Of a DNA stretch of 64,000 nucleotides, positions 1 to 64,000 are shown one piece after another. The stretch lies in contig NZ_CP029151.1 in the NCBI RefSeq assembly GCF_003095655.1, positions 2,789,001 to 2,853,000 of the forward strand. The letters run 5' to 3'. Position 1 is the first letter of the stretch, and the number at the start of each line of letters is the position of its first letter. The stretch is from Dokdonia sp. Dokd-P16 (lineage in GTDB: Bacteria; Bacteroidota; Bacteroidia; Flavobacteriales; Flavobacteriaceae). A model generated the notes under the pieces. It was not told the origin of the DNA. It saw only the letters and a list, made by a program, of their open reading frames with translations, and made no database searches. The position numbers and the translations under genes were made by a program.

Positions 1-30
1 TCTAAAAGACATTAGAATGATACAAAAAAA

Positions 31-56
31 ACCTGCTAGTGATAGCAGGTTTTTTT
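31..56. terminator. Bidirectional hairpin terminator
   Basis: An 8-bp perfect stem (ACCTGCTA/TAGCAGGT) with loop GTGA is preceded by an A-run and followed by a T-run, so it could work in either direction. It probably ends a gene lying left of the window. Confidence 0.8.
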
Positions 57-185
57 GGTTTGTGGGGTATTTCCCGGGTTAGTAAAAATCCGTTGAAGGA
101 TTATCTAAATGTATATGGAAGTTTTTAGGATGCAACATCCGTATTTCTCAATTATATGGAGAATCGAGACTTAAGTTATCTTATG

Positions 186-500
186 CTAATTTTTATCTTT
201 TAAAATTTGTAATAATCTTTTTGGATTTTGCCTATTATCCCAAAATGCGGTAATTAATATTTCCTTATCGGTCACTTTATAAAAAATACTAAAGTTTCCA
301 ATCGACGATACTCTTGTTTCTTTGAAGGGAGCTTCTTTATATATAAAAGGTGTTTCCGCAATTAGAGTTGTTCGTTTAGCTACAGTTTGAATAAGCTTTT
401 TTGAGTATATCGCAGATTTGTTATGTTTTACCCAATATTCAAGTATTCCAACATATTGAATATCGGCTGTACTAGTCCATCTTACATTTCGTTTAGCCAT
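186..500 (-). CDS. RelE/ParE-family toxin of a toxin-antitoxin pair
   Basis: This 104-residue basic protein has the size and pattern of the RelE/ParE superfamily. An N-terminal region rich in W, Y and K (WTSTADIQYVGILEYWVKHN) leads to two helices. A C-terminal beta-sheet includes IGNFSIFYKVTDKEILITAF and ends in the family's typical FWDNRQNPKRL. Members of this fold inhibit gyrase (ParE) or cleave mRNA on the ribosome (RelE); the sequence alone does not tell which. Its start overlaps the 3' end of the upstream antitoxin gene by 19 bp, which implies translational coupling and the usual antitoxin-first order. No rearrangement or truncation is seen. Confidence 0.8.
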   Translation of the reverse strand: MAKRNVRWTSTADIQYVGILEYWVKHNKSAIYSKKLIQTVAKRTTLIAETPFIYKEAPFKETRVSSIGNFSIFYKVTDKEILITAFWDNRQNPKRLLQILKDKN

Positions 501-724
501 TCAAGATTCCGTTTATCCATTGCTTCCTGTGAAATCAATCGTCCGTACTTTATGTCAGCTTCGCTCATTTCAAGCATTTCTTTTTGTTCATCAGTTAACT
601 CTACAATATTATTTTCTGCTGAGCTGGAAGAAATTATATTATCCAGCGCTACCAAAAAGTCTTTATTCTGGATAGACAAAATTTTGTCAATCAGTTTACT
701 ACGTATTTTATCAACTGTTGCCAT
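482..724 (-). CDS. Antitoxin partner of the ParE-like toxin
   Basis: This 80-residue protein lies directly upstream of, and overlaps, the ParE-like toxin gene. The N-terminal part (MATVDKIRSKLIDKILSIQ) is amphipathic and could form a small DNA-binding or dimerisation unit. The acidic C-terminal part (LTDEQKEMLEMSEADIKYGR) resembles the toxin-wrapping tail of Bacteroidetes addiction-module antitoxins. I recognise the type rather than a named family. Antitoxins of this arrangement normally autoregulate the operon, but no clear TAnnTTTG promoter could be fixed upstream. Confidence 0.72.
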   Translation of the reverse strand: MATVDKIRSKLIDKILSIQNKDFLVALDNIISSSSAENNIVELTDEQKEMLEMSEADIKYGRLISQEAMDKRNLEWLNEM

Positions 725-969
725 AATTGTTCAATTTATATTACAATTTCGGAAATTTAAGTGAAGTTTCATAATATTTGACAACAAGACATTGTAAAAG
801 GTAAATTTGGCATTTCACGGTTGAGGCTGTAAATTTCCCTCATTCTAATTGTTTCTTTTAATACAACATACAATTAATTCTTAAATAGTCTTTTACTTTC
901 AAAGTTATCAACATCTTATGCGCTGAGGAGACTGTTGCCAACTTTCATCCACCTCAAAAAACCTTACCA
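725..969. other. Non-coding spacer upstream of the toxin-antitoxin pair
   Basis: About 245 bp of AT-rich sequence lie between the antitoxin start and the terminator of the next gene. It should contain the antitoxin promoter. A reverse-strand TAACTTTG (complement of 900-907) is a possible -7 element, but no TTG lies at the right distance. No gene or RNA was recognised. Confidence 0.45.
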
Positions 970-1008
970 AATAAAAGAGCTAAACACAATGTGTTTAGCT
1001 CTTTTATT
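970..1008. terminator. Long perfect hairpin terminator
   Basis: An 18-bp perfect inverted repeat (970-987 and 991-1008) encloses a 3-base AAT loop. On the reverse strand it lies just downstream of the secreted-protein gene ending at 1052 and finishes in a short T-rich run. Confidence 0.75.
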
Positions 1009-1051
1009 ACGTCGTTCTCAAACTGTAATAGCAGCTTGAGTTTGTATCGAA

Positions 1052-2236
1052 TTATTTAATAGTCTTTACTGTAAAAATCAAACCATCTGTATCAATCGCA
1101 GCATTAGTTACATTTGCTATTCGTATTCTTACGGTGTCATCTCCTGTAATAAAGCAGTTCCACATTAATCCTATTGAAGGTAGTGTTTGAGGTGTGCAAT
1201 TACAAGTCATTCCTACTCTAGCACCCGTAACAGTAATATCTCCGGAATCAAAAGTGCTTTGTGGATTAACTGTTTCAGTTATACTTGGTGAATCAATACT
1301 TCTACCTACGTTTACTATGTTGCGAGTACCAGTATTATCCGTAAAATAAAGATTAGTTCCACTATACTCAAGAGCTCCAGCTTCTGGTGTATTCATGATA
1401 TTACCTTGACTAAACTTTATAGGTGCAGATTGAGCAGCTGTTGTTCCAGGTCTTATGTGTAAAGTAGCAGTAGGGTTTGCTTCAGAAAGTCCAGTATTAC
1501 CTGTACTTTTTACAATAAGACGTTTTTCTCTTGATGTGTTGGTTTCTGATGCTAAATCTAATTCAAAACGTGTAGGTACACTTCCAGGTGATCCTGTATC
1601 GTCCATATAAAATCTCAAACCACCTATTTCTTGTACAACATTGTTATCGTGAGTTTTTGCTATGAATGAACCTACTTCTTGATCTAAAGGTAATGCCGTT
1701 GGTGCATCTAGTGTACCTCCTGAGTTATAAACAATTACGTTAGGCGGATTTGAATTTGCACTTGTAATTTGAAAATCATTATCTCCAGGGCCTCTAAACT
1801 CAAAACGCTCTATAGGATCTTCTGTCCCAAAACCTATACGACCATCATCGGTGATTACGATTTGTGTGCCTGTAGTGCTGGCTTGAGATGCAAAAATTAA
1901 ATCATCTCCAGATGCGTTCATACCATCTCTCCACTCATCTGCAAAACCCACCCACCTAGTTTGCGAGTGATCCCAGTAATAAAACCCACGATTATCTGTG
2001 CCGTCTGTAGTATTTAAAAAGACTAGAATACCATCTTGGTCTGCTGTAGGATCTATAACAGGAAAAGCTTGTACTCTCGGGATTAAAATTCCATCTGTGT
2101 TACTTGGGAGGGCTTCGTTACTAGCTGTAATATCAAGAGTACTAGCAGGTGACGTAGTATTTATTCCTACCTGTCCAAAAGAGGGGATAGAACAAAGTAA
2201 TAAAGCACCTAAAAGAGCTGTTGTGATAAATTTCAT
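1052..2236 (-). CDS. Secreted protein with VGINTTSP-type N-terminus
   Basis: This 394-residue protein starts with a clear Sec signal peptide (MKFITTALLGALLLCSIPSFG, cleavage near residue 21). The mature protein begins QVGINTTSPASTLDI, a motif common at the start of secreted Bacteroidetes proteins that resemble phage tail-fibre or collar modules. A second unit around residues 130-150 (DDGRIGFGTEDPIERFEF) repeats the pattern, and a third appears near TGLSEANPTATLHIRPG. The rest is Thr/Ser/Asn-rich and likely beta-structured. No catalytic motif or T9SS sorting domain is visible. It is monocistronic, with a strong terminator behind it. The role is unknown; a surface or adhesion function is a guess. 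Confidence 0.75.
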   Translation of the reverse strand: MKFITTALLGALLLCSIPSFGQVGINTTSPASTLDITASNEALPSNTDGILIPRVQAFPVIDPTADQDGILVFLNTTDGTDNRGFYYWDHSQTRWVGFADEWRDGMNASGDDLIFASQASTTGTQIVITDDGRIGFGTEDPIERFEFRGPGDNDFQITSANSNPPNVIVYNSGGTLDAPTALPLDQEVGSFIAKTHDNNVVQEIGGLRFYMDDTGSPGSVPTRFELDLASETNTSREKRLIVKSTGNTGLSEANPTATLHIRPGTTAAQSAPIKFSQGNIMNTPEAGALEYSGTNLYFTDNTGTRNIVNVGRSIDSPSITETVNPQSTFDSGDITVTGARVGMTCNCTPQTLPSIGLMWNCFITGDDTVRIRIANVTNAAIDTDGLIFTVKTIK

Positions 2237-2506
2237 AGCAATAGATTTGGGTTAACCAGTAGTAAAAATAGTAATTGACTGTAAGTCAGTAATTCAAAAT
2301 TGAGTTTTTTCGATATAATCATAATTACTCACGATTAACGACCTAGGTCGCTGCTATATAGGGCTTAAGAGAAATGGATAGAAGGTTGTAGAAGAGGCAA
2401 AAGCTTTTAGTTAAAGTGTAAATAAGACCAGAAAATGAATATTAAAAGTAGTCTCAATTTTCAAGTATTTTGAACACCAAACAAGATTTAAAATAGGGTT
2501 GTTTTG

Positions 2507-2514
2507 TATTTTTG
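2507..2514 (+). promoter_or_regulatory. -7 promoter element of heme A synthase gene
   Basis: TATTTTTG matches the Bacteroidetes -7 consensus TAnnTTTG and is followed by GCAC, as at several other starts here. No TTG lies at the ideal -33 spacing. A TTG codon inside this box is not the translation start. Confidence 0.6.
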
Positions 2515-2535
2515 CACTTCGTAAAAAGAGCATTT

Positions 2536-3588
2536 ATGTGGTACAGACGTCTCCTTAAAATATCCATTATATTTTTATACTTAATTATCATTGCTGGAGC
2601 GGTGGTACGTATGACGGGAAGTGGAATGGGATGTCCAGACTGGCCGCAATGTTTTGGATATTTAGTACCGCCTACAGAGGAGAGTGAGCTACGATGGGAG
2701 CCTAACCATCTGTATGAAGATGGACAAGTAATCATACTGGAGGAATCATTGCGTATTGCTCCTACAGATTTTACTTCTGGAGATTCTTATAATGAAGCCA
2801 ACTGGGAAACCTATGATAAACATGATTACGCTAGTTTTAATGTATGGCATACGTGGATTGAGTATATAAATAGACTCGTGACTGCACTTGCAGGAATCCC
2901 TATGTTACTCATGGTTATCCTAGCTTTCTGGTATTGGAAAGGTAATAAATGGCTCATCTTTGCCACGTTTATGGTGTTACCTCTCATGCTTTTTCAAGCA
3001 TGGCTAGGTAAGCAAGTGGTAGACTCAAATTTACTTCCAGTAAAGATTACCATTCACATGATTGCGGCGTTATTTATTGTAGCCCTATTACTGTTTTTAT
3101 GGTATAAATCTCAAATAAAGGAGGGTATGCAGGATACGCTTTCGCGAAAGCGTACCTACGACCCACGTTTTAAAAATCTAATTATTATTGCTAGTCTATT
3201 GACACTTGTCCAAATAGCGTTAGGAACCCAAGTGCGTCAATATGTAGACGAGCGCGTTGCCGAAGTAGGCTATGAAGCAAAAGAATTATGGCTTAACCCT
3301 GCGACCATATGGTTTTATGTGCATAGATCTTTTTCTATACTTGTCACGCTCCTCAACCTTTATATTTTCTGGCGTAACAGAAGTTTAGTCTTAGGTCATA
3401 CTAGGTTGCTCAACTGGGTGCTTATTTTTATAGGGCTTGAGGTAGTAACTGGGATTGCTATGTATTATATAGATTTCCCATTTGGTACACAGCCTTTACA
3501 CTTAGTGATATCGTCATTATTATTTGGCGCACAATTCTACGTATTGTTAGAAAGTTTCCCAAAAAGGGAAGTAGTCTCTCCTGCGTAG
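2536..3588 (+). CDS. ctaA: Heme A synthase (COX15/CtaA family)
   Basis: This 350-residue polytopic membrane protein converts heme O to heme A for aa3-type cytochrome oxidases. The first helix is followed by the family hallmark GAVVRMTGSGMGCPDWPQCFG. The pattern WHTWIEYINRLVTALAG carries a heme-ligand His and the conserved EYINR, and further His residues occur at HMIAALFIV, VHRSFSILV and HLVISSLLF. About eight membrane segments can be counted. The start is placed at ATG 2536, because an upstream in-frame TTG lies inside the -7 promoter box. One copy of the 20-bp iterated palindrome lies in frame in a loop, encoding LSRKR between helices 4 and 5. Confidence 0.93.
   Translation: MWYRRLLKISIIFLYLIIIAGAVVRMTGSGMGCPDWPQCFGYLVPPTEESELRWEPNHLYEDGQVIILEESLRIAPTDFTSGDSYNEANWETYDKHDYASFNVWHTWIEYINRLVTALAGIPMLLMVILAFWYWKGNKWLIFATFMVLPLMLFQAWLGKQVVDSNLLPVKITIHMIAALFIVALLLFLWYKSQIKEGMQDTLSRKRTYDPRFKNLIIIASLLTLVQIALGTQVRQYVDERVAEVGYEAKELWLNPATIWFYVHRSFSILVTLLNLYIFWRNRSLVLGHTRLLNWVLIFIGLEVVTGIAMYYIDFPFGTQPLHLVISSLLFGAQFYVLLESFPKREVVSPA
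3135..3154. repeat. Iterated palindrome, full 20 bp, inside ctaA
   Basis: Perfect copy of TACGCTTTCGCGAAAGCGTA within the heme A synthase gene, read in frame as LSRKR in a cytoplasmic or periplasmic loop. Confidence 0.95.
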
Positions 3589-3630
3589 TTGTTTAAAACC
3601 AATTATCTTTACCATCTTAAAATTTTTACA

Positions 3631-4152
3631 ATGATTTACCGTTTTAGAGCAATTCTAGACACAGAAGAAGACGTTTTTCGCGATCTTGAAATTGAAGCAA
3701 CAGATACCTTAGAAGATTTACATAATGCTATAAATCAGTCTTTTGGATTTGATGGGGCAGAGGTTGCCGCTTTTTACTTAAGTGATGATACATGGATGCA
3801 AGGAGAGGAGTTTGCACAATTTGATATGGGAGAAGGTGAGAGCCAGCTACGTATTATGAATGAGACTTCGCTGGATGGTCTTTTAGGAGAACACCAGACG
3901 CGTCTTATCTATGTATATGACTTTTTAAATATGTGGCGTTTTCTAGTAGAACTGGCTGAAATTACAGAACCAGAAGATGGAATGACATATCCTAACCTGA
4001 TGTTTGTGCAAGGGCAAGTGCCAGATCAAGCACCAGAGTTTGAAATGGAAGATCAGGAGCTAGGAGCAGAGGACGACGATGATGATGAGTTTAATGATGA
4101 CTATAACATCGACGATTTTGACAATCTTAGTTTTGATGAAAACTGGAACTAG
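3631..4152 (+). CDS. Plasmid pRiA4b ORF-3-like family protein
   Basis: This 173-residue protein starts at the ATG of MIYRFRAILDTEEDVFRDLEI, which matches the start of the pRiA4b Orf3-like family (MYQFKITL-like strand, then W/F-rich alpha-beta units). The pattern TLEDLHNAINQSFGFDGAEVAAFYL is typical. The C-terminal 35 residues are extremely acidic (EDDDDDEFNDDYNIDDFDN). The family's molecular role is not established. The upstream in-frame TTG directly abutting the ctaA stop is a poor start, because family similarity begins only at the ATG. It lies 42 bp behind ctaA with no terminator between, so co-transcription is likely. Confidence 0.8.
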   Translation: MIYRFRAILDTEEDVFRDLEIEATDTLEDLHNAINQSFGFDGAEVAAFYLSDDTWMQGEEFAQFDMGEGESQLRIMNETSLDGLLGEHQTRLIYVYDFLNMWRFLVELAEITEPEDGMTYPNLMFVQGQVPDQAPEFEMEDQELGAEDDDDDEFNDDYNIDDFDNLSFDENWN

Positions 4153-4223
4153 TCTGCTTTAAATTTTACGTATTATCTTGAGCCAGCTATCGCAAGCTCA
4201 TAACTAACAACCTATACCTACAA

Positions 4224-5279
4224 ATGATAAACTTATACAGTGCCCAGATAGAATCACTTTCCATTCACCGTATTGGAAATAAAGGTAAAGCAGAAGGGCT
4301 TTTTGTATCTCAAGATCCATATCCATTAAGTGACGAACTTACACCACTTATTAAGGAGTTTTTCTTTAAGCCTTTTCGTGAGAAAGAGGAGAATTATTAT
4401 AAATTCTTCCATGAGCAAGATATAGAGTTTAACACGCTCTTTAGTCTAGCTAAGAAAATCTTTGATAATCCAAGTGGTACACACTTACTTTCTGAAGATA
4501 TCGCAAAGCATCTTTATGCACAAAGTGATCACCCGCATATCAAGCCAGGAGAATTATACATCGTACACTTAGATGGTGTGCAGATTGATAATATTAAAAC
4601 AGATGCGATAGGAATCTTTAAGAGCGAACTTAAACAGGATTTCTTACAGTTTCGCGAAAGCGGGACAAACCTACAGATGATTCTTGAGCAAGGGATTAAT
4701 CTTAATAAACTAGACAAAGGGTGTTTGATTTTTAACCATAAAGAAGAAGAAGGTTATAAAGTGCTCTCTATAGATTCTAACCGCTATGATACAAAGTACT
4801 GGCTAGAAAATTTCTTAGGCGTAGAGATTTTTGAAGATGAGACTTTCTACACTAAAAAGTACTTGAAGTTCTGTCAAGACTTTGCAAAAGACGTTGTTTT
4901 ACCTGCAGAGGATAAGAAGGAAGAAGTCCTTTTTATGAACCGTGCGGTTAATCACTTTGCAAAGAACGATACGTTTGACGAGTCTGCTTTTATGAATGAG
5001 GTGATTGAAAATCCAGATTTGATACCTGAGTTTAGAAACTATAAAACTGAGCAATCTCCAAAATATAAAATAGAGGATCTTACCGATTTTTCTATAAGCA
5101 ACAAAGCGGTAACAGCACAGCGTAAGAAGATCAAGAGTGTTATAAATCTTGATACTAATATTCAGATAAAATTAGATTTTATCAATGGAGAAAGCGCAGA
5201 GAAGTTTGTTGAAAAAGGATGGGATGAAGAAAAACAGATGTACTATTACTTAGTGTACTTTAATAAAGAACAGAAATAG
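4224..5279 (+). CDS. Nucleoid-associated protein (NdpA/YejK family)
   Basis: This 351-residue soluble protein matches the 37-kDa nucleoid-associated family (NA37). The N-terminal pattern is MINLYSAQIESLSIHRIGNKGKAEGL. A central block (PHIKPGELYIVHLDGVQIDNIKTDAIGIFKSE) is followed by INLNKLDKGCLIFNHKEEEGYKVLSID. The C-terminal half carries the typical NYWLENFLGV-like and YKTEQSPKYKIEDL segments. Family members bind DNA and nucleoids; the exact role in Bacteroidetes is unclear. A partial copy of the iterated palindrome is embedded in frame as FRESG. The gene converges on the next one and shares a bidirectional terminator with it. Confidence 0.85.
   Translation: MINLYSAQIESLSIHRIGNKGKAEGLFVSQDPYPLSDELTPLIKEFFFKPFREKEENYYKFFHEQDIEFNTLFSLAKKIFDNPSGTHLLSEDIAKHLYAQSDHPHIKPGELYIVHLDGVQIDNIKTDAIGIFKSELKQDFLQFRESGTNLQMILEQGINLNKLDKGCLIFNHKEEEGYKVLSIDSNRYDTKYWLENFLGVEIFEDETFYTKKYLKFCQDFAKDVVLPAEDKKEEVLFMNRAVNHFAKNDTFDESAFMNEVIENPDLIPEFRNYKTEQSPKYKIEDLTDFSISNKAVTAQRKKIKSVINLDTNIQIKLDFINGESAEKFVEKGWDEEKQMYYYLVYFNKEQK
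4650..4662. repeat. Iterated palindrome, partial, inside nucleoid-protein gene
   Basis: TTTCGCGAAAGCG core with the left arm eroded; read in the third possible frame as FRES. Confidence 0.8.
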
Positions 5280-5299
5280 TAATAACTACTTCTTATACA

Positions 5300-5332
5300 A
5301 AAAAAGCGTAGCACTGTGTGCTACGCTTTTTT
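5300..5332. terminator. Bidirectional terminator between convergent genes
   Basis: A 15-bp stem with loop TGT (AAAAAAGCGTAGCAC at 5300-5314 pairs with 5318-5332). It is flanked by A- and T-runs and sits between the genes ending at 5279 and 5356. Confidence 0.88.
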
Positions 5333-5355
5333 TTATGTTTTAAAATTATAGGGCG

Positions 5356-6426
5356 TTATATATCCTTTATGAGTCTCTTCAAGCTGATATCCTCGTAATT
5401 GCGTTTTACAAATTCTAAGGCTGCTCTAAGTATTGCTCCCATATTTGCTGCACGTCTAAATTTCATATCGTTTGTAAAATCATAAATATCTGCTCTCAAT
5501 TGTTTTACATGGTCGCGTGGTGAGATATTATCAGTTGCCATTACTCTTAGTAATCTCGTGAGGCGTTTTTTGCCATTTATGATTCGCTTTGCTAGTAAAG
5601 CTCTTTCCTCATTGCGATATTGTTCTATTGAGCGGTTATCTAGACGTTTTGCAACTAGCCGTACAAGTTTTATATTTTCTTTAAAAATTGCTGGTTGGTA
5701 TACTTTAAAGTTACCTTCATAACACTGCTGGTCAAAATCTATCGCGCGTATTTTGTAGCGTACTAAATCAAAATCGTGTGTAGGTATAATTACAAAATTG
5801 TAGGATCTCATGTCGCCTAATAGGGTAATCATACAGCTTTCATTAAACTTTACAAACTCCTTTGCTATTTGTGCAAGTCCTAAGTCATCACAATCTTTAA
5901 GGTGTTCATTGATAAATTCGTCACCAGGAATACCAGCAATATGCTCTTCAATGAGAGTATTTTTATAAACTAAAAAATTAATTCTGTTAGGAGAAAGTAT
6001 GTGCTCTAGTTCTAGTCCATAAATTCTACTCGCGTCTGCCTGTTTTACATAAAAGTATACGTAGTTATTATTGTACACATTTAAAACTTTGATGCGAAAA
6101 GGCTTAGAGTTTCCAAATGTACAGTAGTCTATGCCGGCTATTTTTAAGTAGTCAAAGATGTTTTCATTACCATCAGAGTGCAGTTGGGTATATATACTTT
6201 TGAGATTGTATTCAATTTCATTTTGTTCAAACTCGGGGTAGTACACGCGTATCCATAGCGTGTCATTATCTTCCTTATCATAAACAGTAATACCACCAGA
6301 AAAGCGTAAAAGATCTTCATAAGAAATAGAAACCTTAGTAGTCCTTCCGTAATTGTCTAAATAAGCTAGTAGCTTTTCATTTACGGGAAATGAGGGTTTC
6401 TTTTTAGACATCAGTTTACTTTCCAT
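5356..6426 (-). CDS. Uncharacterised protein with divergent kinase-like fold
   Basis: No named family was recognised for this 356-residue protein. Its motifs, however, fall in kinase order. A beta-strand lysine occurs in YVYFYVKQADAS (K128) and a helix glutamate in YGLELEH (E139/E141). A hinge-like TLIEEHIAGIPGDEF is followed by a catalytic-loop-like LLGDMRSYNF, where D205 and N210 have the D-x4-N spacing of protein and aminoglycoside kinases. A metal-site-like AIDFDQQ follows (D230/D232). The C-terminal 100 residues are basic and helical. This is inference from motif order only. Two starts five codons apart (M1, M6) are possible. It is divergent from the ABC transporter operon, and no canonical promoter was seen. 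Confidence 0.6.
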   Translation of the reverse strand: MESKLMSKKKPSFPVNEKLLAYLDNYGRTTKVSISYEDLLRFSGGITVYDKEDNDTLWIRVYYPEFEQNEIEYNLKSIYTQLHSDGNENIFDYLKIAGIDYCTFGNSKPFRIKVLNVYNNNYVYFYVKQADASRIYGLELEHILSPNRINFLVYKNTLIEEHIAGIPGDEFINEHLKDCDDLGLAQIAKEFVKFNESCMITLLGDMRSYNFVIIPTHDFDLVRYKIRAIDFDQQCYEGNFKVYQPAIFKENIKLVRLVAKRLDNRSIEQYRNEERALLAKRIINGKKRLTRLLRVMATDNISPRDHVKQLRADIYDFTNDMKFRRAANMGAILRAALEFVKRNYEDISLKRLIKDI

Positions 6427-6520
6427 TGGGGTGTATTTTATGTAAAGATACTAAAGGCTTGTAACAAATACCGGAGACAGACGTCTTGTAAACACTAGCA
6501 ATCAAAAAACAACCAATACA

Positions 6521-7414
6521 TTGGAAACTATATTAACGATTAACAATCTCACGAAGCATTACGGCCATGTGAAGGCGGTAAATGACCTCTCGTTTACGAT
6601 AGAAAAAGGAAACGTGTACGGAATTCTAGGACCTAACGGAAGTGGTAAATCTACGACCTTAGGAATGGTTCTCAATGTGGTAAATCCCACAGCAGGAACC
6701 TTTCACTGGTTTGATGGGACAGATACTACACACAATGCCTTAAAGAAAGTAGGAGCAATTATAGAGCGTCCTAACTTTTACCCATACATGACAGCGGCGC
6801 AAAATCTTGCTTTAGTTTGTAAGATTAAAGATGTCTCACCAGATAAAATTCAAGAAAAACTTACTATTGTAGGTCTGCTAGATCGTATGCACAGCAAGTT
6901 TAGTACGTATTCTCTAGGGATGAAACAACGTCTTGCTATCGCCTCTGCATTGCTTAATGATCCAGAGATTTTAATTCTTGACGAACCTACTAATGGTTTA
7001 GATCCTCAAGGAATACACCAGATCAGAGAGATTATAAAGAATATTGCAGCAGGTGGTACTACTATTCTCTTAGCATCTCACTTACTAGACGAGGTAGAAA
7101 AAGTGTGTACACATGTCGTGATCTTACGTAAAGGAGTAAAACTTTATGCTGGTCGTGTAGATGCTATGAATGCAAGTCATGGATTCTTTGAGCTACGTTC
7201 TGACAATCTTGCGCTATTGAAAACGTATTTAGAGAGTCATTCAGACTTTGGAGAAGTAAGTATAAAAGATGATCTTCTCACGGGATTTTTAACAAATCCG
7301 CTTGACGCGAAAACGTTAAATACCCAACTACACCAGCAAGGAATTGTACTTACGCACCTAGTAAAGCGTAAAGAAAGCCTTGAAGAGCAATTCCTTGAAT
7401 TAACTAAAAACTAA
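6521..7414 (+). CDS. ABC transporter ATP-binding subunit
   Basis: This 297-residue cytoplasmic ATPase powers the permease encoded next to it. Walker A (GPNGSGKST, about residues 37-45), the signature YSLGMKQRLAIA, Walker B (ILILDEPTNGLDP) and the switch His in LLASHLLDEVE are all present. The family resembles ABC-2 exporters of the bacitracin/antibiotic-resistance or CcmA/NatA type, with a C-terminal extension of about 80 residues. The start is a TTG, because the conserved opening ETILTINNLTKHYG needs it and no ATG is nearby. The gap to the permease gene is 11 bp, indicating one operon. The substrate cannot be told. Confidence 0.9.
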   Translation: METILTINNLTKHYGHVKAVNDLSFTIEKGNVYGILGPNGSGKSTTLGMVLNVVNPTAGTFHWFDGTDTTHNALKKVGAIIERPNFYPYMTAAQNLALVCKIKDVSPDKIQEKLTIVGLLDRMHSKFSTYSLGMKQRLAIASALLNDPEILILDEPTNGLDPQGIHQIREIIKNIAAGGTTILLASHLLDEVEKVCTHVVILRKGVKLYAGRVDAMNASHGFFELRSDNLALLKTYLESHSDFGEVSIKDDLLTGFLTNPLDAKTLNTQLHQQGIVLTHLVKRKESLEEQFLELTKN

Positions 7415-7425
7415 ACCTACTACCT

Positions 7426-8487
7426 ATGTTACGATTATTTAGTTTTTTCTATGACAAAATAAAAAGTAGAGAAACACCAACCATTCAGAAAGTCATTTTT
7501 TTTAGTTTACTTTTTAGTTTATTAGGGTTTCTAAGCTTAAAATTCTTAATTTTTATTGATAAAGAACCAGAGTCGTTCGATTCTTTTGCAATAGCTTACT
7601 TCTCAATAGTAATTTTGTTGTTCTCTATTTTTGCTTATTTTAAATATCAAACTTTAATAGCAATAGAATATCATAAACTCAAGCACAGTAAAACGTCGCG
7701 AGTACTCATCATAGGCTACTTTATTTTACTATCGGCAATAGCATTACTTGCCTCTATAAAATTTAATCTTTTTGGAGCCGAGTTCCGCCTGGCAGATCAG
7801 GGTATTTTTAATTTTCCTTACATCTGGCATTTTAATACCTACGTTGCGGCAATACTTAAGTTCTTTCTTGCCGTGGTGATTGTCTCCATGACGGCAAATG
7901 AATATAGTAATAGAACCCTCAAGCAAAACCTTATAGATGGATTAAGTAAGAAAGAGTTTATACTCTCTAAGTTTCTCACAGTGGTTGTGTTTTCGGCAGT
8001 GTCTACCATATTTGTAGCAGTAATGAGTCTTATTTTAGGCTTTGCTTTTTCAGACTTTACAGAGGCTTCTATCGTTTTTTCTGATATGGAGTACTTACTG
8101 GCATTTTTCATAAAGCTAGTTGCATTCTTTTCATTTTGTCTCTTTTTAGGAATACTTATAAAGCGTTCGGCCTTTGCGTTAGGATTTTTATTGATGTGGT
8201 ATTTCTTTGAAGGCGTAGTACAATTAGTGTGCTTGTTCTTTCAAGAGAAGTATGACATGGAAGGCTTACGCAGTAATGTAACACAGTTTTTGCCGCTAGA
8301 GTCTATGAGTAATCTAATAGAACAACCTATTACAAGATTAAACGTAGTACAGTCTGCAGCAAATCAGATTCAGGCAGATGTACTTTCAGATTACACGGTA
8401 TATTTCCATGAGATAGCCATTGTATCTGTATGGATTTTTATATTTATTTATGCGAGTCTTGCTTTACTTAAAAAGAGGGATTTATAA
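7426..8487 (+). CDS. ABC-2 type permease subunit
   Basis: This 353-residue membrane protein has about six hydrophobic segments after a short charged N-terminus. One is in the block beginning VIFFSLLFSLLGFLSLKFL, and the last ends with FIFIYASLALLKKRDL. The central segment ANEYSNRTLKQNLIDGLSKKEFILSK is the characteristic ABC-2 permease coupling region (EYxxxTLxxxLxxGxSRxxFLxxK). It pairs with the ATPase encoded 11 bp upstream to form an exporter of unknown substrate. The stop codon is followed 5 bp later by an iterated palindrome and then a terminator. Confidence 0.85.
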   Translation: MLRLFSFFYDKIKSRETPTIQKVIFFSLLFSLLGFLSLKFLIFIDKEPESFDSFAIAYFSIVILLFSIFAYFKYQTLIAIEYHKLKHSKTSRVLIIGYFILLSAIALLASIKFNLFGAEFRLADQGIFNFPYIWHFNTYVAAILKFFLAVVIVSMTANEYSNRTLKQNLIDGLSKKEFILSKFLTVVVFSAVSTIFVAVMSLILGFAFSDFTEASIVFSDMEYLLAFFIKLVAFFSFCLFLGILIKRSAFALGFLLMWYFFEGVVQLVCLFFQEKYDMEGLRSNVTQFLPLESMSNLIEQPITRLNVVQSAANQIQADVLSDYTVYFHEIAIVSVWIFIFIYASLALLKKRDL

Positions 8488-8492
8488 GATCT

Positions 8493-8508
8493 CGCTTTCG
8501 CGAAAGCG
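8493..8508. repeat. Iterated palindrome after ABC permease stop
   Basis: CGCTTTCGCGAAAGCG, perfect 16 bp, 5 bp beyond the stop codon and before the hairpin terminator. Confidence 0.93.
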
Positions 8509-8518
8509 TACATACATC

Positions 8519-8549
8519 AAAGCGTTCACTTCATTGTGAGCGCTTTTTT
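8519..8549 (+). terminator. Terminator of the ABC transporter operon
   Basis: The AGCGTTCAC/GTGAGCGCT stem contains one G-U pair and the hairpin is followed by seven T residues. Confidence 0.82.
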
Positions 8550-8740
8550 TATGGAGTAACCTCATATTTTAAGGCGTAATCTAGTCCTAAATTTTCTATT
8601 TAAAAAGAAGGTTATTAATCATTTGTGGTGTGACCAAATTTTAAAAAGGGGCAATACCCATAAATGATGTACTTTTAAGCGATAATACGCTCTAAAGTAC
8701 TGTCAATCTTTAAAAAAGAGGTATTTTCGCGTTTATAGCT

Positions 8741-10099
8741 ATGACTTTTAAAGACCTCAATCTCGATAAATTTTTGTGGAATGCCCTAGACGATATGGGA
8801 TTCACTCAACCTACTCCTATACAGGTGGATGCACTCGCTCCAGTTATGTCTGGTGGAGATGTGGTTGGGATTGCACAAACTGGTACGGGTAAAACCTACG
8901 CGTATTTACTTCCTATACTTAGAACACTTCCATATTCTCGCCAAGAGAATCCGCGTGTGCTTATCCTTGTCCCTACAAGAGAATTAGTGCTGCAAGTGGT
9001 GAGTGAACTAGAAAAGCTTACAACGTACATAGATGTGCGCGTGGCTGGTGTATATGGAGGAGCAAATATTAATATACAAAAAACACTTATTGCTCAAGGG
9101 CAAGATATTATTGTAGCTACTCCGGGAAGGTTATATGACCTTGCGGTGAGTAGGGTATTACAGCTCAAGAGTATCCAGAAAGTGGTGATTGACGAGGTAG
9201 ATGTGATGCTAGATCTAGGTTTTAGACCGCAACTCATGAATATTTTTGATATTCTACCTAAGCGTCGCCAGCATATCATGTTTAGTGCAACGATGACAGA
9301 AGATGTGGATGCACTTATAAAAGATTTCTTTAGCACACCTCAATTTATTAGGGTTGCAAAAAGTGGTACACCGCTAGAAAATATCACGCAGATAGGTTAT
9401 AAAATGCCTAACTTTTATACAAAGGTAAATTTCCTTTTAGAAGAACTTGCTTTTTCAAAGAAGTATCCTAAAGTGCTGTTATTTGTGCGTGATAAACGTA
9501 TGGCAGACAGGCTTTATTTAAAATTAGAAGAAGCATTTCCGGGTGATGTAGATCTTATACACTCAAATAAAACGCAAAACTACCGTATCAATAGTATCAA
9601 TGCCTTTGCAAAAGGGAAGGTACGTATGATGGTAGCTACAGATGTGATGGCGCGTGGTCTTGATATAGACGATATCACACATGTAATAAACATCAACACT
9701 CCACGTTTTCCTGAAAATTACCTGCACAGAATAGGTCGTACAGGTCGTGCTCAGAAAGAAGGAGTTTCTATTGTGTTGAGTACTCCAGAAGAAGATGAAT
9801 ACCTAGCAGAAATCGAAACATTAATGGGAGTAAAGGTTGCAATTCAACCGCTGCCAGAAGGTGTCGCGATTTCTAAGGAACTTACTCCAGAGGAGCGTCC
9901 AGAGGCAAAGGAGATTTTTAACCCGCATCGATGGAATAAAAATGACGACGATGCTCCAGGACCTGCCTTTCATGAGAAAAGTGAGAAAAACTCTAAAGTC
10001 AATTTAGGTGGTGCTTATAGAAGAGAAATAGCCCAAAAATATAAGAAACCTAAGACTAGGGGAGATAAGAACTACAACAAAAGAAATAAACGTAAATAA
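8741..10099 (+). CDS. DEAD-box family RNA helicase with DEVD motif
   Basis: This 452-residue ATP-dependent RNA helicase has two RecA-like domains. The Q motif (FTQPTPIQ), motif I (AQTGTGKT), Ia (PTRELVLQ), Ib (TPGRL), III (SAT), V (ATDVMARGLD) and VI (HRIGRTGR) are intact. Motif II reads DEVD at residues 151-154 instead of DEAD. The acidic residues needed for Mg-ATP binding remain, and only the Ala is changed to Val. The C-terminal tail is basic (KYKKPKTRGDKNYNKRNKRK), which suits RNA binding. Probable roles are ribosome assembly or cold-related RNA remodelling. A -7-like TATTTTCG lies at 8722-8729. The MBL gene follows after 8 bp. Confidence 0.9.
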   Translation: MTFKDLNLDKFLWNALDDMGFTQPTPIQVDALAPVMSGGDVVGIAQTGTGKTYAYLLPILRTLPYSRQENPRVLILVPTRELVLQVVSELEKLTTYIDVRVAGVYGGANINIQKTLIAQGQDIIVATPGRLYDLAVSRVLQLKSIQKVVIDEVDVMLDLGFRPQLMNIFDILPKRRQHIMFSATMTEDVDALIKDFFSTPQFIRVAKSGTPLENITQIGYKMPNFYTKVNFLLEELAFSKKYPKVLLFVRDKRMADRLYLKLEEAFPGDVDLIHSNKTQNYRINSINAFAKGKVRMMVATDVMARGLDIDDITHVININTPRFPENYLHRIGRTGRAQKEGVSIVLSTPEEDEYLAEIETLMGVKVAIQPLPEGVAISKELTPEERPEAKEIFNPHRWNKNDDDAPGPAFHEKSEKNSKVNLGGAYRREIAQKYKKPKTRGDKNYNKRNKRK

Positions 10100-10107
10100 G
10101 TAAAGAA

Positions 10108-10899
10108 ATGTGTCGACTACTACAGATGTTAGGGATCTGTCTAGCCGTACTACTATTAAACTCCTGTTTTGATAATAGTAAGTATGATCCAGAACCATAT
10201 GTGAGATCTTTGGAGATCATAAAATTATCAGAGCAAGATTACATACATGTATCTTACCTAAAAGATAGTTATGGTGGTTATATTCCTTGCAATGGTTACA
10301 TACGATTAGAAGGAAGCGAAGCTTTTATTTTTGACACACCTCTTAACGATACACTTTCTGAGCAGCTTATCACATTTGTACAAGAAGACTTAAAGGCAAC
10401 TATAAAAGGGGTGCAAGTGAGTCACTCTCATATAGATGGAGCTGGTGGTATTAACGCTTTCGCGAAAGCAAAAATACCCACCTACGCATCTACCAAAACA
10501 GCAGCATTACTAGTCAAAGATTCTTTAGCAATAAGTAATCCTTTCTCACAAAAAGACAGCATACAGATAGCCAAAAAATTTGTTGTGATGGAGTATTTAG
10601 GTCCTGCTCACAGTGATGATAATTCTATTGCATACATACGAGCATCAGATATTTTATTAGGTGGTTGCATGATAAAGCCGCTAGATGGAACTAAAGGCAA
10701 TCTCGCAGATGCAAATCTCGATGAGTGGGCAAACACGGTAACTACTTTGCAAAACCGTTATCCAAAAGTTTTACAAGTGATTCCTGGACATGGCAGGAGA
10801 GGAGATAAAGAATTACTGGATTATACAATCAGTATGTTCCAAAAGGATAGTCCTGAAAATAATACTACAGCCGAAACTGTGGCCGTAGTTAAAAATTAA
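10108..10899 (+). CDS. Subclass B1 metallo-beta-lactamase-family lipoprotein
   Basis: This 263-residue protein has the full B1 zinc site: H106, H108 and D110 in HSHIDGAGG, H168 in GPAHSDDN, C187 in GGCMIK and H228 in PGHG. The lysine that holds the substrate carboxylate in B1 enzymes is present as K190. The N-terminus is a lipoprotein signal (LAVLLLNSC, Cys20), suggesting an outer-membrane or periplasmic anchor. The iterated palindrome is built into the helix after the zinc motif as AFAKA (117-121). It lies 8 bp behind a helicase gene, so it is probably co-transcribed and not visibly inducible. True beta-lactam hydrolysis is likely from the motifs but unproven; another hydrolase role is possible. 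Confidence 0.85.
   Translation: MCRLLQMLGICLAVLLLNSCFDNSKYDPEPYVRSLEIIKLSEQDYIHVSYLKDSYGGYIPCNGYIRLEGSEAFIFDTPLNDTLSEQLITFVQEDLKATIKGVQVSHSHIDGAGGINAFAKAKIPTYASTKTAALLVKDSLAISNPFSQKDSIQIAKKFVVMEYLGPAHSDDNSIAYIRASDILLGGCMIKPLDGTKGNLADANLDEWANTVTTLQNRYPKVLQVIPGHGRRGDKELLDYTISMFQKDSPENNTTAETVAVVKN
10456..10469. repeat. Iterated palindrome, partial, inside MBL gene
   Basis: GCTTTCGCGAAAGC (perfect 14 bp) read in frame as AFAKA. Confidence 0.9.
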
Positions 10900-10943
10900 T
10901 AATATAAAACATCATCACCCTTACGGTGATTATCAAATAAATT

Positions 10944-11198
10944 ATGGAAGACAATAAAAAGGTAGCAGGTATTGCACCAATAGCTGTAGAGCTAGAAGAA
11001 GGAAAGAAATATTCATGGTGTACTTGTGGTCACTCTGAGAAGCAACCTTTTTGCGACGGAGGACATAAAGCAGCAGAAAGTACGCCTAGCTTACGTTTTG
11101 AAGCAGAAAAGACAGGAACAGCATACTTATGTAACTGTAAGATGACAAAGAATCCTCCATACTGTGATGGAAGTCACAAGACGTGTGAGATAGGTTAA
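10944..11198 (+). CDS. CDGSH iron-sulfur domain protein, two domains
   Basis: This 84-residue protein contains two tandem CDGSH-type [2Fe-2S] motifs, WCTCGHSEKQPFCDGGH (about residues 29-45) and LCNCKMTKNPPYCDGSH (about residues 63-79). Each carries the C-x-C-x-n-C-x3-H (three Cys, one His) ligand set. Bacterial CDGSH proteins are thought to act in redox or iron-sulfur handling, but their partners are not fixed. The gene stands 44 bp after the MBL gene with a small non-terminator hairpin between. A strong bidirectional terminator follows. Confidence 0.93.
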   Translation: MEDNKKVAGIAPIAVELEEGKKYSWCTCGHSEKQPFCDGGHKAAESTPSLRFEAEKTGTAYLCNCKMTKNPPYCDGSHKTCEIG

Positions 11199-11218
11199 TA
11201 GCATAACTAACTATTATT

Positions 11219-11258
11219 AAAAAGCCCTTAGTATATCTACGATATGCTAAGGGCTTTT
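11219..11258. terminator. Bidirectional terminator
   Basis: An 18-bp stem with one G-U pair (AAAAGCCCTTAGTATATC pairing with GATATGCTAAGGGCTTTT) is flanked by A- and T-runs between the convergent CDGSH and CCA genes. Confidence 0.88.
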
Positions 11259-11278
11259 TAGTTGAATGAAAACCTTCT

Positions 11279-12694
11279 CTATTTAATAAGTTTTATGTCT
11301 TTTGCTTTTTTGATCATAAAAGCAATGGCAGCTTCCTTTTCGTTAGGGATATCGCCTTCTAAGATAGCTTCTTTAATTGCTTCCTTAAGTATACCTATCT
11401 CACGACCTGGCTTAAGATTAAAAGCTTCCATAATTTCCTCTCCAGATACTGGCGGCTGAAAGTTGCGCACGTGGTCACGCTCTTCAACTTCCTTCATCTT
11501 CTCACGTACCACTTTAAAATTATTGTGGTATCTCTTAAAGCGTTTTGGGTTCTTGGTAGTGATGTCTGCCTCACATAGCGTCATGAGATCTTCAATGTGA
11601 TCTCCTGCGTCAAAAATGAGCCTTCTTACAGCGCTATCTGTCACATGATCTTCTGAGATAACGATAGGTCGCGAACTCATAAGTACCATTTTTTGAACAA
11701 ACTTCATTTTGTCATTTAATGGCATTTTGAGGCGTTTAAATAATTTGTAAACCATTTTTGAGCCTACAAACTCGTGCCCATGAAAGGTCCAGCCCACTTT
11801 TTTTGAAAACTTCTTTGTTGGCGCTTTTCCTATGTCATGTAACAATGCAGCCCAGCGTAACCAGAGATCATCAGTATGTTCTGAGATGTTATCTACCACT
11901 TCAAGGGTGTGGTAAAAGTTGTCTTTATGCTTTTGCCCCTCAATCTCATCTATACCTTTTAACGCCATGAGCTCCGGTAAGATATATGGGAGTAGTCCTG
12001 TCTTTTCCAGCAGTAAAAAACCTTTAGAAGGAGTAGGGCTCAACATTATTTTATTAAGCTCATCTACAATGCGCTCGTTTGTAATAATCTTAATGCGCTC
12101 TGCATTTTTAGTTATAGACTCAAGCGATGTGCGCTCAATCATGAAGTCTAGCTGTGAAGCAAAACGGATTGCACGCATCATACGAAGCGGGTCATCACTG
12201 TATGTGATATCTGGATCTAGAGGTGTTCTTATAATCTTGCGCTCAAGATCGCTTATTCCATCAAAGGGATCAATCACATCGCCATAACCGTTGTCATTGA
12301 GTTTAATAGCAAGTGCGTTTATTGTAAAATCACGACGGTTTTGGTCATCTTCTAGTGTACCATCTTCTACTACCGGATTACGACTGTCTGTCGCATAAGA
12401 TTCTTTACGAGCACCCACAAACTCAATATCCATATTACCTGAACGTAACATAGCAGTGCCGTATGTTTTGAATACTTGTACTTTAGGTTTGTTTGGTAAA
12501 ATTTGCGATACTTTACGAGCCAGTGCAATACCACTTCCTACAGCTACAACATCAATATCTTTTACTTCTTTATTACGTTTTAAAAGGTAATCACGCACAA
12601 ATCCACCTATGACGTAGGTTTCTAGTTCAAGTGCATCTGCGGCATTAGAAATGGTGTTAAAGATAGGAAGGGAGAGTGCGTTCTTTAGATTCAT
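11279..12694 (-). CDS. cca: CCA tRNA nucleotidyltransferase with HD domain
   Basis: This 471-residue enzyme adds or repairs the 3' CCA end of tRNAs. The class II nucleotidyltransferase signature is present: GGFVRDYLL followed by KDIDVVAVG with the catalytic D-x-D. RRDFTINALA and the neck motif DDPLRMMRAIRFASQLDF follow. A C-terminal HD domain (LLHDIGKAPT near residue 285) matches the HD-containing bacterial subgroup, whose HD part has been linked to 2',3'-cyclic phosphate processing. Length is normal for this subgroup. An iterated palindrome lies 42 bp upstream of the start. Confidence 0.93.
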   Translation of the reverse strand: MNLKNALSLPIFNTISNAADALELETYVIGGFVRDYLLKRNKEVKDIDVVAVGSGIALARKVSQILPNKPKVQVFKTYGTAMLRSGNMDIEFVGARKESYATDSRNPVVEDGTLEDDQNRRDFTINALAIKLNDNGYGDVIDPFDGISDLERKIIRTPLDPDITYSDDPLRMMRAIRFASQLDFMIERTSLESITKNAERIKIITNERIVDELNKIMLSPTPSKGFLLLEKTGLLPYILPELMALKGIDEIEGQKHKDNFYHTLEVVDNISEHTDDLWLRWAALLHDIGKAPTKKFSKKVGWTFHGHEFVGSKMVYKLFKRLKMPLNDKMKFVQKMVLMSSRPIVISEDHVTDSAVRRLIFDAGDHIEDLMTLCEADITTKNPKRFKRYHNNFKVVREKMKEVEERDHVRNFQPPVSGEEIMEAFNLKPGREIGILKEAIKEAILEGDIPNEKEAAIAFMIKKAKDIKLIK

Positions 12695-12735
12695 TACTAG
12701 AATTTAAATAGAGGTAAAGGTGTGATTTTGGCACA

Positions 12736-12749
12736 TTTTCGCGAAAGCG
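12736..12749. repeat. Iterated palindrome, partial, upstream of cca
   Basis: TTTTCGCGAAAGCG with an eroded left arm, in the 126-bp gap between the cca start and the tsaC stop. Confidence 0.8.
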
Positions 12750-12820
12750 AGATAATGCCAAGCATATTTTTATAAAAATAGAGATAGGCTTACTTAATTA
12801 AAAGTAGGTACTTAAATGAA

Positions 12821-13384
12821 TTATTCTCTAATGATGGTTACTTTACCATCTTCTGTAAGTTTTATAATTGCGCTAGGTTTTGTTGATGTGCGATCACGAT
12901 CTAAATTCACTACATAATCTACACCGTCTATAATTTCTTGAGAAATCTCACTAAAACTTTGAGGAGTAGGCTTTCCAGTTACATTTGCACTTGTAGAAAC
13001 GATAGGTTTTCTAAACTTCTTAAGTAAGAAGTTACAAAACTGATTACGACACACTCTAAAGGCAGTGCTATTATCTGGTGCAATCACATTAGTCGCTATA
13101 CGTATAGGATCATCATAGATGATTGTAGTAGGTTTTGCAGCATATTTGAGTATGTCATAAGCTACCTCAGGAATATTTTCAATATACTGGTTAAGCATTT
13201 TAAAATCACTTACAAGACAGATAAGAGATTTGCTCTCTGCGCGCTTTTTAAGTGCATAAACTTTATCTACGGCATCTGGGTTTGTAGCATCACAACCTAT
13301 TCCCCATACAGTATCTGTAGGGTAAAGAATAAGGCCACCTCTTTTTAAAACGGCTAGTGCTGCGTCGTGTTCTTGTTTCATCAA
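12821..13384 (-). CDS. tsaC: L-threonylcarbamoyladenylate synthase (TsaC/Sua5/YrdC)
   Basis: This 187-residue YrdC-domain enzyme makes threonylcarbamoyl-AMP from threonine, bicarbonate and ATP, the first step of t6A formation in ANN-decoding tRNAs. Recognition comes from GGLILYPTDTVWGIGCDA, the LKKRAESKSLICLVSD block and the conserved FRKPIVSTSANVTGKPTP. It lacks a Sua5 C-terminal domain, so it is the short TsaC/YciO type. The first two codons are both ATG. A reverse-strand TATTTTTG (13398-13405) is its likely -7 box, leaving a very short leader. Confidence 0.92.
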   Translation of the reverse strand: MMKQEHDAALAVLKRGGLILYPTDTVWGIGCDATNPDAVDKVYALKKRAESKSLICLVSDFKMLNQYIENIPEVAYDILKYAAKPTTIIYDDPIRIATNVIAPDNSTAFRVCRNQFCNFLLKKFRKPIVSTSANVTGKPTPQSFSEISQEIIDGVDYVVNLDRDRTSTKPSAIIKLTEDGKVTIIRE

Positions 13385-13397
13385 ATAAATTTAACTG

Positions 13398-13405
13398 CAA
13401 AAATA
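13398..13405 (-). promoter_or_regulatory. -7 promoter element of tsaC
   Basis: Reverse-strand TATTTTTGC matches TAnnTTTG 14 bp upstream of the start codon. No -33 TTG at the ideal spacing. Confidence 0.5.
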
Positions 13406-13441
13406 ACCTATTCTTTTTTTATTAGTATACTCTAAGGCACT

Positions 13442-13475
13442 TTGTAAAGGGAAGGATAGCAATTTTATATATTTG
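13442..13475 (+). promoter_or_regulatory. Promoter of the LPS-kinase-like gene
   Basis: TTG (13442-13444), a 23-bp spacer and TATATTTG (13468-13475) fit the Bacteroidetes -33/-7 layout. The leader to the GTG start at 13585 is about 100 bp. Confidence 0.6.
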
Positions 13476-13584
13476 CGTGATATAATGTACGAATGTCTAT
13501 TGCTATCAACGGTAATCGTAATAGTAACTTCTTATAGATTTATAACGCAAGGACATTTAATATTATCTTAACGAACTCATATCT

Positions 13585-14340
13585 GTGAATATAGTTTTCT
13601 CTAAAAATTTTAAGGGTGATACAGAAGCAATCAAGCAATGTATCACAGATTTTGATACTTCCGGTAAGAAGTTTGATGAGCGCAAGCGCAATTCTTTAAA
13701 GCTTTTTGAAGTAGGAGGAAGCGTGATTAATGTGAAGTCCTTTAAGGTGCCTAATCTTATTAATAGAGTAGCTTATAAATATTTACGTAGCTCTAAAGCA
13801 GCAAGATCTTTTGAGTATGCTCATAAACTTTTAGAAAACGGTATTCTTACACCACAGCCCATTGCTTATTTTGAGGAAGAAGGACTGTTGTTTGGACATA
13901 GTTTTTACGTGAGTAATCATCTTAACTATGACCTTACGTATAGGGAGCTATGTGAAGCATCTCCTTACTTAGGAAATAAAGATATATTGAGTGCTTTTGC
14001 AAGGTTTACGTATAATTTACATGAAAAGGGAATACACTTCCTTGATCACTCCTTAGGTAATACCTTAATTGTAATTACGGATAAAGGATATGATTTTTAC
14101 CTAGTAGATCTTAATAGGATGAACTTTGGCCCTATGGATTTTGAAACGCGTATGAATAATTTTGCGCGATTATCTCCACGTCCAGAGGATATTGCAGTAA
14201 TGGCTAGTGCTTATGCTGCAGAGAGTGGTGATAATGAGAAAAAAGTATTTGATGCGATGCTGGCATCGGTACAAAATTTTCAAGAAGCATTTTACAAAAA
14301 GAAACGACTTAAAAAGCGTTTAAAATTCTGGAAACGCTAG
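13585..14340 (+). CDS. LPS/Kdo kinase-like protein (WaaP/InaA-type fold)
   Basis: This 251-residue cytoplasmic protein has the order of a lipopolysaccharide core kinase. A basic N-lobe (VINVKSFKVPN, K51 or K54) is followed by E77 in a helix. The catalytic loop GIHFLDHSLGNTLI has D154 and N159 five apart, and the metal-binding D175 lies in VDLNRMNFG. The Arg/Lys-rich end (KKKRLKKRLKFWKR) could sit at the membrane face. The likely role is phosphorylation of lipid A-core sugar or Kdo; the acceptor is not determined. The start is GTG, chosen because it is the only start upstream of the conserved NIVFSKNFK strand. No terminator was seen behind it. Confidence 0.75.
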   Translation: MNIVFSKNFKGDTEAIKQCITDFDTSGKKFDERKRNSLKLFEVGGSVINVKSFKVPNLINRVAYKYLRSSKAARSFEYAHKLLENGILTPQPIAYFEEEGLLFGHSFYVSNHLNYDLTYRELCEASPYLGNKDILSAFARFTYNLHEKGIHFLDHSLGNTLIVITDKGYDFYLVDLNRMNFGPMDFETRMNNFARLSPRPEDIAVMASAYAAESGDNEKKVFDAMLASVQNFQEAFYKKKRLKKRLKFWKR

Positions 14341-14477
14341 TGACAGGTAAATCTTTCTGTGCAAAGAAGGCATATAGTCACAACACTTTGCTAATAGCGG
14401 AGTAAGTAATTAAATAAGCCCTACCTTCGCGACTTTAAGGAAGTGACTACATTTAGGTCATTTCACAAAACCTTTAT

Positions 14478-15761
14478 ATGTCATTTAAATCTTTAGGGCT
14501 CTCTGATGCCCTGCTCAAAGCTGTGAGCGAAAAAGGCTATACAACGCCATCACCTATCCAACAAAAAGCAATTCCAGAAGTACTCAAAGGCAAAGATGTC
14601 CTTGCAAGTGCACAAACAGGAACAGGAAAAACCGCAGGATTCACACTGCCTATGATCCATAGGCTTATAAATAACCCAAAACAAGGACGCCGTAAGATAA
14701 GAGCACTAGTACTTACACCTACAAGAGAGCTTGCTGCTCAAATACAAGAGAATGTATTAGAGTACAGTAAGTACGTAGATATAAAATCTATGGTCATCTT
14801 TGGTGGAGTAAACCAGAACCCACAAGTACGCACCTTACGTCAAGGAGTAGATATTCTAGTTGCCACTCCTGGTAGACTATTAGATTTACAGAACCAAGGT
14901 TTATTGAGCCTTTCTGATGTAGAGTTTCTAGTACTTGATGAAGCAGACCGTATGCTTGATATGGGCTTTATACACGATATAAAGAAAGTATTAAAAATGG
15001 TTCCGGCGAAAAGGCAGAACCTCCTTTTTAGTGCAACCTTTAATACAGATATTAAGAAGTTTGCAAGTAGCATTCTTACTAATCCTGTATTAGTAGAAGC
15101 AACACCAGAAAATACTACTGCAGAGAAAGTTGATCAAAAATCGTATAGAGTAGATAAGTCTCGTAAAACAGAAATGCTTATCAAATTTATAAGAGAAGGA
15201 AACTGGGATCAAGTGCTGGTGTTTACAAGAACTAAGCACGGTGCAAACAGACTTTCTCAAAAATTAGAGAAAGACGGAATCTCATCTGCAGCAATACACG
15301 GTAATAAAACACAAAACGCAAGAGTAAAAGCACTTGCTGGTTTTAAGAGTGGGAAAGTTCGCGTACTTGTAGCAACAGACATTGCTGCTCGTGGTCTTGA
15401 TATTCCTTTATTACCTTATGTAATTAACTACGAGCTTCCTAATGTGCCAGAAGATTATGTACACCGTATAGGTCGTACTGGTAGGGCAGGAGCAAGTGGT
15501 CAAGCAATATCACTAGTAGGAGTAGATGAGGTAGATTATGTAAGAGGAATAGAAAAACTATTAGGAGAAAAGCTACATAGCGAAGTATTAGAAGGTTTTC
15601 AGCCAACAGACACCCTAGCGCAGATCAAAAAAGAAGCTGCCGAAAATAAAGCAAGACACCAACAAGGACGTCGTAACGCACGTAATGGTGGAGCACGAGG
15701 AAAAAGTACTGGAGGGAACAAAGGTTCTGATAGTAGAAACAAAAATTCAAGAAGACGTTAA
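14478..15761 (+). CDS. rhlE: DEAD-box RNA helicase, RhlE-type
   Basis: This 427-residue RNA helicase has every canonical motif: Q motif (YTTPSPIQ), I (AQTGTGKT), Ia (PTRELAAQ), GG, Ib (TPGRL), II as DEAD (residues 154-157), III (SAT), V ([10 protein letters not shown]) and VI (HRIGRTGR). The tail of about 45 residues is rich in R, N, G and K ([17 protein letters not shown]), typical of RhlE-type RNA-binding extensions. It is a close relative of the helicase encoded about 6 kb upstream but keeps the standard DEAD box. A -7-like TACCTTCG lies at 14422-14429. A terminator and an iterated palindrome follow. Confidence 0.93.
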
Positions 15762-15783
15762 TAGTTTTCTTTAATAAATATGA

Positions 15784-15816
15784 TACCTCTTATCTACATG
15801 GATAAGGGGTTTTTTT
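15784..15816 (+). terminator. Terminator of rhlE
   Basis: A 10-bp stem ACCTCTTATC/GATAAGGGGT with one G-U pair, loop TACATG and a seven-T run. Confidence 0.87.
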
Positions 15817-15818
15817 AT

Positions 15819-15832
15819 GCTTTCGCGAAAGC
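15819..15832. repeat. Iterated palindrome behind rhlE terminator
   Basis: GCTTTCGCGAAAGC with the right arm extending to GCGTA, 3 bp after the T-run. Confidence 0.9.
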
Positions 15833-15863
15833 GTAAGTTAAGTAATCTTTATTATTCTTAAAC

Positions 15864-15876
15864 TTATTTAGAATAA
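15864..15876. promoter_or_regulatory. Operator-like inverted repeat upstream of haem-binding gene
   Basis: TTATTTAGAATAA (TTATT-N3-AATAA) lies 12 bp before the -33 TTG. Its reverse complement recurs exactly at 16451-16463 before the next promoter of the same locus. Confidence 0.5.
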
Positions 15877-15888
15877 TTAAAGATAAGG

Positions 15889-15919
15889 TTGTCTCTTTTT
15901 CAACTACGTATTATTTTTG
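15889..15919 (+). promoter_or_regulatory. Promoter of the haem-binding gene
   Basis: TTG (15889-15891), a 20-bp spacer and TATTTTTG (15912-15919) form a textbook Bacteroidetes promoter. The TTG within the -7 box is an apparent but false start codon. Confidence 0.8.
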
Positions 15920-15943
15920 CCGCATGATACAAACAACCATATT

Positions 15944-16411
15944 ATGAAGATTCTTCGATATTTTTTGATCATTGCACTTATAGCGCTTGTAGTTATTCAA
16001 TTTATTAGGCCAGATAAACAAGAAGGGAATTATCTCGCTATAGAAGAATTTGAAACAGAAACTAATATGCCTGCAGAGGTTAGAGCGATATTCAGCAACA
16101 ATTGTTATGATTGTCATAGTGGTGTGACCACATATCCTTGGTATGCAGATATTGCACCTTTATCTTATTGGCTAAATGATCATATTAAAGATGGTAAAAG
16201 ACATTTTGATGTAGAAGACTGGAATAACTATTCCCTTAAGAAAAAAGACCATAAACTAGATGAGCTCATAGAAGAAGTTGAAGAGGGAGAAATGCCTCTA
16301 AAATCATATACATTGGTTCATGGAGACTTATCTGACGAAGAAAAAGAGCTTTTAGAAAATTGGGCAAAAGAAGTTCGAGACCAGATACAGAGCGAGATGG
16401 TGGTGCAGTAA
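15944..16411 (+). CDS. Haem-binding domain protein, c-type CxxCH
   Basis: This 155-residue protein has an N-terminal membrane anchor (KILRYFLIIALIALVVIQF) and a periplasmic domain with one c-type haem site (NNCYDCHSG). The following pattern YPWYADIAPLSYWLNDHIKDGKRHFDVEDW is diagnostic of the haem_bd domain family found widely in Bacteroidetes. It may carry electrons or sense haem in the periplasm. The start is ATG 15944, 25 bp after the -7 box. It opens a locus of iron-uptake genes; the next gene has its own promoter with the same operator-like site, which suggests co-regulation. Confidence 0.87.
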   Translation: MKILRYFLIIALIALVVIQFIRPDKQEGNYLAIEEFETETNMPAEVRAIFSNNCYDCHSGVTTYPWYADIAPLSYWLNDHIKDGKRHFDVEDWNNYSLKKKDHKLDELIEEVEEGEMPLKSYTLVHGDLSDEEKELLENWAKEVRDQIQSEMVVQ

Positions 16412-16450
16412 AAACAGCAAAAATCAATTTTAACACATTCTTATTCTTAT

Positions 16451-16463
16451 TTATTCTAAATAA
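16451..16463. promoter_or_regulatory. Operator-like inverted repeat upstream of DUF4856 gene
   Basis: TTATTCTAAATAA, exact reverse complement of the site at 15864-15876, ending 2 bp before the -33 TTG. Confidence 0.5.
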
Positions 16464-16465
16464 GC

Positions 16466-16496
16466 TTGCGAGAATTAGAAATGACTATTATTTTTG
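16466..16496 (+). promoter_or_regulatory. Promoter of the DUF4856/imelysin operon
   Basis: TTG (16466-16468), a 20-bp spacer and TATTTTTG (16489-16496); same geometry as the promoter 577 bp upstream. Confidence 0.8.
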
Positions 16497-16539
16497 CCGT
16501 CGTAAACAAATTCACTATTTATATTAAGTCTAAATAAAA

Positions 16540-17748
16540 ATGAAAAACTTCTTACCAATAGCATTAGCTATTACGACAATCGCCTTTACATCATGTGAAG
16601 ATGACGATAGCCCAGTAATCGAACAAGAAATTGAAGTAGTTGCACCAGCAACTTATTCTTTTGAAAGAAATGGAGAAAGCACTGTAAGCTTCTCAGGACA
16701 AACAACACGCATCGCAATGGCACAAGAAATTGTGAGCGAGATGAGTGATTTTGATAATGCTTCTATAGCATCATTAACAGACATGTTTGCAAATGAAAAT
16801 AACCCTTTTGAGAATGCAGATTTAAATGCATCTGACAAGAGTGTAAAAAGTAAAGTAGCTGCTTCTACAGATTATTTTTCTACAAATGCGGCAGCCTCTG
16901 CTGAAATTAAAGCATATATAGAGTCACACTTCACAACACAAATAAATGAAGTATTTCCAGCTCGAAATACACAAGCATCTGTAGGTGTTGCTGGACAAAT
17001 AGCAGATGGAGAAAGTACTCGCTACGTAGCCGGAAATGGTTTTGAATATAACCAAGTAGTAGGAAAGAGTCTTATAGGTGCTTTGATGGTAGATCAAATG
17101 CTTAACAATTACCTAGGTACAAACGTACTAGACGCAGGTACTAACGTAGCAGATAATGATGCAGATGTACTTGTAGAAGGTAAAGTTTATACAGACATGG
17201 AGCACAAGTGGGATGAGGCTTTCGGTTACCTTTTTGGTAACAGTGTAGATCCAGCAAATGCAAATGCTACTATAGGATCAGATGACTTCTTTTTAAATAG
17301 ATATTTAGGCCGTGTAGAAGGAGATGAAGACTTTGCAGGTATTGCTCAAGATGTTTTTGATGCTTTTAAACTAGGTCGTGCAGCTATCGTTGCAAAGGAT
17401 TACGAATTAAGAGATGAACAGGCAGAAATCTTAAGAACAAAAATCTCTGAAGTTATTGGAGTACGTGCAGTTTATTACTTACAGCAAGGTAAAAATGCAG
17501 TAGAGCAGGGTAATTATGGAACTGCATTTCATGATCTATCAGAAGGTTTTGGATTTGTATATAGCTTACAATTTACACGTAACCCTGATACAGATGCACC
17601 ATACTTATCTAGAGAAGAAGTACAAGGAATCGTAAGCCAACTAACAGCTGGTAACGGACTTTGGGAAGTTACACCAGCAACCCTTGATTTGATTTCAACT
17701 ACGATAACAGATCGTTTTGACTTTACGGTAGAACAAGCGGGAAGCTAA
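16540..17748 (+). CDS. DUF4856 family lipoprotein of iron locus
   Basis: This 402-residue lipoprotein (signal ending TIAFTSCEDDD, Cys19) belongs to the DUF4856 family by its overall pattern: PATYSFERNGESTVSFSGQT near the start, then VGKSLIGALMVDQMLNNYL, and MEHKWDEAFGYLFG with a conserved His/Glu pair. The largely helical, His- and Glu-containing body is reminiscent of imelysin-type metal-binding proteins, and the gene directly precedes an imelysin gene. A role in periplasmic iron or haem capture is inferred from context and not proven. The region behind it holds a weak hairpin, perhaps an attenuator before the imelysin gene. Confidence 0.78.
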   Translation: MKNFLPIALAITTIAFTSCEDDDSPVIEQEIEVVAPATYSFERNGESTVSFSGQTTRIAMAQEIVSEMSDFDNASIASLTDMFANENNPFENADLNASDKSVKSKVAASTDYFSTNAAASAEIKAYIESHFTTQINEVFPARNTQASVGVAGQIADGESTRYVAGNGFEYNQVVGKSLIGALMVDQMLNNYLGTNVLDAGTNVADNDADVLVEGKVYTDMEHKWDEAFGYLFGNSVDPANANATIGSDDFFLNRYLGRVEGDEDFAGIAQDVFDAFKLGRAAIVAKDYELRDEQAEILRTKISEVIGVRAVYYLQQGKNAVEQGNYGTAFHDLSEGFGFVYSLQFTRNPDTDAPYLSREEVQGIVSQLTAGNGLWEVTPATLDLISTTITDRFDFTVEQAGS

Positions 17749-17769
17749 TAAAGAGTAATAGCCACTTAC

Positions 17770-17792
17770 AGGGAGCTCATTTGCTCCCTTTT
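17770..17792 (+). terminator. Weak hairpin / possible attenuator between DUF4856 and imelysin genes
   Basis: AGGGAGC/GCTCCCT stem of 7 bp with loop TCATTT followed by only four T residues. It may give partial termination and lower expression of downstream genes. Confidence 0.5.
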
Positions 17793-17815
17793 GGTGGTAA
17801 AAAGAAGAATTAATT

Positions 17816-18937
17816 ATGAAAAATATTTTTGGAATTATAGCAATTGCTTTGTTCTTTTATGCATGTGGTAGTGATGATACAACCATTACAACAGACGATA
17901 CTGGGACAGAAAACACAAGTAACTTTGATCGTAGCGCGATGCTTACTAACTGGGCAGATAATATAATTGTACCAGGTTATGTAGACTTTAATGCAAAGGT
18001 AAATACGCTAGAAAGCGCAACAGCAGCATTTACAGCAGATGCTAGTGATCTTACTGCAGTGCGTGCCGCATGGTTAGACGCTTATACAACATGGCAACGT
18101 GTTTCTATGTTTGAAATAGGCCCAGCCGAAACGGTGAACCTACGTCTTAACGTAAATATTTACCCAGCAAATGTTACAACCATAGAGAGTAACATTACTA
18201 ACGGTTCTTATGATTTTGGACTTTCATCCAATCGCGCTGCCAAAGGTTTTCCAGCAATCGATTACTTGTTGTATGGTCTTGGAGCAGACGATGCTGCGAT
18301 TCTTGCAGTTTATAATGGAACAGAAGGAGCAGATTATAAGCAATATTTAAATGATGTTGTGGCAGATATGAAGCAACTTACGGCATCAGTATTAAGCGAG
18401 TGGCAAGGTTCATACAGAGCTGCTTTTGTAGAAAATGATGGAGCTTCGGCGACGGCGTCTACAGATCGTTTTGTAAATGATTATATCTTTTACTTTGAGA
18501 AGCACTTAAGAGCAGGAAAAATGGGAATTCCTGGAGGCGTATTTTCTGGTAATGTAGAAGTTGGCAATCTTGAAGCACTGTATGCAGGCAACCTTTCTAA
18601 AGAATTATTTTTAGTAGGTCTAGACGCAACTCAAGACTTCTTTAATGGAAAAGCATACAATACTAGCGCTCAGGGCGAAAGCTTATCATCTTATCTTGAT
18701 GAACTTAATGCTATAGAAGGGGATGTATTTTTAAGTTCGATTATTAATGCTCAATTTGATGTTGCACGTGCTTCGGTAAGTGCATTGGGTAGTTTTGAAA
18801 GCGAACTTTCTCAAAATCCTCCTTCTACATTCTTAGAGTCTTATAATGAAGTACAGCGCCTTGTACCACTTCTTAAAGTAGATATGGTAAGCGCAATGAG
18901 CATAAGTATTGATTTTGCAGATGCAGACGGAGATTAG
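17816..18937 (+). CDS. Imelysin family (EfeO/M75-like) lipoprotein
   Basis: This 373-residue lipoprotein (signal ending LFFYACGSDD) belongs to the imelysin family. It shows the AWLDAYTTWQRVSMFEIGPAE helix and the family motif GFPAIDYLLYG, which corresponds to GxHAIEfLLfG in EfeO/IrpA. Here Pro and Asp replace the His and Glu of the GxHxxE motif, so iron liganding may differ. Imelysins are periplasmic or outer-membrane iron-uptake proteins. The neighbours (DUF4856 lipoprotein, HTTM protein, TonB receptor) support an iron or haem function. The HTTM gene follows after 7 bp, indicating one operon. Confidence 0.88.
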   Translation: MKNIFGIIAIALFFYACGSDDTTITTDDTGTENTSNFDRSAMLTNWADNIIVPGYVDFNAKVNTLESATAAFTADASDLTAVRAAWLDAYTTWQRVSMFEIGPAETVNLRLNVNIYPANVTTIESNITNGSYDFGLSSNRAAKGFPAIDYLLYGLGADDAAILAVYNGTEGADYKQYLNDVVADMKQLTASVLSEWQGSYRAAFVENDGASATASTDRFVNDYIFYFEKHLRAGKMGIPGGVFSGNVEVGNLEALYAGNLSKELFLVGLDATQDFFNGKAYNTSAQGESLSSYLDELNAIEGDVFLSSIINAQFDVARASVSALGSFESELSQNPPSTFLESYNEVQRLVPLLKVDMVSAMSISIDFADADGD

Positions 18938-18944
18938 ATCTTAG

Positions 18945-20324
18945 ATGATACAGCAAGTCAAAAGATATTTAAATACACAAAGAGAGGCCGCACCACTAGC
19001 GGTCTTTCGTGTGTCTTTTGGGTTGCTCATGCTAGCCAGTCTCATCAGATTCTGGAGCTACGGTTGGATTGAAAAATTTTACATTGCACCATCCTTCAAT
19101 TTTACATTTTACGGTTTTGAATGGGTGCGTCCCTTAGGGAATTATACCTACTTATTATTTGCGATATGTGCGTTAAGTACAATCATGATAACCATAGGTT
19201 ATAAATACCGTTTGGCTATCATTGTCTTCTTTTTGAGCTTCACGTATATAGAGCTCATGGATAAAACCATGTATCTCAATCACTACTACTTCATCAGCAT
19301 GCTTAGCTTCCTGATGATTTTTATACCTGCTGGCTCTTATTTTTCTATAGATGCGTTACAGCTTTCGCGAAAGCGTACAGCTACATCCATCCAGTTTGTG
19401 CCTCGCTGGACAATTGATAGCATCAAACTACTGCTGGGGATAGTGTATGTGTATGCTGGCCTAGCAAAACTTAATAGCGATTGGCTCATTAAGGCAATGC
19501 CGCTTAAAATCTGGTTGCCTTCTAAATTTGATATTCCGTTTATAGGTGATTTATTGGGTCAAGAATGGGTGCATTATGCCTTTAGTTGGTTTGGAGCGGG
19601 ATATGATTTGTTGATTCCTTTTTTCTTGCTCTGGCGTAAGTCGAGGCCTGTTGCATTTATCATGGTTATTATTTTCCATGTGCTTACACGAGTGCTGTTT
19701 CCTATCGGGATGTTTCCGTATGTGATGATAGTGAGTGCGTTGATTTTCTTTGATGCAGCTTTTCATAAAAAGATTATTTACGCTTTCGCGAAAGCGGTAA
19801 AATATCCACAACAGTTATTAGAAACTACACAGCGTTATACATCAAGAAACCCTAGTCTAGCAAAGACTTCTATAGTTATTGTAGCCATGTTTTTTACAGT
19901 CCAACTACTCTTGCCATGGCGTTACCTAGCATATCCTGGTGAGTTATTCTGGACAGAAGAGGGCTATAGATTCTCATGGCGAGTGATGCTCATGGAGAAA
20001 TCTGGCTATGCACAATTTAAAATAGTAGATGGCGTAAGCGGAAAGCGATTTTATGTAGATAACACAGATTTCTTAACGCCACTACAAGAAAAGCAAATGA
20101 GCTTCCAGCCAGACTTTATTTTAGAATATGCTCACTATCTTCGCGACCATTTTGAGAGTCAGGGTCACCAAGAGGTAGAAGTCTACGTGGAGTCTTATGT
20201 TGCTCTTAATGGAAGGTTGAGTACCGCATATATTGATCCCAAAGTGGATCTTGCGCAAATAGAAGATTCTTTTGCTCATAAAAATTGGATTATACCATTT
20301 ACAGATGAAATTAAAGGTTTATAG
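18945..20324 (+). CDS. HTTM-domain membrane protein (gamma-carboxylase-like)
   Basis: This 459-residue protein carries the HTTM (horizontally transferred transmembrane) domain found in vitamin K-dependent gamma-glutamyl carboxylase. It has an N-terminal PLAVFRVSFGLLMLASLIRF helix. Several membrane segments follow, with conserved LMDKTMYLNHYYFISMLSFLMIFIPAG and LLLGIVYVYAGLAKLNSDWL. The C-terminal 120 residues are soluble. The chemistry in this locus is unknown; modification of a partner lipoprotein or receptor is speculative. Two copies of the iterated palindrome are read in different frames (LSRKR about residue 140, AFAKA about residue 280). Its 3' end overlaps the TonB receptor start by 20 bp. 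Confidence 0.87.
   Translation: MIQQVKRYLNTQREAAPLAVFRVSFGLLMLASLIRFWSYGWIEKFYIAPSFNFTFYGFEWVRPLGNYTYLLFAICALSTIMITIGYKYRLAIIVFFLSFTYIELMDKTMYLNHYYFISMLSFLMIFIPAGSYFSIDALQLSRKRTATSIQFVPRWTIDSIKLLLGIVYVYAGLAKLNSDWLIKAMPLKIWLPSKFDIPFIGDLLGQEWVHYAFSWFGAGYDLLIPFFLLWRKSRPVAFIMVIIFHVLTRVLFPIGMFPYVMIVSALIFFDAAFHKKIIYAFAKAVKYPQQLLETTQRYTSRNPSLAKTSIVIVAMFFTVQLLLPWRYLAYPGELFWTEEGYRFSWRVMLMEKSGYAQFKIVDGVSGKRFYVDNTDFLTPLQEKQMSFQPDFILEYAHYLRDHFESQGHQEVEVYVESYVALNGRLSTAYIDPKVDLAQIEDSFAHKNWIIPFTDEIKGL
19361..19374. repeat. Iterated palindrome inside HTTM gene, copy 1
   Basis: GCTTTCGCGAAAGC with right arm GCGTA, read in frame as LSRKR. Confidence 0.9.
19781..19796. repeat. Iterated palindrome inside HTTM gene, copy 2
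   Basis: CGCTTTCGCGAAAGCG, perfect 16 bp, read in frame as AFAKA. Confidence 0.92.
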
Positions 20325-22743
20325 TACGTTGTTATTGATGTTATGTGCGCTTTCTATGAGTGCACAATTTACATTCTCAGGAAAAGTCACAGACGCTACA
20401 GGTGCTGGTGTTGCTGAGGTTGAGGTATATGTGCGCCAGGCAAATATGGTCGTTACTACAGATGCTTCTGGAGCGTTTACATTTGATAATGTGCCATCTG
20501 GAAGCTACGCGGTAGTTGTTTTTGGCTTTGCTTATGAGCTTGTAGAAGATCAAGTTTCAATTACCAATAATGTTACTAAGAATTATACCCTTCAAGAGCT
20601 AGGGGAATCACTTTCTGAAGTGGTACTTACAAGCCGTCGTGAGAAGATTTTTGCACTTCGCTCACTTAAAAAAGTAGAGGGAACAGCAATTTATGCTGGT
20701 AAAAAAAGTGAAGTAGTACTTGTAGATCAACTTACGGCAAATCTAGCGGCAAATGCACCTAGACAGATTTATAGTCAGGTAGTAGGACTCAACATTTACG
20801 AGAATGGAGATGCAGGATTGCAACTCAACATTGGAGGAAGAGGATTAGACCCTAATCGCTCTGCCAACTTTAATATTAGACAGAATAACTATGATATAAG
20901 TGCAGACGTTCTTGGATATCCAGAGAGTTACTACACGCCACCGGCAGAGGCTCTTAAAGAAATTCAAGTAGTACGTGGAGCAGCATCATTGCAATATGGA
21001 ACACAGTTTGGCGGGTTGATAAATTTTAAATTTAGAGAGCCAGTAAAAGACAAAAAAATAGAATTGATATCAAGACAGACAGCAGGTTCTTATGGGTTGC
21101 TTACCTCTTTTAATAGTTTAAGTGGTACGGTAGGGAAATTCAGTTATTACACCTACTTCAATTACAAAGAAGGAGACGGCTGGAGACCTAACTCTCAGTT
21201 TAATAGCCGTAATTACTTTGCGCACGCAGCATACCAGCTTAGTGAGAACACTAAAATAACGGGAGAATTAACATTGTTTAATTATCTAGCCAAACAGGCT
21301 GGAGGTCTTACAGATGCTCAATTTATAGAAGACCCTAATTTTAGTAACCGTGGTCGTAACTGGTTTGATGTAGACTGGAAAGTATATTCTTTACGCCTTG
21401 ATCACGCCTTTAGTAATAAAACAGATTTTAGTTTAAATGTTTTTGGTCTAGACGCACAACGTAGTGCCGTAGGTTTTAGAACAAACAGAGTATCACAGCC
21501 AGATGATTTAGAAGAACCTAGAGAATTGCTAGTGGATAACTTTACAAACTGGGGAGCAGAGGCACGCTTGCTTACGAGATATAAGATAGGAGAGAAGGAT
21601 GCTGTTTTCTTAATAGGAAGTAAATATTATGATGCAAGTAACAGTCAGCAGCAAGGACCTGGAACTACTGCAGATGATGCAGATTTTAGTTTTGCTAAAG
21701 AGCAGTTTCCTAATTATGAGCGTCAAGCAGAATTTGATTTTCCTAATAGAAATCTCGCAATTTTTGGAGAAAACATTTTTAATGTGACAGACAGACTTTC
21801 TATAACTCCAGGTTTTAGATATGAGCAAATCAAAACAGAGAGTGCAGGTTCTTTTAATAATGTGGTGGTTGACCTAGCGGGTAATTTACTTGTAAATGAG
21901 GATATAGCAGATAATAGAGTTTTTGACCGTGATTTTTTACTGTTAGGTGCAGGCGTAACGTATGATCTATCTCCAGCAGTTGAATTGTATGGGAACTTTA
22001 GCCAGAATTATCGTTCTGTTACATTTAATGATATTAGAATTACAAATCCATCATTTGTAGTTGATGAGAATATAACTGATGAGGAGGGTTTTACCGTTGA
22101 CTTAGGTGCTAGGGGTCGCATAGTTAATAAGTTTGCTTACGACTTTAGTTTATTTGGTGTGCGATATGATGACCGCTTAGGGGAAGTGCTTTTTGTAGAT
22201 ACAGATAATAGTATAAAGAGACGTCGTGGCAATATAGGAGATGCATTTATTTACGGCCTAGAATTTTTTACCGATTGGAATATAAAAAACACATTTTTTG
22301 AAGAACAATCAGATTATAAACTTAAGCTCTTTACAAACCTAGCGCTTACGAGCTCAGAATATTTAAGTTCTGATGCAAATGGTGTAGAGGGTAATGAAGT
22401 AGAGTTTATTCCAGATGTAAACTTTAAAACTGGGGTAAATTTTGGATATAAAAATTTTACAGGAAGTGTACAGTACACATACCTTACAGAACAATTTACA
22501 GACGCATCAAATGCTCCACAAGACGTAAATGATAATCAACGTGGTATAGAGGGGACAATACCTTCATACGGAGTGCTAGATATTTCTGCAGCTTATACTT
22601 GGAAACGTTTTAAACTAGAGGCTGGATTAAATAATGCGCTGGATGAGTCTTACTTTACAAGACGTGCTACAGGATATCCTGGCCCAGGGATTATACCTGC
22701 AGAGCCGGTTACTTTTTACACTACGCTACAGATTAAGTTATAA
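20305..22743 (+). CDS. TonB-dependent outer-membrane receptor of the imelysin locus
   Basis: This 812-residue receptor has a signal peptide (VYSTLLLMLCALSMSAQ) and a carboxypeptidase-regulatory-like domain (residues 20-100, FSGKVTDATGAGVAEVEVYV). A plug domain (about 130-260) contains IGGRGLDPNRSANFNIRQNN and QVVRGAASLQYGTQFGG. A 22-strand barrel ends in FYTTLQIKL. It resembles FecA/FhuA-like ferric-siderophore or haem receptors; the ligand is not determined. The start is ATG 20305, inside the end of the HTTM gene, giving a 20-nt overlap and likely translational coupling. It is the last gene of the operon, and no terminator was seen. Confidence 0.9.
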   Translation: MKLKVYSTLLLMLCALSMSAQFTFSGKVTDATGAGVAEVEVYVRQANMVVTTDASGAFTFDNVPSGSYAVVVFGFAYELVEDQVSITNNVTKNYTLQELGESLSEVVLTSRREKIFALRSLKKVEGTAIYAGKKSEVVLVDQLTANLAANAPRQIYSQVVGLNIYENGDAGLQLNIGGRGLDPNRSANFNIRQNNYDISADVLGYPESYYTPPAEALKEIQVVRGAASLQYGTQFGGLINFKFREPVKDKKIELISRQTAGSYGLLTSFNSLSGTVGKFSYYTYFNYKEGDGWRPNSQFNSRNYFAHAAYQLSENTKITGELTLFNYLAKQAGGLTDAQFIEDPNFSNRGRNWFDVDWKVYSLRLDHAFSNKTDFSLNVFGLDAQRSAVGFRTNRVSQPDDLEEPRELLVDNFTNWGAEARLLTRYKIGEKDAVFLIGSKYYDASNSQQQGPGTTADDADFSFAKEQFPNYERQAEFDFPNRNLAIFGENIFNVTDRLSITPGFRYEQIKTESAGSFNNVVVDLAGNLLVNEDIADNRVFDRDFLLLGAGVTYDLSPAVELYGNFSQNYRSVTFNDIRITNPSFVVDENITDEEGFTVDLGARGRIVNKFAYDFSLFGVRYDDRLGEVLFVDTDNSIKRRRGNIGDAFIYGLEFFTDWNIKNTFFEEQSDYKLKLFTNLALTSSEYLSSDANGVEGNEVEFIPDVNFKTGVNFGYKNFTGSVQYTYLTEQFTDASNAPQDVNDNQRGIEGTIPSYGVLDISAAYTWKRFKLEAGLNNALDESYFTRRATGYPGPGIIPAEPVTFYTTLQIKL

Positions 22744-22887
22744 TTATTCGTTGAGTAGTCTTAACGGGGGATTGTGAACTTTAAATAAGGCACTATTTTT
22801 TGGCTTCAGCTAGAGGGTGCTCATTGTATAATATAGGTTGCAGTTCTTAAATATGATTTTTGACTCGCAAGGTTTACATATTATCTG

Positions 22888-22895
22888 TATTTTTG
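22888..22895 (+). promoter_or_regulatory. -7 promoter element of guaB
   Basis: TATTTTTGCAC. The following leader contains an iterated palindrome at 22933-22948 that would be transcribed in the 5' UTR. Confidence 0.6.
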
Positions 22896-22932
22896 CACGC
22901 AATTAATTGTTAGCGTGGATTTATACTTTATT

Positions 22933-22948
22933 CGCTTTCGCGAAAGCG
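22933..22948. repeat. Iterated palindrome in guaB leader
   Basis: CGCTTTCGCGAAAGCG followed by TA, 37 bp before the ATG and downstream of the -7 box. Confidence 0.93.
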
Positions 22949-22985
22949 TAATAATCCACTCTCACTTCTTAAAACAATAATTGCG

Positions 22986-24458
22986 ATGACTGCACACGAG
23001 AATAAAATCTTAGGAGAAGGACTTACGTACGATGACGTACTTTTAGTACCAGCATTTTCTGAAGTACTTCCAAGAGAGGTTAGTATACAATCAAAATTTA
23101 CCCGAAACATCACACTTAATGTACCTATTGTCTCTGCGGCAATGGACACAGTGACAGAAAGCCGTATGGCAATAGCTATAGCGCAAGAGGGTGGAATAGG
23201 CGTGTTGCATAAAAACATGACGATTGAGGAGCAAGCTATTAAAGTGCGCAAAGTAAAGCGTGCCGAAAGTGGAATGATTATCGATCCAGTTACATTACCT
23301 CTTGAATCAAATGTAGGCGATGCAAAAGCAGCCATGAAAGAGCATAGCATAGGAGGTATTCCTATTGTAGACGATGCCGGGAAATTGATAGGTATTGTGA
23401 CCAACAGAGATTTACGTTTTGAGAAAAACAATGATCGTCCGGTAAGCGAGGTAATGACTTCAGAAAACCTCGTTACAGCTGCCGAAGGAACGTCACTACA
23501 ACAAGCAGAAGAAATTCTTCAAAATCATAAAATTGAAAAGCTACCTGTAGTTACAGATAGCAATACACTTATAGGTCTCATCACTTTTAGAGATATTACA
23601 AAACTTACTTTAAAGCCTAACGCAAATAAAGATATCTACGGGAGACTGCGAGTTGCAGCTGCGATAGGTGTTACTGGAGATGCTGTTGAGCGCGCAGGAG
23701 CTTTAGTAAAAGCAGGAGTAGATGCTATTGTTATAGATACTGCTCACGGTCACACTAAAGGAGTGGTGGAAGTACTTAAAGCTGTAAAGAAAGAATATCC
23801 TACACTTGATTGTGTAGTAGGAAACATTGCAACTGGAGCTGCTGCAAAATATCTTGTAGAAGCAGGAGCAGATGCGGTAAAAGTAGGTATAGGTCCGGGA
23901 TCTATATGTACTACGCGTGTAGTGGCAGGTGTTGGTTTTCCACAATTTAGTGCAGTACTTGAATGTGCCGCAGCTATTAAAGGAACAGGAGTTCCAGTAA
24001 TTGCAGATGGTGGAATACGTTATACAGGTGATATCCCTAAAGCAATTGCTGCAGGAGCAGATTGTGTGATGCTAGGATCATTACTTGCAGGAACTAAAGA
24101 ATCTCCAGGAGAGACTATCATCTATGAAGGGCGTAAGTTTAAATCTTATCGTGGAATGGGTTCTGTAGAAGCAATGAAGCAAGGATCAAAAGATCGTTAC
24201 TTCCAAGATGTAGAAGATGATATTAAAAAACTAGTCCCAGAAGGAATAGTAGGTCGCGTACCATATAAAGGCGAACTGAATGAGAGTATCCACCAGTTTG
24301 TAGGTGGTCTTAGAGCAGGAATGGGATATTGCGGAGCTGGAAGTGTAGATGCACTAAAGGAAAATGGACAATTTGTAAAAATTACGGCTAGTGGTATTAA
24401 CGAAAGTCACCCACACGATGTGACAATTACAAAAGAAGCACCTAATTACTCTAGATAA
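22986..24458 (+). CDS. guaB: IMP dehydrogenase
   Basis: This 490-residue enzyme oxidises IMP to XMP with NAD, the committed step of guanine nucleotide synthesis. The barrel start ([20 protein letters not shown]) is followed by two CBS domains (about 95-205). The catalytic loop [17 protein letters not shown] contains the active-site Cys, and the flap segment [24 protein letters not shown] contains the conserved Arg-Gly region. Length is standard. It is monocistronic, with its own promoter and a good terminator. An iterated palindrome in the leader could form an RNA hairpin, but no regulator is known. Confidence 0.97.
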
Positions 24459-24492
24459 ATAGGCTGCTTTTATTAAAGCTTAACTTAATTTA

Positions 24493-24527
24493 CAAAAGGC
24501 AATCCAGCTTAGGATTGCCTTTTGTTT
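24493..24527 (+). terminator. Terminator of guaB
   Basis: Perfect 13-bp stem (CAAAAGGCAATCC/GGATTGCCTTTTG) with loop AGCTTA; the following tract is TTTTG. Confidence 0.8.
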
Positions 24528-24530
24528 TGA

Positions 24531-26249
<1,719 letters not shown>

Positions 26250-26287
26250 TTTACAATAATGGAGGCAGAATTGCTTTGAGAAAATCA

Positions 26288-26303
26288 CGCTTTCGCGAAA
26301 GCG
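26288..26303. repeat. Iterated palindrome between pyrG and yidC
   Basis: CGCTTTCGCGAAAGCG, perfect 16 bp extending right as TA, 28 bp before the yidC ATG. Confidence 0.93.
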
Positions 26304-26331
26304 TAATAAAAACACTACCTAAATACAATTG

Positions 26332-28218
26332 ATGAAAAAGAACTTCGACACAAATTCTCTTATCGGAATGCTCCTAATGGGAGGGATTCTAGTATGGATT
26401 ATCTATTTTAATAAGCCTACTCCAGAAGAAATAGAAGCACAAAAGGCAGCACAAACAGAACAACTTCAAGAAACTGAGGATGATGTTGCCGCACTGCCAG
26501 TAATGGATGCTACGCCTGCAATTGCGACAGATTCTTTAAGTAATGTAGCATTACAAAATAGATTAGGAACATTTGCTTACTCTGGTTCGCTACCATCTGC
26601 AAAGGAAGGAGCAACCACTACGATTGCAAATGATGTATTGGAGCTTAAAGTAAGTAATAAAGGAGGATATATAACAGAAGTAAAACTGCTTAAACACAGT
26701 ACTTTTGATTCAATTCCTGTATATCTTATTAAGGATGGAAATAGCCAATTCAATGTAAGTTTTAGCACGGCAGATAATCGTAATCTTAATACTAAGGACT
26801 TATTTTTTGAGCCTACCTTATCAAAAAATGGAGGGAATGATGTCCTGTCTATGAAGCTTAAGGTTTCTCCAAGTGAATACTTAGAGTATCGTTATGAGCT
26901 TAAAGAAGGAGATTATATGATGGATTTTGGGATGAAGTCTCAAGGGCTTTCTTCTCGTTTAAATACGTCTAACCCTATGCGTATGCAGTGGGATTTTAAA
27001 GGAATGCGTCACGCACGTAGCCAGTCTTATGAAAATAGATACACACGTCTTACTTACAAGTATGAGGAAGATAAGACAGATAAGTTATCTCCAGCAGGAG
27101 ATGACGATGAGATAGAAGAAGATCTTGTGTGGATGAATTACCGCCAGCACTTCTTTAGCTCGATGCTTATTTCTGAGACTCCATTTAAAGAAGCAAGATT
27201 ATCATCTACAGATTTATATAAGGAGGCAGATGATAGAGATGAGGTGACTATTTTTACAAAAGAATACAAGTCTGATGTATTGCTAGAAGCAAAAAATGGT
27301 GAGATAGACTATGCCATGCAGATGTACTACGGTCCTACAGATTATACAATCCTAAAATCTTATGATCAAGGCCTAGATGAAGCAATGCCTTTAGGATGGG
27401 GGATCTTCGGGTTCTTAAACAAATACTTAGTAATTCCGTTTTTTGCATTCTTAACTGGATTCTTACCAGCGGGAATTGCAATTATCGTAATGACTATTTC
27501 AATCAAGTTATTATTATCACCTGTACAGTACAAGCAATATACTTCTCAAGCTAAGATGAAAATCTTAAAGCCAGAGATTGCAGCAATTTCTGAGAAGCAT
27601 AAGGACAATGCAATGAAGAAGCAGCAGGAAACAATGGCGCTTTACAGCAAAGCGGGGGCAAGTCCCGCCGCAGGTTGTTTACCAGCATTATTACAGATTC
27701 CTGTGTTTTATGCACTATTTACGTTCTTCCCATCTGCGTTTGATTTAAGAGGAAAGAGCTTCTTGTGGGCAGATGATTTATCTAGCTATGATGAGATTGC
27801 AAAGCTTCCGTTTGAAATTCCTTTTTATGGAGATCACGTGAGTTTATTCCCAATACTTGCAGCAGTTACTATTTTCTTCTCAATGAGATTAACTACAGGT
27901 AACCAGCAAATGCAACAGCCTACGCAAGAAGGAATGCCAGATATGAGTAAGATGATGAAGTACATGATGTATTTCTCTCCACTACTTATGCTTGTTTTCT
28001 TTAACCAGTATGCAAGTGGGTTGAGTTTGTATTACTTCATATCAAACCTTCTTACGATTGGTATTATTTTGGTAATCAAAAACTTCATCATTGATGAGGA
28101 AAAGATTAAAGCAAAAATCGAAGTGAAGAAAGCTAAGCCTAAAAAGCAAGGTAAATTTGCTAAGAAAATGCAACAGATGATGGAGCAGGCAGAGCAACAA
28201 CAAAAAGGAAAGAAATAA
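26332..28218 (+). CDS. yidC: Membrane protein insertase YidC
   Basis: This 628-residue insertase integrates inner-membrane proteins with or without SecYEG. It has an N-terminal anchor (SLIGMLLMGGILVWIIYF) and a large periplasmic beta-domain (about 75-350). The Oxa1 core of five helices contains GIAIIVMTISIKLLLSPVQYKQY with the hydrophilic-groove Lys, CLPALLQIPVFYALF and YYFISNLLTIGI. The tail is basic (KAKPKKQGKFAKKMQQMMEQ), as in ribosome-contacting YidC. The ATG at 26332 is preferred over the TTG immediately before it. A terminator separates it from the next, convergent gene. Confidence 0.96.
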   Translation: MKKNFDTNSLIGMLLMGGILVWIIYFNKPTPEEIEAQKAAQTEQLQETEDDVAALPVMDATPAIATDSLSNVALQNRLGTFAYSGSLPSAKEGATTTIANDVLELKVSNKGGYITEVKLLKHSTFDSIPVYLIKDGNSQFNVSFSTADNRNLNTKDLFFEPTLSKNGGNDVLSMKLKVSPSEYLEYRYELKEGDYMMDFGMKSQGLSSRLNTSNPMRMQWDFKGMRHARSQSYENRYTRLTYKYEEDKTDKLSPAGDDDEIEEDLVWMNYRQHFFSSMLISETPFKEARLSSTDLYKEADDRDEVTIFTKEYKSDVLLEAKNGEIDYAMQMYYGPTDYTILKSYDQGLDEAMPLGWGIFGFLNKYLVIPFFAFLTGFLPAGIAIIVMTISIKLLLSPVQYKQYTSQAKMKILKPEIAAISEKHKDNAMKKQQETMALYSKAGASPAAGCLPALLQIPVFYALFTFFPSAFDLRGKSFLWADDLSSYDEIAKLPFEIPFYGDHVSLFPILAAVTIFFSMRLTTGNQQMQQPTQEGMPDMSKMMKYMMYFSPLLMLVFFNQYASGLSLYYFISNLLTIGIILVIKNFIIDEEKIKAKIEVKKAKPKKQGKFAKKMQQMMEQAEQQQKGKK

Positions 28219-28252
28219 TACACCTGTAGTATTACTACTTCATATTTACTTA

Positions 28253-28290
28253 GAAATCCCGTCTTTATTGAGACGGGATTTCTTGTTTTT
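28253..28290 (+). terminator. Terminator of yidC
   Basis: 12-bp perfect stem GAAATCCCGTCT/AGACGGGATTTC with loop TTATTG, followed by TTGTTTTT. Confidence 0.85.
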
Positions 28291-28351
28291 AAATGAGAGG
28301 TGTGTAATTATATAATGTCTATGTGCTGAAAACTAAAATTTGAATCGCAAT

Positions 28352-30004
28352 CTATAGGTTGAGATTTAAACTTTTATTTAACTCTGCTAAGTGTTCTGGA
28401 GGAATAAGTAGATATCTTTTTGATGCCGAATCATCACTTATATTGAGAAAACGATTTCTTTTTGTAGAGTCCTTCAAAATGGAATTTATAGTTTGAACAA
28501 TACTCTTATCTGCATAAAAATCATCTGTGTCTGCGAGATTAATTTTATATGTTTTATTTGAATTTTTTAGCTGTAAATAGATTTCATAATGGTCTATTTT
28601 ATTTTCATTCTTGTAAACTACTACTTGTTTATAAAGTAGTTCAAGTGAAAATTTTTCTTTTAGACATGTAGAGAATTTCTCAAGAATACTTTCATAATTG
28701 TTGGGAAACTCTCCTGACTCTGCTTCATAATCAACTACACATATATTATTTACGTCTATAAAATTATCTAATAGTAATTGTTTTGGATATTCGCGTTCAT
28801 AGGGTAAATAACTCTCATAAATTAATTCATGTTTCAGAGAATCTTTTTTGGGAGAATTTGTGTATCCAAGGGAATTGAAGAGTCCATTGAAATAGTCCAA
28901 AGAATTATGTTTTTTTTGATAAGTTTCTATTTTATGACTAAATAGATTGAAATTTTCGGGGTTATTCGTTTTAATTTGTTTCTTATTTTTCGTGTAATAT
29001 TCTTTAATTCTTACAACTTCATTTTCACTTTGTGAACCCATCAATATTGTTAAAAGATCTAATGCATTGATATCTTTATTATTTTCTATAAAGGATTTCC
29101 TCAAATGAAAGGCCTCATATTTTCTACCTATATTTTTTATATTATCATCATTACTTTTGGCTAAGAAAGGTATTAGTGTAGCCCATTCTTCTGTATTTAA
29201 CAATTCACTTCTGTGAATTACATCAAATAGGATAAATACTTTATTGTAACTGTAGATGTCCTTATTAAAAAGCTCTAGCGTCAAGTTTGAAAAATCACTT
29301 TGAATTGTAGAATCTTCAGATAGGGCGTATCTAATTAAAGTTCGTTTTGAAGGAAATCTTATATTTTTGTCGACATTTTTTTCGAGGAGAATTTTGGATA
29401 AATAATTGAGGCTAGCCATCAAATCGCTTTGAGATAGAATTTCTACTAATTGGATTTGAATATTCTTCTTCAGTGGCTGTTCTTTATTTAAGTTAAACAA
29501 AATAGAATCTTTAACATTTCCATAATTTGCTTCACTCATAAACTGAAAAGCAGAGATGAAATAGGCATCCTTTATTCTGTTGTTACGAATATCTTTCGCA
29601 TACTTTGAAATGTCTGAATAAAACAACTCTTTGAATTCGAGTTTCAATTTAGATAAATCTTCTTTGCTATTTCTAACCTTAAAGAAATCGATTTTTCTTT
29701 GATCATCATTTTTAGATAGATATTCATTTTGAAAACTATCGTCAAGTATACTTTCGACTTCAGCTTTAGAGATAATTGATTTAGATTTTTTTGTAAAATC
29801 AGGATAACTATTTACTATACTTATTTCGCCATTTGTTTCATTAGCTAAATTGAGTGAAGCTAGTTCTTCATTAAATAAATCCTCATAATCTAAATCATCG
29901 GCGGTATACTGTTTGTCGTAAGTATACTCGGTTTGTTTATCTTCCTTTTTGCATGAGAATAAGAAAATTAAAAGTAGTAGGGGATAGGTTTTCGATAACT
30001 TCAT
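28352..30004 (-). CDS. Uncharacterised large lipoprotein
   Basis: This 550-residue protein is placed at ATG 30004 because the segment KLSKTYPLLLLIFLFSC is a clear lipoprotein signal (Cys at about 18) followed by KKEDKQTEYTYDKQYTADDLDYEDL. The body is rich in K, N, I, L and S, mostly helical, with no recognised domain; helical-repeat character is possible. It is more AT-rich in codons than its neighbours, which might reflect recent acquisition or weak selection. It is divergent from the ECF sigma operon, and an iterated palindrome lies 72 bp upstream. No function can be offered. Confidence 0.7.
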   Translation of the reverse strand: MKLSKTYPLLLLIFLFSCKKEDKQTEYTYDKQYTADDLDYEDLFNEELASLNLANETNGEISIVNSYPDFTKKSKSIISKAEVESILDDSFQNEYLSKNDDQRKIDFFKVRNSKEDLSKLKLEFKELFYSDISKYAKDIRNNRIKDAYFISAFQFMSEANYGNVKDSILFNLNKEQPLKKNIQIQLVEILSQSDLMASLNYLSKILLEKNVDKNIRFPSKRTLIRYALSEDSTIQSDFSNLTLELFNKDIYSYNKVFILFDVIHRSELLNTEEWATLIPFLAKSNDDNIKNIGRKYEAFHLRKSFIENNKDINALDLLTILMGSQSENEVVRIKEYYTKNKKQIKTNNPENFNLFSHKIETYQKKHNSLDYFNGLFNSLGYTNSPKKDSLKHELIYESYLPYEREYPKQLLLDNFIDVNNICVVDYEAESGEFPNNYESILEKFSTCLKEKFSLELLYKQVVVYKNENKIDHYEIYLQLKNSNKTYKINLADTDDFYADKSIVQTINSILKDSTKRNRFLNISDDSASKRYLLIPPEHLAELNKSLNLNL

Positions 30005-30075
30005 AAGCAATGGTAAAGTGTTTTTTAAGAGATCAATATAATCATATTTGAGTTTTTTTTTCTGTGATTGTATCA

Positions 30076-30091
30076 CGTTTTCGCGAAAGCG
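30076..30091. repeat. Iterated palindrome, one mismatch, before sigma operon
   Basis: CGTTTTCGCGAAAGCG in the divergent gap between the unknown lipoprotein and the ECF sigma gene. Confidence 0.85.
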
Positions 30092-30164
30092 AAATAAAAA
30101 TTCTTATTCTCATTGTAACAAAAGTAATACTGCTTCGTCTTCCTTATAACTAACCAATTAATCG

Positions 30165-30674
30165 ATGGACCAACATAAGTTCATAAATCTTGTAACTCCT
30201 TTTAAGGATAAAGTGTACCGCGTTGCAAAGCGGTTGCTCGTATCTGATGATGAAGCTCAAGATGCCACGCAGGAAGTACTACTGCGTTTATGGACAAAGA
30301 GGTCCGAAATTAAAAAATATCGAAGTGTTGAAGCATTTGCGATGACGATGACAAAAAATTATTGCTACGATAAGCTCAAGGCAAAAGGAAGTAATAATCT
30401 TAAAATCGTTCATAATAATTATGAAGATCACTCAGGTAATACAAGTAAGCATATAGAAGTTGCAGATGAGGTAGCTTGGGTTTTTAAACTCATCGAAGAT
30501 TTACCAGAGCAACAACGACTTATTGTACAAATGAGAGATGTTGAGCAAATGGACAATGCAGAGATTGCTGTGATACTCGAGATGAATGAAACTGCTGTAA
30601 GAGTTGCATTGTCAAGAGCTCGCAAAAAACTAAGAGAAGAATTGATTAAAAAACGAAACTATGGAATCTCATAA
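30165..30674 (+). CDS. ECF-type RNA polymerase sigma factor
   Basis: This 169-residue sigma-70 family protein has region 2 (AKRLLVSDDEAQDATQEVLLRLW and the KYRSVEAFAMTMTKNYCYDKL core-binding and -10 segment). Region 4 (LPEQQRLIVQMRDVEQMDNAEIA and MNETAVRVALSRARKKLRE) ends in the helix-turn-helix. It lacks region 3, as is usual for ECF factors. The 3' end overlaps the next gene, a membrane-anchored putative anti-sigma, by 14 bp. Regulon and inducing signal are unknown. Its upstream region carries an iterated palindrome but no canonical promoter. Confidence 0.92.
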   Translation: MDQHKFINLVTPFKDKVYRVAKRLLVSDDEAQDATQEVLLRLWTKRSEIKKYRSVEAFAMTMTKNYCYDKLKAKGSNNLKIVHNNYEDHSGNTSKHIEVADEVAWVFKLIEDLPEQQRLIVQMRDVEQMDNAEIAVILEMNETAVRVALSRARKKLREELIKKRNYGIS

Positions 30675-31104
30675 TATAGAGAAGCTACTAGATGGTTACT
30701 TTGAAGGAGCAACTACGCTTAAGGAAGAGCAGGAGTTGAGAACTTATTTTGCAAGTGATCAAGTGGCGCCGCACTTAGAAGAATATGCTAGCATGTTTAC
30801 GGCATTTAGTGTCGCTTCAAAGGAAACTTATGATGCACCAATAGTGCTACCTCAAAAACAACGATCAAAGTCTATTTATAGATTTGCAGCCAGTGCTGCA
30901 GCTGCAGTTATTGTGGGACTAGTATTATGGACGCAAAGTACACAAGTAGATGCTAGTATTTCTACTAATTATGAGAATGAAGAACTAGCCATCTTAAAAA
31001 CAAAACAAGCACTTGGGATGATGTCCCAAATGATTAATCAAAGTACGACACAGCTGGAGGTGGTGCAAGAATTTGATAAGGCATCCAGCACTTTATTTAA
31101 ATAA
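30661..31104 (+). CDS. Putative membrane-anchored anti-sigma protein
   Basis: This 147-residue protein begins with a short ESHNIEKLLDGYFEGATTLKEEQEL cytosolic segment resembling anti-sigma N-terminal domains (compare IEKLLxxYFEGxTSxeEE). One membrane helix (RFAASAAAAVIVGLVLWTQ, about 80-98) and about 45 periplasmic residues follow. It overlaps the ECF sigma gene by 14 bp, the classic coupled arrangement. It lacks the HXXXCXXC zinc motif, so redox sensing through zinc is unlikely. Release signal and binding to the sigma factor are inferred from position. Confidence 0.75.
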   Translation: MESHNIEKLLDGYFEGATTLKEEQELRTYFASDQVAPHLEEYASMFTAFSVASKETYDAPIVLPQKQRSKSIYRFAASAAAAVIVGLVLWTQSTQVDASISTNYENEELAILKTKQALGMMSQMINQSTTQLEVVQEFDKASSTLFK

Positions 31105-31124
31105 AAATTCAAATTAAAAATATT

Positions 31125-31661
31125 ATGAAAAAGTCAATAATGTTAGTGGCATTTGCCCTCGTAACTTTAGTAGGTTACGCACAAAGTCCTTTTGATAAAT
31201 ACGAGGATGTAAAAGGAGTTACTTCTATAGTAATGAATCAAAAGATGTTCAAGCTGCTTAGTAAAGTAGATCTCAACTCATCTGACCCAGAAATGCAAAA
31301 GTATATCAACCTTGTAGACAATCTTGAGAATGTAAAGATGTACACAAGTGCAAATACGGGAGTAATGGACCAGATGAATGGTACAATGAAGAGTTATATC
31401 TCAAGTAGCAATCTTCAAGAGCTCATGAGAGTAAAGGACGATGGTAAGAATGTAAAATTTTATTACAAGGAAGGAAGTAGTGAAGATTATGTAAAAGAAT
31501 TTGTAATGTTCTTAAATGGAGATATGGATGGTGAGAAACGTGCTGTATTCTTTCAAGTAACAGGAAACATTGATCTCAAGCAAATCTCAAAACTTGCACA
31601 AGATTTAGACTTTAAAGGTAGTGATGCTCTTAAAGAAGTAGGTAATGCAAAAAAATCTTAA
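31125..31661 (+). CDS. DUF4252 family protein, secreted
   Basis: This 178-residue protein has a signal peptide (KKSIMLVAFALVTLVGYAQ) and a DUF4252 domain. Typical features are a central KMYTSANTGVMDQMNGTMKSYI region and FVMFLNGDMDGEKRAVFFQVTGNIDLKQISKLA. DUF4252 proteins often sit beside ECF sigma/anti-sigma pairs in Bacteroidetes; their function is unknown. The next gene encodes a second DUF4252 protein whose start lies 1 bp after this stop codon, so both are made from one transcript. Confidence 0.8.
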   Translation: MKKSIMLVAFALVTLVGYAQSPFDKYEDVKGVTSIVMNQKMFKLLSKVDLNSSDPEMQKYINLVDNLENVKMYTSANTGVMDQMNGTMKSYISSSNLQELMRVKDDGKNVKFYYKEGSSEDYVKEFVMFLNGDMDGEKRAVFFQVTGNIDLKQISKLAQDLDFKGSDALKEVGNAKKS

Positions 31662-31662
31662 G

Positions 31663-32211
31663 ATGAACACATTTATAAAAGTAACCATCACTGCAGTGCT
31701 AGCTGTTATTACACTTGCCAGTTGTAGTAATAAGCAGTCTTTACAAGAATATTATGTAGATAATCAAGAGAATGGAGATTTCATTCTTGTAGATGTACCT
31801 ACAAGCCTACTTGGTAAGAATGTAGAGGCATTAACAGAGGAGCAGCAAAAGGTTTTTAAGACCGTGCGTAAGATCAATCTTATGGCATATCAAACAAAAT
31901 CTGGAGACACTGCAGCCATGCAGATAGAGCGTGATAAAGTAAAAGATATCCTCACCTCAGATGATTATGAAGAGCTTATGAAAGCTTCTGGCGATATGGG
32001 TCAAATGCGCCTTTATTTTAAAGGAGAAGAAGAGGCTATTGATGAAGTAATTTTCTTTGGTGCAGATGAGAATAAAGGCTTTGTCTTAGCTCGTCTATTG
32101 GGTAATGACATGAATATAGGAGATATGATGCGTATGGCAGAGTCGCTTAATAAGAGCGATATAGATGTATCTCAATTTGGTAGTATTATGGAAGTTTTTG
32201 AAAATCAGTAA
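31663..32211 (+). CDS. DUF4252 family lipoprotein, second copy
   Basis: This 182-residue protein starts at ATG 31663; the signal (KVTITAVLAVITLASCSN) ends in a lipobox Cys. The body shares the DUF4252 layout of the preceding gene (QMRLYFKGEEEAIDEVIFFGADENKGFVLARLLG), but the sequences are clearly diverged. One copy is a lipoprotein and the other is soluble or periplasmic, so they may act as a heterologous pair. An in-frame ATG overlapping the upstream gene is not used, because the lipoprotein signal would be displaced. Confidence 0.8.
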   Translation: MNTFIKVTITAVLAVITLASCSNKQSLQEYYVDNQENGDFILVDVPTSLLGKNVEALTEEQQKVFKTVRKINLMAYQTKSGDTAAMQIERDKVKDILTSDDYEELMKASGDMGQMRLYFKGEEEAIDEVIFFGADENKGFVLARLLGNDMNIGDMMRMAESLNKSDIDVSQFGSIMEVFENQ

Positions 32212-32266
32212 TGATCAAAAAATGTTGAACGCATGAGTCCTATTTGGCGATAGGCTTTCCATATAT

Positions 32267-32297
32267 AAAGAGCATCCCTTGGGGTGCTCTTTTTTTG
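32267..32297 (+). terminator. Terminator of the ECF sigma/DUF4252 operon
   Basis: AAAGAGCA(TCC)/(GGG)TGCTCTTT stem with a small loop followed by a long T-run. Confidence 0.8.
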
Positions 32298-32309
32298 TTT
32301 GGAGCATAT

Positions 32310-32427
32310 GGGTATTGTGTATTATGCATCTGGGTTTCCCGCTTTCTGTTGCAATTCCTTGCGCCGGCTGCGCCAGGCAGCTGTGGGATTTACACGACAA
32401 TCGGGGCTAGCTTGTAGGGTATTGTGT
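32310..32427. mobile_element. GC-rich insert flanked by 11-bp direct repeat (candidate small element)
   Basis: GGGTATTGTGT occurs at 32310-32320 and again at 32417-32427, enclosing 96 bp. The middle (about 32330-32410) is markedly GC-rich for this window, with GCGCCGGCTGCGCC and GGGCTAGC-type blocks. The direct repeats look like a target-site duplication and the interior like a small structured element. No terminal inverted repeats or coding capacity were found. The rest of the gap before the metalloprotease gene (32212-32525) shows the terminator and no gene. Confidence 0.4.
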
Positions 32428-32525
32428 GTCTCTACTATATTTAGCCAGATGATATTGGCTATTTTGATATTTGGATTTACTTTTTTGAGCTAAACACGTA
32501 TCTTAGACAACCTTAACAACAATCC

Positions 32526-34922
32526 ATGAAAAAATATCTAATTCTTACCGTTAGCCTGCTTGTCGCAAGCTCTGCGTTTGCACAATTTTTAGAAACAAAA
32601 AAAGACCTCGTTACAGAAAAGGGTTTTTTCACTCTTCACTATGATGAGAGCGAGGATAAAGTATATGTCGAAGTTGACAAGTTGGATGAAGAGTTTTTAT
32701 ACGTTCACTCCCTTCGTACAGGTTTAGGAAGTAATGATATCGGGATAGATAGAGGACAACTAGGAGGAACTGCTGTGGTAAAATTTCAAAAGGCAGGTAA
32801 TAAATTATTATTAGTCCAACCTAATTTAAAGTATCGAGCAAATACTGATAACGCCTTAGAGCGTAGATCTATAGAGGAAGCATTTGCAAAGTCGGTGTTG
32901 TTTGGATTCTCTATTAAGGAAACAAAAGGAGGGAAGTACCTCATTGATTTTACACCATTTTTACTAGAAGATACTCATGGAGTGGCTGCTAGATTAAAGC
33001 GAAGCAAGGAAGGAACCTATAAACTTGATAAAACCAGAAGCGCGATGTATATGGAACGCACAAAAGCGTTTCCAGAAAACACAGAGTTTGAAGCGCTACT
33101 TACGTTTAAGGGAACTCCTACTGGCAGAAACATAAGAAGTGTAGCTCCAGATGCGAGTGCACTTACAGTGGTACAACATTACTCTTTTGTGAAATTACCA
33201 GATGACAATTATACGCCTAGACGTTTTGATCCAAGAGCTGGAAATATCTCAACAACATATCTAGATTATGCAACACCTATACAAGAGCCTATTGTAAAGC
33301 GTTATGCAAATCGTCATCGTTTAGAAAAGAAAGATCCTACGGCAGTAGTAAGTGAGGCGGTGGAACCTATCATATATTATCTAGATCCAGGTACTCCAGA
33401 ACCTGTTCGTTCTGCACTATTAGAAGGTGCTAGCTGGTGGAATCAAGCCTATGAAGCTGCTGGTTTTAAGGATGCTTTTCAAGTAAAAATGTTACCAGAA
33501 AATGCAGATCCTATGGACGTGCGATATAACGTGATACAATGGGTTCATCGCAGTACAAGAGGATGGAGTTATGGAGCGAGTGTTACAGATCCACGCACGG
33601 GTGAGATTATCAAAGGTCACGTGAGTTTGGGTAGTCTGCGTATTCGTCAAGATTTCCTTATTGCTCAAGCGCTTATGAATAAACCTTTTGCCGAAAGAGA
33701 TGATAATTATAAGCCTATGCTAGAAATGGCACTAGCTAGAATACGCCAGCTAAGCGCCCATGAGGTTGGTCACACGATTGGTTTTGCACATAACTTTGCT
33801 GCTAGCACAGAAAATAGAGCAAGTTTGATGGATTACCCACACCCTACGCTTACCTGGTCTGGTGACAAAGTAGATTTTTCTAATGCCTACGCCACAGGTA
33901 TAGGAGCTTGGGATAAAGTAACGGTTAACTATAGTTACGGAGTGGCACCTCAGGGAACATCAGAAGAGTTTTTTCTTGATAATATACTTACTACCGCAGA
34001 AAAGGCAGGATTGCGATACATTACAGATAGCGATGCAAGAGCCCAAGGAGGAGCACATTATAAGGCACACTTATGGGATAATGGAACAGATGCTGCAGAG
34101 GAGTTAGAAAAAATGCTTGTTCTTAGAAAAGGTGCGATTTCAAACTTTTCTCTAGACAATATTCGTACAAACGAGCCATACTCGATGCTTGAAGATGTAT
34201 TTGTCCCTTTATATTTCTATCATAGATATCAAACCGAAGGAGCAGTAAAGATGATAGGAGGTCTTGATTATAACTATGCAGTAAAAGGTGATAATAATCT
34301 TAAAGTAACAGAAACACTTGCCCCCAAAGAGCAGCAGAGAGCTTTAAAAAGTGTTTTAAAAACTCTTACTGCTAGTGAACTAGCAATTCCCAAAGATAAA
34401 TTAGCTTTATTTCCACCTAGAGCGCAGGGATATTCTCGCTCTAGAGAAAGCTTTAAAAGTAATGATGGAGTAGCATTTGATGCACTAGGTGCAGCAGCAA
34501 CAGCTAGTGATATGACTTTAAGCTTGCTATTACATCCAGAACGTGCAAACAGGTTAGTACAACAGAAGGCTTTAGATAATAAGCAAATGGGGTTAGATGG
34601 TATGCTAGATACTTTGGTTGAGACTACACTTTTTTCAAAAGAATCAGATAGTTACCGCAAGGAGGTACAGCAAACTATAAATTACAATGTACTAAAGCAC
34701 TTAATGAACCTTGCAAATCATACAAAGGCAATACCTCAAACTAAGGCTTTTGCAAAAGCACAGTTAAAAGAGATAATGTCAAAACTAGGTTCAAATTCTC
34801 CTGATGCTAATGCAGTATTTATGGTCGATGAAATTAAAGACTTTTTAAAATCACCAGAGAAGTTCAAAGTTATTCCTTCGCCTAAGATTCCTGATGGATC
34901 ACCGATAGGGTGTTTTGAGTAA
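32526..34922 (+). CDS. Secreted zinc-dependent metalloprotease (DUF5117 type)
   Basis: This 798-residue protein has a signal peptide (KYLILTVSLLVASSAFAQ) and a DUF5117-like N-terminal half (YVEVDKLDEEFLYVHSLRTGLGSNDIGIDRGQ). The metzincin-like zinc site is SAHEVGHTIGFAHNFAAS at about residues 412-429 (HEVGHxxGFAHN). The C-terminal part is a DUF-type extension. Members of this group are found across Bacteroidetes as secreted peptidases of unknown substrate. It is monocistronic, with an iterated palindrome 2 bp after the stop. Confidence 0.87.
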   Translation: MKKYLILTVSLLVASSAFAQFLETKKDLVTEKGFFTLHYDESEDKVYVEVDKLDEEFLYVHSLRTGLGSNDIGIDRGQLGGTAVVKFQKAGNKLLLVQPNLKYRANTDNALERRSIEEAFAKSVLFGFSIKETKGGKYLIDFTPFLLEDTHGVAARLKRSKEGTYKLDKTRSAMYMERTKAFPENTEFEALLTFKGTPTGRNIRSVAPDASALTVVQHYSFVKLPDDNYTPRRFDPRAGNISTTYLDYATPIQEPIVKRYANRHRLEKKDPTAVVSEAVEPIIYYLDPGTPEPVRSALLEGASWWNQAYEAAGFKDAFQVKMLPENADPMDVRYNVIQWVHRSTRGWSYGASVTDPRTGEIIKGHVSLGSLRIRQDFLIAQALMNKPFAERDDNYKPMLEMALARIRQLSAHEVGHTIGFAHNFAASTENRASLMDYPHPTLTWSGDKVDFSNAYATGIGAWDKVTVNYSYGVAPQGTSEEFFLDNILTTAEKAGLRYITDSDARAQGGAHYKAHLWDNGTDAAEELEKMLVLRKGAISNFSLDNIRTNEPYSMLEDVFVPLYFYHRYQTEGAVKMIGGLDYNYAVKGDNNLKVTETLAPKEQQRALKSVLKTLTASELAIPKDKLALFPPRAQGYSRSRESFKSNDGVAFDALGAAATASDMTLSLLLHPERANRLVQQKALDNKQMGLDGMLDTLVETTLFSKESDSYRKEVQQTINYNVLKHLMNLANHTKAIPQTKAFAKAQLKEIMSKLGSNSPDANAVFMVDEIKDFLKSPEKFKVIPSPKIPDGSPIGCFE

Positions 34923-34924
34923 CA

Positions 34925-34938
34925 TTTTCGCGAAAGCG
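34925..34938. repeat. Iterated palindrome, partial, after metalloprotease stop
   Basis: TTTTCGCGAAAGCG, left arm eroded, beginning 2 bp beyond the stop codon. Confidence 0.82.
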
Positions 34939-35007
34939 TATACATTTATAAAACAATCATAATGGAGATTAACCAATGGTCTCTATAATTAATACCTATA
35001 TTTTTTG

Positions 35008-36035
35008 ATGAAAATAGATTTACGTTCTGATACAATTACAAAGCCTACGCCTGAAATGCTTGATTATATGATGCGCGCAGAAGTGGGTGACGATGTTTAT
35101 AAAGAAGATCCTACGGTAAATGAGCTCGAACAGCGCATTGCTGAGATGTTTGGGATGGATAGTGCACTTTATTTTCCTACGGGAAGTATGACTAATCAAG
35201 CTGCAATAAAAATTCATACACAACCTGGTGAACAACTCATTGCAGATAAGTATGCTCATGTTTACAATTATGAAGGTGGAGGAGTATCTTTTAATAGTGG
35301 CGTGTCGTGTAAGCTTATAGATGGTAATCGTGGTTTAATAACTGCAGCACAAGTCGAGGAGTCCATAAATCCACCAGATTTTTATCATAGTCCGCTCACA
35401 ACCTTGGTATGTCTAGAAAACACTACAAATAAAGGAGGAGGCGCTTGTTATGATCTAGATGAGATTGTGAAAATAAAAGAGGTTTGTGATACACATGGAT
35501 TAGGGTTACACCTAGATGGTGCACGTTTATGGAATGCGCTTGTTGCTACGGGACAAACGGCTAGCTCTTATGGCGAACTGTTTGATACTATTTCTGTGTG
35601 CTTATCAAAGGGGCTAGGAGCACCTATGGGTTCTGTTTTAGTGGGGAAGCAACAATTTATGGACAAAGCGATGCGCGTGCGCAAGGTTTTAGGCGGAGGT
35701 ATGAGGCAAGTGGGCTTTATGGCAGCTGCGGGATTATATGGGCTAGATCATCATATTGATAGAATGAATGATGATCATGTTAAAGCAAAAGAACTTGCAA
35801 TGTTATTAGAATCACTCTCCTATGTTAAATCTGTTGAGAAAACAGAGACCAATATTTTAATTTTTAATCTAAAAGAAACGACCGATGAAGCTACTTTTGT
35901 TAGTTATCTTTTGATAATGATGTAATTATAAGTGACATGGGGCAGGGTAAGTTGAGGATTGTAACTCATTATGACTACAGTAATGCGTCTCACAAGCTTG
36001 TTTTAGACGTTTTGAAGAAATTTGAGAGTATCTAG
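35008..36035 (+). pseudogene. ltaE: Low-specificity L-threonine aldolase, frameshifted
   Basis: The first 305 codons encode a PLP-dependent threonine aldolase: KIDLRSDTITKPTPEML, the Schiff-base lysine in SVCLSKGLGAPMGS, and LHLDGARLWNA. Translation then ends at TAA 35923 after YLLIMM. A one-base shift at the T-run 35909-35912 restores a family C-terminus (DNDVIISDMGQGKLRIVTHYDY) and runs to TAG at 36035. One extra base would reconnect the frames, so the gene is either inactivated, misread in sequencing, or shifted by the ribosome. The catalytic core is complete before the break. ATG 35008 is preferred over the preceding TTG. Confidence 0.82.
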
Positions 36036-36173
36036 TTTTAGAGGATTTATGCATTAATATCATAACAATTGCTAAGTTTCAATTTATTTATGTATTTCAT
36101 CGATAAAAGATGTGATTTCGTCAGAAATAAAAATTCTTAAAAAAAAGTTAACGCATTTGTTAGGGAAAGCTCT

Positions 36174-36181
36174 TATTTTTG
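36174..36181 (+). promoter_or_regulatory. -7 promoter element of OmpA-family gene
   Basis: TATTTTTG, 46 bp before the ATG. No TTG at the standard -33 spacing. Confidence 0.55.
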
Positions 36182-36227
36182 TACTTTGAAATTGAAATTC
36201 ACAACAATTACTTTTAAAATCAACATT

Positions 36228-37334
36228 ATGAAGAAAATTTTATTTTTATGTGCCTTTGTAGGTTTTGCATTTGCAAATGTGCAAGCACAAGATTTACCAA
36301 CAAACCCAGAGCCAGGAAAGTGTTACGTACGTTGTACTACTCCTGATATCTATGAGACTCAAAGTGTACAAATCCAGAAGACTCCTGCTTACAAGGTTCT
36401 TAAGGTAGTTCCTGCTCAATACGATACAGTAACTGAGCGTGTTATGGTGAAAGAAGCTTCTAAGCGTCTTCGAGTAATTCCAGCAACTTACAAAACTGAG
36501 ACAGTAACTTACGTGAAAAGTACTTCAGGTTCTTCTTTAAGAATTGTTCCTGCAACTTTCTCTAACGATACTGAAACTATTGAAGTAAAATCTGCATATG
36601 CGCAGTGGGAATTAGGTGCTCCAGCTCCTGATTGTGCTTCTTCTAACCCTGACGATTGTCGTTACTGGTGTTACAAAGGATACCCAGCAGAATATACTAC
36701 GGTATCTAAACGTACTTTAGCTTCTGACGCTGCTGTTCAATCTACTCCAGGAGGTTCTGCAAATGGAACTTATACTGTAAGAGTAATTGATCAACCAGCA
36801 CGTGTAGTTGATGAAGAAATCCCAGCTGAATTTGCAACTATTACTAAAACTGTAATGGTTAAAGATGCAACTACAACTGAAGATGTTGTTGCTGCTACTT
36901 TCTCTACTGTTTCTAAAGAAGTTCTTAAGCAAAAAGGTGGTCTTACTACTTGGAGAGAAGTTGAGTGTGCTCTTGTTGAGTACCAGGCACTTCCTATCAA
37001 CTGGAATACTAACTCTGCTACATTAACCCCTGCTGCTAAAAGCATCATTGACACACGTCTTATGCCATTATTAGCTCAAAACCCAGGTGTAAAATTAGAG
37101 ATTGCTTCACATACTGATTCTAGAGGAGCTTCTGCTTCTAACCAAGATCTTTCTGAGCGTCGTGCACAATCTGTTGCAAACTACCTTATTTCTAAAGGAG
37201 TAAACAACAGCTTACTTGTTGCAAACGGTTTCGGAGAAAACAAACTTAAGAATCGTTGTGCAGATGGTGTTTCTTGTACTGAGCGTCAGCATGCTGACAA
37301 CCGTCGTACTGAATTCCGTCTTATCAATAACTAA
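36228..37334 (+). CDS. OmpA-family outer-membrane protein with internal repeats
   Basis: This 368-residue protein has a signal peptide (KKILFLCAFVGFAFANVQAQ). At least five imperfect repeats built around (V/I)PA(T/E/Q)(Y/F)xTxTxxxxVK follow (for example VVPAQYDTVTERVMVKEA, VIPATYKTETVTYVK, EIPAEFATITKTVMVKDA). The C-terminal OmpA domain binds peptidoglycan (LEIASHTDSRGASASNQDLSERRAQSVANYL split across strands; HTDSRG and RR(T/A)E-type end). GCT, TCT, ACT and CGT codons dominate, a bias typical of highly expressed flavobacterial genes. It has a strong terminator and no operon partner. The start is placed at ATG 36228 at the signal peptide. Confidence 0.88.
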   Translation: MKKILFLCAFVGFAFANVQAQDLPTNPEPGKCYVRCTTPDIYETQSVQIQKTPAYKVLKVVPAQYDTVTERVMVKEASKRLRVIPATYKTETVTYVKSTSGSSLRIVPATFSNDTETIEVKSAYAQWELGAPAPDCASSNPDDCRYWCYKGYPAEYTTVSKRTLASDAAVQSTPGGSANGTYTVRVIDQPARVVDEEIPAEFATITKTVMVKDATTTEDVVAATFSTVSKEVLKQKGGLTTWREVECALVEYQALPINWNTNSATLTPAAKSIIDTRLMPLLAQNPGVKLEIASHTDSRGASASNQDLSERRAQSVANYLISKGVNNSLLVANGFGENKLKNRCADGVSCTERQHADNRRTEFRLINN

Positions 37335-37369
37335 GACTCTATAAAACATTAGCTAACCAGCCCAATGTT

Positions 37370-37402
37370 AAAGCGCCTTCGAAAGAAGGCGCTTTTTTTT
37401 GT
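37370..37402 (+). terminator. Terminator of OmpA-family gene
   Basis: 10-bp stem AAGCGCCTTC/GAAGGCGCTT with a GAAA tetraloop and eight T residues. Confidence 0.92.
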
Positions 37403-37444
37403 TTATCATTTTTCTTTTGCAGCATTTCTATTAAGTTTACAGTT

Positions 37445-39220
37445 ATGAATGATTACTACCTCAATTCTTTATTAATAGCGCTATTGTTTGTAATGCCGTT
37501 TAGTGCTCAGGCACAATTTTTTCAATCAACACAACAGAATGTATTTGTACCATTACAAAATTCTCAATCATCCGTAGGAGACTACGATAGGGATGGGGAT
37601 ATGGATATTGTAGTTATGGGAATTGATAACTCAGCTGGAAGTCAATATCGAATTATATTATATAATAATGATGGTCAAGGGATTTTTCAAGAAAGTGAAA
37701 TTATATTTACTGAGCAGTTTACTAATGGAGATATAACATTTGTTAATATAGATAGAGATGATGATCTTGATATATTTATAACAGGTTTATCAAATAATGG
37801 AGAAGCTAAGACATTATTTTTCGTTAATGACGGAGCTACTTTTATCCAAGATGATTATTTATTTAATAATACAATAACTAACGGACAATTTGCTTGGGGT
37901 GATCTCAATAATGATAAATATGCAGATCTATTATTATTAGGAGAGGTGGATGCATTATATGAAGAAGCTTATTTATTCAAGGGTTCACGAGACGGCACCT
38001 TTGAAAGTATTACACATGATTTTTTACCATCATTACAGGGGGTTACAGCTTTTGCAGATTTTGATCGTGATGGAGACCTCGATGTAGCTACGTCTGGAGC
38101 GTCACTTGGTGCAGCAAACTATCCATTATATGTCTACGAAAATTTAGGTGATTTTAACTTTCAAATCGCAGCGCAACTTGAAGGCTTCTCTAACGGCTCA
38201 ATGAAATTAAGGGATATTAACGAAGATGGTTTTGTAGATATCATTAAGACAGGGTCCCTTAATAATGATAGTGAATCAGGTTCTAAGGTCTATTTAAATA
38301 ATACCAACTTTGATTTTTTATTAGCAGAGAACATTAATCTTCAGGGAGTAGGAGATGAGTCCAACTTGTTAGTAGCAGATTTCACAGGAAATGGTAGTTT
38401 AGATTTGTTAAATATAGGTAGAGTTCCTCCATTTACACAGGTTTTATTTTATAATGAATTATTAGAAAATGATGGCGACTTTACATTTGTTGAAAACACT
38501 AATACGGGATTACCATTAACATCTTATAATGATATGGAAGTTGCAGATTTTGACTTAGATGGTGATTTAGACCTATTTGTAGTTAATTCTCAAGAAAGTG
38601 ACATTTACCTTAATACACAGGCAACTCCGAACGAGATGCCCAGTTCGCCACCGGTTTTAGAAAGTGCTGTAGCTGGAAGTACAGTGTTATTATCATGGGA
38701 AGCTGGAACAGCTACCAAAACAGCCGTTGATAACTTAAGCTATAATCTTTATATAGGCACTGAGCCCAATACAAGTAATATACTAAGTCCTAATGCAAAT
38801 ATTGAAACGGGTTTAAGATATATTGTAGAATTAGGAAATAATCAGTATAGCACAAGTTATAATCTAGCTGATTTTGAGATAGGAACTTATTATTGGTCTG
38901 TGCAGACTATTGATAATCAGTATGTAGGTTCATCATTTTCACAAGAACAATCATTTGAGATTAAAACCCTAGGTTTAAACGACGATACAACATCGCTAGT
39001 TATGGTCGCAAATGATTATGATAATAGTCAATGGAAAGTAAACGCTTCATCACATATTGAGATAATCTCGCTGTATACTTTGAGTGGACAAGCCATAAAT
39101 CAATACAGACCTAACGCCATTGATTTTACAATAGACTATTCAGAATTATCTAGTGGTATTTATATCTTAAGCTTGAAAACTGAAAACGGTTCTCAAGCTT
39201 TTAAGGTAATAAAGAATTAA
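37445..39220 (+). CDS. FG-GAP/VCBS-repeat protein with T9SS sorting domain
   Basis: This 591-residue secreted protein has a signal (LLIALLFVMPFSAQAQ). Repeated Asp-rich FG-GAP/VCBS blocks follow (VGDYDRDGDMDIVVMG, DFDRDGDLDVATSG, DFDLDGDLDLFVVN), which likely bind calcium in a beta-propeller. A fibronectin-III-like segment around 400-500 precedes the C-terminal type A sorting domain (IEIISLYTLSGQAINQY, then YILSLKTENGSQAFKVIKN), which directs export by the type IX system and surface anchoring. Its stop abuts the convergent ybaB gene. The ligand is unknown. Confidence 0.88.
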   Translation: MNDYYLNSLLIALLFVMPFSAQAQFFQSTQQNVFVPLQNSQSSVGDYDRDGDMDIVVMGIDNSAGSQYRIILYNNDGQGIFQESEIIFTEQFTNGDITFVNIDRDDDLDIFITGLSNNGEAKTLFFVNDGATFIQDDYLFNNTITNGQFAWGDLNNDKYADLLLLGEVDALYEEAYLFKGSRDGTFESITHDFLPSLQGVTAFADFDRDGDLDVATSGASLGAANYPLYVYENLGDFNFQIAAQLEGFSNGSMKLRDINEDGFVDIIKTGSLNNDSESGSKVYLNNTNFDFLLAENINLQGVGDESNLLVADFTGNGSLDLLNIGRVPPFTQVLFYNELLENDGDFTFVENTNTGLPLTSYNDMEVADFDLDGDLDLFVVNSQESDIYLNTQATPNEMPSSPPVLESAVAGSTVLLSWEAGTATKTAVDNLSYNLYIGTEPNTSNILSPNANIETGLRYIVELGNNQYSTSYNLADFEIGTYYWSVQTIDNQYVGSSFSQEQSFEIKTLGLNDDTTSLVMVANDYDNSQWKVNASSHIEIISLYTLSGQAINQYRPNAIDFTIDYSELSSGIYILSLKTENGSQAFKVIKN

Positions 39221-39221
39221 T

Positions 39222-39545
39222 TTACTTAAACATATCCATACCAGGTATGTTAGGCATACCTTCTTTGGCAACTGCTGCCATTTCTGTATCGTGGATGTTT
39301 TGTGCTTTCTCTAGCGCTTTATTAAGCGTTAAGATTAAATAATCTTCTAGTTGCTCTTTATCTTCAAGTAGACTATCATCAAGACTGATTTCCTTTAATC
39401 GCCCGCTTGCAGTTACTGTAAGTTTTAATAAATTATCTGATGACGACTCATCTACAAGTACTGTTTTAAGACGTTCTTTTGTTTCTTCTGCTTTTACTTT
39501 TGCTTCCTGGAGTTTGCCCATTAAGCCCATCATATCTCCAAACAT
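39222..39545 (-). CDS. ybaB: YbaB/EbfC nucleoid-associated protein
   Basis: This 107-residue protein matches YbaB/Ebf[27 protein letters not shown], then [21 protein letters not shown] and [22 protein letters not shown]. Members form tweezer-shaped dimers that bind DNA. The gene converges with the FG-GAP gene with a 1-bp gap. A reverse-strand promoter (TTG, 23 bp, TAACTTTG) lies 26 bp upstream. It is not next to dnaX or recR here, unlike many other bacteria. Confidence 0.92.
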
Positions 39546-39570
39546 AGTTTTGTGTTTTGTATTAAGAAGA

Positions 39571-39604
39571 CAAAGTTATTAAATGATTATGAAGCTATTT
39601 ACAA
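39571..39604 (-). promoter_or_regulatory. Promoter of ybaB
   Basis: On the reverse strand TTG (39602-39604), a 23-bp spacer and TAACTTTG (39571-39578). Confidence 0.55.
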
Positions 39605-39633
39605 GAACGGAAAATAGTTAAGCCTGTGCGTTG

Positions 39634-39641
39634 TATTTTTG
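39634..39641 (+). promoter_or_regulatory. -7 promoter element of S9 peptidase gene
   Basis: TATTTTTG, 26 bp before the TTG start codon. Confidence 0.5.
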
Positions 39642-39666
39642 TGAGCATTTTATAAAATAAATTACT

Positions 39667-41727
39667 TTGACAAAGCACATATTACCTCCAGTAGCCAAAA
39701 AGATTTCAGTACAATTAGAGAAGCATGGAGATATCCGTACTGATGACTATTTCTGGATGAAAGAGCGCGATGCTCCTGAGGTTCTTGATTATTTAAATCA
39801 AGAGAATGAATATTATCATAAACTTACAGCGAATACAAAGGACTTTCAGAAATCACTTTTTGAAGAAATGAAAGCGCGTATTAAGGAAGATGATTCCTCG
39901 GTGCCTTATAAGCATAATGGTTTCTGGTACTATCGTCGTTTTGAGACTGGAAAAGACTATCCACTATATTGTAGAAAAGAAGCCACCTTAGATAGTGAAG
40001 AAATTATAGTTTTTGACAATAATAAAATGGCAGAAGGTTATTCTTATTTTAGTCAAGCTAGTTATGCCGTATCTGAGGATAATATGATTGCTGCTTTTGG
40101 GATTGACACGGTAAGTAGAAGGCAATATACAATCAGATTTAAAAATCTTAAGACTGGAGAAATTTATCCAGCTGAAATCAAAAACACTACTGGTGGCGCC
40201 GTTTGGTCTAACGATAATAAAACAGTTTATTACACTCGAAAAGACGAAGAAACCCTACGATCTAATCAAATATTTAAGCACACCCTAGGAACAGATCCAA
40301 GCCAAGACGAACTTGTTTATCAAGAAAATGACGAGACATTCTATACTTATGTTTTTAAGTCGAAGTCTAAGGATTACATCATGATAGGTTCTGATAGTAC
40401 GATGACGAGCGAATTTCGTTTTGCATCTGCGGCAAAGGGTACTACAGATTTTAAGGTTTTTCAAGAACGTACAAGAGGGCTGGAGTATGCAGTATCTCAT
40501 TATGACGATTCTTTTTATATACAGACTAATAAAGATAAAGCGACCAACTTTAAACTCATGAAAACGCCAGTATCTGCTACTGGAATGGAAAATTGGGTTG
40601 ACATAATCCCTCATCGAGATGATACCTTGCTAGAAGATGTAGAGATTTTTAAGGATTTTCTTGTGGTAAGTGAGCGTAGCAATGGGTTGAATAAAATACA
40701 CATCAAGCGATGGGATAATTCAGAAAGCTATTATTTGCCTTTTGATAATGAAACATACGACGCTTATCCTACCACAAATATCGATTTTGATACTCAGATT
40801 TTACGATATGCTTATAATGCGCTTAATACACCTGCGTCTGTTATAGATTTTGATATGGTCACTCAAGAAAAAGTGGTCCTTAAAGAGCAAGAGGTATTAG
40901 GCGGAAACTTTGATAAAGATAATTATAACATGGAGCGCATCTGGGCAACTGCTCAAGATGGAGTTAAGGTTCCAGTATCTATAATCTACCACAAAGACAC
41001 ACAACTAGATGGTACAGCTCCTTTGTTACAGTATGCCTATGGAAGTTACGGTAGTACTACAGATCCTTCTTTCTCAACAATAAGATTATCTCTTTTAGAT
41101 CGTGGTTTTATATATGCAATCGCACACGTGAGAGGAGGTGAGTATTTAGGCAGAAAGTGGTATGAGGATGGAAAGTTGCTCAAGAAAAGAAATACGTTTA
41201 CAGATTTTATTGATGTTTCAAAACATTTGATAAGTAACTCTTACACTTCGGCGAGTCATTTATATGCTTACGGAGGTTCGGCAGGAGGATTATTGATGGG
41301 TGCAATTGTTAATATGGCACCAGAGCTTTACAATGGTATTATTGCGGCCGTACCTTTTGTAGATGTAGTAACAACGATGCTTGACGATACTATTCCGCTT
41401 ACCACAGGTGAGTATGATGAGTGGGGAAATCCTAATGAAAAGGAGTCCTATGAGTATATGAAGAGCTACAGTCCTTATGATAACGCTTTCGCGAAAGCGT
41501 ACCCAAACATATTTGTTACCACGGGATACCATGATAGTCAAGTACAGTACTGGGAACCTGCAAAATGGGTGGCAAAGTTGCGAGAAATGAACCAAGCAGA
41601 TACAAAAATCATGTTTCATTGTAATATGGATGCAGGTCATGGTGGTGCTTCTGGACGTTTTGAAGCATTAAAAGAAATCGCCGAAGATTATGCCTTTTTA
41701 CTTGACTTAGAGTCTATTACTCAGTAA
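39667..41727 (+). CDS. ptrB: S9 family oligopeptidase (oligopeptidase B)
   Basis: This 686-residue serine oligopeptidase cleaves peptides after basic residues if it is true oligopeptidase B. The N-terminal propeller starts TDDYFWMKERDAPEVLDYLNQEN. The catalytic alpha/beta-hydrolase domain has the nucleophile in GGSAGGLLMG and the Arg/His region MDAGHGGASGRF. Start codon TTG is supported because homologs open with a similar KHILPPVAKK stretch. One iterated palindrome is embedded in frame as AFAKA in the loop DNAFAKAYPN. No signal peptide was found, so it is probably cytoplasmic. Confidence 0.9.
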   Translation: MTKHILPPVAKKISVQLEKHGDIRTDDYFWMKERDAPEVLDYLNQENEYYHKLTANTKDFQKSLFEEMKARIKEDDSSVPYKHNGFWYYRRFETGKDYPLYCRKEATLDSEEIIVFDNNKMAEGYSYFSQASYAVSEDNMIAAFGIDTVSRRQYTIRFKNLKTGEIYPAEIKNTTGGAVWSNDNKTVYYTRKDEETLRSNQIFKHTLGTDPSQDELVYQENDETFYTYVFKSKSKDYIMIGSDSTMTSEFRFASAAKGTTDFKVFQERTRGLEYAVSHYDDSFYIQTNKDKATNFKLMKTPVSATGMENWVDIIPHRDDTLLEDVEIFKDFLVVSERSNGLNKIHIKRWDNSESYYLPFDNETYDAYPTTNIDFDTQILRYAYNALNTPASVIDFDMVTQEKVVLKEQEVLGGNFDKDNYNMERIWATAQDGVKVPVSIIYHKDTQLDGTAPLLQYAYGSYGSTTDPSFSTIRLSLLDRGFIYAIAHVRGGEYLGRKWYEDGKLLKKRNTFTDFIDVSKHLISNSYTSASHLYAYGGSAGGLLMGAIVNMAPELYNGIIAAVPFVDVVTTMLDDTIPLTTGEYDEWGNPNEKESYEYMKSYSPYDNAFAKAYPNIFVTTGYHDSQVQYWEPAKWVAKLREMNQADTKIMFHCNMDAGHGGASGRFEALKEIAEDYAFLLDLESITQ
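41484..41499. repeat. Iterated palindrome inside oligopeptidase gene
   Basis: CGCTTTCGCGAAAGCG, perfect 16 bp extended right by T, read in frame as AFAKA. Confidence 0.93.
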
Positions 41728-41799
41728 GTGGGTAAAACGCTGTTTATAACAGTATGATATTGAACTAGTGTAGAGGAAACACGTTCCATATTTTTATGT

Positions 41800-41807
41800 T
41801 ACTTTTG
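41800..41807 (+). promoter_or_regulatory. -7 promoter element of cysteine-synthase-like gene
   Basis: TACTTTTG matches TAnnTTTG, 53 bp before the ATG. Confidence 0.5.
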
Positions 41808-41860
41808 CTCTGTTTTGCACGTCTCATTTTTGAGATTGTGTAGCGCTTTAACCAAGATAT

Positions 41861-42901
41861 ATGAATAAGGATTTAAACGTGTATGATAACGTGTTACAAC
41901 TAGTAGGTAACACACCACTCATCAAGTTAAATAAAATTACAGAAGGCTTTGAAGGTCAGTTTTACGCAAAGGTAGAGGCTTTTAACCCGGGACACTCATC
42001 AAAAGATCGTATCGCTCTTCATATTATAGAAGAGGCAGAACGTACAGGAGTTCTTAAACCTGGTGATACTATTATTGAAACTACATCTGGAAACACAGGG
42101 TTTAGTATCGCAATGGTAAGTATTATTAAAGGATATGAATGTATCCTTGCAGTGAGCTCAAAATCATCACCAGATAAGATTGATGCTTTAAAAGCGATGG
42201 GAGCAAAGGTGTATGTATGTCCTGCAAATGTAAAGGCAGACGACCCGAGATCTTATTATAGTGTGGCAAAGCGTTTACATGAAGAAAATAAGGGCTCTGT
42301 TTATATCAACCAATATTTTAATGAGTTGAATATAGACGCTCACTTTAATACTACAGGACCAGAAATCTGGAATCAAACAGAAGGTAACATTACACACTTA
42401 ATTGCTTGTAGTGGAACTGGAGGTACCATATCTGGTACTGCACGTTTTTTAAAGCAACAAAATCCAGCAATAAAAATTATAGGTATAGATGCTTATGGAT
42501 CTGTGATTCAAAAGTATCATCAAACCCGTGAGTTTGACGCAGCAGAAATTTATCCGTACCGTATTGAAGGACTAGGAAAAAACTTAATACCCTCTGCAAC
42601 AGACTTTGATTCAATAGATAAATTTGAAAAAGTAAGTGATCAAGAGAGTGCTCACAGTGCGAGAGAGATTGCTACTACAGAAGGTCTATTTGTAGGATAT
42701 ACAAGTGGTGCTGCTATTCAAGGAGTAAAACAACTTGCAGCTCAAGGAGAGTTTGACGAGAATAGCAAGGTGGTAGTTATTTTTCCAGATCATGGAAGTC
42801 GCTATATGAGTAAAGTGTTTTCTGATAAGTGGATGAATGATCAAGGTTTTTTTGATAGTCAAAATGAAGAGACTGTAGCAACTATAGAATACATCAAATA
42901 A
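41861..42901 (+). CDS. PLP-dependent cysteine/cysteate synthase-like enzyme
   Basis: This 346-residue fold-type II PLP enzyme has the Schiff-base Lys in [15 protein letters not shown] and the phosphate loop [22 protein letters not shown], the substrate carboxylate loop, is preserved. It resembles cystathionine beta-synthase or cysteine synthase but has no C-terminal CBS regulatory domain. Its neighbour is an alpha-oxoamine synthase. In sulfonolipid-making Bacteroidetes such a pair would supply cysteate and then capnine, so cysteate synthase is a real alternative to a cysteine synthase role. This substrate call is inference from context. Confidence 0.8.
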
Positions 42902-42925
42902 ACGTTTAAAATATTACGTATATTT

Positions 42926-42952
42926 AAGCTCCTACCTATGTAGGAGCTTTTT
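42926..42952 (+). terminator. Terminator between the two PLP enzyme genes
   Basis: 10-bp perfect stem AAGCTCCTAC/GTAGGAGCTT with loop CTAT followed by TTT, so the next gene relies on its own promoter. Confidence 0.85.
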
Positions 42953-42986
42953 GATTTTGGGCATCATATTACAATTATTTTTGTAT

Positions 42987-43017
42987 TTGTTCAAAATATC
43001 AAAAATGTGTACTTTTG
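42987..43017 (+). promoter_or_regulatory. Promoter of alpha-oxoamine synthase gene
   Basis: TTG (42987-42989), 20-bp spacer and TACTTTTG (43010-43017). An upstream in-frame ATG at 43007 overlaps the -7 box and is not the start. Confidence 0.8.
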
Positions 43018-43039
43018 CACCTGTTTTCAAAACAAGTTT

Positions 43040-44299
43040 ATGAGAGATTTATTTGATAAAATTTACAAGGATAAGGGGCCATTAGGTAAATGGGCTTCAG
43101 TGGCAGAGGGATACTTTGTTTTTCCTAAACTAGAAGGACCTATTTCTAACCGAATGAAGTTCCAAGGAAAGGAAGTAATTACATGGAGTGTAAATGATTA
43201 TTTAGGTCTTGCAAATCGTCCAGAAATACGTGAGGTAGATGCGCAAGCAGCAGCAGATTATGGTGCGGCTTACCCTATGGGAGCTCGTATGATGTCTGGT
43301 CATACTTCATTACATGAACAATTACAAAATGAGTGTGCGGAGTTTGTACAAAAAGAAGCTGCATATCTTTTAAACTTTGGATACCAAGGTATCATGTCTA
43401 CTATTGACGCATTAGTTGGTAAAGATGATATTATCGTATATGACGTAGATACTCATGCTTGTATTATAGATGGTGTTCGTTTGCATATGGGTAAACGTTT
43501 TACCTACAAGCATAACGATATGGCAAGTATCGAAAAAAATCTTGAGCGTGCTACTAAGATGGCAGAGCAAACAGGAGGAGGAATCCTCGTGATTTCTGAA
43601 GGTGTTTTTGGAATGCGTGGAGAACAAGGGAAGCTTAAAGAAATAGTAGCCCTTAAGAAAAAATTTAACTTCCGTTTACTTGTTGACGATGCACATGGTT
43701 TTGGAACTTTAGGAGCAACGGGAGCTGGAGCTGGAGAAGAGCAAGGAGTACAAGATGACATTGATGTGTATTTTGCAACATTTGCAAAGTCTATGGCATC
43801 AACAGGAGCTTTTATTGCTGGAGATCAAGAAATCATTGATTACTTAAAATATAACCTAAGATCACAAATGTTTGCAAAGTCATTGCAAATGCAACTTGTG
43901 GTAGGAGCGCTCAAACGTCTTGATATGTTACGCACAATGCCAGAACTTCGTGAGAAGTTATGGGAGAATGTAAACGCACTTCAAGGAGGATTAAAAGAAA
44001 GAGGTTTTGATATAGGGACTACACAATCATGTGTAACTCCTGTATATCTTAAAGGAAGTGTACCAGAAGCAATGGCACTTGTAAAAGATCTTCGTGAGAA
44101 TCACGGTGTATTTTGTTCTATTGTGGTGTATCCAGTGATTCCTAAAGGACTTATTTTACTTAGAATGATACCTACAGCTTCACACACTCTTACAGATGTA
44201 GAAGAGACTTTAAATGCTTTTGAAGCAATTCGTGAGCGATTAGATAATGGAACTTATAAAAGACTTTCTGCTAAAGTAGCAGAAGCTTTTGGAGCATAA
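43040..44299 (+). CDS. Alpha-oxoamine synthase (serine palmitoyl- or cysteate acyltransferase-like)
   Basis: This 419-residue PLP enzyme joins an amino acid to an acyl thioester with loss of CO2. Features are TWSVNDYLGLANRPE, MGARMMSGHTSLHEQLQ, LLVDDAHGFGTLG with the PLP Asp, and the Schiff-base Lys in FATFAKSMASTGAFIAG. The family includes serine palmitoyltransferase (sphingolipids) and the cysteate acyltransferase that makes capnine in flavobacteria. The adjacent cysteine-synthase-like gene favours the second, but this is inference. The start is ATG 43040, about 16 nt after the predicted transcription start. A long perfect hairpin terminator follows. Confidence 0.85.
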   Translation: MRDLFDKIYKDKGPLGKWASVAEGYFVFPKLEGPISNRMKFQGKEVITWSVNDYLGLANRPEIREVDAQAAADYGAAYPMGARMMSGHTSLHEQLQNECAEFVQKEAAYLLNFGYQGIMSTIDALVGKDDIIVYDVDTHACIIDGVRLHMGKRFTYKHNDMASIEKNLERATKMAEQTGGGILVISEGVFGMRGEQGKLKEIVALKKKFNFRLLVDDAHGFGTLGATGAGAGEEQGVQDDIDVYFATFAKSMASTGAFIAGDQEIIDYLKYNLRSQMFAKSLQMQLVVGALKRLDMLRTMPELREKLWENVNALQGGLKERGFDIGTTQSCVTPVYLKGSVPEAMALVKDLRENHGVFCSIVVYPVIPKGLILLRMIPTASHTLTDVEETLNAFEAIRERLDNGTYKRLSAKVAEAFGA

Positions 44300-44320
44300 A
44301 ACTCCACTATATATTTAAAA

Positions 44321-44360
44321 AATAAGCCGTTACTTTTAAAAGTAACGGCTTATTTTTTTT
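44321..44360. terminator. Bidirectional terminator, 34-bp perfect palindrome
   Basis: Perfect palindrome (AATAAGCCGTTACTTTT and its complement, 44321-44354) without an intervening loop, followed by a T-run. It lies between convergent genes. Confidence 0.88.
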
Positions 44361-44375
44361 TACACTATTTAAAAT

Positions 44376-45263
44376 CTATACTTGACTATCATTAGAAGAA
44401 GCCATTTGTAGTTGATTATCAAATTGCAGTGTTCTAATAGGGAACGGAATATTTACATCATTTGCGTCAAAAGCTTTCTTTATCGCTAGCATTCCTTGGT
44501 GCTTGGCAGTTAGTTTTTCTTTTCCATTTACACAATCTACCCAGTATCTACATATAAAGTCAATTGAACTTCCTCCAAAGGAAGTGTAGAAAAATTCTAC
44601 CTCCTCCTTGTCACCTTCTTGAGGAAATTTACTTGAGATGGTATCCTTAGTTAGTTTTTCTACCATTTCCAAGTCAGATTCATAACCTACACCACATTCT
44701 ATTATAATGCGCATACGCTCTGTAACCGAATAATTTTTCATCGGGTTGTCAGTAATCGTTTTGTTTGGTATCACAACAATATTATTATCTGGCTCCCTTA
44801 TGCTAAAGTTATTGAGCTTAATATCTTCTATAAAACCTACATATCCACTAGTTTCTACCCAGTCTCCTATATTTACCCTTTTTCTAAATGATAAAATAAT
44901 ACCTGCGATCCCATTTGCAAGAGCTCCTTGAAGTGCAAGACCTATTACAAGTCCAGAAACTCCTGCTCCAGCAATTAGCGTATTCAGTGTTTTATCTAGA
45001 TTTAATACACCTAATGCGAGAAATATACCTACGAGTACTACAAATACAGCGAGGGCTCTACCTATGAGTTTTGTGATAGATTGTTGTGGGACGTATCGTT
45101 TTACTATTTTCTGCGAGTACTTATTTACAAATCTCGATACGAAATAAGCAATTAATAGCACTAGGAGAGCGACTCCTAAGTTTGGTAAGTTCCTTATGAA
45201 AGCTTCTACCCATCCCCAGAGTTTTTCTGAGAGATTATTTAATGATTCAGTAATCTTATCCAT
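44376..45263 (-). CDS. mscS: MscS-family mechanosensitive channel
   Basis: This 295-residue protein has three N-terminal helices, including LGVALLVLLIAYFVSRFVNKYSQ. The Gly/Ala-rich pore helix GAGVSGLVIGLALQGALANGIAGI is diagnostic. The cytoplasmic beta-domain follows (RKRVNIGDWVETSGYVGFIEDIKLNNFSIREPDNN). It opens under membrane tension to release solutes. Start M at 45263 is preferred, as the upstream in-frame segment is short and basic with no membrane logic. It is monocistronic. Confidence 0.92.
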   Translation of the reverse strand: MDKITESLNNLSEKLWGWVEAFIRNLPNLGVALLVLLIAYFVSRFVNKYSQKIVKRYVPQQSITKLIGRALAVFVVLVGIFLALGVLNLDKTLNTLIAGAGVSGLVIGLALQGALANGIAGIILSFRKRVNIGDWVETSGYVGFIEDIKLNNFSIREPDNNIVVIPNKTITDNPMKNYSVTERMRIIIECGVGYESDLEMVEKLTKDTISSKFPQEGDKEEVEFFYTSFGGSSIDFICRYWVDCVNGKEKLTAKHQGMLAIKKAFDANDVNIPFPIRTLQFDNQLQMASSNDSQV

Positions 45264-45386
45264 GTCTTTTTTTTGGTTGGATTTCAATTTACCTCTGCTT
45301 GCTATGGTGAACAAGGGCTTTAACCATCATTAACGCATGGAATAAGATATTTTGAGTAAATATTAAGAAGTTATATGAGAATGTTA

Positions 45387-45402
45387 CGCTTTCGCGAAAG
45401 CG
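45387..45402. repeat. Iterated palindrome between MscS and EEP genes
   Basis: CGCTTTCGCGAAAGCG, perfect 16 bp, beginning 23 bp from the end of the EEP gene. Confidence 0.93.
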
Positions 45403-45425
45403 TGAAAAAAACAATAATTCTCCGC

Positions 45426-46484
45426 CTAATGATTCTCTGAAACTCTAGCCGAAAGAATCCCATCGCCTATTATCTCCTGAATGTTTTCCTTGTCCTCTGT
45501 TGTGATTTCAGGATTTGCAACATCAATATTTACCATAGGAAATGCTATGTTATAGTACATAGCAAAATGATCTGACCCAAAATAAGCTAGTCGCTTCATG
45601 TTTGTTACATGAAGATCTTTTGAGTAAAATAAATGGTCAAGAGGGAATCTGAGTAACCAATAATTTGCATGAAAGGAAGGGTAGAGACCACGGCCTACGC
45701 GTGGATCTAGATACCCAGTGATTTTACTAAAAAGTCTAGAAGTCTTAGACCATACCACATCATTGAGATCACCGCAAACTACGGTTGCATCTTTGGATTC
45801 TCTACATTGCTTACCTACAAGCATCAACTCTGCATCACGTTCTTTTGAAGTCTCGTTTTCTGATGGACTAGGAGGAGCAGGATGTATTGCTATAAGATTA
45901 AAAGGCTGCTCTGCATACGTTATCTCGCAGTGTATGGATGGGATATCCTTTTCTACAAGATATTTTATCTCTGATGATTGAAACGGAATTTTTGAATATA
46001 CATGCATTCCATAAAAATTATCTAGTGTAGCTTTTACGGTGTGAGTATACTCTGGAAAAGCTTGAGATATTTCGTTGTCCCACTTTTCGTCAGACTCCAT
46101 GGTGATAAATATGTGAGGATTGCTCTCCTTTATGATTGTTATAAATTTATCGTAGTTCGTGTTGGTCTGTAATACATTTGCGGTCACAAGAGTGAGCTGT
46201 TTTTTGTGGAACTCTGCCTGAGGTTTACGTCTATGATAGAAAGGTGTGTAGGGTCTTATAAGCCATAATTGAAATAAAAGAACCGCTATCATTACAGCTA
46301 TAAAAATAATATGTGTGACAGTGAAGACCTCCCAAGATATAAATGCAACTCCCAATAATAGTAGCTGAATAACTACTGTTTGAATTCTCACAAAATCAAA
46401 AAAGCGTATACTCCAGTGCGTAGCCGGAAGCAAGGGCAGTAGTGGCCCTATGATGAATATTGAGAAGAGTAGTAGTAGTATCAT
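45426..46484 (-). CDS. Membrane-anchored endonuclease/exonuclease/phosphatase-family protein, copy 1
   Basis: This 352-residue protein has three N-terminal membrane helices and an EEP (DNase I-like) domain. Motifs are LVTANVLQTNTNYDKF, a catalytic Glu in ITMESDEKW, AIHPAPPSPSENET, GDLNDVVWS and the final SDHFAMYYN (Asp-His). EEP proteins hydrolyse phosphodiesters in nucleic acids or phosphoinositides; the substrate here is unknown. A close paralog lies at 60857-61951 (TANVLQ, AIHP, LDPR(V/I)GRG, PLDHLF and SDHF are shared). It follows a TlpA-like gene on the same strand, with a terminator between. Confidence 0.85.
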   Translation of the reverse strand: MILLLLFSIFIIGPLLPLLPATHWSIRFFDFVRIQTVVIQLLLLGVAFISWEVFTVTHIIFIAVMIAVLLFQLWLIRPYTPFYHRRKPQAEFHKKQLTLVTANVLQTNTNYDKFITIIKESNPHIFITMESDEKWDNEISQAFPEYTHTVKATLDNFYGMHVYSKIPFQSSEIKYLVEKDIPSIHCEITYAEQPFNLIAIHPAPPSPSENETSKERDAELMLVGKQCRESKDATVVCGDLNDVVWSKTSRLFSKITGYLDPRVGRGLYPSFHANYWLLRFPLDHLFYSKDLHVTNMKRLAYFGSDHFAMYYNIAFPMVNIDVANPEITTEDKENIQEIIGDGILSARVSENH

Positions 46485-46496
46485 TATAGTAAATGT

Positions 46497-46530
46497 AAAA
46501 AAGCATCGCGATAGGAGCGATGCTTTTTTA
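46497..46530. terminator. Terminator of TlpA-like gene
   Basis: 9-bp stem AAGCATCGC/GCGATGCTT with flanking A- and T-runs, located between the TlpA-like gene and the EEP gene. Confidence 0.85.
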
Positions 46531-46552
46531 GAATAGTTTGTGATTTAAAACG

Positions 46553-47689
46553 CTATATTTCTCCTAATAGCTCTTTCATTTTTGCTCCTAGTGCAGGACC
46601 TCTTAGGTCTTTTGCTATAATAACTCCATTTTCATCTAGTAAAAATGTCGCAGGGATTGCTCTTACTCCATAACTTCTAGGGATAGGATCTTGCCAAAAT
46701 TGTAGGTTTGAGACATGGTACCAGTCCATTTTATCTTTTTCTATAGCTTGTAGCCATCTTTCTTTTTGATCTGGTCTATCAAGGGATACACTTATGATGT
46801 TAAGACCTTTATCATGATATTGATTATACACATTTACAACATTAGGATTTTCCATGCGACAAGGGCGACACCATGAAGCCCAAAAGTCAATGATGGTGTA
46901 CTTGCCTAAAGTTTCAGAAAGGGAAAGTTCTTTACCTTCTGGAGTTTTTGCGCTAAACTCTGGAGCTTTATTTCCAATACTAGCAAGACCGCTAGCGATA
47001 CGTTGTGACTTGAGCTGTGCTATATAGTTCTCTACACTTTCTCCCACAGTGGAGTTTTGAATATCTTCAGAAAGACTATTGTAATATGCTTCTGACTCTT
47101 CAATCTTTAAAACTTTCTCATTTATTAAGTCAGATAGTGCAATTACCGAGACCATTTTATCTGTATTATCCTCTACGACTGCTTTTTTATCAGTAATAAA
47201 TTGCGCATCCATCGTTGCTATTTGGTCGCGTATCATGTTTACCTTAATTCCATCTGTTTCTCTTTGTGCCTTTTGCATCTCTTGAATAAGTTGTTGCCTT
47301 TTCTTATTGCTCTGCATTGCAGTCTTACGATAATTATTAAACAACTCATTTTCTATACTACCTGTGACTAAAGAGCTAGATAAGCTATCTTTGTAAAGTG
47401 TTAAGGTAAGTGGCTGCACATCTTTTACTAGTAAAAGTTGGCTAGTAGCTGTTGCTTCACTTAATATTAATAATCCAGTACCCTGGGTTATGGCCTTTGT
47501 AAATGCAAATGCACCAGCATTTACAACGGCAGTATCTAAAGGAATACGTCTATTGTTAGGACCTAATTCCTCTAAGATAAGTGAAGTGCCATCAGCCATA
47601 CCAGCTGCTGTACCTTTTATAGGAGTACTATTATTATCTCCGCAGGAGTATAAAGAGAATAAAATTACAAGAATTAGTAATTGTTTCAT
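46553..47689 (-). CDS. TlpA-like thioredoxin lipoprotein with DUF4369 domain
   Basis: This 378-residue lipoprotein (signal ending SLYSCGDN) has a DUF4369-type N-terminal domain (about 25-130). A helical linker and a C-terminal TlpA/ResA-like thioredoxin domain follow, with WASWCRPCRMENP (active CRPC) and AIPATFLLDENG (cis-Pro). It probably reduces disulfides or apocytochrome cysteines in the periplasm. DUF4369-thioredoxin fusions are common in Bacteroidetes, but their targets are unknown. A reverse-strand TATTTTTG box lies 22 bp upstream. A second TlpA-like gene lies at 62556-63908. Confidence 0.9.
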   Translation of the reverse strand: MKQLLILVILFSLYSCGDNNSTPIKGTAAGMADGTSLILEELGPNNRRIPLDTAVVNAGAFAFTKAITQGTGLLILSEATATSQLLLVKDVQPLTLTLYKDSLSSSLVTGSIENELFNNYRKTAMQSNKKRQQLIQEMQKAQRETDGIKVNMIRDQIATMDAQFITDKKAVVEDNTDKMVSVIALSDLINEKVLKIEESEAYYNSLSEDIQNSTVGESVENYIAQLKSQRIASGLASIGNKAPEFSAKTPEGKELSLSETLGKYTIIDFWASWCRPCRMENPNVVNVYNQYHDKGLNIISVSLDRPDQKERWLQAIEKDKMDWYHVSNLQFWQDPIPRSYGVRAIPATFLLDENGVIIAKDLRGPALGAKMKELLGEI

Positions 47690-47710
47690 GAGATCATATT
47701 TTTATAGTAA

Positions 47711-47718
47711 CAAAAATA
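47711..47718 (-). promoter_or_regulatory. -7 promoter element of TlpA-like gene
   Basis: Reverse-strand TATTTTTG between the divergent TlpA and GAF genes. Confidence 0.5.
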
Positions 47719-47770
47719 AGGTTTACAATTATTAATATAGAGAAGTAGAGGAGTTTTGAAGACCCAATTT

Positions 47771-50158
47771 ATGAAAACCGGAGTACATTTTAAAGATCAA
47801 GAGTTTCCACTAGAATTAAATTTTAGTGTAGGGAAGTTAATGAGTCATTATAAAAACAATCTTACCTCTAATAATTTAAGATTGAAAAGGCGTGCTACAG
47901 AAGTAATGGAAATTATTTCTACCTATCCAGAATTAGAATCAGGAATAAATAAGCTGGATACCCTAGAAAATTATAGTGATCAGATAGATGAACTTTTAAG
48001 TGATCTATTTCCAGATGCACTGCAACAGAACGAAATAAAAATTGCGTCTATGCCTTTTCAAGAGGCTGTGCTACAATCTACCCAGAGATACGACAATATA
48101 CTTCTCAATGCTGGAGATAATTTTATTCCAGAAATTAAGAATTTTAATGAAGACCACTATTACCTTATGGGCTGCAGTATTATTCTTATGCAGTACTATG
48201 GATTTAAAATAGACTTTAGACGTCCTTTTTACTATGAAATTCCTGACGGTCTTAAAATGACACGTTTTTATAGAATGCTCTATAATGGAGATTATATAGA
48301 CATAGAACGCAAGGAAGGAACCCCTCAAATAACAGAGGACGAGGTAAACATACTATTAGATAACTTTGATAATATAGAAATGTGGAAAGAAAAGTTTCCT
48401 CCACATAGCTATGTTTTTAAAGGGTTTGTAATAGCAAATTTATATGATGCCACAACAGAAGTAGCGATATCTGACTTCAAATCTGGCTTGCTACGTTATG
48501 AGGAAGAAGACATCAACTTTACAGACGATTTTCATAGAATTTTTCAAGCAATTTTTGATCTTCCAGAACTTCAAATTGGTTTTTCAAATTACAATCAAGA
48601 AGATGAGGCTTTTGAACTTGTTCCTTTTAAAGATATAAGCAGTTACCTTTTATATGGTGACACAGAGGCCTCTTGTAACACCATACTTTGTAAGGGCTCT
48701 TATGATGCAGTTTTTAATACAGGCGATTATTTTGCTGTATCAGATATTGCAAAGCAGCATAAAAAGGATAAAGGCATAAAGATGTATCAAAATCTATATG
48801 ACCAGGGCATAAAAAGTGTTATTCTAGCTCCTATTCGTCATAAAGGTGTGTTACTTGGTATCTTAGAACTTGCCTCTCCTAATAAAGGAGCGCTTAATAG
48901 CATAAACGCAAATAAGCTTGCAGATGTAATGCCTTATCTTATTGATGCCGTTTTACGTAACAAAGAGCAGCAAGAAAATGAGATAGATCTTATCATTCAA
49001 AACGAATGTACTTCTATTCATAAAAGTGTGTACTGGAAGTTTGAAAAGGAAGCTAAACGTTATTTAAGACTGCAAATAGAAGGCGATAGCAATGTGCAGT
49101 ATAGGGATGTAGTGTTTAAAGATATTTATCCATTATTTGGACAGATTGATATAAAGGGCTCATCTGAGTCTCGTAATGCTGCTACCCAAAAAGATATTCT
49201 ACTGCAGTTACATAATGCTATTGCAATACTAGAAGCGGCTAAGACTAATGAAAGTCTACCTATTTATGAACAGCTTATATTTAATCTAAATGTATTTTTA
49301 GATAAGACAAAAGAAAAGTTAGAAGTAGATAGCGAACGCAAGATTTTAAATTTCTTGAGTGAGAATATTAGACCATTATTCACCCATTTACTTAAGAAAA
49401 GTGACGAGCTTAATGAATTAATTACAGCATATAGAAGTCAGATAGAAGATAGTCTTGGCCTTGTGTATCGCCATCGTAAATTTTATGATGAATCTGTAAT
49501 GTTATTAAATAAGCGTCTAGCATCAGTATTGCAGCGCAAACAAAAAGAGGCACAGATGATGTACCCTCACTTTTTTGAACTCTTTAAAACAGATGGAGTA
49601 GAGCATAATATGTATATAGGTGAGTCTATAACCAAGCATAATAGCTTTAATAAGATTTATCTCTATAACTTACGTTTATGGCAACTTCAAGTAATGTGTG
49701 AGATGGAAAATGAGCATTTCTCGCTTGCGCAAAAAATGGATCACCCACTTGAGGTAGCTTCTATGATTCTAGTCTTTAATACTTCCTTATCTGTACGATA
49801 CCGTATGGATGAGAAGAGATTTGATGTAGATGGAACCTATAATGCTCGTTACGAAGTAGTAAAGAAACGTGTAGATAAGGCCTTTATTAAAGGGACAACA
49901 GAGCGTATTACACAACCTGGCAAAATCACTATTGTTTATTCACAAGAAGCAGATGAGCAAGAGTACCTTAGATACATTAACTTCTTACAGTTAAAAAATC
50001 ACCTTGGTACCGAAGTAGAAATTCTAGAGCTAGAAGATTTACAAGCCGTTACTGGTCTTAAGGCTATACGAGTAAACATACTATACAAAAAAGTGATAGG
50101 TAAGAAGACAAAAGAGTTTTACACCTATGAAGATCTCATTGAAGAAATAAAAAATTAG
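47771..50158 (+). CDS. GAF domain-containing protein, large, uncharacterised
   Basis: This 795-residue soluble protein has a GAF-like domain in the middle (about 265-415). It contains QNLYDQGIKSVILAPIRHKGVLLGILELASPN, typical of GAF core strands. The flanking regions are mostly helical with no kinase, cyclase or HTH motifs. The C-terminal third (VRYRMDEKRFDVDGTYNARYEV) is conserved in appearance but unrecognised. It could sense a small ligand and bind a partner; there is no fused output domain. ATG 47771 is preferred over TTG 47756. A bidirectional terminator lies behind it. Confidence 0.75.
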   Translation: MKTGVHFKDQEFPLELNFSVGKLMSHYKNNLTSNNLRLKRRATEVMEIISTYPELESGINKLDTLENYSDQIDELLSDLFPDALQQNEIKIASMPFQEAVLQSTQRYDNILLNAGDNFIPEIKNFNEDHYYLMGCSIILMQYYGFKIDFRRPFYYEIPDGLKMTRFYRMLYNGDYIDIERKEGTPQITEDEVNILLDNFDNIEMWKEKFPPHSYVFKGFVIANLYDATTEVAISDFKSGLLRYEEEDINFTDDFHRIFQAIFDLPELQIGFSNYNQEDEAFELVPFKDISSYLLYGDTEASCNTILCKGSYDAVFNTGDYFAVSDIAKQHKKDKGIKMYQNLYDQGIKSVILAPIRHKGVLLGILELASPNKGALNSINANKLADVMPYLIDAVLRNKEQQENEIDLIIQNECTSIHKSVYWKFEKEAKRYLRLQIEGDSNVQYRDVVFKDIYPLFGQIDIKGSSESRNAATQKDILLQLHNAIAILEAAKTNESLPIYEQLIFNLNVFLDKTKEKLEVDSERKILNFLSENIRPLFTHLLKKSDELNELITAYRSQIEDSLGLVYRHRKFYDESVMLLNKRLASVLQRKQKEAQMMYPHFFELFKTDGVEHNMYIGESITKHNSFNKIYLYNLRLWQLQVMCEMENEHFSLAQKMDHPLEVASMILVFNTSLSVRYRMDEKRFDVDGTYNARYEVVKKRVDKAFIKGTTERITQPGKITIVYSQEADEQEYLRYINFLQLKNHLGTEVEILELEDLQAVTGLKAIRVNILYKKVIGKKTKEFYTYEDLIEEIKN

Positions 50159-50166
50159 TATTGCAT

Positions 50167-50199
50167 AAAAAAAACGGGTTGTGTAAAGAACCCGTTTTG
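50167..50199. terminator. Bidirectional terminator
   Basis: 10-bp stem AAAACGGGTT/AACCCGTTTT with loop GTGTAAAG, between convergent GAF and HD-PycTM genes. Confidence 0.85.
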
Positions 50200-50202
50200 A
50201 TG

Positions 50203-51444
50203 TTATAAAAGTGTTGACATCACATTAGTGAGGCCTTCTACATCCTCCATGACTTCTACCGCTTTATCTCTGTATGCAAAGAACACCGCAAATGTGAGTA
50301 CGGATATAATGATGCCCACCATAAATATATTGTAGGTAATTCTTAATAGCTTGTATTTTCTATCGAGTACAACTCCGAGAAAGTATAAATCTTTAGTAAG
50401 GGCAGAATATATGTATTCTTTATCTTGAAGCATTTCTCCTATAGCCCATTCATAATCTTCAAGTTTCATTTTATGAAAATTGCCAAAAAATAATAGGTTT
50501 ACTTTTTTAAGCTTTACATCCTCTCTATCAAACTCTCCCCTCGTGACATTAGGTCGCGTAGCAATGATTGACATAATCATTGATATCATGGCAAAAAGAA
50601 CAAATACTGCTGTAGGGTAAATAAGGTGAGCATTACTAGGAGACTCTAGTTTAGGAATCAGGTTTGCAAGAGCAAGGGAAATCACAATGGCATTTACAGA
50701 TAGAAGGATGTTTGCCTTAGTATCTGCAATGTCACTTAACTTAATGTGATTACGCAGCGCAATACGATACATAGATTGTATTCCTTTTTCTGGGCTTGCA
50801 TCTTTGAGCTGTACTTTTAGTTTCTCCTTTTTGCGTGCCTTTTTAGCCTTTTTTCTTGCTTTGGTAAGGTCGTTTAGGTTGTTATCTTTTTTCGGTTTCC
50901 AGTTTTCTTGAGCATAATGCGTATAATATCGATGTTTTATAGTGAACATCTCAATATTTGCTTTATTCCATTCTTCTGTAGTAAACTCCTTTATGCCTTT
51001 AATTTTCAATTCTTGACGCAAGTATTCACTAGCCTCAGGAAAATAATCCTTAGCAAAATGTGAGGCATCTGCATCTCTTAAAACTTGTTCAAGGTACGTT
51101 TGAGGTTCTACACGCATGTCTGTGGCAAGAATCACTTTTTTAACCTCTTCTATAATAGAAGTCTCAACGCCTTGTTCTTTTAAAAAAGTTTCAGCCATTT
51201 CGGCGCTACGCGCTTCGTGATCTTTTGTACCATCTACATATCCTATGTCATGTAGTAGTGCGCTAAGCTGTAAAATTAGCTTTTCTTCATCTTTAAGACT
51301 TTCTTCACTATTATCAATTATTTCTTGGGTACTTTTAAGTACTCGTTTGGTATGGACATAGTTATGATATATACATGTCTTAGGTAGTTCATTATCAAAT
51401 AGTTCAGAAATAAATCTATCTGTCTTTTCTAGTAGTTCAGTCAT
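50203..51444 (-). CDS. HD domain-PycTM fusion (Pycsar effector-like)
   Basis: This 413-residue protein joins an N-terminal HD phosphohydrolase domain (residues 25-130: H31, H65-D66 in LLHDIGYV, D124 in RDADASHF). A basic linker of about 25 residues (DLTKARKKAKKARKKEKLK) leads to a C-terminal PycTM/DUF5706-like region (225-400). PycTM is recognised by the core DIADTKANILLSVNAIVISLALA plus ATRPN and three membrane helices. PycTM proteins kill or depolarise cells when they sense cCMP or cUMP from a partner cyclase; none is encoded in this window. The HD domain could process nucleotides that set its activity. The role as effector is inference. Confidence 0.72.
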   Translation of the reverse strand: MTELLEKTDRFISELFDNELPKTCIYHNYVHTKRVLKSTQEIIDNSEESLKDEEKLILQLSALLHDIGYVDGTKDHEARSAEMAETFLKEQGVETSIIEEVKKVILATDMRVEPQTYLEQVLRDADASHFAKDYFPEASEYLRQELKIKGIKEFTTEEWNKANIEMFTIKHRYYTHYAQENWKPKKDNNLNDLTKARKKAKKARKKEKLKVQLKDASPEKGIQSMYRIALRNHIKLSDIADTKANILLSVNAIVISLALANLIPKLESPSNAHLIYPTAVFVLFAMISMIMSIIATRPNVTRGEFDREDVKLKKVNLLFFGNFHKMKLEDYEWAIGEMLQDKEYIYSALTKDLYFLGVVLDRKYKLLRITYNIFMVGIIISVLTFAVFFAYRDKAVEVMEDVEGLTNVMSTLL

Positions 51445-51470
51445 AGTTACTATAAGCCTGTTAGACCTCT

Positions 51471-51480
51471 AATGTACATT
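51471..51480. promoter_or_regulatory. Shared 10-bp palindrome upstream of phosphoesterase paralog A
   Basis: AATGTACATT, preceded by TCT, ends 12 bp before the start. The identical site lies before paralog B (59086-59095). Confidence 0.4.
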
Positions 51481-51492
51481 AAAAACAAGGAC

Positions 51493-54400
51493 ATGAACAA
51501 ATATTACCGTTTTCTTAACTTCTCAGTAGCAATTTTGCTCAGTAGTTGTGCGACTTATTCTCCCAAATATGCAGAGAAATCAAGTGAGCCTTCTCGTTTT
51601 GATAATAGTTCGCTTTCGCGAAAGCGTATACATAAAACCTTCTATCTTATAGGAGATGCAGGAGGAGATAAAGATGGTGGTAGTACTTATGCTCTAGATG
51701 CTTTCAAAAAGGTAATAGACACTGCACAAACAGAAAACGATTATGCAATCTTTTTAGGTGATAACATTTATGATGCTGGACTTCCATCAAAAAACAACCC
51801 AGAAAGAGCCGAAGCTGAGCGCAGGTTAGACATACAAGTAGCAGCAGTCGAAAATTTTAAGGGTAAAACTATTTTTATTCCTGGAAATCATGACTGGTAC
51901 GCAGATGGTGTAGAAGGTGTAAAGCGTCAAGAGAAATATATAGAGGATGCGCTAGATGATAAGGAAGCATTTCAACCAGAAAATGGATGTCCTATTGAAA
52001 TGAAAAGCATAAGCGACTCTGTAGAATTGATGATCATTGACACACAGTGGTATCTAGAAGACTGGGACAAACATCCTACAATTAATGATAATTGTGATAT
52101 TAGAAATAGAACCGATTTATTTTTAGAAATAGAAAATGAGTTCAAAAAGAATAACGAAAAGACAATTCTTGTAGCGATGCACCACCCTATGTACACAAAT
52201 GGGATACATGGTGGTAAATATGGTATAAGAAAGCAGTTGTATCCTTCTCAAAGTAATCTACCGCTTCCAGTACTTGCGTCTCTTGTTACTCAAGTAAGAT
52301 CACAGGGAGGAGTATCAATCCAAGATCGTTATAACAAGCAGTATAATGAGTTAATGCAACGCATATCTGTACTTGCGAGAGATACAGACAAAGTAATTTT
52401 TGCATCAGGACATGAGCATAGTATCCAGTATATAGAGCATGATGGTATAAAGCAGATTGTGAGTGGAGCAGGAGCAAAGAACAGTGCCGCGGCTTTAGGA
52501 GACGACGGTTTGTTTTCTTACGGAGGTCAGGGATTTGCTATTTTAGACATATATGAAGATGAGTCTTCATCTGTAAGATTTTATGCAGCAAATCAAGGAG
52601 AACCTACGTTACTATACACAAAAGAAGTTTTTGCACCTCGCAAGGAAGTAAACTTAGATTCGTTACCAGAAATATATCCAGAGACTGTTATGGCTACGGT
52701 ATATGCACAGAATAATACAGATGTGTCTGATGTACATGAGTCATTATGGGGAGATCATTACAGAGCGGTTTATGGAACACCCGTAACTGCTAAGGTTGCA
52801 ACACTTGATACACTCATGGGCGAATTTACAGTGGATCGTAAAGGTGGAGGTCACCAGACGAGATCATTAAGACTTAAGGATAAAGACGGGAGAGCTTATA
52901 ATTTAAGAGCAGTGAGAAAAAGCGCCGTGCAGTTCTTGCAAAGTGTTGCCTTTAAGGAGGTTTTTGTTCAAGAAGAATTCAGAGATACATTTACAGAGGA
53001 TTTGATTTTAGACTTCTATACATCTGCACATCCATATGCTTCCCTTGCGGTGGCAGAGCTGTCTGATGCTGTGGGTATTTATCATACAAACCCAAGCTTA
53101 ATTTATGTTCCAAAACATGAGGCACTAGGCAAGTACAATGCAGATTACGGGAATGAACTATATATTATAGAAGAACGCCCAGACGAAGATTTTCTAGATG
53201 TACCATCTTTTGGAAACCCTGATAGTATTGACAGTACAGATGATCTTTATGAAAACCTACGTAAGGATGAGAAGTATCAAGTAGATGAAAACTCTTATTT
53301 ACGAGCACGTATTTTTGATATGCTTATAGGTGACTGGGATCGCCATGCAGACCAGTGGAGGTGGGCGCGTTTTGATAGTGATGGAAAGAAAATATACAAG
53401 CCTATTCCAAGAGATAGAGATCAGGTTTTTTCAAAATTTGATGGTGCTATTTTAGGTTTACTCAAAACATTAATTCCAGCGTCTAGACAGTTTCAAAATT
53501 ATGATGGAGACCTTGAAAACGTAAAGTGGATAAACGAGGCAGGTATAAAAATGGATAGAGCGCTCACAAAGAATTCTGTAAAGAGAGATTGGATTGCACA
53601 AGCTCAATACATTCAAGATAACCTTAGTGATGAAGACATCGCGAGAGCATTTACAAAACTACCTCTCGAAGTACAAGACGTAGGTGTAGATGAGATTAAG
53701 AAAAGCCTTAAAGAACGTAGAGGTAACATTGTTGACATCGCAGGTGAGTATTATGATTATCTAGCGTCGCTAGTGGTACTTACGGGAACAGATAAGGATG
53801 ATCATTTTGAAATAACTCGTAACGATAAGGAGACTAGAGTGCAAATCTCAAGAATTAAAGATGGAGAAGTTCAAACTCCTTTTGTAGATCGTGTTATAAA
53901 CTCTGATGAGACTGGTGAGATATGGATTTACGGACTTGATGATGATGATAGTTTTAAAGTAAGCGGAGAAGGTAAGTCGCCTATAAGAATGAAAATTGTA
54001 GGAGGGCAAAACAACGATATTTATGAGATAAAAGATGGACGTCGTCTTAAAGTATATGAACATAAGACGCTTCCTAATACAATTAAAGAAAAAGGGGGAG
54101 CAAGTTTTAAAATGTCAAATATCTATTCATTTAACACCTATGATCCTTTAAAGAAAAAGAGTTATGCAAATAACATTTTACCAGCCATAGGTTTTAATCC
54201 TGATGACGGTTTTTTAATAGGAATAAATGACGTCTTTACAACTAATGGATTTAAAGATGATCCATTTAGTAGTAAGCACACGGTAAATGGAACTTACTCT
54301 TTTGCTACGGAGTCACTCAACTTGAAGTATGAAGGAAGTTTTGCAAACGCCTTTGGACAATGGAATTTAATAGTAGGAGGGAAGTTTACAAACGAAGCTT

Positions 54401-55215
54401 TCTCTCGTAACTTCTTTGGTTTTGGTAACGAAACTGTAAACAACGATGATGATTTAGGGCTTGACTTTAATAGAGTTCGTAATGGAGAAATAGGCGCACA
54501 TATAGGGGTAGAGAGTGATAATACCTTTGGGAGTAGATTACGATTTGTATTTAATTATGAGCGTATTGAAATAGAACCTACAGGTGGCCGAGTGATAGAT
54601 GACGCTAGTTTATTTTCACCAGACCGCAGTAATTTCTTTGGAGGACAATCTTTTATAGGCGTAGAAGGAGCTTACACTTATGTAAGTGCAGATAACCAAG
54701 CTAACCCTACGAGAGGGATGGATTTTGCAACTATAATTGGAGCAAAGCGCAACATAAGCGATGGCAGTAGAATGTATGCTTATGTAAATCCTAAACTAGG
54801 TTTCTACAATGCACTATCTAAAAACAGAAAATTAGTTCTCAAAACACTTGTACAAGCTCAAGTGCGTATAGGTGACGATTATGAATTTTATCAAGCTGCA
54901 TCATTAGGTGCAAATTCTGGTTTGAGAGGATATAGATTTAATAGATTTACCGGAGAATCAGCACTCGCTGGTTCGGCAGATTTGAGGTATAGTTTTAATA
55001 GATTTTCTACAGGTTTAATTCCTATCCAAATAGGTGTTTTTGGTGGAGGAGATGTAGGTCGTGTATGGCTTGATGCAGAAGATAGCGAGAAGTGGCACAA
55101 TGACTTTGGTGGAGGTTTCTGGTTAAATATGATAGATACCGTATCTGGACAAATAGGTGCTTTTTCTGGTGAAGATGGCGTGAGAATTGATTTTAGATTT
55201 GGTGTAAGATTGTAA
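51493..55215 (+). CDS. Phosphoesterase/kinase-like/outer-membrane barrel fusion, copy A
   Basis: This 1240-residue lipoprotein (signal ending LLSSCATYS) has three parts. (1) A calcineurin-like phosphoesterase (about 45-330) with intact ligands G54-D55, G89-D90-N91, G131-N-H-D, H230-H231 and G306-H-E-H. (2) A region (about 440-720) whose motif order resembles CotH/HipA-like kinases: GGG (451-453), K476 in RAVRKS, GDWDRH (613-618) and PRDRDQVF (639-646). (3) A C-terminal barrel (about 900-1240) with the L6-like GLRGYRFNRFTGESALAG and a final RIDFRFGVRL strand. A palindrome copy reads LSRKR near residue 42. The kinase and barrel assignments are inference. The substrate is unknown, possibly cell-surface phospho-groups. 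Confidence 0.75.
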   Translation: MNKYYRFLNFSVAILLSSCATYSPKYAEKSSEPSRFDNSSLSRKRIHKTFYLIGDAGGDKDGGSTYALDAFKKVIDTAQTENDYAIFLGDNIYDAGLPSKNNPERAEAERRLDIQVAAVENFKGKTIFIPGNHDWYADGVEGVKRQEKYIEDALDDKEAFQPENGCPIEMKSISDSVELMIIDTQWYLEDWDKHPTINDNCDIRNRTDLFLEIENEFKKNNEKTILVAMHHPMYTNGIHGGKYGIRKQLYPSQSNLPLPVLASLVTQVRSQGGVSIQDRYNKQYNELMQRISVLARDTDKVIFASGHEHSIQYIEHDGIKQIVSGAGAKNSAAALGDDGLFSYGGQGFAILDIYEDESSSVRFYAANQGEPTLLYTKEVFAPRKEVNLDSLPEIYPETVMATVYAQNNTDVSDVHESLWGDHYRAVYGTPVTAKVATLDTLMGEFTVDRKGGGHQTRSLRLKDKDGRAYNLRAVRKSAVQFLQSVAFKEVFVQEEFRDTFTEDLILDFYTSAHPYASLAVAELSDAVGIYHTNPSLIYVPKHEALGKYNADYGNELYIIEERPDEDFLDVPSFGNPDSIDSTDDLYENLRKDEKYQVDENSYLRARIFDMLIGDWDRHADQWRWARFDSDGKKIYKPIPRDRDQVFSKFDGAILGLLKTLIPASRQFQNYDGDLENVKWINEAGIKMDRALTKNSVKRDWIAQAQYIQDNLSDEDIARAFTKLPLEVQDVGVDEIKKSLKERRGNIVDIAGEYYDYLASLVVLTGTDKDDHFEITRNDKETRVQISRIKDGEVQTPFVDRVINSDETGEIWIYGLDDDDSFKVSGEGKSPIRMKIVGGQNNDIYEIKDGRRLKVYEHKTLPNTIKEKGGASFKMSNIYSFNTYDPLKKKSYANNILPAIGFNPDDGFLIGINDVFTTNGFKDDPFSSKHTVNGTYSFATESLNLKYEGSFANAFGQWNLIVGGKFTNEAFSRNFFGFGNETVNNDDDLGLDFNRVRNGEIGAHIGVESDNTFGSRLRFVFNYERIEIEPTGGRVIDDASLFSPDRSNFFGGQSFIGVEGAYTYVSADNQANPTRGMDFATIIGAKRNISDGSRMYAYVNPKLGFYNALSKNRKLVLKTLVQAQVRIGDDYEFYQAASLGANSGLRGYRFNRFTGESALAGSADLRYSFNRFSTGLIPIQIGVFGGGDVGRVWLDAEDSEKWHNDFGGGFWLNMIDTVSGQIGAFSGEDGVRIDFRFGVRL
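51611..51626. repeat. Iterated palindrome inside phosphoesterase paralog A
   Basis: CGCTTTCGCGAAAGCG, perfect 16 bp, in frame as LSRKR just after the signal peptide region. Confidence 0.93.
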
Positions 55216-55253
55216 TAATCTTTAATAGCAAGACTCTAAGATCTCGCTATAAT

Positions 55254-55292
55254 GCATAAAAAAAGCTCCCTATTTGGGAGCTTTTTTTATGC
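55254..55292. terminator. Bidirectional terminator between phosphoesterase paralogs
   Basis: 17-bp perfect stem (GCATAAAAAAAGCTCCC and its complement) with loop TATTT, between the two convergent paralogs. Confidence 0.9.
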
Positions 55293-55365
55293 GTAATATT
55301 TTTCAACCTGTAGGTTGTGCAAGATTAAGATTTAACTTTTTACTAGTGGGTGAATTTTTTATTCA

Positions 55366-55381
55366 CGCTTTCGCGAAAGCG
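55366..55381. repeat. Iterated palindrome behind phosphoesterase paralog B
   Basis: CGCTTTCGCGAAAGCG, perfect 16 bp, 22 bp from the stop of paralog B. A GTGAAT/ATTCAC hairpin (55350-55366) touches it on the left. Confidence 0.93.
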
Positions 55382-55403
55382 TTATTTTAAAACAGGTAAT
55401 CAA

Positions 55404-58400
55404 TTATAATCCTAGTGAAATTCCGAAGCCTAGTCGCCCACCTTCTGGTCCGTTAAAATAGTTTAGAGTTCCTTTTAGTGCACCAGCAGTAGACACATTA
55501 AGACCGCCACCGTAGCTATAATGTAGTGTGTTGCTTTCCATGAGCTCACTCCATACTCTTCCTGTATCATATCCAGCATAGGTATCAATTCTTATTGGAA
55601 AGAAAGCTGTTTTTATAGGCTTAAATAAGTAGGCTATATCTACCGAGCCTGCTAGTGATTGCTGGCCAATGAAACGGCTTTGTCTGTAAGATCTCAATCC
55701 ATTGTTTGCTCCTAAGGTTGCCGCTTTGTAAAAAGGTATTTGATCTCCTATACGTAGCTGACTCGTCACAGTTGTTTTAATCACAAGATTTCTTGATCTA
55801 TCAATGGCATTCCATAAACTTATACTCGGATCTATAATCCCAACAGTATTTGTATTTGTAAGTTCATCAAGGAACCCTCCTTTTAATGATACTTCCATAC
55901 CTCGAGTGGGAAATTGCTCATTGTCTATACTGCGATAGTTATAATAACCACTCACTCCTAAGTATTGCACAGCTGTTATTAAGGGCTCATTATTTAATAC
56001 TGTATCTATATTTTCATAAGTGATGTTTACACCTGTGCTGGTTCCATACTCTCCATCGTAATAGAGACTAACACCACCTGTAAGATATTGCGTATTGATA
56101 CGATTATCATCAAATGATCTGTTCTCATTAGTACTACTGTTTCCTAAGCCAAAAAAGTTCTCTGTAAAATTTGCTGTAGTCGCTCGTCCAAAAGCTTTAA
56201 AATTCCAATCGTGGAAGAGGTGTGCTTTATGCCAAGCTATTCTTACATCTGCGGCTTGAGTAAGAGAAATATAGCGCGCATCTAATTCAAATTTTGTTGT
56301 AAACGGATTTCCTTCAAAGCCTATTGTAGATTTACTGAATTTGAACCTTGGAGTAATTCCTTCGTCAGGGTTATAAGATGTTTGGAGTGCAAAGCGACCC
56401 GCCTTATCTGGTCTACGCTCTGTATCAAAAATGCGATTCTCATAAATGTCATCTATGTGCCTAGTTGCCTTTCCTTTATTTATGATATTATTTTTAGAAG
56501 ATTTTTGGTCATAGAGCGTGACATTTTTTCCTCCTTCAATAGTATAACTATCATTATCCAGTCCTCCTGATAAGACAATATTTATAGGACTCTTTAATAA
56601 TCCTTGAACATTAAAGACATCTTTGTCATCAAGACCATAAATCCAGATATCATTTGTGGTTTCTGATGAAAATGTGCGGTCAAAAAGTAATGCGCCTTTT
56701 TCACCATCTTTTATTCTATATCCCATTATGTGCACATCACCATTATCAAGATTTGTGATGTCAAAATGGTCATCTTTATCTGTTCCTTTTAATACTTGAA
56801 ATTTAAGGAAATGATTGTAGTATCTATCTACGATATCGCCTAGGCGATCCTTACGAGCTAGTAAATCTGCCTGAATACCTTTCCATATATTATCTTGAAT
56901 TTCTATCGGTGCTTCGCTAAATGCTTTTGAAACAACTTCTGGCGTAATATGCTGTTGAATGTATGCAACTTCTTCAAGCCACACAGACTTATCTGATCGC
57001 AAAACCAAAGAGCGATCAAGATTAATTGCACTCTCACTAAATTGCTCTACATAAGGAATATCTGGACCATAATTTCCAAACTGTCTCATGCCGCTCATTA
57101 TACCTTGCATACGAGTTAAAAACTCACCGTCAAACTTTGCAAAAACTTGATCTCGATCACGAGGTACTGCACTATAAATCGTTACACCTTCCTCTTCGTC
57201 AACTTGGCTTTGTGCCCAGCGCCATTGATCTTCATGTCTATCCCAGTCACCTATGAGCATATCAAAAATACGAGCTCTTATGTAGGTTCTCTCATCTAGT
57301 TTGTGCTGCTCATCCTCTCTAAGTTCTTTAAAGAGATCTTGGGTACTTTCTACCTCTTTGCTAAATTTAAACATATGTGATTTATCAAAATCACCATCAG
57401 GCTTTTCTACAATCATATATAACTGATCACCGTGTACTTTATTAAAATCACCCAGTAACTTTTGCTTAGGTACATAGAATAACTTAGGATGCGTATGTGG
57501 TAATTTTATCGCACCAGCTAATCTTGGAATGGCAAAAGCACCATAAGGATGTGCAGCCGTGTAAAAATCTTGAATAATAGTTGCTGGAACAGTGCCAGCA
57601 AAATAATCATCTGCATCAAGGTCATTATACCCAGCAGATTTTAGAAAGGCGATAGGGTCTTTTGCAATGGCTCGCATATTATATTCTTTATCGTCCTTTG
57701 TTACAAGACGTAACCCATTAGTCTGGTTTCCACCACCGGCTCTTTCTACCGTAAGTCCTCCATATAAGGTATCAAGTAATACTACAGGCGCCTCAATTTG
57801 TACTCCATATACGTAGCGATAATGTTTACCCCAAAATTTTTCATACTTCTCAGATTTCTTTACAGCCTCTGCAGGATACACAGATGCTGTCATTGTTTTT
57901 GGAAACACAGTAGGAAGAGCATCAAGGTTGTAAGGTTCCGGTTGTTTAAAAGCTTGCTGACTAAAGGCTTCTTTAAAAGCACCGTTTTGTAATGTAAAGA
58001 AGTGAACAGAAGATGAGTTATCTTCATAAATCCTTACTTCTGTATATCCAGGCTTTGTTGAGGTAAACAGCCCTCTTTTACTTAATCTAGCAGGCTTAAC
58101 ACTACTTCCGGTTCCTGATATTACTTGCTTTATTGCACCATGATTTATATACTGTAGGGAGCGCTCGTGACCAGAGACTATAATAACTTTAGGAACATCA
58201 AATGCAGCTTGCTCTATAGAGGTCATTAATTCATTCATGAGCGGATTGTTACGATCTTGCTTAGATAATCCTCCTTGAGCTCTTAAAAATGACCAGGCAG
58301 CTCCAGCAAATGGTATAAATGCATTTTCTGACGTGGGCTTATAAACTACACTTGACGGGATTTCTCCTCCATATATTCCATTTGAGTATAGAGGATGATG

Positions 58401-59069
58401 CATAGCAATAAGCACTGTTTTATGTCGTGCTTTACGCATTTCGCTAGCAAGTAATACATTAAATTGAGTGCGCGTTTTTAATTCGCATTTGTCATTAATT
58501 CCTGCCGTTTTACTCCAGTCCTCAATATACCATTGTGAGTTTATGAGTATAAGCTCTATTTCATCGTTAACACTGATAACCTCTAGCGGACAACCATTTT
58601 TAGGTAAGAAGTGATCTTCTTCCTTGTAAAAGTCTTCAATGTAGGTTTCAATATCTTCAAGTCCTTCCACACCGCGCTCATTCCATTCTTGTTCTCCAGT
58701 GAGAAATAAGGAAGTTCCTTTGAAAGACTTAGATAATGACAATTGTGCATCAAGTTGAGGAGCTACTCGGCTATCTTCTAGATTGCTGTTGTGTACATTA
58801 TCTCCTAAAAATAAGAGGTAGTCATCTTCCTTTGATGATGACACAATGTTCTCTTTTAATGCATCTAGCAGCTTGTCATTTGGACCACCTAATGCTGCAC
58901 CAGCATTGGCTATAGAAAATATGCTCGTGTATTCTCTAGAATTGGAGTCAAAAAAAATGCTATTCTCCTTATCTCTATAATTATCACGATGGACAGCGCA
59001 GGCTATAAATAGCAGTGACAAAGTAGATAAGGACAAGGATTTACTAAGGCAGCGTAATTTTTTATTCAC
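55404..59069 (-). CDS. Phosphoesterase/kinase-like/outer-membrane barrel fusion, copy B (degenerate phosphoesterase)
   Basis: This 1221-residue lipoprotein (signal ending LLFIACAVHRD) is a paralog of the gene at 51493-55215 along its full length. Its phosphoesterase domain has lost metal and catalytic residues: A54-N55 replaces G54-D55, G125-E-Q-E replaces G-N-H-D, and GHERS (300-304) replaces G-H-E-H. GDN (89-91) and HHP (224-226) remain. The kinase-like motifs are kept: GGG, RAIAK, GDWDRH (607-612) and PRDRDQVF (636-643). The barrel ends GRLGFGISLGL. It probably acts as a pseudo-phosphatase or retains only the second activity. The genes converge on a shared terminator and are about 190 bp apart. 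Confidence 0.75.
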   Translation of the reverse strand: MNKKLRCLSKSLSLSTLSLLFIACAVHRDNYRDKENSIFFDSNSREYTSIFSIANAGAALGGPNDKLLDALKENIVSSSKEDDYLLFLGDNVHNSNLEDSRVAPQLDAQLSLSKSFKGTSLFLTGEQEWNERGVEGLEDIETYIEDFYKEEDHFLPKNGCPLEVISVNDEIELILINSQWYIEDWSKTAGINDKCELKTRTQFNVLLASEMRKARHKTVLIAMHHPLYSNGIYGGEIPSSVVYKPTSENAFIPFAGAAWSFLRAQGGLSKQDRNNPLMNELMTSIEQAAFDVPKVIIVSGHERSLQYINHGAIKQVISGTGSSVKPARLSKRGLFTSTKPGYTEVRIYEDNSSSVHFFTLQNGAFKEAFSQQAFKQPEPYNLDALPTVFPKTMTASVYPAEAVKKSEKYEKFWGKHYRYVYGVQIEAPVVLLDTLYGGLTVERAGGGNQTNGLRLVTKDDKEYNMRAIAKDPIAFLKSAGYNDLDADDYFAGTVPATIIQDFYTAAHPYGAFAIPRLAGAIKLPHTHPKLFYVPKQKLLGDFNKVHGDQLYMIVEKPDGDFDKSHMFKFSKEVESTQDLFKELREDEQHKLDERTYIRARIFDMLIGDWDRHEDQWRWAQSQVDEEEGVTIYSAVPRDRDQVFAKFDGEFLTRMQGIMSGMRQFGNYGPDIPYVEQFSESAINLDRSLVLRSDKSVWLEEVAYIQQHITPEVVSKAFSEAPIEIQDNIWKGIQADLLARKDRLGDIVDRYYNHFLKFQVLKGTDKDDHFDITNLDNGDVHIMGYRIKDGEKGALLFDRTFSSETTNDIWIYGLDDKDVFNVQGLLKSPINIVLSGGLDNDSYTIEGGKNVTLYDQKSSKNNIINKGKATRHIDDIYENRIFDTERRPDKAGRFALQTSYNPDEGITPRFKFSKSTIGFEGNPFTTKFELDARYISLTQAADVRIAWHKAHLFHDWNFKAFGRATTANFTENFFGLGNSSTNENRSFDDNRINTQYLTGGVSLYYDGEYGTSTGVNITYENIDTVLNNEPLITAVQYLGVSGYYNYRSIDNEQFPTRGMEVSLKGGFLDELTNTNTVGIIDPSISLWNAIDRSRNLVIKTTVTSQLRIGDQIPFYKAATLGANNGLRSYRQSRFIGQQSLAGSVDIAYLFKPIKTAFFPIRIDTYAGYDTGRVWSELMESNTLHYSYGGGLNVSTAGALKGTLNYFNGPEGGRLGFGISLGL

Positions 59070-59085
59070 GGAAATTGTTTTTTCT

Positions 59086-59095
59086 AATGTACATT
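59086..59095. promoter_or_regulatory. Shared 10-bp palindrome upstream of phosphoesterase paralog B
   Basis: AATGTACATT, 16 bp before the paralog B start on the reverse strand; identical to 51471-51480 and also flanked by TCT on the + strand. Confidence 0.4.
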
Positions 59096-59144
59096 TCTTT
59101 TCTGCTAAATAGTTGCCATAGTACTATTAAAGTATGTTAATAAA

Positions 59145-59176
59145 AAAGGGTCTTGCTTATATAAGCAAGACCCTTT
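59145..59176. terminator. Terminator, 32-bp perfect palindrome
   Basis: AAAGGGTCTTGCTTAT joined directly to its complement, with flanking A-run. It terminates the reverse-strand gene ending at 59200. Confidence 0.87.
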
Positions 59177-59199
59177 AAGTAATTGTACTGTATTAATAT

Positions 59200-59577
59200 T
59201 TATATGCGAATGAAATCTTTATTGAGATTAGTATCTGCAATCATATCTCTTGTAAAGCTAAGGTGTCCTTTGGTGGTTATAATTCTAAAGCGGTAATCTT
59301 TCATTCTAGTTAATGTATCTAGAAGTAACCACTTAGATTTTAATAATTTTGGTTTCGAACTTTTTAAACTCACTTCAAAAAAGTATTTGATACCGCGTTT
59401 TTCGGCTACGATATCTGGAGTAAGAGAATTTCCTGTTTCCTGTCTTTTAAAGGAAATAGGAGTTTCATAACCTTCGGCATCTGCCTTAATATTCTCGAAT
59501 CCCTTGTTTTCTAGATATTCGATAGTTTCTGTTAAAAAAGCGTTGTTCTTGTTTTCTGTTTTATCTGAGTATATCAT
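59200..59577 (-). CDS. Small uncharacterised protein, possible PD-(D/E)xK-like fold
   Basis: No family was recognised with confidence for this 125-residue protein. The order ETIEYLENKGFENIKAD, then LTPDIVAEKRGIKYFFEVSLKS (P54-D55, E68, K72), resembles an abbreviated PD-(D/E)xK nuclease core (helix, PD, strand, E-x-n-K), but the E-x-K spacing is E-x3-K rather than canonical. There is no signal peptide, and it is monocistronic with a strong terminator. It could equally be a non-catalytic relative. An iterated palindrome lies about 90 bp upstream. Confidence 0.5.
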   Translation of the reverse strand: MIYSDKTENKNNAFLTETIEYLENKGFENIKADAEGYETPISFKRQETGNSLTPDIVAEKRGIKYFFEVSLKSSKPKLLKSKWLLLDTLTRMKDYRFRIITTKGHLSFTRDMIADTNLNKDFIRI

Positions 59578-59668
59578 AATCAGTAAGATACAAGATAGAG
59601 GAGCCTTTAAGTATTAAGCTCGGGTTAAAATAGTTACAATTAATGTTAAAGCTAGGATTGAGGATAGG

Positions 59669-59688
59669 TACGCTTTCGCGAAAGCGTA
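59669..59688. repeat. Iterated palindrome, full 20 bp, intergenic
   Basis: Perfect TACGCTTTCGCGAAAGCGTA between the MEMO-family gene and the small unknown gene. Confidence 0.95.
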
Positions 59689-59724
59689 ACATAATGCAAT
59701 TCACATCATCGAAAAATTATAACG

Positions 59725-60822
59725 CTATTGATAAGACATACCTACATAAGCCACCCAGTGCGTGCTATCTGCCTGTGCGGTGTGTCCCATGCGCAAATCG
59801 TTCACTTCAATATGAGGGCTGTGTAGACTAGATCGCCAGTCTATAAATGTGCCAGTAAGGTTAGAAAATTGTCCATCTTTACTAGGTGCTGCCGTAAGTT
59901 GCTCTATGCGATTTGCAAGCAGTAAGCCAAAAGGAGTGGAATATCTACCACACCAAGTCCATTTATAAGCCTTATAATCATCCTCCATAATGGTGATGTC
60001 ATTGAACTTTTTAACCCTTTTTGTCGTTAATTCTCCCTGGAGTGTCTCGTTTACAATATCAAGATCTTTCTGCCTAGCCTGGGCTGTCCCTGTACTGTCT
60101 GTGCCAAAGGGAGCGAGATTACCGCTTCCCCAGCCATCAGAACCATAATGTATGGCATCATTAGAAATCACAACAGCTATATCTGTACCATAGGTGAGTT
60201 TTTCCTCCTCCATAAGTGCAGCAATACCACTTCCTATATCATTAGAAAAGGACTGCATGTTTTGAAACGTGTTGTAAGGAACGAGCATAGGTATGATTTC
60301 TAAAGCAGGGTTTTTACGTTTCAAAAAAGGGGTTATAGCTTCTAGAGAATGCTCTAACTGCATCATAGAATCATGTACAACGTATGTTTCTTTATTAAGT
60401 TTGGTGAGCAGTTTATCTCTTAGGTTACTTACCGGAATGAGACCATCTGGAGATTGCCAACTATCATAACTCCCAAAAATGATACGATCTTGTAAGTCAA
60501 AATTTCTTGCTCTGTGAGCTACGCCCACAAGAATAATTGTTTTGGCTTTTATTCCAGAGAGCGTTTTGTAATATAAACCTCCGGCATATCCATAATCATC
60601 ATGTGGGCATATAACGGCTTTATAGGTTTCAGGATTTGGTACCTTATCTGCATCATCCATTCTACTTATGATACTATCCATTTGCCATGAATATTGAGCA
60701 AAACCAATGGTGTCTTCTTGATGCCTAATATGATTTTTGAGAGTTACAGTCTTTACTTCAGGCGTTTTACTGCAAGAAATAATTACTACAGAGCAAATAA
60801 ATAATAATAGAACAAAACGCAT
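59725..60822 (-). CDS. AmmeMemoRadiSam protein B (MEMO1)-family lipoprotein
   Basis: This 365-residue protein has a lipoprotein signal (LLLFICSVVIISCSK). A MEMO-like core follows: CPHDDYGYAGGLYYKTL, IILVGVAHRARNFD, QLEHSLEAITPFLKRKNP, and VVISNDAIHYGSD. The conserved His and Asp/Cys positions of MEMO1, including the WCGRYST segment, are present. MEMO proteins usually co-occur with an AMMECR1 domain and radical SAM partner; neither is seen here, so this is a stand-alone exported form. The reaction is unknown; a metal-dependent dioxygenase role is only suggested by family. It is 34 bp from the EEP paralog. Confidence 0.8.
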   Translation of the reverse strand: MRFVLLLFICSVVIISCSKTPEVKTVTLKNHIRHQEDTIGFAQYSWQMDSIISRMDDADKVPNPETYKAVICPHDDYGYAGGLYYKTLSGIKAKTIILVGVAHRARNFDLQDRIIFGSYDSWQSPDGLIPVSNLRDKLLTKLNKETYVVHDSMMQLEHSLEAITPFLKRKNPALEIIPMLVPYNTFQNMQSFSNDIGSGIAALMEEEKLTYGTDIAVVISNDAIHYGSDGWGSGNLAPFGTDSTGTAQARQKDLDIVNETLQGELTTKRVKKFNDITIMEDDYKAYKWTWCGRYSTPFGLLLANRIEQLTAAPSKDGQFSNLTGTFIDWRSSLHSPHIEVNDLRMGHTAQADSTHWVAYVGMSYQ

Positions 60823-60856
60823 GAGCTGTTAGTTAGACTATAAATATAGAAAATCT

Positions 60857-61951
60857 TTAATCACTAGAAATTATAGGCATTTCCATATTGAGGAGATTTT
60901 GTTCTTTTAATTGTGACTGTGCTCTGTCTAGAATTTCCTGAGATGGTTTTTCTGCTTTTTGTTCTTTTGCTTTCTCTGGTTCAAAAGTAAGTTCTGTGTA
61001 CATGGGAAAATGGTCAGACTTAATATCTTTTGTACGGTTTAATGTTTGCACGCGAAACTCTTCCGAAATAAATAAATGGTCAAGTGGCCATCTCATCAAT
61101 ACATTTTTTGCATTAAAAGTATTATAAAAACCACGACCTATGCGAGGGTCGAGTAATGTGCTTGTTTTTCTAAAGAGTGAAGTAGTTTCAGACCATGCGA
61201 CATCATTAAAATCACCCATGACAATCACTGGCATTTTTCTTTTATAAACGCGCAATGCAGTGGTCATCATTTCTGTATCCCTGTCTGAGCTCATTGGGTT
61301 ATGCTGTGGCATAGGTGGCGTAGGGTGGATGGCAAATAATTGAAATTGATTACCACTCTCCAAGGTAACAATCGCCTCCATAGACGGTATTTCCTTGTCT
61401 ACTAGGTGTCTTATGTGTTCATCACTTATAGGTAATCGCGAGTATAGCAACATTCCATACGTATTGTCTAGCGGCTCCAGCATAAAATAAGGATGTGATG
61501 CAGATAAAGTGTTATGCACAGCATCTTGCCACTTCTGGTCTGTTTCCATGAGCAATACGATGTCTGGATTTTTTTCTTTTACTTGATTGAGAAGTAAATG
61601 ATACTCTTCATTCTTCTGTAATACATTGGCTGTATAAATTTTTAATGTATTTGACGAGTCAGTAATTGTGCTTTCTTGAGCTTCAAAATCTGCAAACGGC
61701 GTATAAGCATAAATCTTACTTAGCTGAAATAAGAAACAACCTATAAGAATAACTACAAAGAGATAATCTTTATAGTACTTAATGTCAAATTTTATAAAGT
61801 ATGTGATAATTGCAATAAGCGTTAATCCCGTAAGCTGTGCATGCGGAAAATCAAAAATGCGTATCCACCAGTAATCTATAGCGATGAGTGGTAACAATGT
61901 TAAAACAACAGCGGTAATGCCAAATCCCTGAAGAAAACTCTTTAATTTCAA
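60857..61951 (-). CDS. Membrane-anchored endonuclease/exonuclease/phosphatase-family protein, copy 2
   Basis: This 364-residue paralog of the gene at 45426-46484 has N-terminal membrane helices and an EEP domain: TANVLQKNEEYHLL, LLMETDQKW, AIHPTPPMPQHNP, GDFNDVAWS, LDPRIGRGF, PLDHLF and SDHFPMYTEL. The acid/base pairs are conserved in both copies, so both are likely active. Substrate unknown. It is probably co-transcribed with the MEMO-family gene 34 bp downstream. No canonical promoter or terminator was identified between them. Confidence 0.85.
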   Translation of the reverse strand: MKLKSFLQGFGITAVVLTLLPLIAIDYWWIRIFDFPHAQLTGLTLIAIITYFIKFDIKYYKDYLFVVILIGCFLFQLSKIYAYTPFADFEAQESTITDSSNTLKIYTANVLQKNEEYHLLLNQVKEKNPDIVLLMETDQKWQDAVHNTLSASHPYFMLEPLDNTYGMLLYSRLPISDEHIRHLVDKEIPSMEAIVTLESGNQFQLFAIHPTPPMPQHNPMSSDRDTEMMTTALRVYKRKMPVIVMGDFNDVAWSETTSLFRKTSTLLDPRIGRGFYNTFNAKNVLMRWPLDHLFISEEFRVQTLNRTKDIKSDHFPMYTELTFEPEKAKEQKAEKPSQEILDRAQSQLKEQNLLNMEMPIISSD

Positions 61952-62130
61952 AATATGATAGGTTGGTTAGTATAAGCTAAAGTACTCGATATGTTAAAAT
62001 AGCTATCTTAAAATCATATTAAATGGGATATATTTAAGATTTGAAACATCAGCTACCACTAGGTCACTAATCAAGTAAATAGCGCCTATTGTAATTCTTG
62101 AGAGTTAATGTGACACATTTTACCTTGACA

Positions 62131-62448
62131 CTACTTTAACGCAACCGCAGTTCCCATTGCCGAAATCCCCAATCTAGAGTTTTCAATGATCACCTCTACA
62201 TCCATACTAACACCTACAACTGCGTGGGCTCCTAGCTCTTTTGCCTTTGCCTCAAGTTTTTTGAGGACTTCTTGTTTTGCAGCATTTATTCCGTCTTCAC
62301 CGCTTTTATAGATTTTTTCACTATCAAGTGAATCTCTAAAGCTAAGTCCTTTGGTATCGTAAATTTTGGCATAGACGAAGCTAGTAATAATACTTAAGTA
62401 TTCTATAACCTCTCTGCCCTGTATACTGTTTGTAGTTGTTGTTATCAT
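62131..62448 (-). CDS. YbjQ/UPF0145 family protein
   Basis: This 105-residue soluble protein matches the YbjQ heavy-metal-binding-like family: MITTTTNSIQGREVIEYLSIITSF, then GINAAKQEVLKKLEAKAKELGAHAVVGVSMDVEVI and GTAVALK. The family forms pentamers of unknown function. Length is standard. An iterated palindrome lies 45 bp upstream. Confidence 0.9.
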   Translation of the reverse strand: MITTTTNSIQGREVIEYLSIITSFVYAKIYDTKGLSFRDSLDSEKIYKSGEDGINAAKQEVLKKLEAKAKELGAHAVVGVSMDVEVIIENSRLGISAMGTAVALK

Positions 62449-62492
62449 TTGATGGTTTTATATGTAAGTAGCTTTTAAAAGGGTTTTGTTAC

Positions 62493-62506
62493 GCTTTCGC
62501 GAAAGC
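62493..62506. repeat. Iterated palindrome, partial, upstream of YbjQ gene
   Basis: GCTTTCGCGAAAGC; right arm eroded after GC. Confidence 0.88.
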
Positions 62507-62555
62507 AATAAATATTACATTGGTGGTTTTATGAAGACAACCAATCCTTTCTAAA

Positions 62556-63908
62556 TTACACCTTCGATGCATTTTCTATTGCCTGTTCAACCGCAATGGA
62601 AGGTTCTTGGATATTGGCATTTATAATCTTACCATCTTTGCCAATGAGTATGTATTTAGGAATAAAGTTGATATTGTATTGTTGACCATATTCTTCACTT
62701 CGTCCATCTTTAATAAATAAATTGTAACCAAGTTTTGAGTTTTCTTTACCTAAAAACTCTAGCCATTTCTCTTTAGAACTATCTACAGACATTAGCAAAA
62801 TCTCTACATCGCTATTATTTTTATACTTATTAGCAAGTTCTAAAACATTATGCCTGTGATTAAGACAAGCCCTACACCATGTGGCCCAATTGTCTATAAA
62901 AATTACTTTCCCTAGATGATCTTCAAGTTTATATTGATTTCCAGATGCATCTTCTGCTGTAAATAAGTAAGCTTTTTCTCCACTTTGAGAAGCATAAAAA
63001 GAGTTCGATGACTTTTCAAGTAAGTACTTGTATGGGTTTTCTTTTTCTGATATGAGGGCTTGAGTAAGTACCTCAGTGTTAAATAATCTCTCATGCTTTT
63101 CCCAATAAGTAGGTGATTCTATCAAACCTTTGATATAGCTCGCTCTGAGATAATCAGCAAGCTCCTTGTTACTCGTCTGTCTATCTATGAACGCTAAAAA
63201 ATCAGTAATACTTTCAATAGCATCATTTTCTCGCAAATATTCAATTTCATATTTGTAGAGATAAATATCGGGAAGAGATTTTGCTGATAGCGTAAGCTTC
63301 GGAATTCTATGGACGAAATCAAAATAGCTGTTATTTGGTTTTAATTCTTTCATTATTCTGCCATAATAGAATAGGAATGAATAAATTCTCGCATCATTCT
63401 GATAGTGTAGCAATTCTAAAATATTAGGGCCTATTTCACCCTTTAGTAAGTTAATGTTATTTGCTCTCTCCTGTCTGAAAGTTTTAAATACAAGCGGAAT
63501 TGTATCTATGTTATTAGAGCCAAAAAGTAAATTACTGTTTTCACTTATAAACTTGTTGTTGCTGTGCCATAGATAGTTGAGCAATGAATCTACTTTATCA
63601 TGAGTGTTTATAATACCATCTTGATTAAGAAAAATGTTTAAATTTTTATTATCAGCTAGAATAGCCAGATAGGGATCATCATTATTTTTGTGATTTATAG
63701 TTACTGCCGTAGGATGTGGCAAGTCTACAATTTGTATTCTGCTGCTATTTCAAATTTTAGCAATGAGCTTATCAGTATTAAATTCTGAAATATAGATGGT
63801 ATCTATAGAAGTCTCAGTTTGCAAACTTATTTGTGCAGGGTTGTTTTGGTTTTGACAGCCAACTAATGAACATATAACTACAACTAGTAAAAGACTTTTT
63901 AGATTCAT
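62556..63908 (-). pseudogene. TlpA-like lipoprotein gene with in-frame TGA
   Basis: From ATG 63908 the frame encodes a lipoprotein signal (NLKSLLLVVVICSLVGC, Cys18) and continues without shift into the thioredoxin-domain protein. A TGA at codon 53 (63750-63752) interrupts the frame, between LIAKI and NSSRIQIV. The remaining part has a helical region and a C-terminal TlpA-like domain with FIDNWATWCRACLNH (CRAC) and FIPKYILIGKDG. Without the stop the product would be about 450 residues. The TTG at 63722 would lose the export signal. Nonsense mutation, sequencing error or readthrough are the options. Confidence 0.78.
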
Positions 63909-64000
63909 GCTTGTCTAAGTTTTGTAAATACTTAATTATTAAAGTACTAAATATACTTCTCGTCTATTTGTTTTACGAGTAATTAAACTTAAAACCTTAG

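What the first reader, a model, noticed from the sequence alone, without database searches (positions are those of the whole stretch)
51493..59069. Paired outer-membrane proteins fusing a phosphoesterase, a kinase-like segment and a barrel
Two 1.2-kilo-residue convergent paralogs combine a calcineurin-like phosphoesterase, a segment whose motifs (GGG, RA-x2-K, GDWDRH, PRDRDQVF) follow CotH/HipA-like kinase order, and a C-terminal barrel with an L6-like GLRGYR. A phosphatase and a kinase fold in one surface lipoprotein would be an unusual way to phosphorylate and dephosphorylate exported or surface substrates. The kinase and barrel assignments rest on motif order only.
Basis: inference. Interest (0 to 1): 0.8.

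Follow-up and report, generated by a model that had tools for sequence, protein, structure and literature searches.

The report
Outer-membrane phosphatase–kinase fusion proteins
A marine bacterium carries two neighbouring outer-membrane proteins that join a phosphatase, a kinase-type domain that no protein-family library used here recognises, and a membrane barrel; relatives across the phylum repeatedly lose one active site but were never seen to lose both, which suggests that adding and removing phosphate groups are linked jobs in the bacterial envelope.

Summary
Copy A (51493-55215, +) and copy B (55404-59069, -) are convergent lipoproteins of 1240 and 1221 aa. AlphaFold models of A confirm all three parts: a purple-acid-phosphatase domain (Z 28), a kinase fold matching CotH, PI4KII, CtkA and HipA (Z 11-15, pLDDT 88), and a 16-stranded Omp85 barrel (TamA, Z 27) with RGYR on loop L6. 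The kinase call, made by eye from motif order, was right; Pfam and NCBIfam have no model for it. Three corrections: (1) phosphatase plus Omp85 is already described as the Omp85 'Metallo' subfamily (2014), there called a metalloprotease, with no kinase noted; (2) copy B has lost four of seven phosphatase metal ligands in all five orthologues aligned, keeps every kinase residue, and is a separate lineage, not a recent duplicate of A; (3) surface exposure is not supported; facing the periplasm is likelier. New here: the kinase module occurs in 111 of 296 Bacteroidota genomes, in four architectures, and in two genomes as three adjacent genes. Of 107 two-enzyme proteins, 10 lost the phosphatase site, 3 the kinase site, none both; two tandem pairs split the activities. 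Catalysis, donor and substrate are untested.

The parts
51493..55215 (+). Copy A: lipoprotein (lipobox LSSC, Cys19), 1240 aa, phosphatase-kinase-beta domain-Omp85 barrel
   Evidence: ORF; Cys19 100% conserved in A-type relatives; full-length model pLDDT 87.2, pTM 0.82
51634..52662 (+). A: purple-acid-phosphatase-type metallophosphoesterase domain, about residues 48-390; presumed metal ligands D55, D90, Y93, N132, H231, H307, H309
   Evidence: PF00149 2.3e-9; pig PAP Z 28.1, rmsd 3.3, 269 aa; the ligands are conserved in 96-100% of A-type relatives
52735..53772 (+). A: kinase-fold domain, residues 415-760
   Evidence: AF2 pLDDT 88; Foldseek CtkA 4.3e-6; CotH Z 15.1; no Pfam or NCBIfam family
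52843..52857 (+). A: glycine-rich loop GGGHQ (451-455) between the first two strands of the kinase domain
   Evidence: model secondary structure; G451-G453 95-98% in A-type relatives
52918..52920 (+). A: K476 at the end of the third strand, candidate nucleotide-binding Lys
   Evidence: 100% in 82 A-type relatives; 31 of 34 in the diverse set
53329..53346 (+). A: catalytic-loop motif GDWDRH (613-618), candidate catalytic Asp616
   Evidence: lines up with CtkA G152-N-F-D155-R-H and with GNWD of CotH proteins
53407..53421 (+). A: PRDRD (639-643), candidate metal-binding Asp641/Asp643 just after the beta hairpin, equivalent of the DFG Asp
   Evidence: aligned with IPYDYD of CotH proteins
53773..54132 (+). 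A: all-beta linker domain, residues about 761-880, in place of POTRA
   Evidence: strands only in the model; kept with the kinase in most architectures
54160..55212 (+). A: 16-stranded Omp85 barrel, residues 890-1240
   Evidence: TamA Z 27.2; Omp85_fam 3.3e-16
54925..54936 (+). A: L6 motif RGYR (1145-1148)
   Evidence: between model strands 11 and 12; R1145, G1146 and R1148 100% in A-type relatives
55404..59069 (-). Copy B: lipoprotein (lipobox LFIAC), 1221 aa, same architecture, phosphatase site degenerate (D55N, Y93H, N132E, H309R in A numbering), kinase site intact
   Evidence: B orthologues beside A-type genes in about half of 18 Dokdonia genomes
56799..57845 (-). B: kinase-fold domain (GGGNQT, AIAK, GDWDRH, PRDRD all kept)
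55407..56432 (-). B: Omp85 barrel (start approximate); L6 motif reads RSYR
   Evidence: Omp85_fam 5.1e-9; alignment
50203..51444 (-). Conserved divergent neighbour: HD phosphohydrolase fused to a PycTM two-helix membrane domain
   Evidence: PF18967 5.7e-37, PF01966 3.4e-8; next to the A-type gene in 76 loci of those fetched; PycTM, HD or both near 14 of 20 distant three-part genes

Best explanation
Copy A is an outer-membrane-anchored, periplasm-facing two-enzyme protein. An Omp85-type 16-strand barrel holds it in the outer membrane, an N-terminal lipid tethers its other end, and between them sit a purple-acid-type phosphatase and a kinase-fold transferase of the CotH/CtkA/PI4KII lineage. The most likely job is adding a phosphate (or nucleotide) group to an envelope substrate and removing it again, with the two activities belonging to one pathway. 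Copy B is a specialised partner that keeps the kinase-type site and uses its dead phosphatase fold only as a scaffold. Shown (by sequence and predicted structure): the three folds, the conserved active-site residues, the phosphatase loss in B, the separate and complementary losses in relatives. Inferred: catalysis, periplasmic position, a shared substrate. Unknown: the phosphate donor (the periplasm is not thought to hold ATP) and the substrate.
For: Folds. Kinase anchors in canonical order: Gly loop between strands 1 and 2, Lys476 ending strand 3, Asp507 in the next helix, Asp616 after the long helix, Asp641/643 after the following hairpin. Phosphatase ligands complete in A. Of 107 two-enzyme proteins 89 have all 7 phosphatase and all 9 kinase marker residues, 10 lost the phosphatase site with the kinase intact, 3 the reverse, 0 both. 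Two tandem pairs (L048, L076) have one phosphatase-dead/kinase-intact copy and one kinase-degenerate copy; in L048 the second copy has an intact phosphatase. In two genomes the same parts are three adjacent same-strand genes: lipoprotein kinase, lipoprotein phosphatase, barrel. In B the phosphatase domain evolves faster than the kinase domain (mean dN 0.244 against 0.162), in A it does not (0.089 against 0.110).
Against: No activity has been measured for any member. The kinase fold is shared by enzymes that are not protein kinases (PI4KII, AMPylases, glutamylases). ATP is not known in the periplasm. The zero in the double-loss cell is not significant by itself (about 0.3 expected). No substrate candidate was found; the HD-PycTM neighbour does not point to one. 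The 2-by-2 table depends on a threshold of two changed marker residues.
Confidence: 0.5

Rival explanations
1. The kinase-fold domain acts on a lipid, LPS/lipooligosaccharide or other small envelope molecule rather than on proteins, and the phosphatase trims the same class of molecule.
For: PI4KII lipid kinases are among the best fold matches (Z 15.1) and the LPS kinase WaaP appears further down (rank 33); the protein sits in the outer membrane.
Against: CotH and CtkA, which are protein kinases, are equal or better matches by Foldseek, Z and profile comparison.
Confidence: 0.25
2. Type Vd-like display: the barrel carries the enzyme domains to the cell surface.
For: PlpD was first described this way; the 2014 Omp85 survey offers translocation as one option for this subfamily (PMC4104836).
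Against: PlpD's enzyme domain was later shown to stay in the periplasm (PMC11116518); about 850 residues of two folded enzymes precede the barrel; no acidic surface-export signal after the lipid Cys.
Confidence: 0.15
3. The barrel is a working Omp85 insertase or translocase (a client-specific BamA/TamA relative), and the two enzyme domains regulate or modify its clients.
For: Barrel matches TamA and BamA closely and the L6 RGYR motif is invariant in A-type relatives.
Against: No POTRA domain; B has RSYR in L6 and its barrel is the fastest-evolving part (mean dN 0.284); kinase-only and kinase-beta proteins without a barrel exist.
Confidence: 0.2
4. The phosphatase handles the donor rather than the product: it hydrolyses external nucleotides or polyphosphate near the kinase site, so the protein is a nucleotide-scavenging device.
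For: Purple acid phosphatases hydrolyse ATP and phosphate esters broadly (own knowledge); the linked HD-PycTM gene suggests nucleotide chemistry.
Against: Phosphatase-dead copies keep an intact kinase site, so the kinase does not need a phosphatase in the same chain.
Confidence: 0.1
5. Both folds are mainly structural or binding scaffolds (pseudoenzymes), as with the purple-acid-phosphatase relative GAP50, which anchors the Plasmodium motor.
For: GAP50 is the best sequence match of the phosphatase profile in the PDB (6.2e-6); degenerate copies are kept in genomes.
Against: 89 of 107 proteins keep all marker residues of both sites, which scaffolding alone does not explain.
Confidence: 0.1

Closest known systems
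Omp85 'Metallo' subfamily (Heinz and Lithgow 2014, PMC4104836)
   Same: PF00149 domain N-terminal to an Omp85 barrel, no POTRA; also cited as uncharacterised in 2024 (PMC11116518)
   Different: Described as a metalloprotease; the kinase-fold domain, the kinase-only and kinase-barrel architectures and the dead-site copies were not described in the main text
CotH spore-coat kinase (PF08757; PDB 5jd9)
   Same: Same fold over 252 residues, Z 15.1; catalytic-loop and I-P-x-D-x-D motifs in register by profile alignment, one-on-one E 3.6e-4; works outside the cytoplasm (own knowledge)
   Different: Below Pfam detection, 13% identity; fused to a phosphatase and an outer-membrane barrel; profile probability only 37%
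CtkA (HipA-like kinase of Helicobacter, PDB 3akk)
   Same: Best Foldseek match (4.3e-6); best kinase match in PDB sequence searches (E 0.38, then 0.033 with a broader profile), with Asp155 aligned to Asp616
   Different: Sequence match is below significance; CtkA is a small single-domain protein
Fam20C secretory-pathway kinase
   Same: Foldseek probability 0.98-0.99, Z 10.7; also extracytoplasmic (own knowledge)
   Different: Eukaryotic, single enzyme domain, weak Foldseek E (6e-3)
Purple acid phosphatase / TRAP (PDB 7ov2, 1ute)
   Same: Z 28.1, rmsd 3.3 over 269 residues, 22% identity; seven candidate metal ligands including the Tyr
   Different: Part of a membrane fusion; copy B lacks four ligands
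PlpD (patatin-Omp85)
   Same: An enzyme domain in front of an Omp85 barrel
   Different: Different enzyme, one POTRA, homodimer; no second enzyme

Membership tests
Omp85 superfamily | 16-stranded outer-membrane barrel of the BamA/TamA type | tested here: met
   16 strands in the model; TamA Z 27.2, rmsd 2.7, 292 aa; BamA Z 26.2
Omp85 superfamily | L6 (V)RGF/Y motif | tested here: met
   A: GLRGYR between strands 11 and 12, R and G invariant in A-type relatives; B has RSYR
Omp85 superfamily | POTRA domain(s) before the barrel | tested here: not met
   Only beta strands between the kinase and the barrel. Non-POTRA subfamilies are accepted members (PMC4104836), so this does not exclude membership
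Omp85 'Metallo' subfamily | PF00149 domain plus Omp85 barrel | tested here: met
   PF00149 2.3e-9 in A, barrel as above; the paper's own member list was not compared
CotH (PF08757) | Sequence match to the family model | tested here: not met
   No PF08757 match in A, B, or any of the 45 and 35 aligned members
CotH (PF08757) | CotH kinase fold | tested here: met
   5jd9 Z 15.1, rmsd 4.2, 252 aa
CotH (PF08757) | Autophosphorylation and protein kinase activity | not testable with these tools
   needs purified protein
HipA_C (PF07804), including CtkA-like | Sequence match to the family model | tested here: not met
   2 of 35 members at best E 0.19; profile-profile E 0.35
Protein-kinase-like fold (CotH/HipA/PI4KII/Fam20 lineage) | Two lobes with Gly loop, Lys, catalytic Asp and metal Asp in order | tested here: met
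   superposition of the catalytic residues on solved structures was not inspected atom by atom
Purple acid phosphatase | Seven metal ligands (D, D, Y, N, H, H, H) | tested here: met
   Copy A: D55, D90, Y93, N132, H231, H307, H309, conserved in 96-100% of A-type relatives. Copy B: not met (N, D, H, E, H, H, R)
Type Vd autotransporter | Enzyme domain exposed on the cell surface | not testable with these tools
   needs accessibility experiments; indirect evidence points to the periplasm

The most novel reading that the evidence does not exclude
A phylum-wide, previously unrecognised family of envelope kinases in Bacteroidota, often fused to its opposing phosphatase and an Omp85 barrel, runs reversible phosphorylation (or a related modification) of periplasmic or outer-membrane components, with paralogues that have divided the two activities between them.
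Probability: 0.4. Interest if true: 0.92.

Novelty: new variant of a known kind. Interest (0 to 1): 0.76.

Why it matters
Reversible phosphorylation outside the bacterial cytoplasm is little explored, partly because no ATP source is known there. Here a kinase fold with an intact catalytic apparatus sits in the outer membrane of a large share of Bacteroidota, in the same chain as a phosphatase. The dead-site paralogues make the idea testable: B-type genes are natural phosphatase knock-outs and the kinase-degenerate copies are natural kinase knock-outs. It also corrects the standing label of the Omp85 'Metallo' subfamily from metalloprotease to phosphatase-kinase.

Tried and rejected
B as a recent duplicate of A: rejected, B groups with a phosphatase-dead Flavobacteriaceae copy at 100/99 and away from A. 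HipA membership: no family match, profile comparison 0.35 against controls of 0.044 and 0.23. The weak FAM198 (0.04 to 0.23) and PDC-M03A matches fall on or next to the GDWDRH/PRDRD region and were not used as evidence. The second PDB sequence hit, enterochelin esterase (0.79), is a short composition match. A published Riemerella metallophosphoesterase with phosphatase activity (PMC8208144) could not be read, so whether it belongs here is open. No paper joining CotH and Omp85 was found in the held library; that is not proof of absence. My first search for HipA and CotH motifs by regular expression missed most loci and was replaced by profile alignment. Attempts to find a substrate from conserved neighbours gave only the HD-PycTM and GAF genes.
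Full report
What was checked. The window lies in a 3.62 Mb Dokdonia-type genome (G000; its closest named matches are Dokdonia, 98% identical). Both ORFs are intact, convergent and 188 bp apart. They are 39% identical along their length and are the only two proteins of this kind in the genome; a third hit is a weak match to another barrel.

Phosphatase domain. Pfam finds PF00149 in A (2.3e-9) and nothing in B. The full-length model of A (pLDDT 87.2, pTM 0.82) matches purple acid phosphatases over 269 residues (pig enzyme, Z 28.1, rmsd 3.3, 22% identity). The profile of the family finds GAP50 (6.2e-6) and TRAP (1.1e-4) in the PDB by sequence. The seven candidate ligands D55, D90, Y93, N132, H231, H307 and H309 are conserved in 96-100% of A-type relatives. 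All five aligned B orthologues read N, D, H, E, H, H, R at these positions.

Kinase domain. A separate model of A 400-760 has pLDDT 88 and pTM 0.88. Foldseek: CtkA 4.3e-6, PI4KIIalpha 2.9e-4, Fam20C about 6e-3 at probability 0.98-0.99. VIA-align: CotH Z 15.1, rmsd 4.2, 252 aa; PI4KII Z 15.1, 5.0, 263; CtkA Z 13.6, 5.1, 246; HipA Z 11.5, 4.4, 222; Fam20C Z 10.7, 5.2, 239. In secondary structure the anchors come in kinase order: Gly loop 451-455 between the first two strands, K476 at the end of the third, D507 in the following helix, GDWDRH after the long helix, then a beta hairpin and PRDRD. By sequence alone the link is weak but in register: CtkA is the best kinase hit in the PDB (0.38, and 0.033 with a broader profile), Asp155 aligning with Asp616; a profile comparison with CotH proteins of other Bacteroidota gives a one-on-one E of 3.6e-4 at probability 37%, against 0.044 and 0.23 for two unrelated control profiles and 0.35 for HipA. 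No Pfam or NCBIfam model covers the domain.

Barrel and topology. The last 350 residues form 16 strands, matching TamA (Z 27.2, rmsd 2.7, 292 aa) and BamA, with RGYR on L6. There is no POTRA; an all-beta domain of about 120 residues stands in its place. Both proteins begin with a lipobox. In 87 sequences the six residues after the Cys hold at most one acidic residue, unlike the acidic surface-export signal known from some Bacteroidota (own knowledge). With the PlpD result (PMC11116518) this makes the periplasmic side the better guess; it is not shown.

Distribution. The kinase module was found in 111 of 296 Bacteroidota genomes, 61 of 140 genera. Opened loci show phosphatase-kinase-beta-barrel (about 1240 aa), kinase-beta-barrel (about 870), kinase-beta (about 500-590) and kinase alone behind a membrane segment (about 430). 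In two related genomes (L120, L121) a lipoprotein kinase-beta gene, a lipoprotein phosphatase gene and a barrel gene (PF01103 2.1e-11) lie in a row on one strand with almost no gaps. Fusion in one place and adjacency in another is classic evidence that the parts work together.

Dead sites. I scored 7 phosphatase and 9 kinase marker residues in 107 two-enzyme proteins, calling a site lost at two or more changes: 89 both intact, 5 with one kinase change (a K or R at the third loop glycine in one distant family) and intact phosphatase, 10 phosphatase lost with kinase intact, 3 kinase lost with phosphatase intact, none both lost. The zero is not significant on its own (about 0.3 expected). More telling are tandem pairs. 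In L048 the first copy has a ruined phosphatase (GN, GNS, GNLD, FHP, GAEK) and intact kinase, the second an intact phosphatase and a degenerate kinase (GKELD, DWDRE, KNRD). L076 repeats the pattern for the kinase; its first copy is cut off by the contig end, so its phosphatase cannot be read. On a tree of 49 sequences from the kinase to the C-terminus, B groups with the phosphatase-dead L076 copy (100/99), with an intact Leeuwenhoekiella copy next outside (95/90), and away from A; phosphatase losses in L048, L023, L179 and L196 sit elsewhere, as do three kinase losses (my reading of the topology). So B is an old separate lineage kept beside A; B-type genes turn up in about half of the 18 Dokdonia genomes searched. 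Within Dokdonia the phosphatase domain of B changes faster than its kinase domain (mean dN 0.244 and 0.162), while in A the order is the reverse (0.089 and 0.110); synonymous sites are saturated, so no dN/dS is claimed.

Prior knowledge. Phosphatase plus Omp85 was catalogued in 2014 as 'Metallo', with PF00149 taken for a metalloprotease (PMC4104836), and was still listed as uncharacterised in 2024 (PMC11116518). I found no mention of a kinase in it. Hence 'new variant of a known kind': the architecture class is known, the second enzyme and its behaviour are not.

How it most likely works. See Best explanation. Folds, residue conservation and losses are computed results; catalysis, location and substrate are inference. 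The donor is the largest open problem: ATP is not known in the periplasm, so leaked or imported nucleotides, polyphosphate or a non-phosphate transfer must be kept open.

Noticed in passing
window 50203-51444 (-): HD phosphohydrolase fused to a PycTM membrane domain (PF18967), divergent from copy A; present beside the A-type gene in 76 of the loci fetched, and PycTM, HD or both lie near 14 of 20 distant three-part genes. A domain known as an anti-phage effector appears here in a conserved, non-defence-like setting.
   Followed up: partly
window 47756-50158 (+): An 800-aa protein with a weak GAF match, conserved upstream in 56 of the loci; no other known domain.
   Followed up: no
L120:2949-7094, L121:841-4829: Kinase-beta, phosphatase and barrel as three adjacent separate genes on one strand.
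   Followed up: yes
L048:5950-13388, L076:1-6137: Tandem copies with complementary active-site loss; L076 copy 1 is truncated by the contig end.
   Followed up: yes
L119:4129-9148, L118:2436-5775: Clusters of two and three barrel-less kinase-beta genes side by side in one family; their neighbours were not annotated.
   Followed up: no
L114, L115, L116, L117: Kinase-only proteins of about 430 aa with an N-terminal hydrophobic segment and a C-terminal CFxC motif.
   Followed up: no
L130:3549-6128, L131:3721-5940, L132:2636-5233: Barrel fusions whose kinase motifs are degenerate, apparently pseudokinases.
   Followed up: no

Follow-up and report, generated by a model that had tools for sequence, protein, structure and literature searches.

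The closest described relative in architecture is the 'Metallo' subfamily of Omp85 proteins, in which a PF00149 domain, termed a metalloprotease, lies ahead of the Omp85 barrel (Heinz and Lithgow 2014, PMC4104836). The family analyzed here appears to share this order across Bacteroidota, PF00149 being matched in one of the two copies under study (copy A) and not in the other (copy B). It differs in that both copies carry a kinase-like domain (K domain); the word 'kinase' occurs 0 times in the main text of PMC4104836, and no degenerate copies are described in its section 10. The modelled fold of B's phosphatase-like domain (P domain) is that of tartrate-resistant purple acid phosphatase (PDB 2bq8, 1ute). 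While copy A has the full ligand set of this enzyme, B lacks most of the ligands, and the P domain is here fused to a K domain and a barrel. Plasmodium GAP50 (PDB 3tgh; Z 27.0 to B), a membrane-anchored motor-complex component (PMC4427158), also has the calcineurin-phosphatase fold but, unlike B, neither a kinase domain nor a barrel. With the kinases CotH, CtkA, HipA and PI4K-II the K domain shares its predicted fold and the order of catalytic-loop Asp, beta hairpin and metal Asp; it differs from them in that K of copy A lies below the cut-off of every Pfam kinase family and in that it is part of an outer-membrane protein. A Riemerella metallophosphoesterase (Niu et al. 2021), considered as a tested member, was taken to be another protein; it appears among the type IX effectors in a listing within PMC10202324. 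The main texts of two 2025 Bacteroidota BAM papers and of a TamL paper contain none of the words 'phosphatase', 'phosphoesterase' and 'kinase'. In the open-licence literature no earlier description of the K domain, of pseudo-phosphatase or pseudo-kinase classes or of their complementarity was found. The P-Omp85 architecture itself has been known since 2014.

The two copies lie next to each other in the window, a stretch of 64,000 nucleotides from Dokdonia sp. Dokd-P16 (NZ_CP029151.1). The features of the locus are, in positions of the window:

50203..51444, reverse strand: membrane protein with HD and PycTM (DUF5706) domains, transcribed away from copy A; a marker of the ancestral locus
51472..55215, forward strand: copy A, with lipobox, P domain, K domain and putative Omp85-type barrel; class PK (P and K motifs both intact)
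54169..55212, forward strand: putative Omp85-type barrel of copy A, approximate (NF047779, E 2e-16, under its cut-off)
55252..55294, no strand: terminator-like hairpin of 19 pairs, in the gap towards which A and B converge
55404..59069, reverse strand: copy B, architecture as in copy A; class pK (pseudo-phosphatase, intact kinase motifs)

Copies A and B (1247 aa and 1221 aa, B with a GTG start) are convergent with 188 bp between them and a strong hairpin in the gap, indicating that they are not co-transcribed. A search of the 3.62-Mb genome found these two family members and no third. They are 38% identical from end to end, hence a position-by-position comparison is sound. A lipobox can be seen close to the N terminus of each (SSC and IAC, by inspection), and the C-terminal part of both shows weak similarity to Omp85 (NF047779, E 2e-16 in A and 5e-9 in B, both below the 200-bit cut-off). 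An uncultured Dokdonia locus holds a homologue of copy B with 82% identity. From sequence and models, A and B are assigned to a Bacteroidota outer-membrane family with a P domain, a HipA/CotH/PI4K-II-like K domain and a putative Omp85-type barrel, in this order.

The first-pass annotation, whose residue numbers for copy A count from Met8 of the 1247-aa listing, had reported a loss of phosphoesterase ligands in copy B. The elements of the P domain in both copies are as follows:

51607..52626, forward strand: P domain of copy A, residues 46-385 (Pfam Metallophos, E 2.2e-9)
51649-51666, forward strand: copy A IGDAGG, exact motif search (G54-D55 in the earlier numbering)
51751-51771, forward strand: copy A FLGDNIY, exact motif search
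51883-51897, forward strand: copy A GNHDW, exact motif search (G131 in the earlier numbering)
52180-52188, forward strand: copy A HHP, exact motif search
52408-52419, forward strand: copy A GHEH, exact motif search (G306 in the earlier numbering)
58896..58913, reverse strand: copy B IANAGA (A54-N55), Asn in place of Asp, so that the first ligand motif is missing; alignment and motif search, as for the four lines below
58791..58811, reverse strand: copy B FLGDNVH, Asp retained, ligand Tyr to His
58683..58697, reverse strand: copy B GEQEW (G125), ligand Asn to Glu and His to Gln
58392..58400, reverse strand: copy B HHP, retained
58158..58172, reverse strand: copy B GHERS (G300), second His of GHxH to Arg

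All motifs that had been reported were recovered by exact search and alignment, and the losses in copy B are real. Copy A holds the complete purple-acid-phosphatase ligand set (D62, D97, Y100, N139, H140, H237, H314 and H316) and scores 38.5 bits against Pfam Metallophos (PF00149; cut-off 21.5). Copy B has lost five of the eight positions, Asp90, His224 and His301 being left, and a Pfam search of the whole protein matched no family. GDN had been described as remaining in B, which is correct for its Asp, but the Tyr three residues further on, an iron ligand in purple acid phosphatases, is His in B. This Tyr is present in copy A and in all 197 intact relatives, and it is lost in 63 of the 80 degenerate ones. 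In eight further Dokdonia genomes the orthologues of copy B, at 65-96% identity to it, show corresponding losses, and hence the loss is neither chance nor artefact. An assembly error or a pseudogene was likewise ruled out by the open frame, the orthologues and dN/dS. In the AlphaFold model of the P and K domains of copy B (pLDDT 85.7), the P domain matched human tartrate-resistant acid phosphatase (2bq8) with Z 28.2 over 266 residues at 2.8 A. The P domain of B is therefore predicted to be a folded pseudo-phosphatase that belongs to the purple acid phosphatases by fold only.

Among B orthologues within Dokdonia, dN/dS of the P domain was 0.06-0.11 (in the five of eight pairs with estimable dS), showing that the domain is maintained by purifying selection. 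Between genomes G000 and G001 the P domain of copy B diverged faster than K (dN 0.28 versus 0.19), as in distant pairs generally, while copy A showed the reverse order (0.09 versus 0.12); in the pairs G000-G005 and G000-G011, P of B was not faster than K. Likely, the catalytic constraint on the P domain of B is gone and a constraint on shape is left. These rates bear on a reading without any partnership, in which a single phosphatase is enough after duplication, the spare P domain drifts by neutral subfunctionalization, and A and B have separate roles with nothing but ancestry in common. The faster divergence of P in B agrees with such drift, but the strong purifying selection and the preserved fold do not, and we regard this explanation as unlikely.

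The elements of the K domain are:

52645..53841, forward strand: K domain of copy A, residues 392-790 (AlphaFold model pLDDT 88; kinase fold)
53329-53346, forward strand: copy A GDWDRH, exact motif search
53407-53430, forward strand: copy A PRDRDQVF, exact motif search
57234..57251, reverse strand: copy B GDWDRH, intact, exact motif search
57141..57164, reverse strand: copy B PRDRDQVF, intact, exact motif search

Thus, both motifs are unchanged in copy B, as had been stated. Placement of the K domain by sequence alone failed, and fold comparison decided it. Identity with FAM198 (PF15051) was rejected at 13 bits versus a gathering threshold of 25, with one of 79 family members matching at E<=1; FAM198 matches at E 0.23 and 0.047 were taken as chance level, as were the only matches in a profile search of PDB sequences, to enterochelin esterases (E 0.1 and 2). 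An AlphaFold2 model of the K domain of copy A was built from 79 aligned relatives (pLDDT 88.1, pTM 0.88). Its top PDB matches in Foldseek were CtkA (E 5e-6), CotH (7e-5), HipA and PI4K-II alpha, all between 5e-6 and 5e-4. A second aligner ranked PI4K-II beta first (Z 15.0, 248 residues, 4.2 A), followed by CotH (14.9), CtkA (13.8), HipA (11.3) and Fam20C (10.4). Judged by this model, the K domain of copy A belongs to the HipA/CotH/PI4K-II branch of the protein-kinase-like fold, which lends support to the label 'kinase-like' that the motifs had been given. In copy A a beta hairpin, whose strands span residues 238-245 and 248-255 of the model, lies between D623 (GDWDRH) and D648 (PRDRDQVF). By their order along the chain, rather than by superposition, these residues would be equivalent to the catalytic-loop Asp and the metal Asp of kinases; the counterparts of both are retained in copy B.

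To place the pair within its family, members were gathered by whole-genome searches, a named-genome scan and region fetches from among the matches listed (142 genomes with a match, part of which were fetched). At most three candidates were scored per genome, hence further copies may be missed, and the assignment of genomes to loci was manual. ORFs shorter than 850 aa and within-genome duplicates were left out, giving 300 copies, 60 of them from loci of genomes not searched whole. They were sorted by the residues at seven ligand and five kinase positions into PK (both intact), pK (pseudo-phosphatase with intact kinase) and Pk (intact phosphatase with broken kinase). We obtained 197 PK, 80 pK, 17 Pk and six undecided copies, and no doubly broken copy was established among the 300. 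An 870-aa ORF (G093_L241) has a broken kinase motif and its P region lies outside the ORF; it could be doubly lost. All ligands and scored kinase positions were kept in 37 copies from order and phylum searches (L350-L386), some of which were obtained a second time from genomes of the set, L350 being copy A itself.

In all 80 pK copies the loss is limited to P, and the reverse holds for the 17 Pk copies. Among the 80 pK copies, 77 no longer have the His of GNH(D/E), 25 keep at most one of the seven ligands, and the substitutions at ligand positions vary between pK clades. This bears on the idea that the P domain of B is an enzyme with a different metal site or chemistry, for which Asp90, His224, His301 and the intact fold could be adduced; the clade-specific substitutions and the sparse remaining ligands are as expected for loss and not for a new site, and we consider the idea very improbable. 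Replacement of B's metal by a charge swap (Glu for the Asn ligand, Arg for the last His) was considered, but not as a general explanation, since the residue combinations differ in other pK clades.

Every one of the 80 pK copies retains DRH as well as the two Asp of RDRD, whereas Pk copies have lost the His in 17/17 and the metal Asp (D648) in 16/17. This contrast points to metal-dependent catalysis of some kind by K. The kinase fold superfamily includes enzymes that AMPylate, glutamylate or use a donor other than ATP, and ATP is scarce outside the cytoplasm, where the K domain would lie judging from a lipobox or membrane anchor and the barrel context. Hence, K might catalyze one of these other reactions or only bind nucleotide; given how strictly the motif is kept in pK and lost in Pk, we hold this to be possible but doubtful. 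A lipobox was found by a simple pattern in 198 of the 300 copies, positions +2 to +5 after the Cys being mostly A-T-Y-K. The surface-export signal of Bacteroidota is acidic, and the difference favors the periplasmic side.

Complementarity was assessed in 160 genomes, 60 with more than one copy in hand and 100 with a single copy. Every one of the 60 multi-copy genomes keeps at least one intact P and at least one intact K motif set, compared with a mean of 42.7 and a maximum of 51 in 10,000 shuffles of class labels among them, and a pK copy accompanies Pk in each of the 17 genomes that have the latter. The single copies comprised 95 PK, three pK and two of undetermined class. In the three genomes first seen with pK alone the missing copy is present, whole or as contig-edge pieces: G070 holds a further PK copy (L330), G227 has one piece with P intact (L331) and another with K intact (L332), and in G221 a piece with intact P occurs besides one whose kinase is broken, which is what a pK-Pk-pK operon predicts. 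The question raised earlier, whether degenerate and intact copies always occur in pairs, thus has a one-sided answer: no degenerate copy was found alone, but intact copies often are. Pairing appears, on this sequence evidence, to be needed by the degenerate copy and not by the intact one. The earlier picture of one bifunctional copy with one pseudo-phosphatase describes pairs that do exist, yet is too narrow, since the reverse class Pk occurs as well, in tandem with pK in 14 of 17 genomes. Among independent pairs, P loss accompanies another P copy in 6.4 of 7 and never the opposite (median p 0.03). K loss, with only three independent origins and three pairs, cannot reach significance alone and in this respect counts against a division of labour.

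Complementarity speaks to need and not to contact, as mere redundancy would give the same pattern when the cell needs both functions; the neutral reading likewise expects it, since a needed function can be lost from one duplicate only where the other still provides it. Across the phylum, K was found in 70 of 198 genomes and P (E <1e-30) in 52, with both in 49, P only in three and K only in 21; ten genomes with weaker P matches were left out. No strong match to P was thus obtained in 21 of the 70 genomes with K, and K can do without the P domain of this family. These K-only genomes mostly carry K-barrel proteins of 860-930 aa without P. Although such proteins exist, all 80 pK copies are at least 1172 aa long, dead P domain included (pK copies below 850 aa, if any, fall outside the 300-copy set), which argues against neutral drift. 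Nine stand-alone K proteins of ~430 aa were also found, with an N-terminal hydrophobic anchor in 3/3 examined; in Pareuzebyella (L072, L106) a gene of this kind and a pK gene are 1.8 kb apart.

Trees were built from kinase and barrel columns, excluding the kinase motif columns, for 46 representatives of the 300 under a mixture model and for all 300 rows by FastTree. The pK label changed at least seven times on strongly supported branches of the 46-representative tree and eight times on the 300-row tree; the Pk label changed three times on both. A single origin was rejected for P loss (p-AU 8e-76) and for K loss (7e-8), using the 46 representatives. Copy B falls in an 18-row clade whose sister, with support 100, is the last gene of pK-Pk-pK operons, placing it by sequence as an orthologue of the last gene of pK-Pk(-pK) operons. 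In 14 of 17 Pk genomes, adjacent Pk and pK genes share their orientation; the spacing is -1 to 20 bp in 11 of these genomes and 61, 66 and 277 bp in the others (a value of -176 in G118 is an artefact of first-start-codon choice); Pk and pK are convergent neighbours by coordinates in G093, and apart in G097 and G228. Such tight operons argue against drift without partnership, whereas B-clade copies in other genera, often on a different contig or distant from the intact copy, agree with it. A divergent HD-PycTM gene lies 5' of the PK gene at 53 of 85 loci, 5' of the first gene at 15/15 tandem loci, and also 5' of copy A. As this neighbour is common to PK and tandem loci, the operons look like tandem duplications at an ancestral locus. 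In Dokdonia the PK copy occupies the ancestral place with the pK gene beside it, inverted; the gap is clear in eight of nine pairs (78-654 bp), the ninth having overlapping ORF calls, and in the tenth genome of the genus (G013) B is split over two contig ends, where neighbours cannot be judged.

Taken together, we favor a division of labour between P- and K-bearing copies acting on a shared target, a reading well supported at the level of sequence, to which we assign a probability of about 0.58. Points that weigh against it are the convergent, separately transcribed arrangement in Dokdonia, the K-bearing genomes that lack a strong P match, the scarcity of ATP outside the cytoplasm and the possible double loss in G093_L241. 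The two copies are a candidate pseudoenzyme pair: the putatively dead P domain is retained under a dN/dS of 0.06-0.11, and pairing with an intact copy holds in 60/60 multi-copy genomes, the inactivity of B and the activity of A being read from their residues. Once the gene is duplicated, one copy could dispense with P or with K provided that another retains the domain in question, as in subfunctionalization. Copy B would be such a pK protein, its P domain keeping the fold without the metal site and its K domain keeping the catalytic and the metal-binding Asp. P and K would act on the same outer-membrane target, probably from the periplasmic side, K adding phosphate or another group and P removing it. 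Copy B would then add K capacity and copy A supply the phosphatase for both, and in the operon relatives the split would be complete, pK serving as kinase and Pk as phosphatase. The dead P domain of B may act as a binding or docking scaffold, for which GAP50, a protein that has lost its enzyme activity, offers a model. Whether the copies form a physical heteromer is more doubtful, and we put it forward tentatively. A similarly speculative extension is an extracytoplasmic writer-eraser system of the Flavobacteriaceae outer membrane, in which heteromers arise from repeated reciprocal inactivation of duplicated bifunctional proteins, with pK as kinase, Pk or PK as phosphatase, and each dead domain docking the live one of its partner.

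If the division of labour is correct, these proteins would represent a common, little-studied outer-membrane family of Bacteroidota with opposing enzymes on one chain, repeatedly split between paralogues, and thus a natural experiment on the role of each domain, a question open to study with single-domain mutants of marine strains that grow in culture. It would also suggest that phosphorylation, or some comparable transfer, takes place reversibly outside the cytoplasm.

The catalytic DRH and both aspartates of the kinase-like domain are retained in free-standing kinase-like proteins roughly 430 aa long (loci L341-L348 and L072:5393-6691, the latter from Pareuzebyella at a locus also bearing a pseudo-phosphatase gene). 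Weak matches to the PADLOC candidate-defence model PDC-M03A (E 0.0015-0.005) were found in the catalytic-loop region of this domain in the convergent paralogues A and B, and probably reflect kinase motifs in common.

Two lone family copies, L334 (genome G207) and L335 (genome G076), are seemingly interrupted by a stop or frameshift; their ligand positions are intact wherever readable.

Window genes around the A/B pair are:

45426-46484 and 60857-61951 (-): endonuclease/exonuclease/phosphatase-family membrane proteins
46553-47689 and 62556-63722: thioredoxin-like proteins
47756-50158: GAF-like protein, 800 aa
50203-51444, minus strand, divergent from copy A: fusion of an HD domain and a PycTM (Pycsar-effector) membrane domain

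The two membrane proteins, one on each side of the pair, share 38% identity, and the thioredoxin-like proteins likewise bracket it (32% identity across 139 residues). Among the loci examined, homologues of the GAF-like protein and of HD-PycTM lie close to a family gene in 83 and 92 genomes, respectively. These two neighbours may indicate a functional tie to nucleotide signalling.
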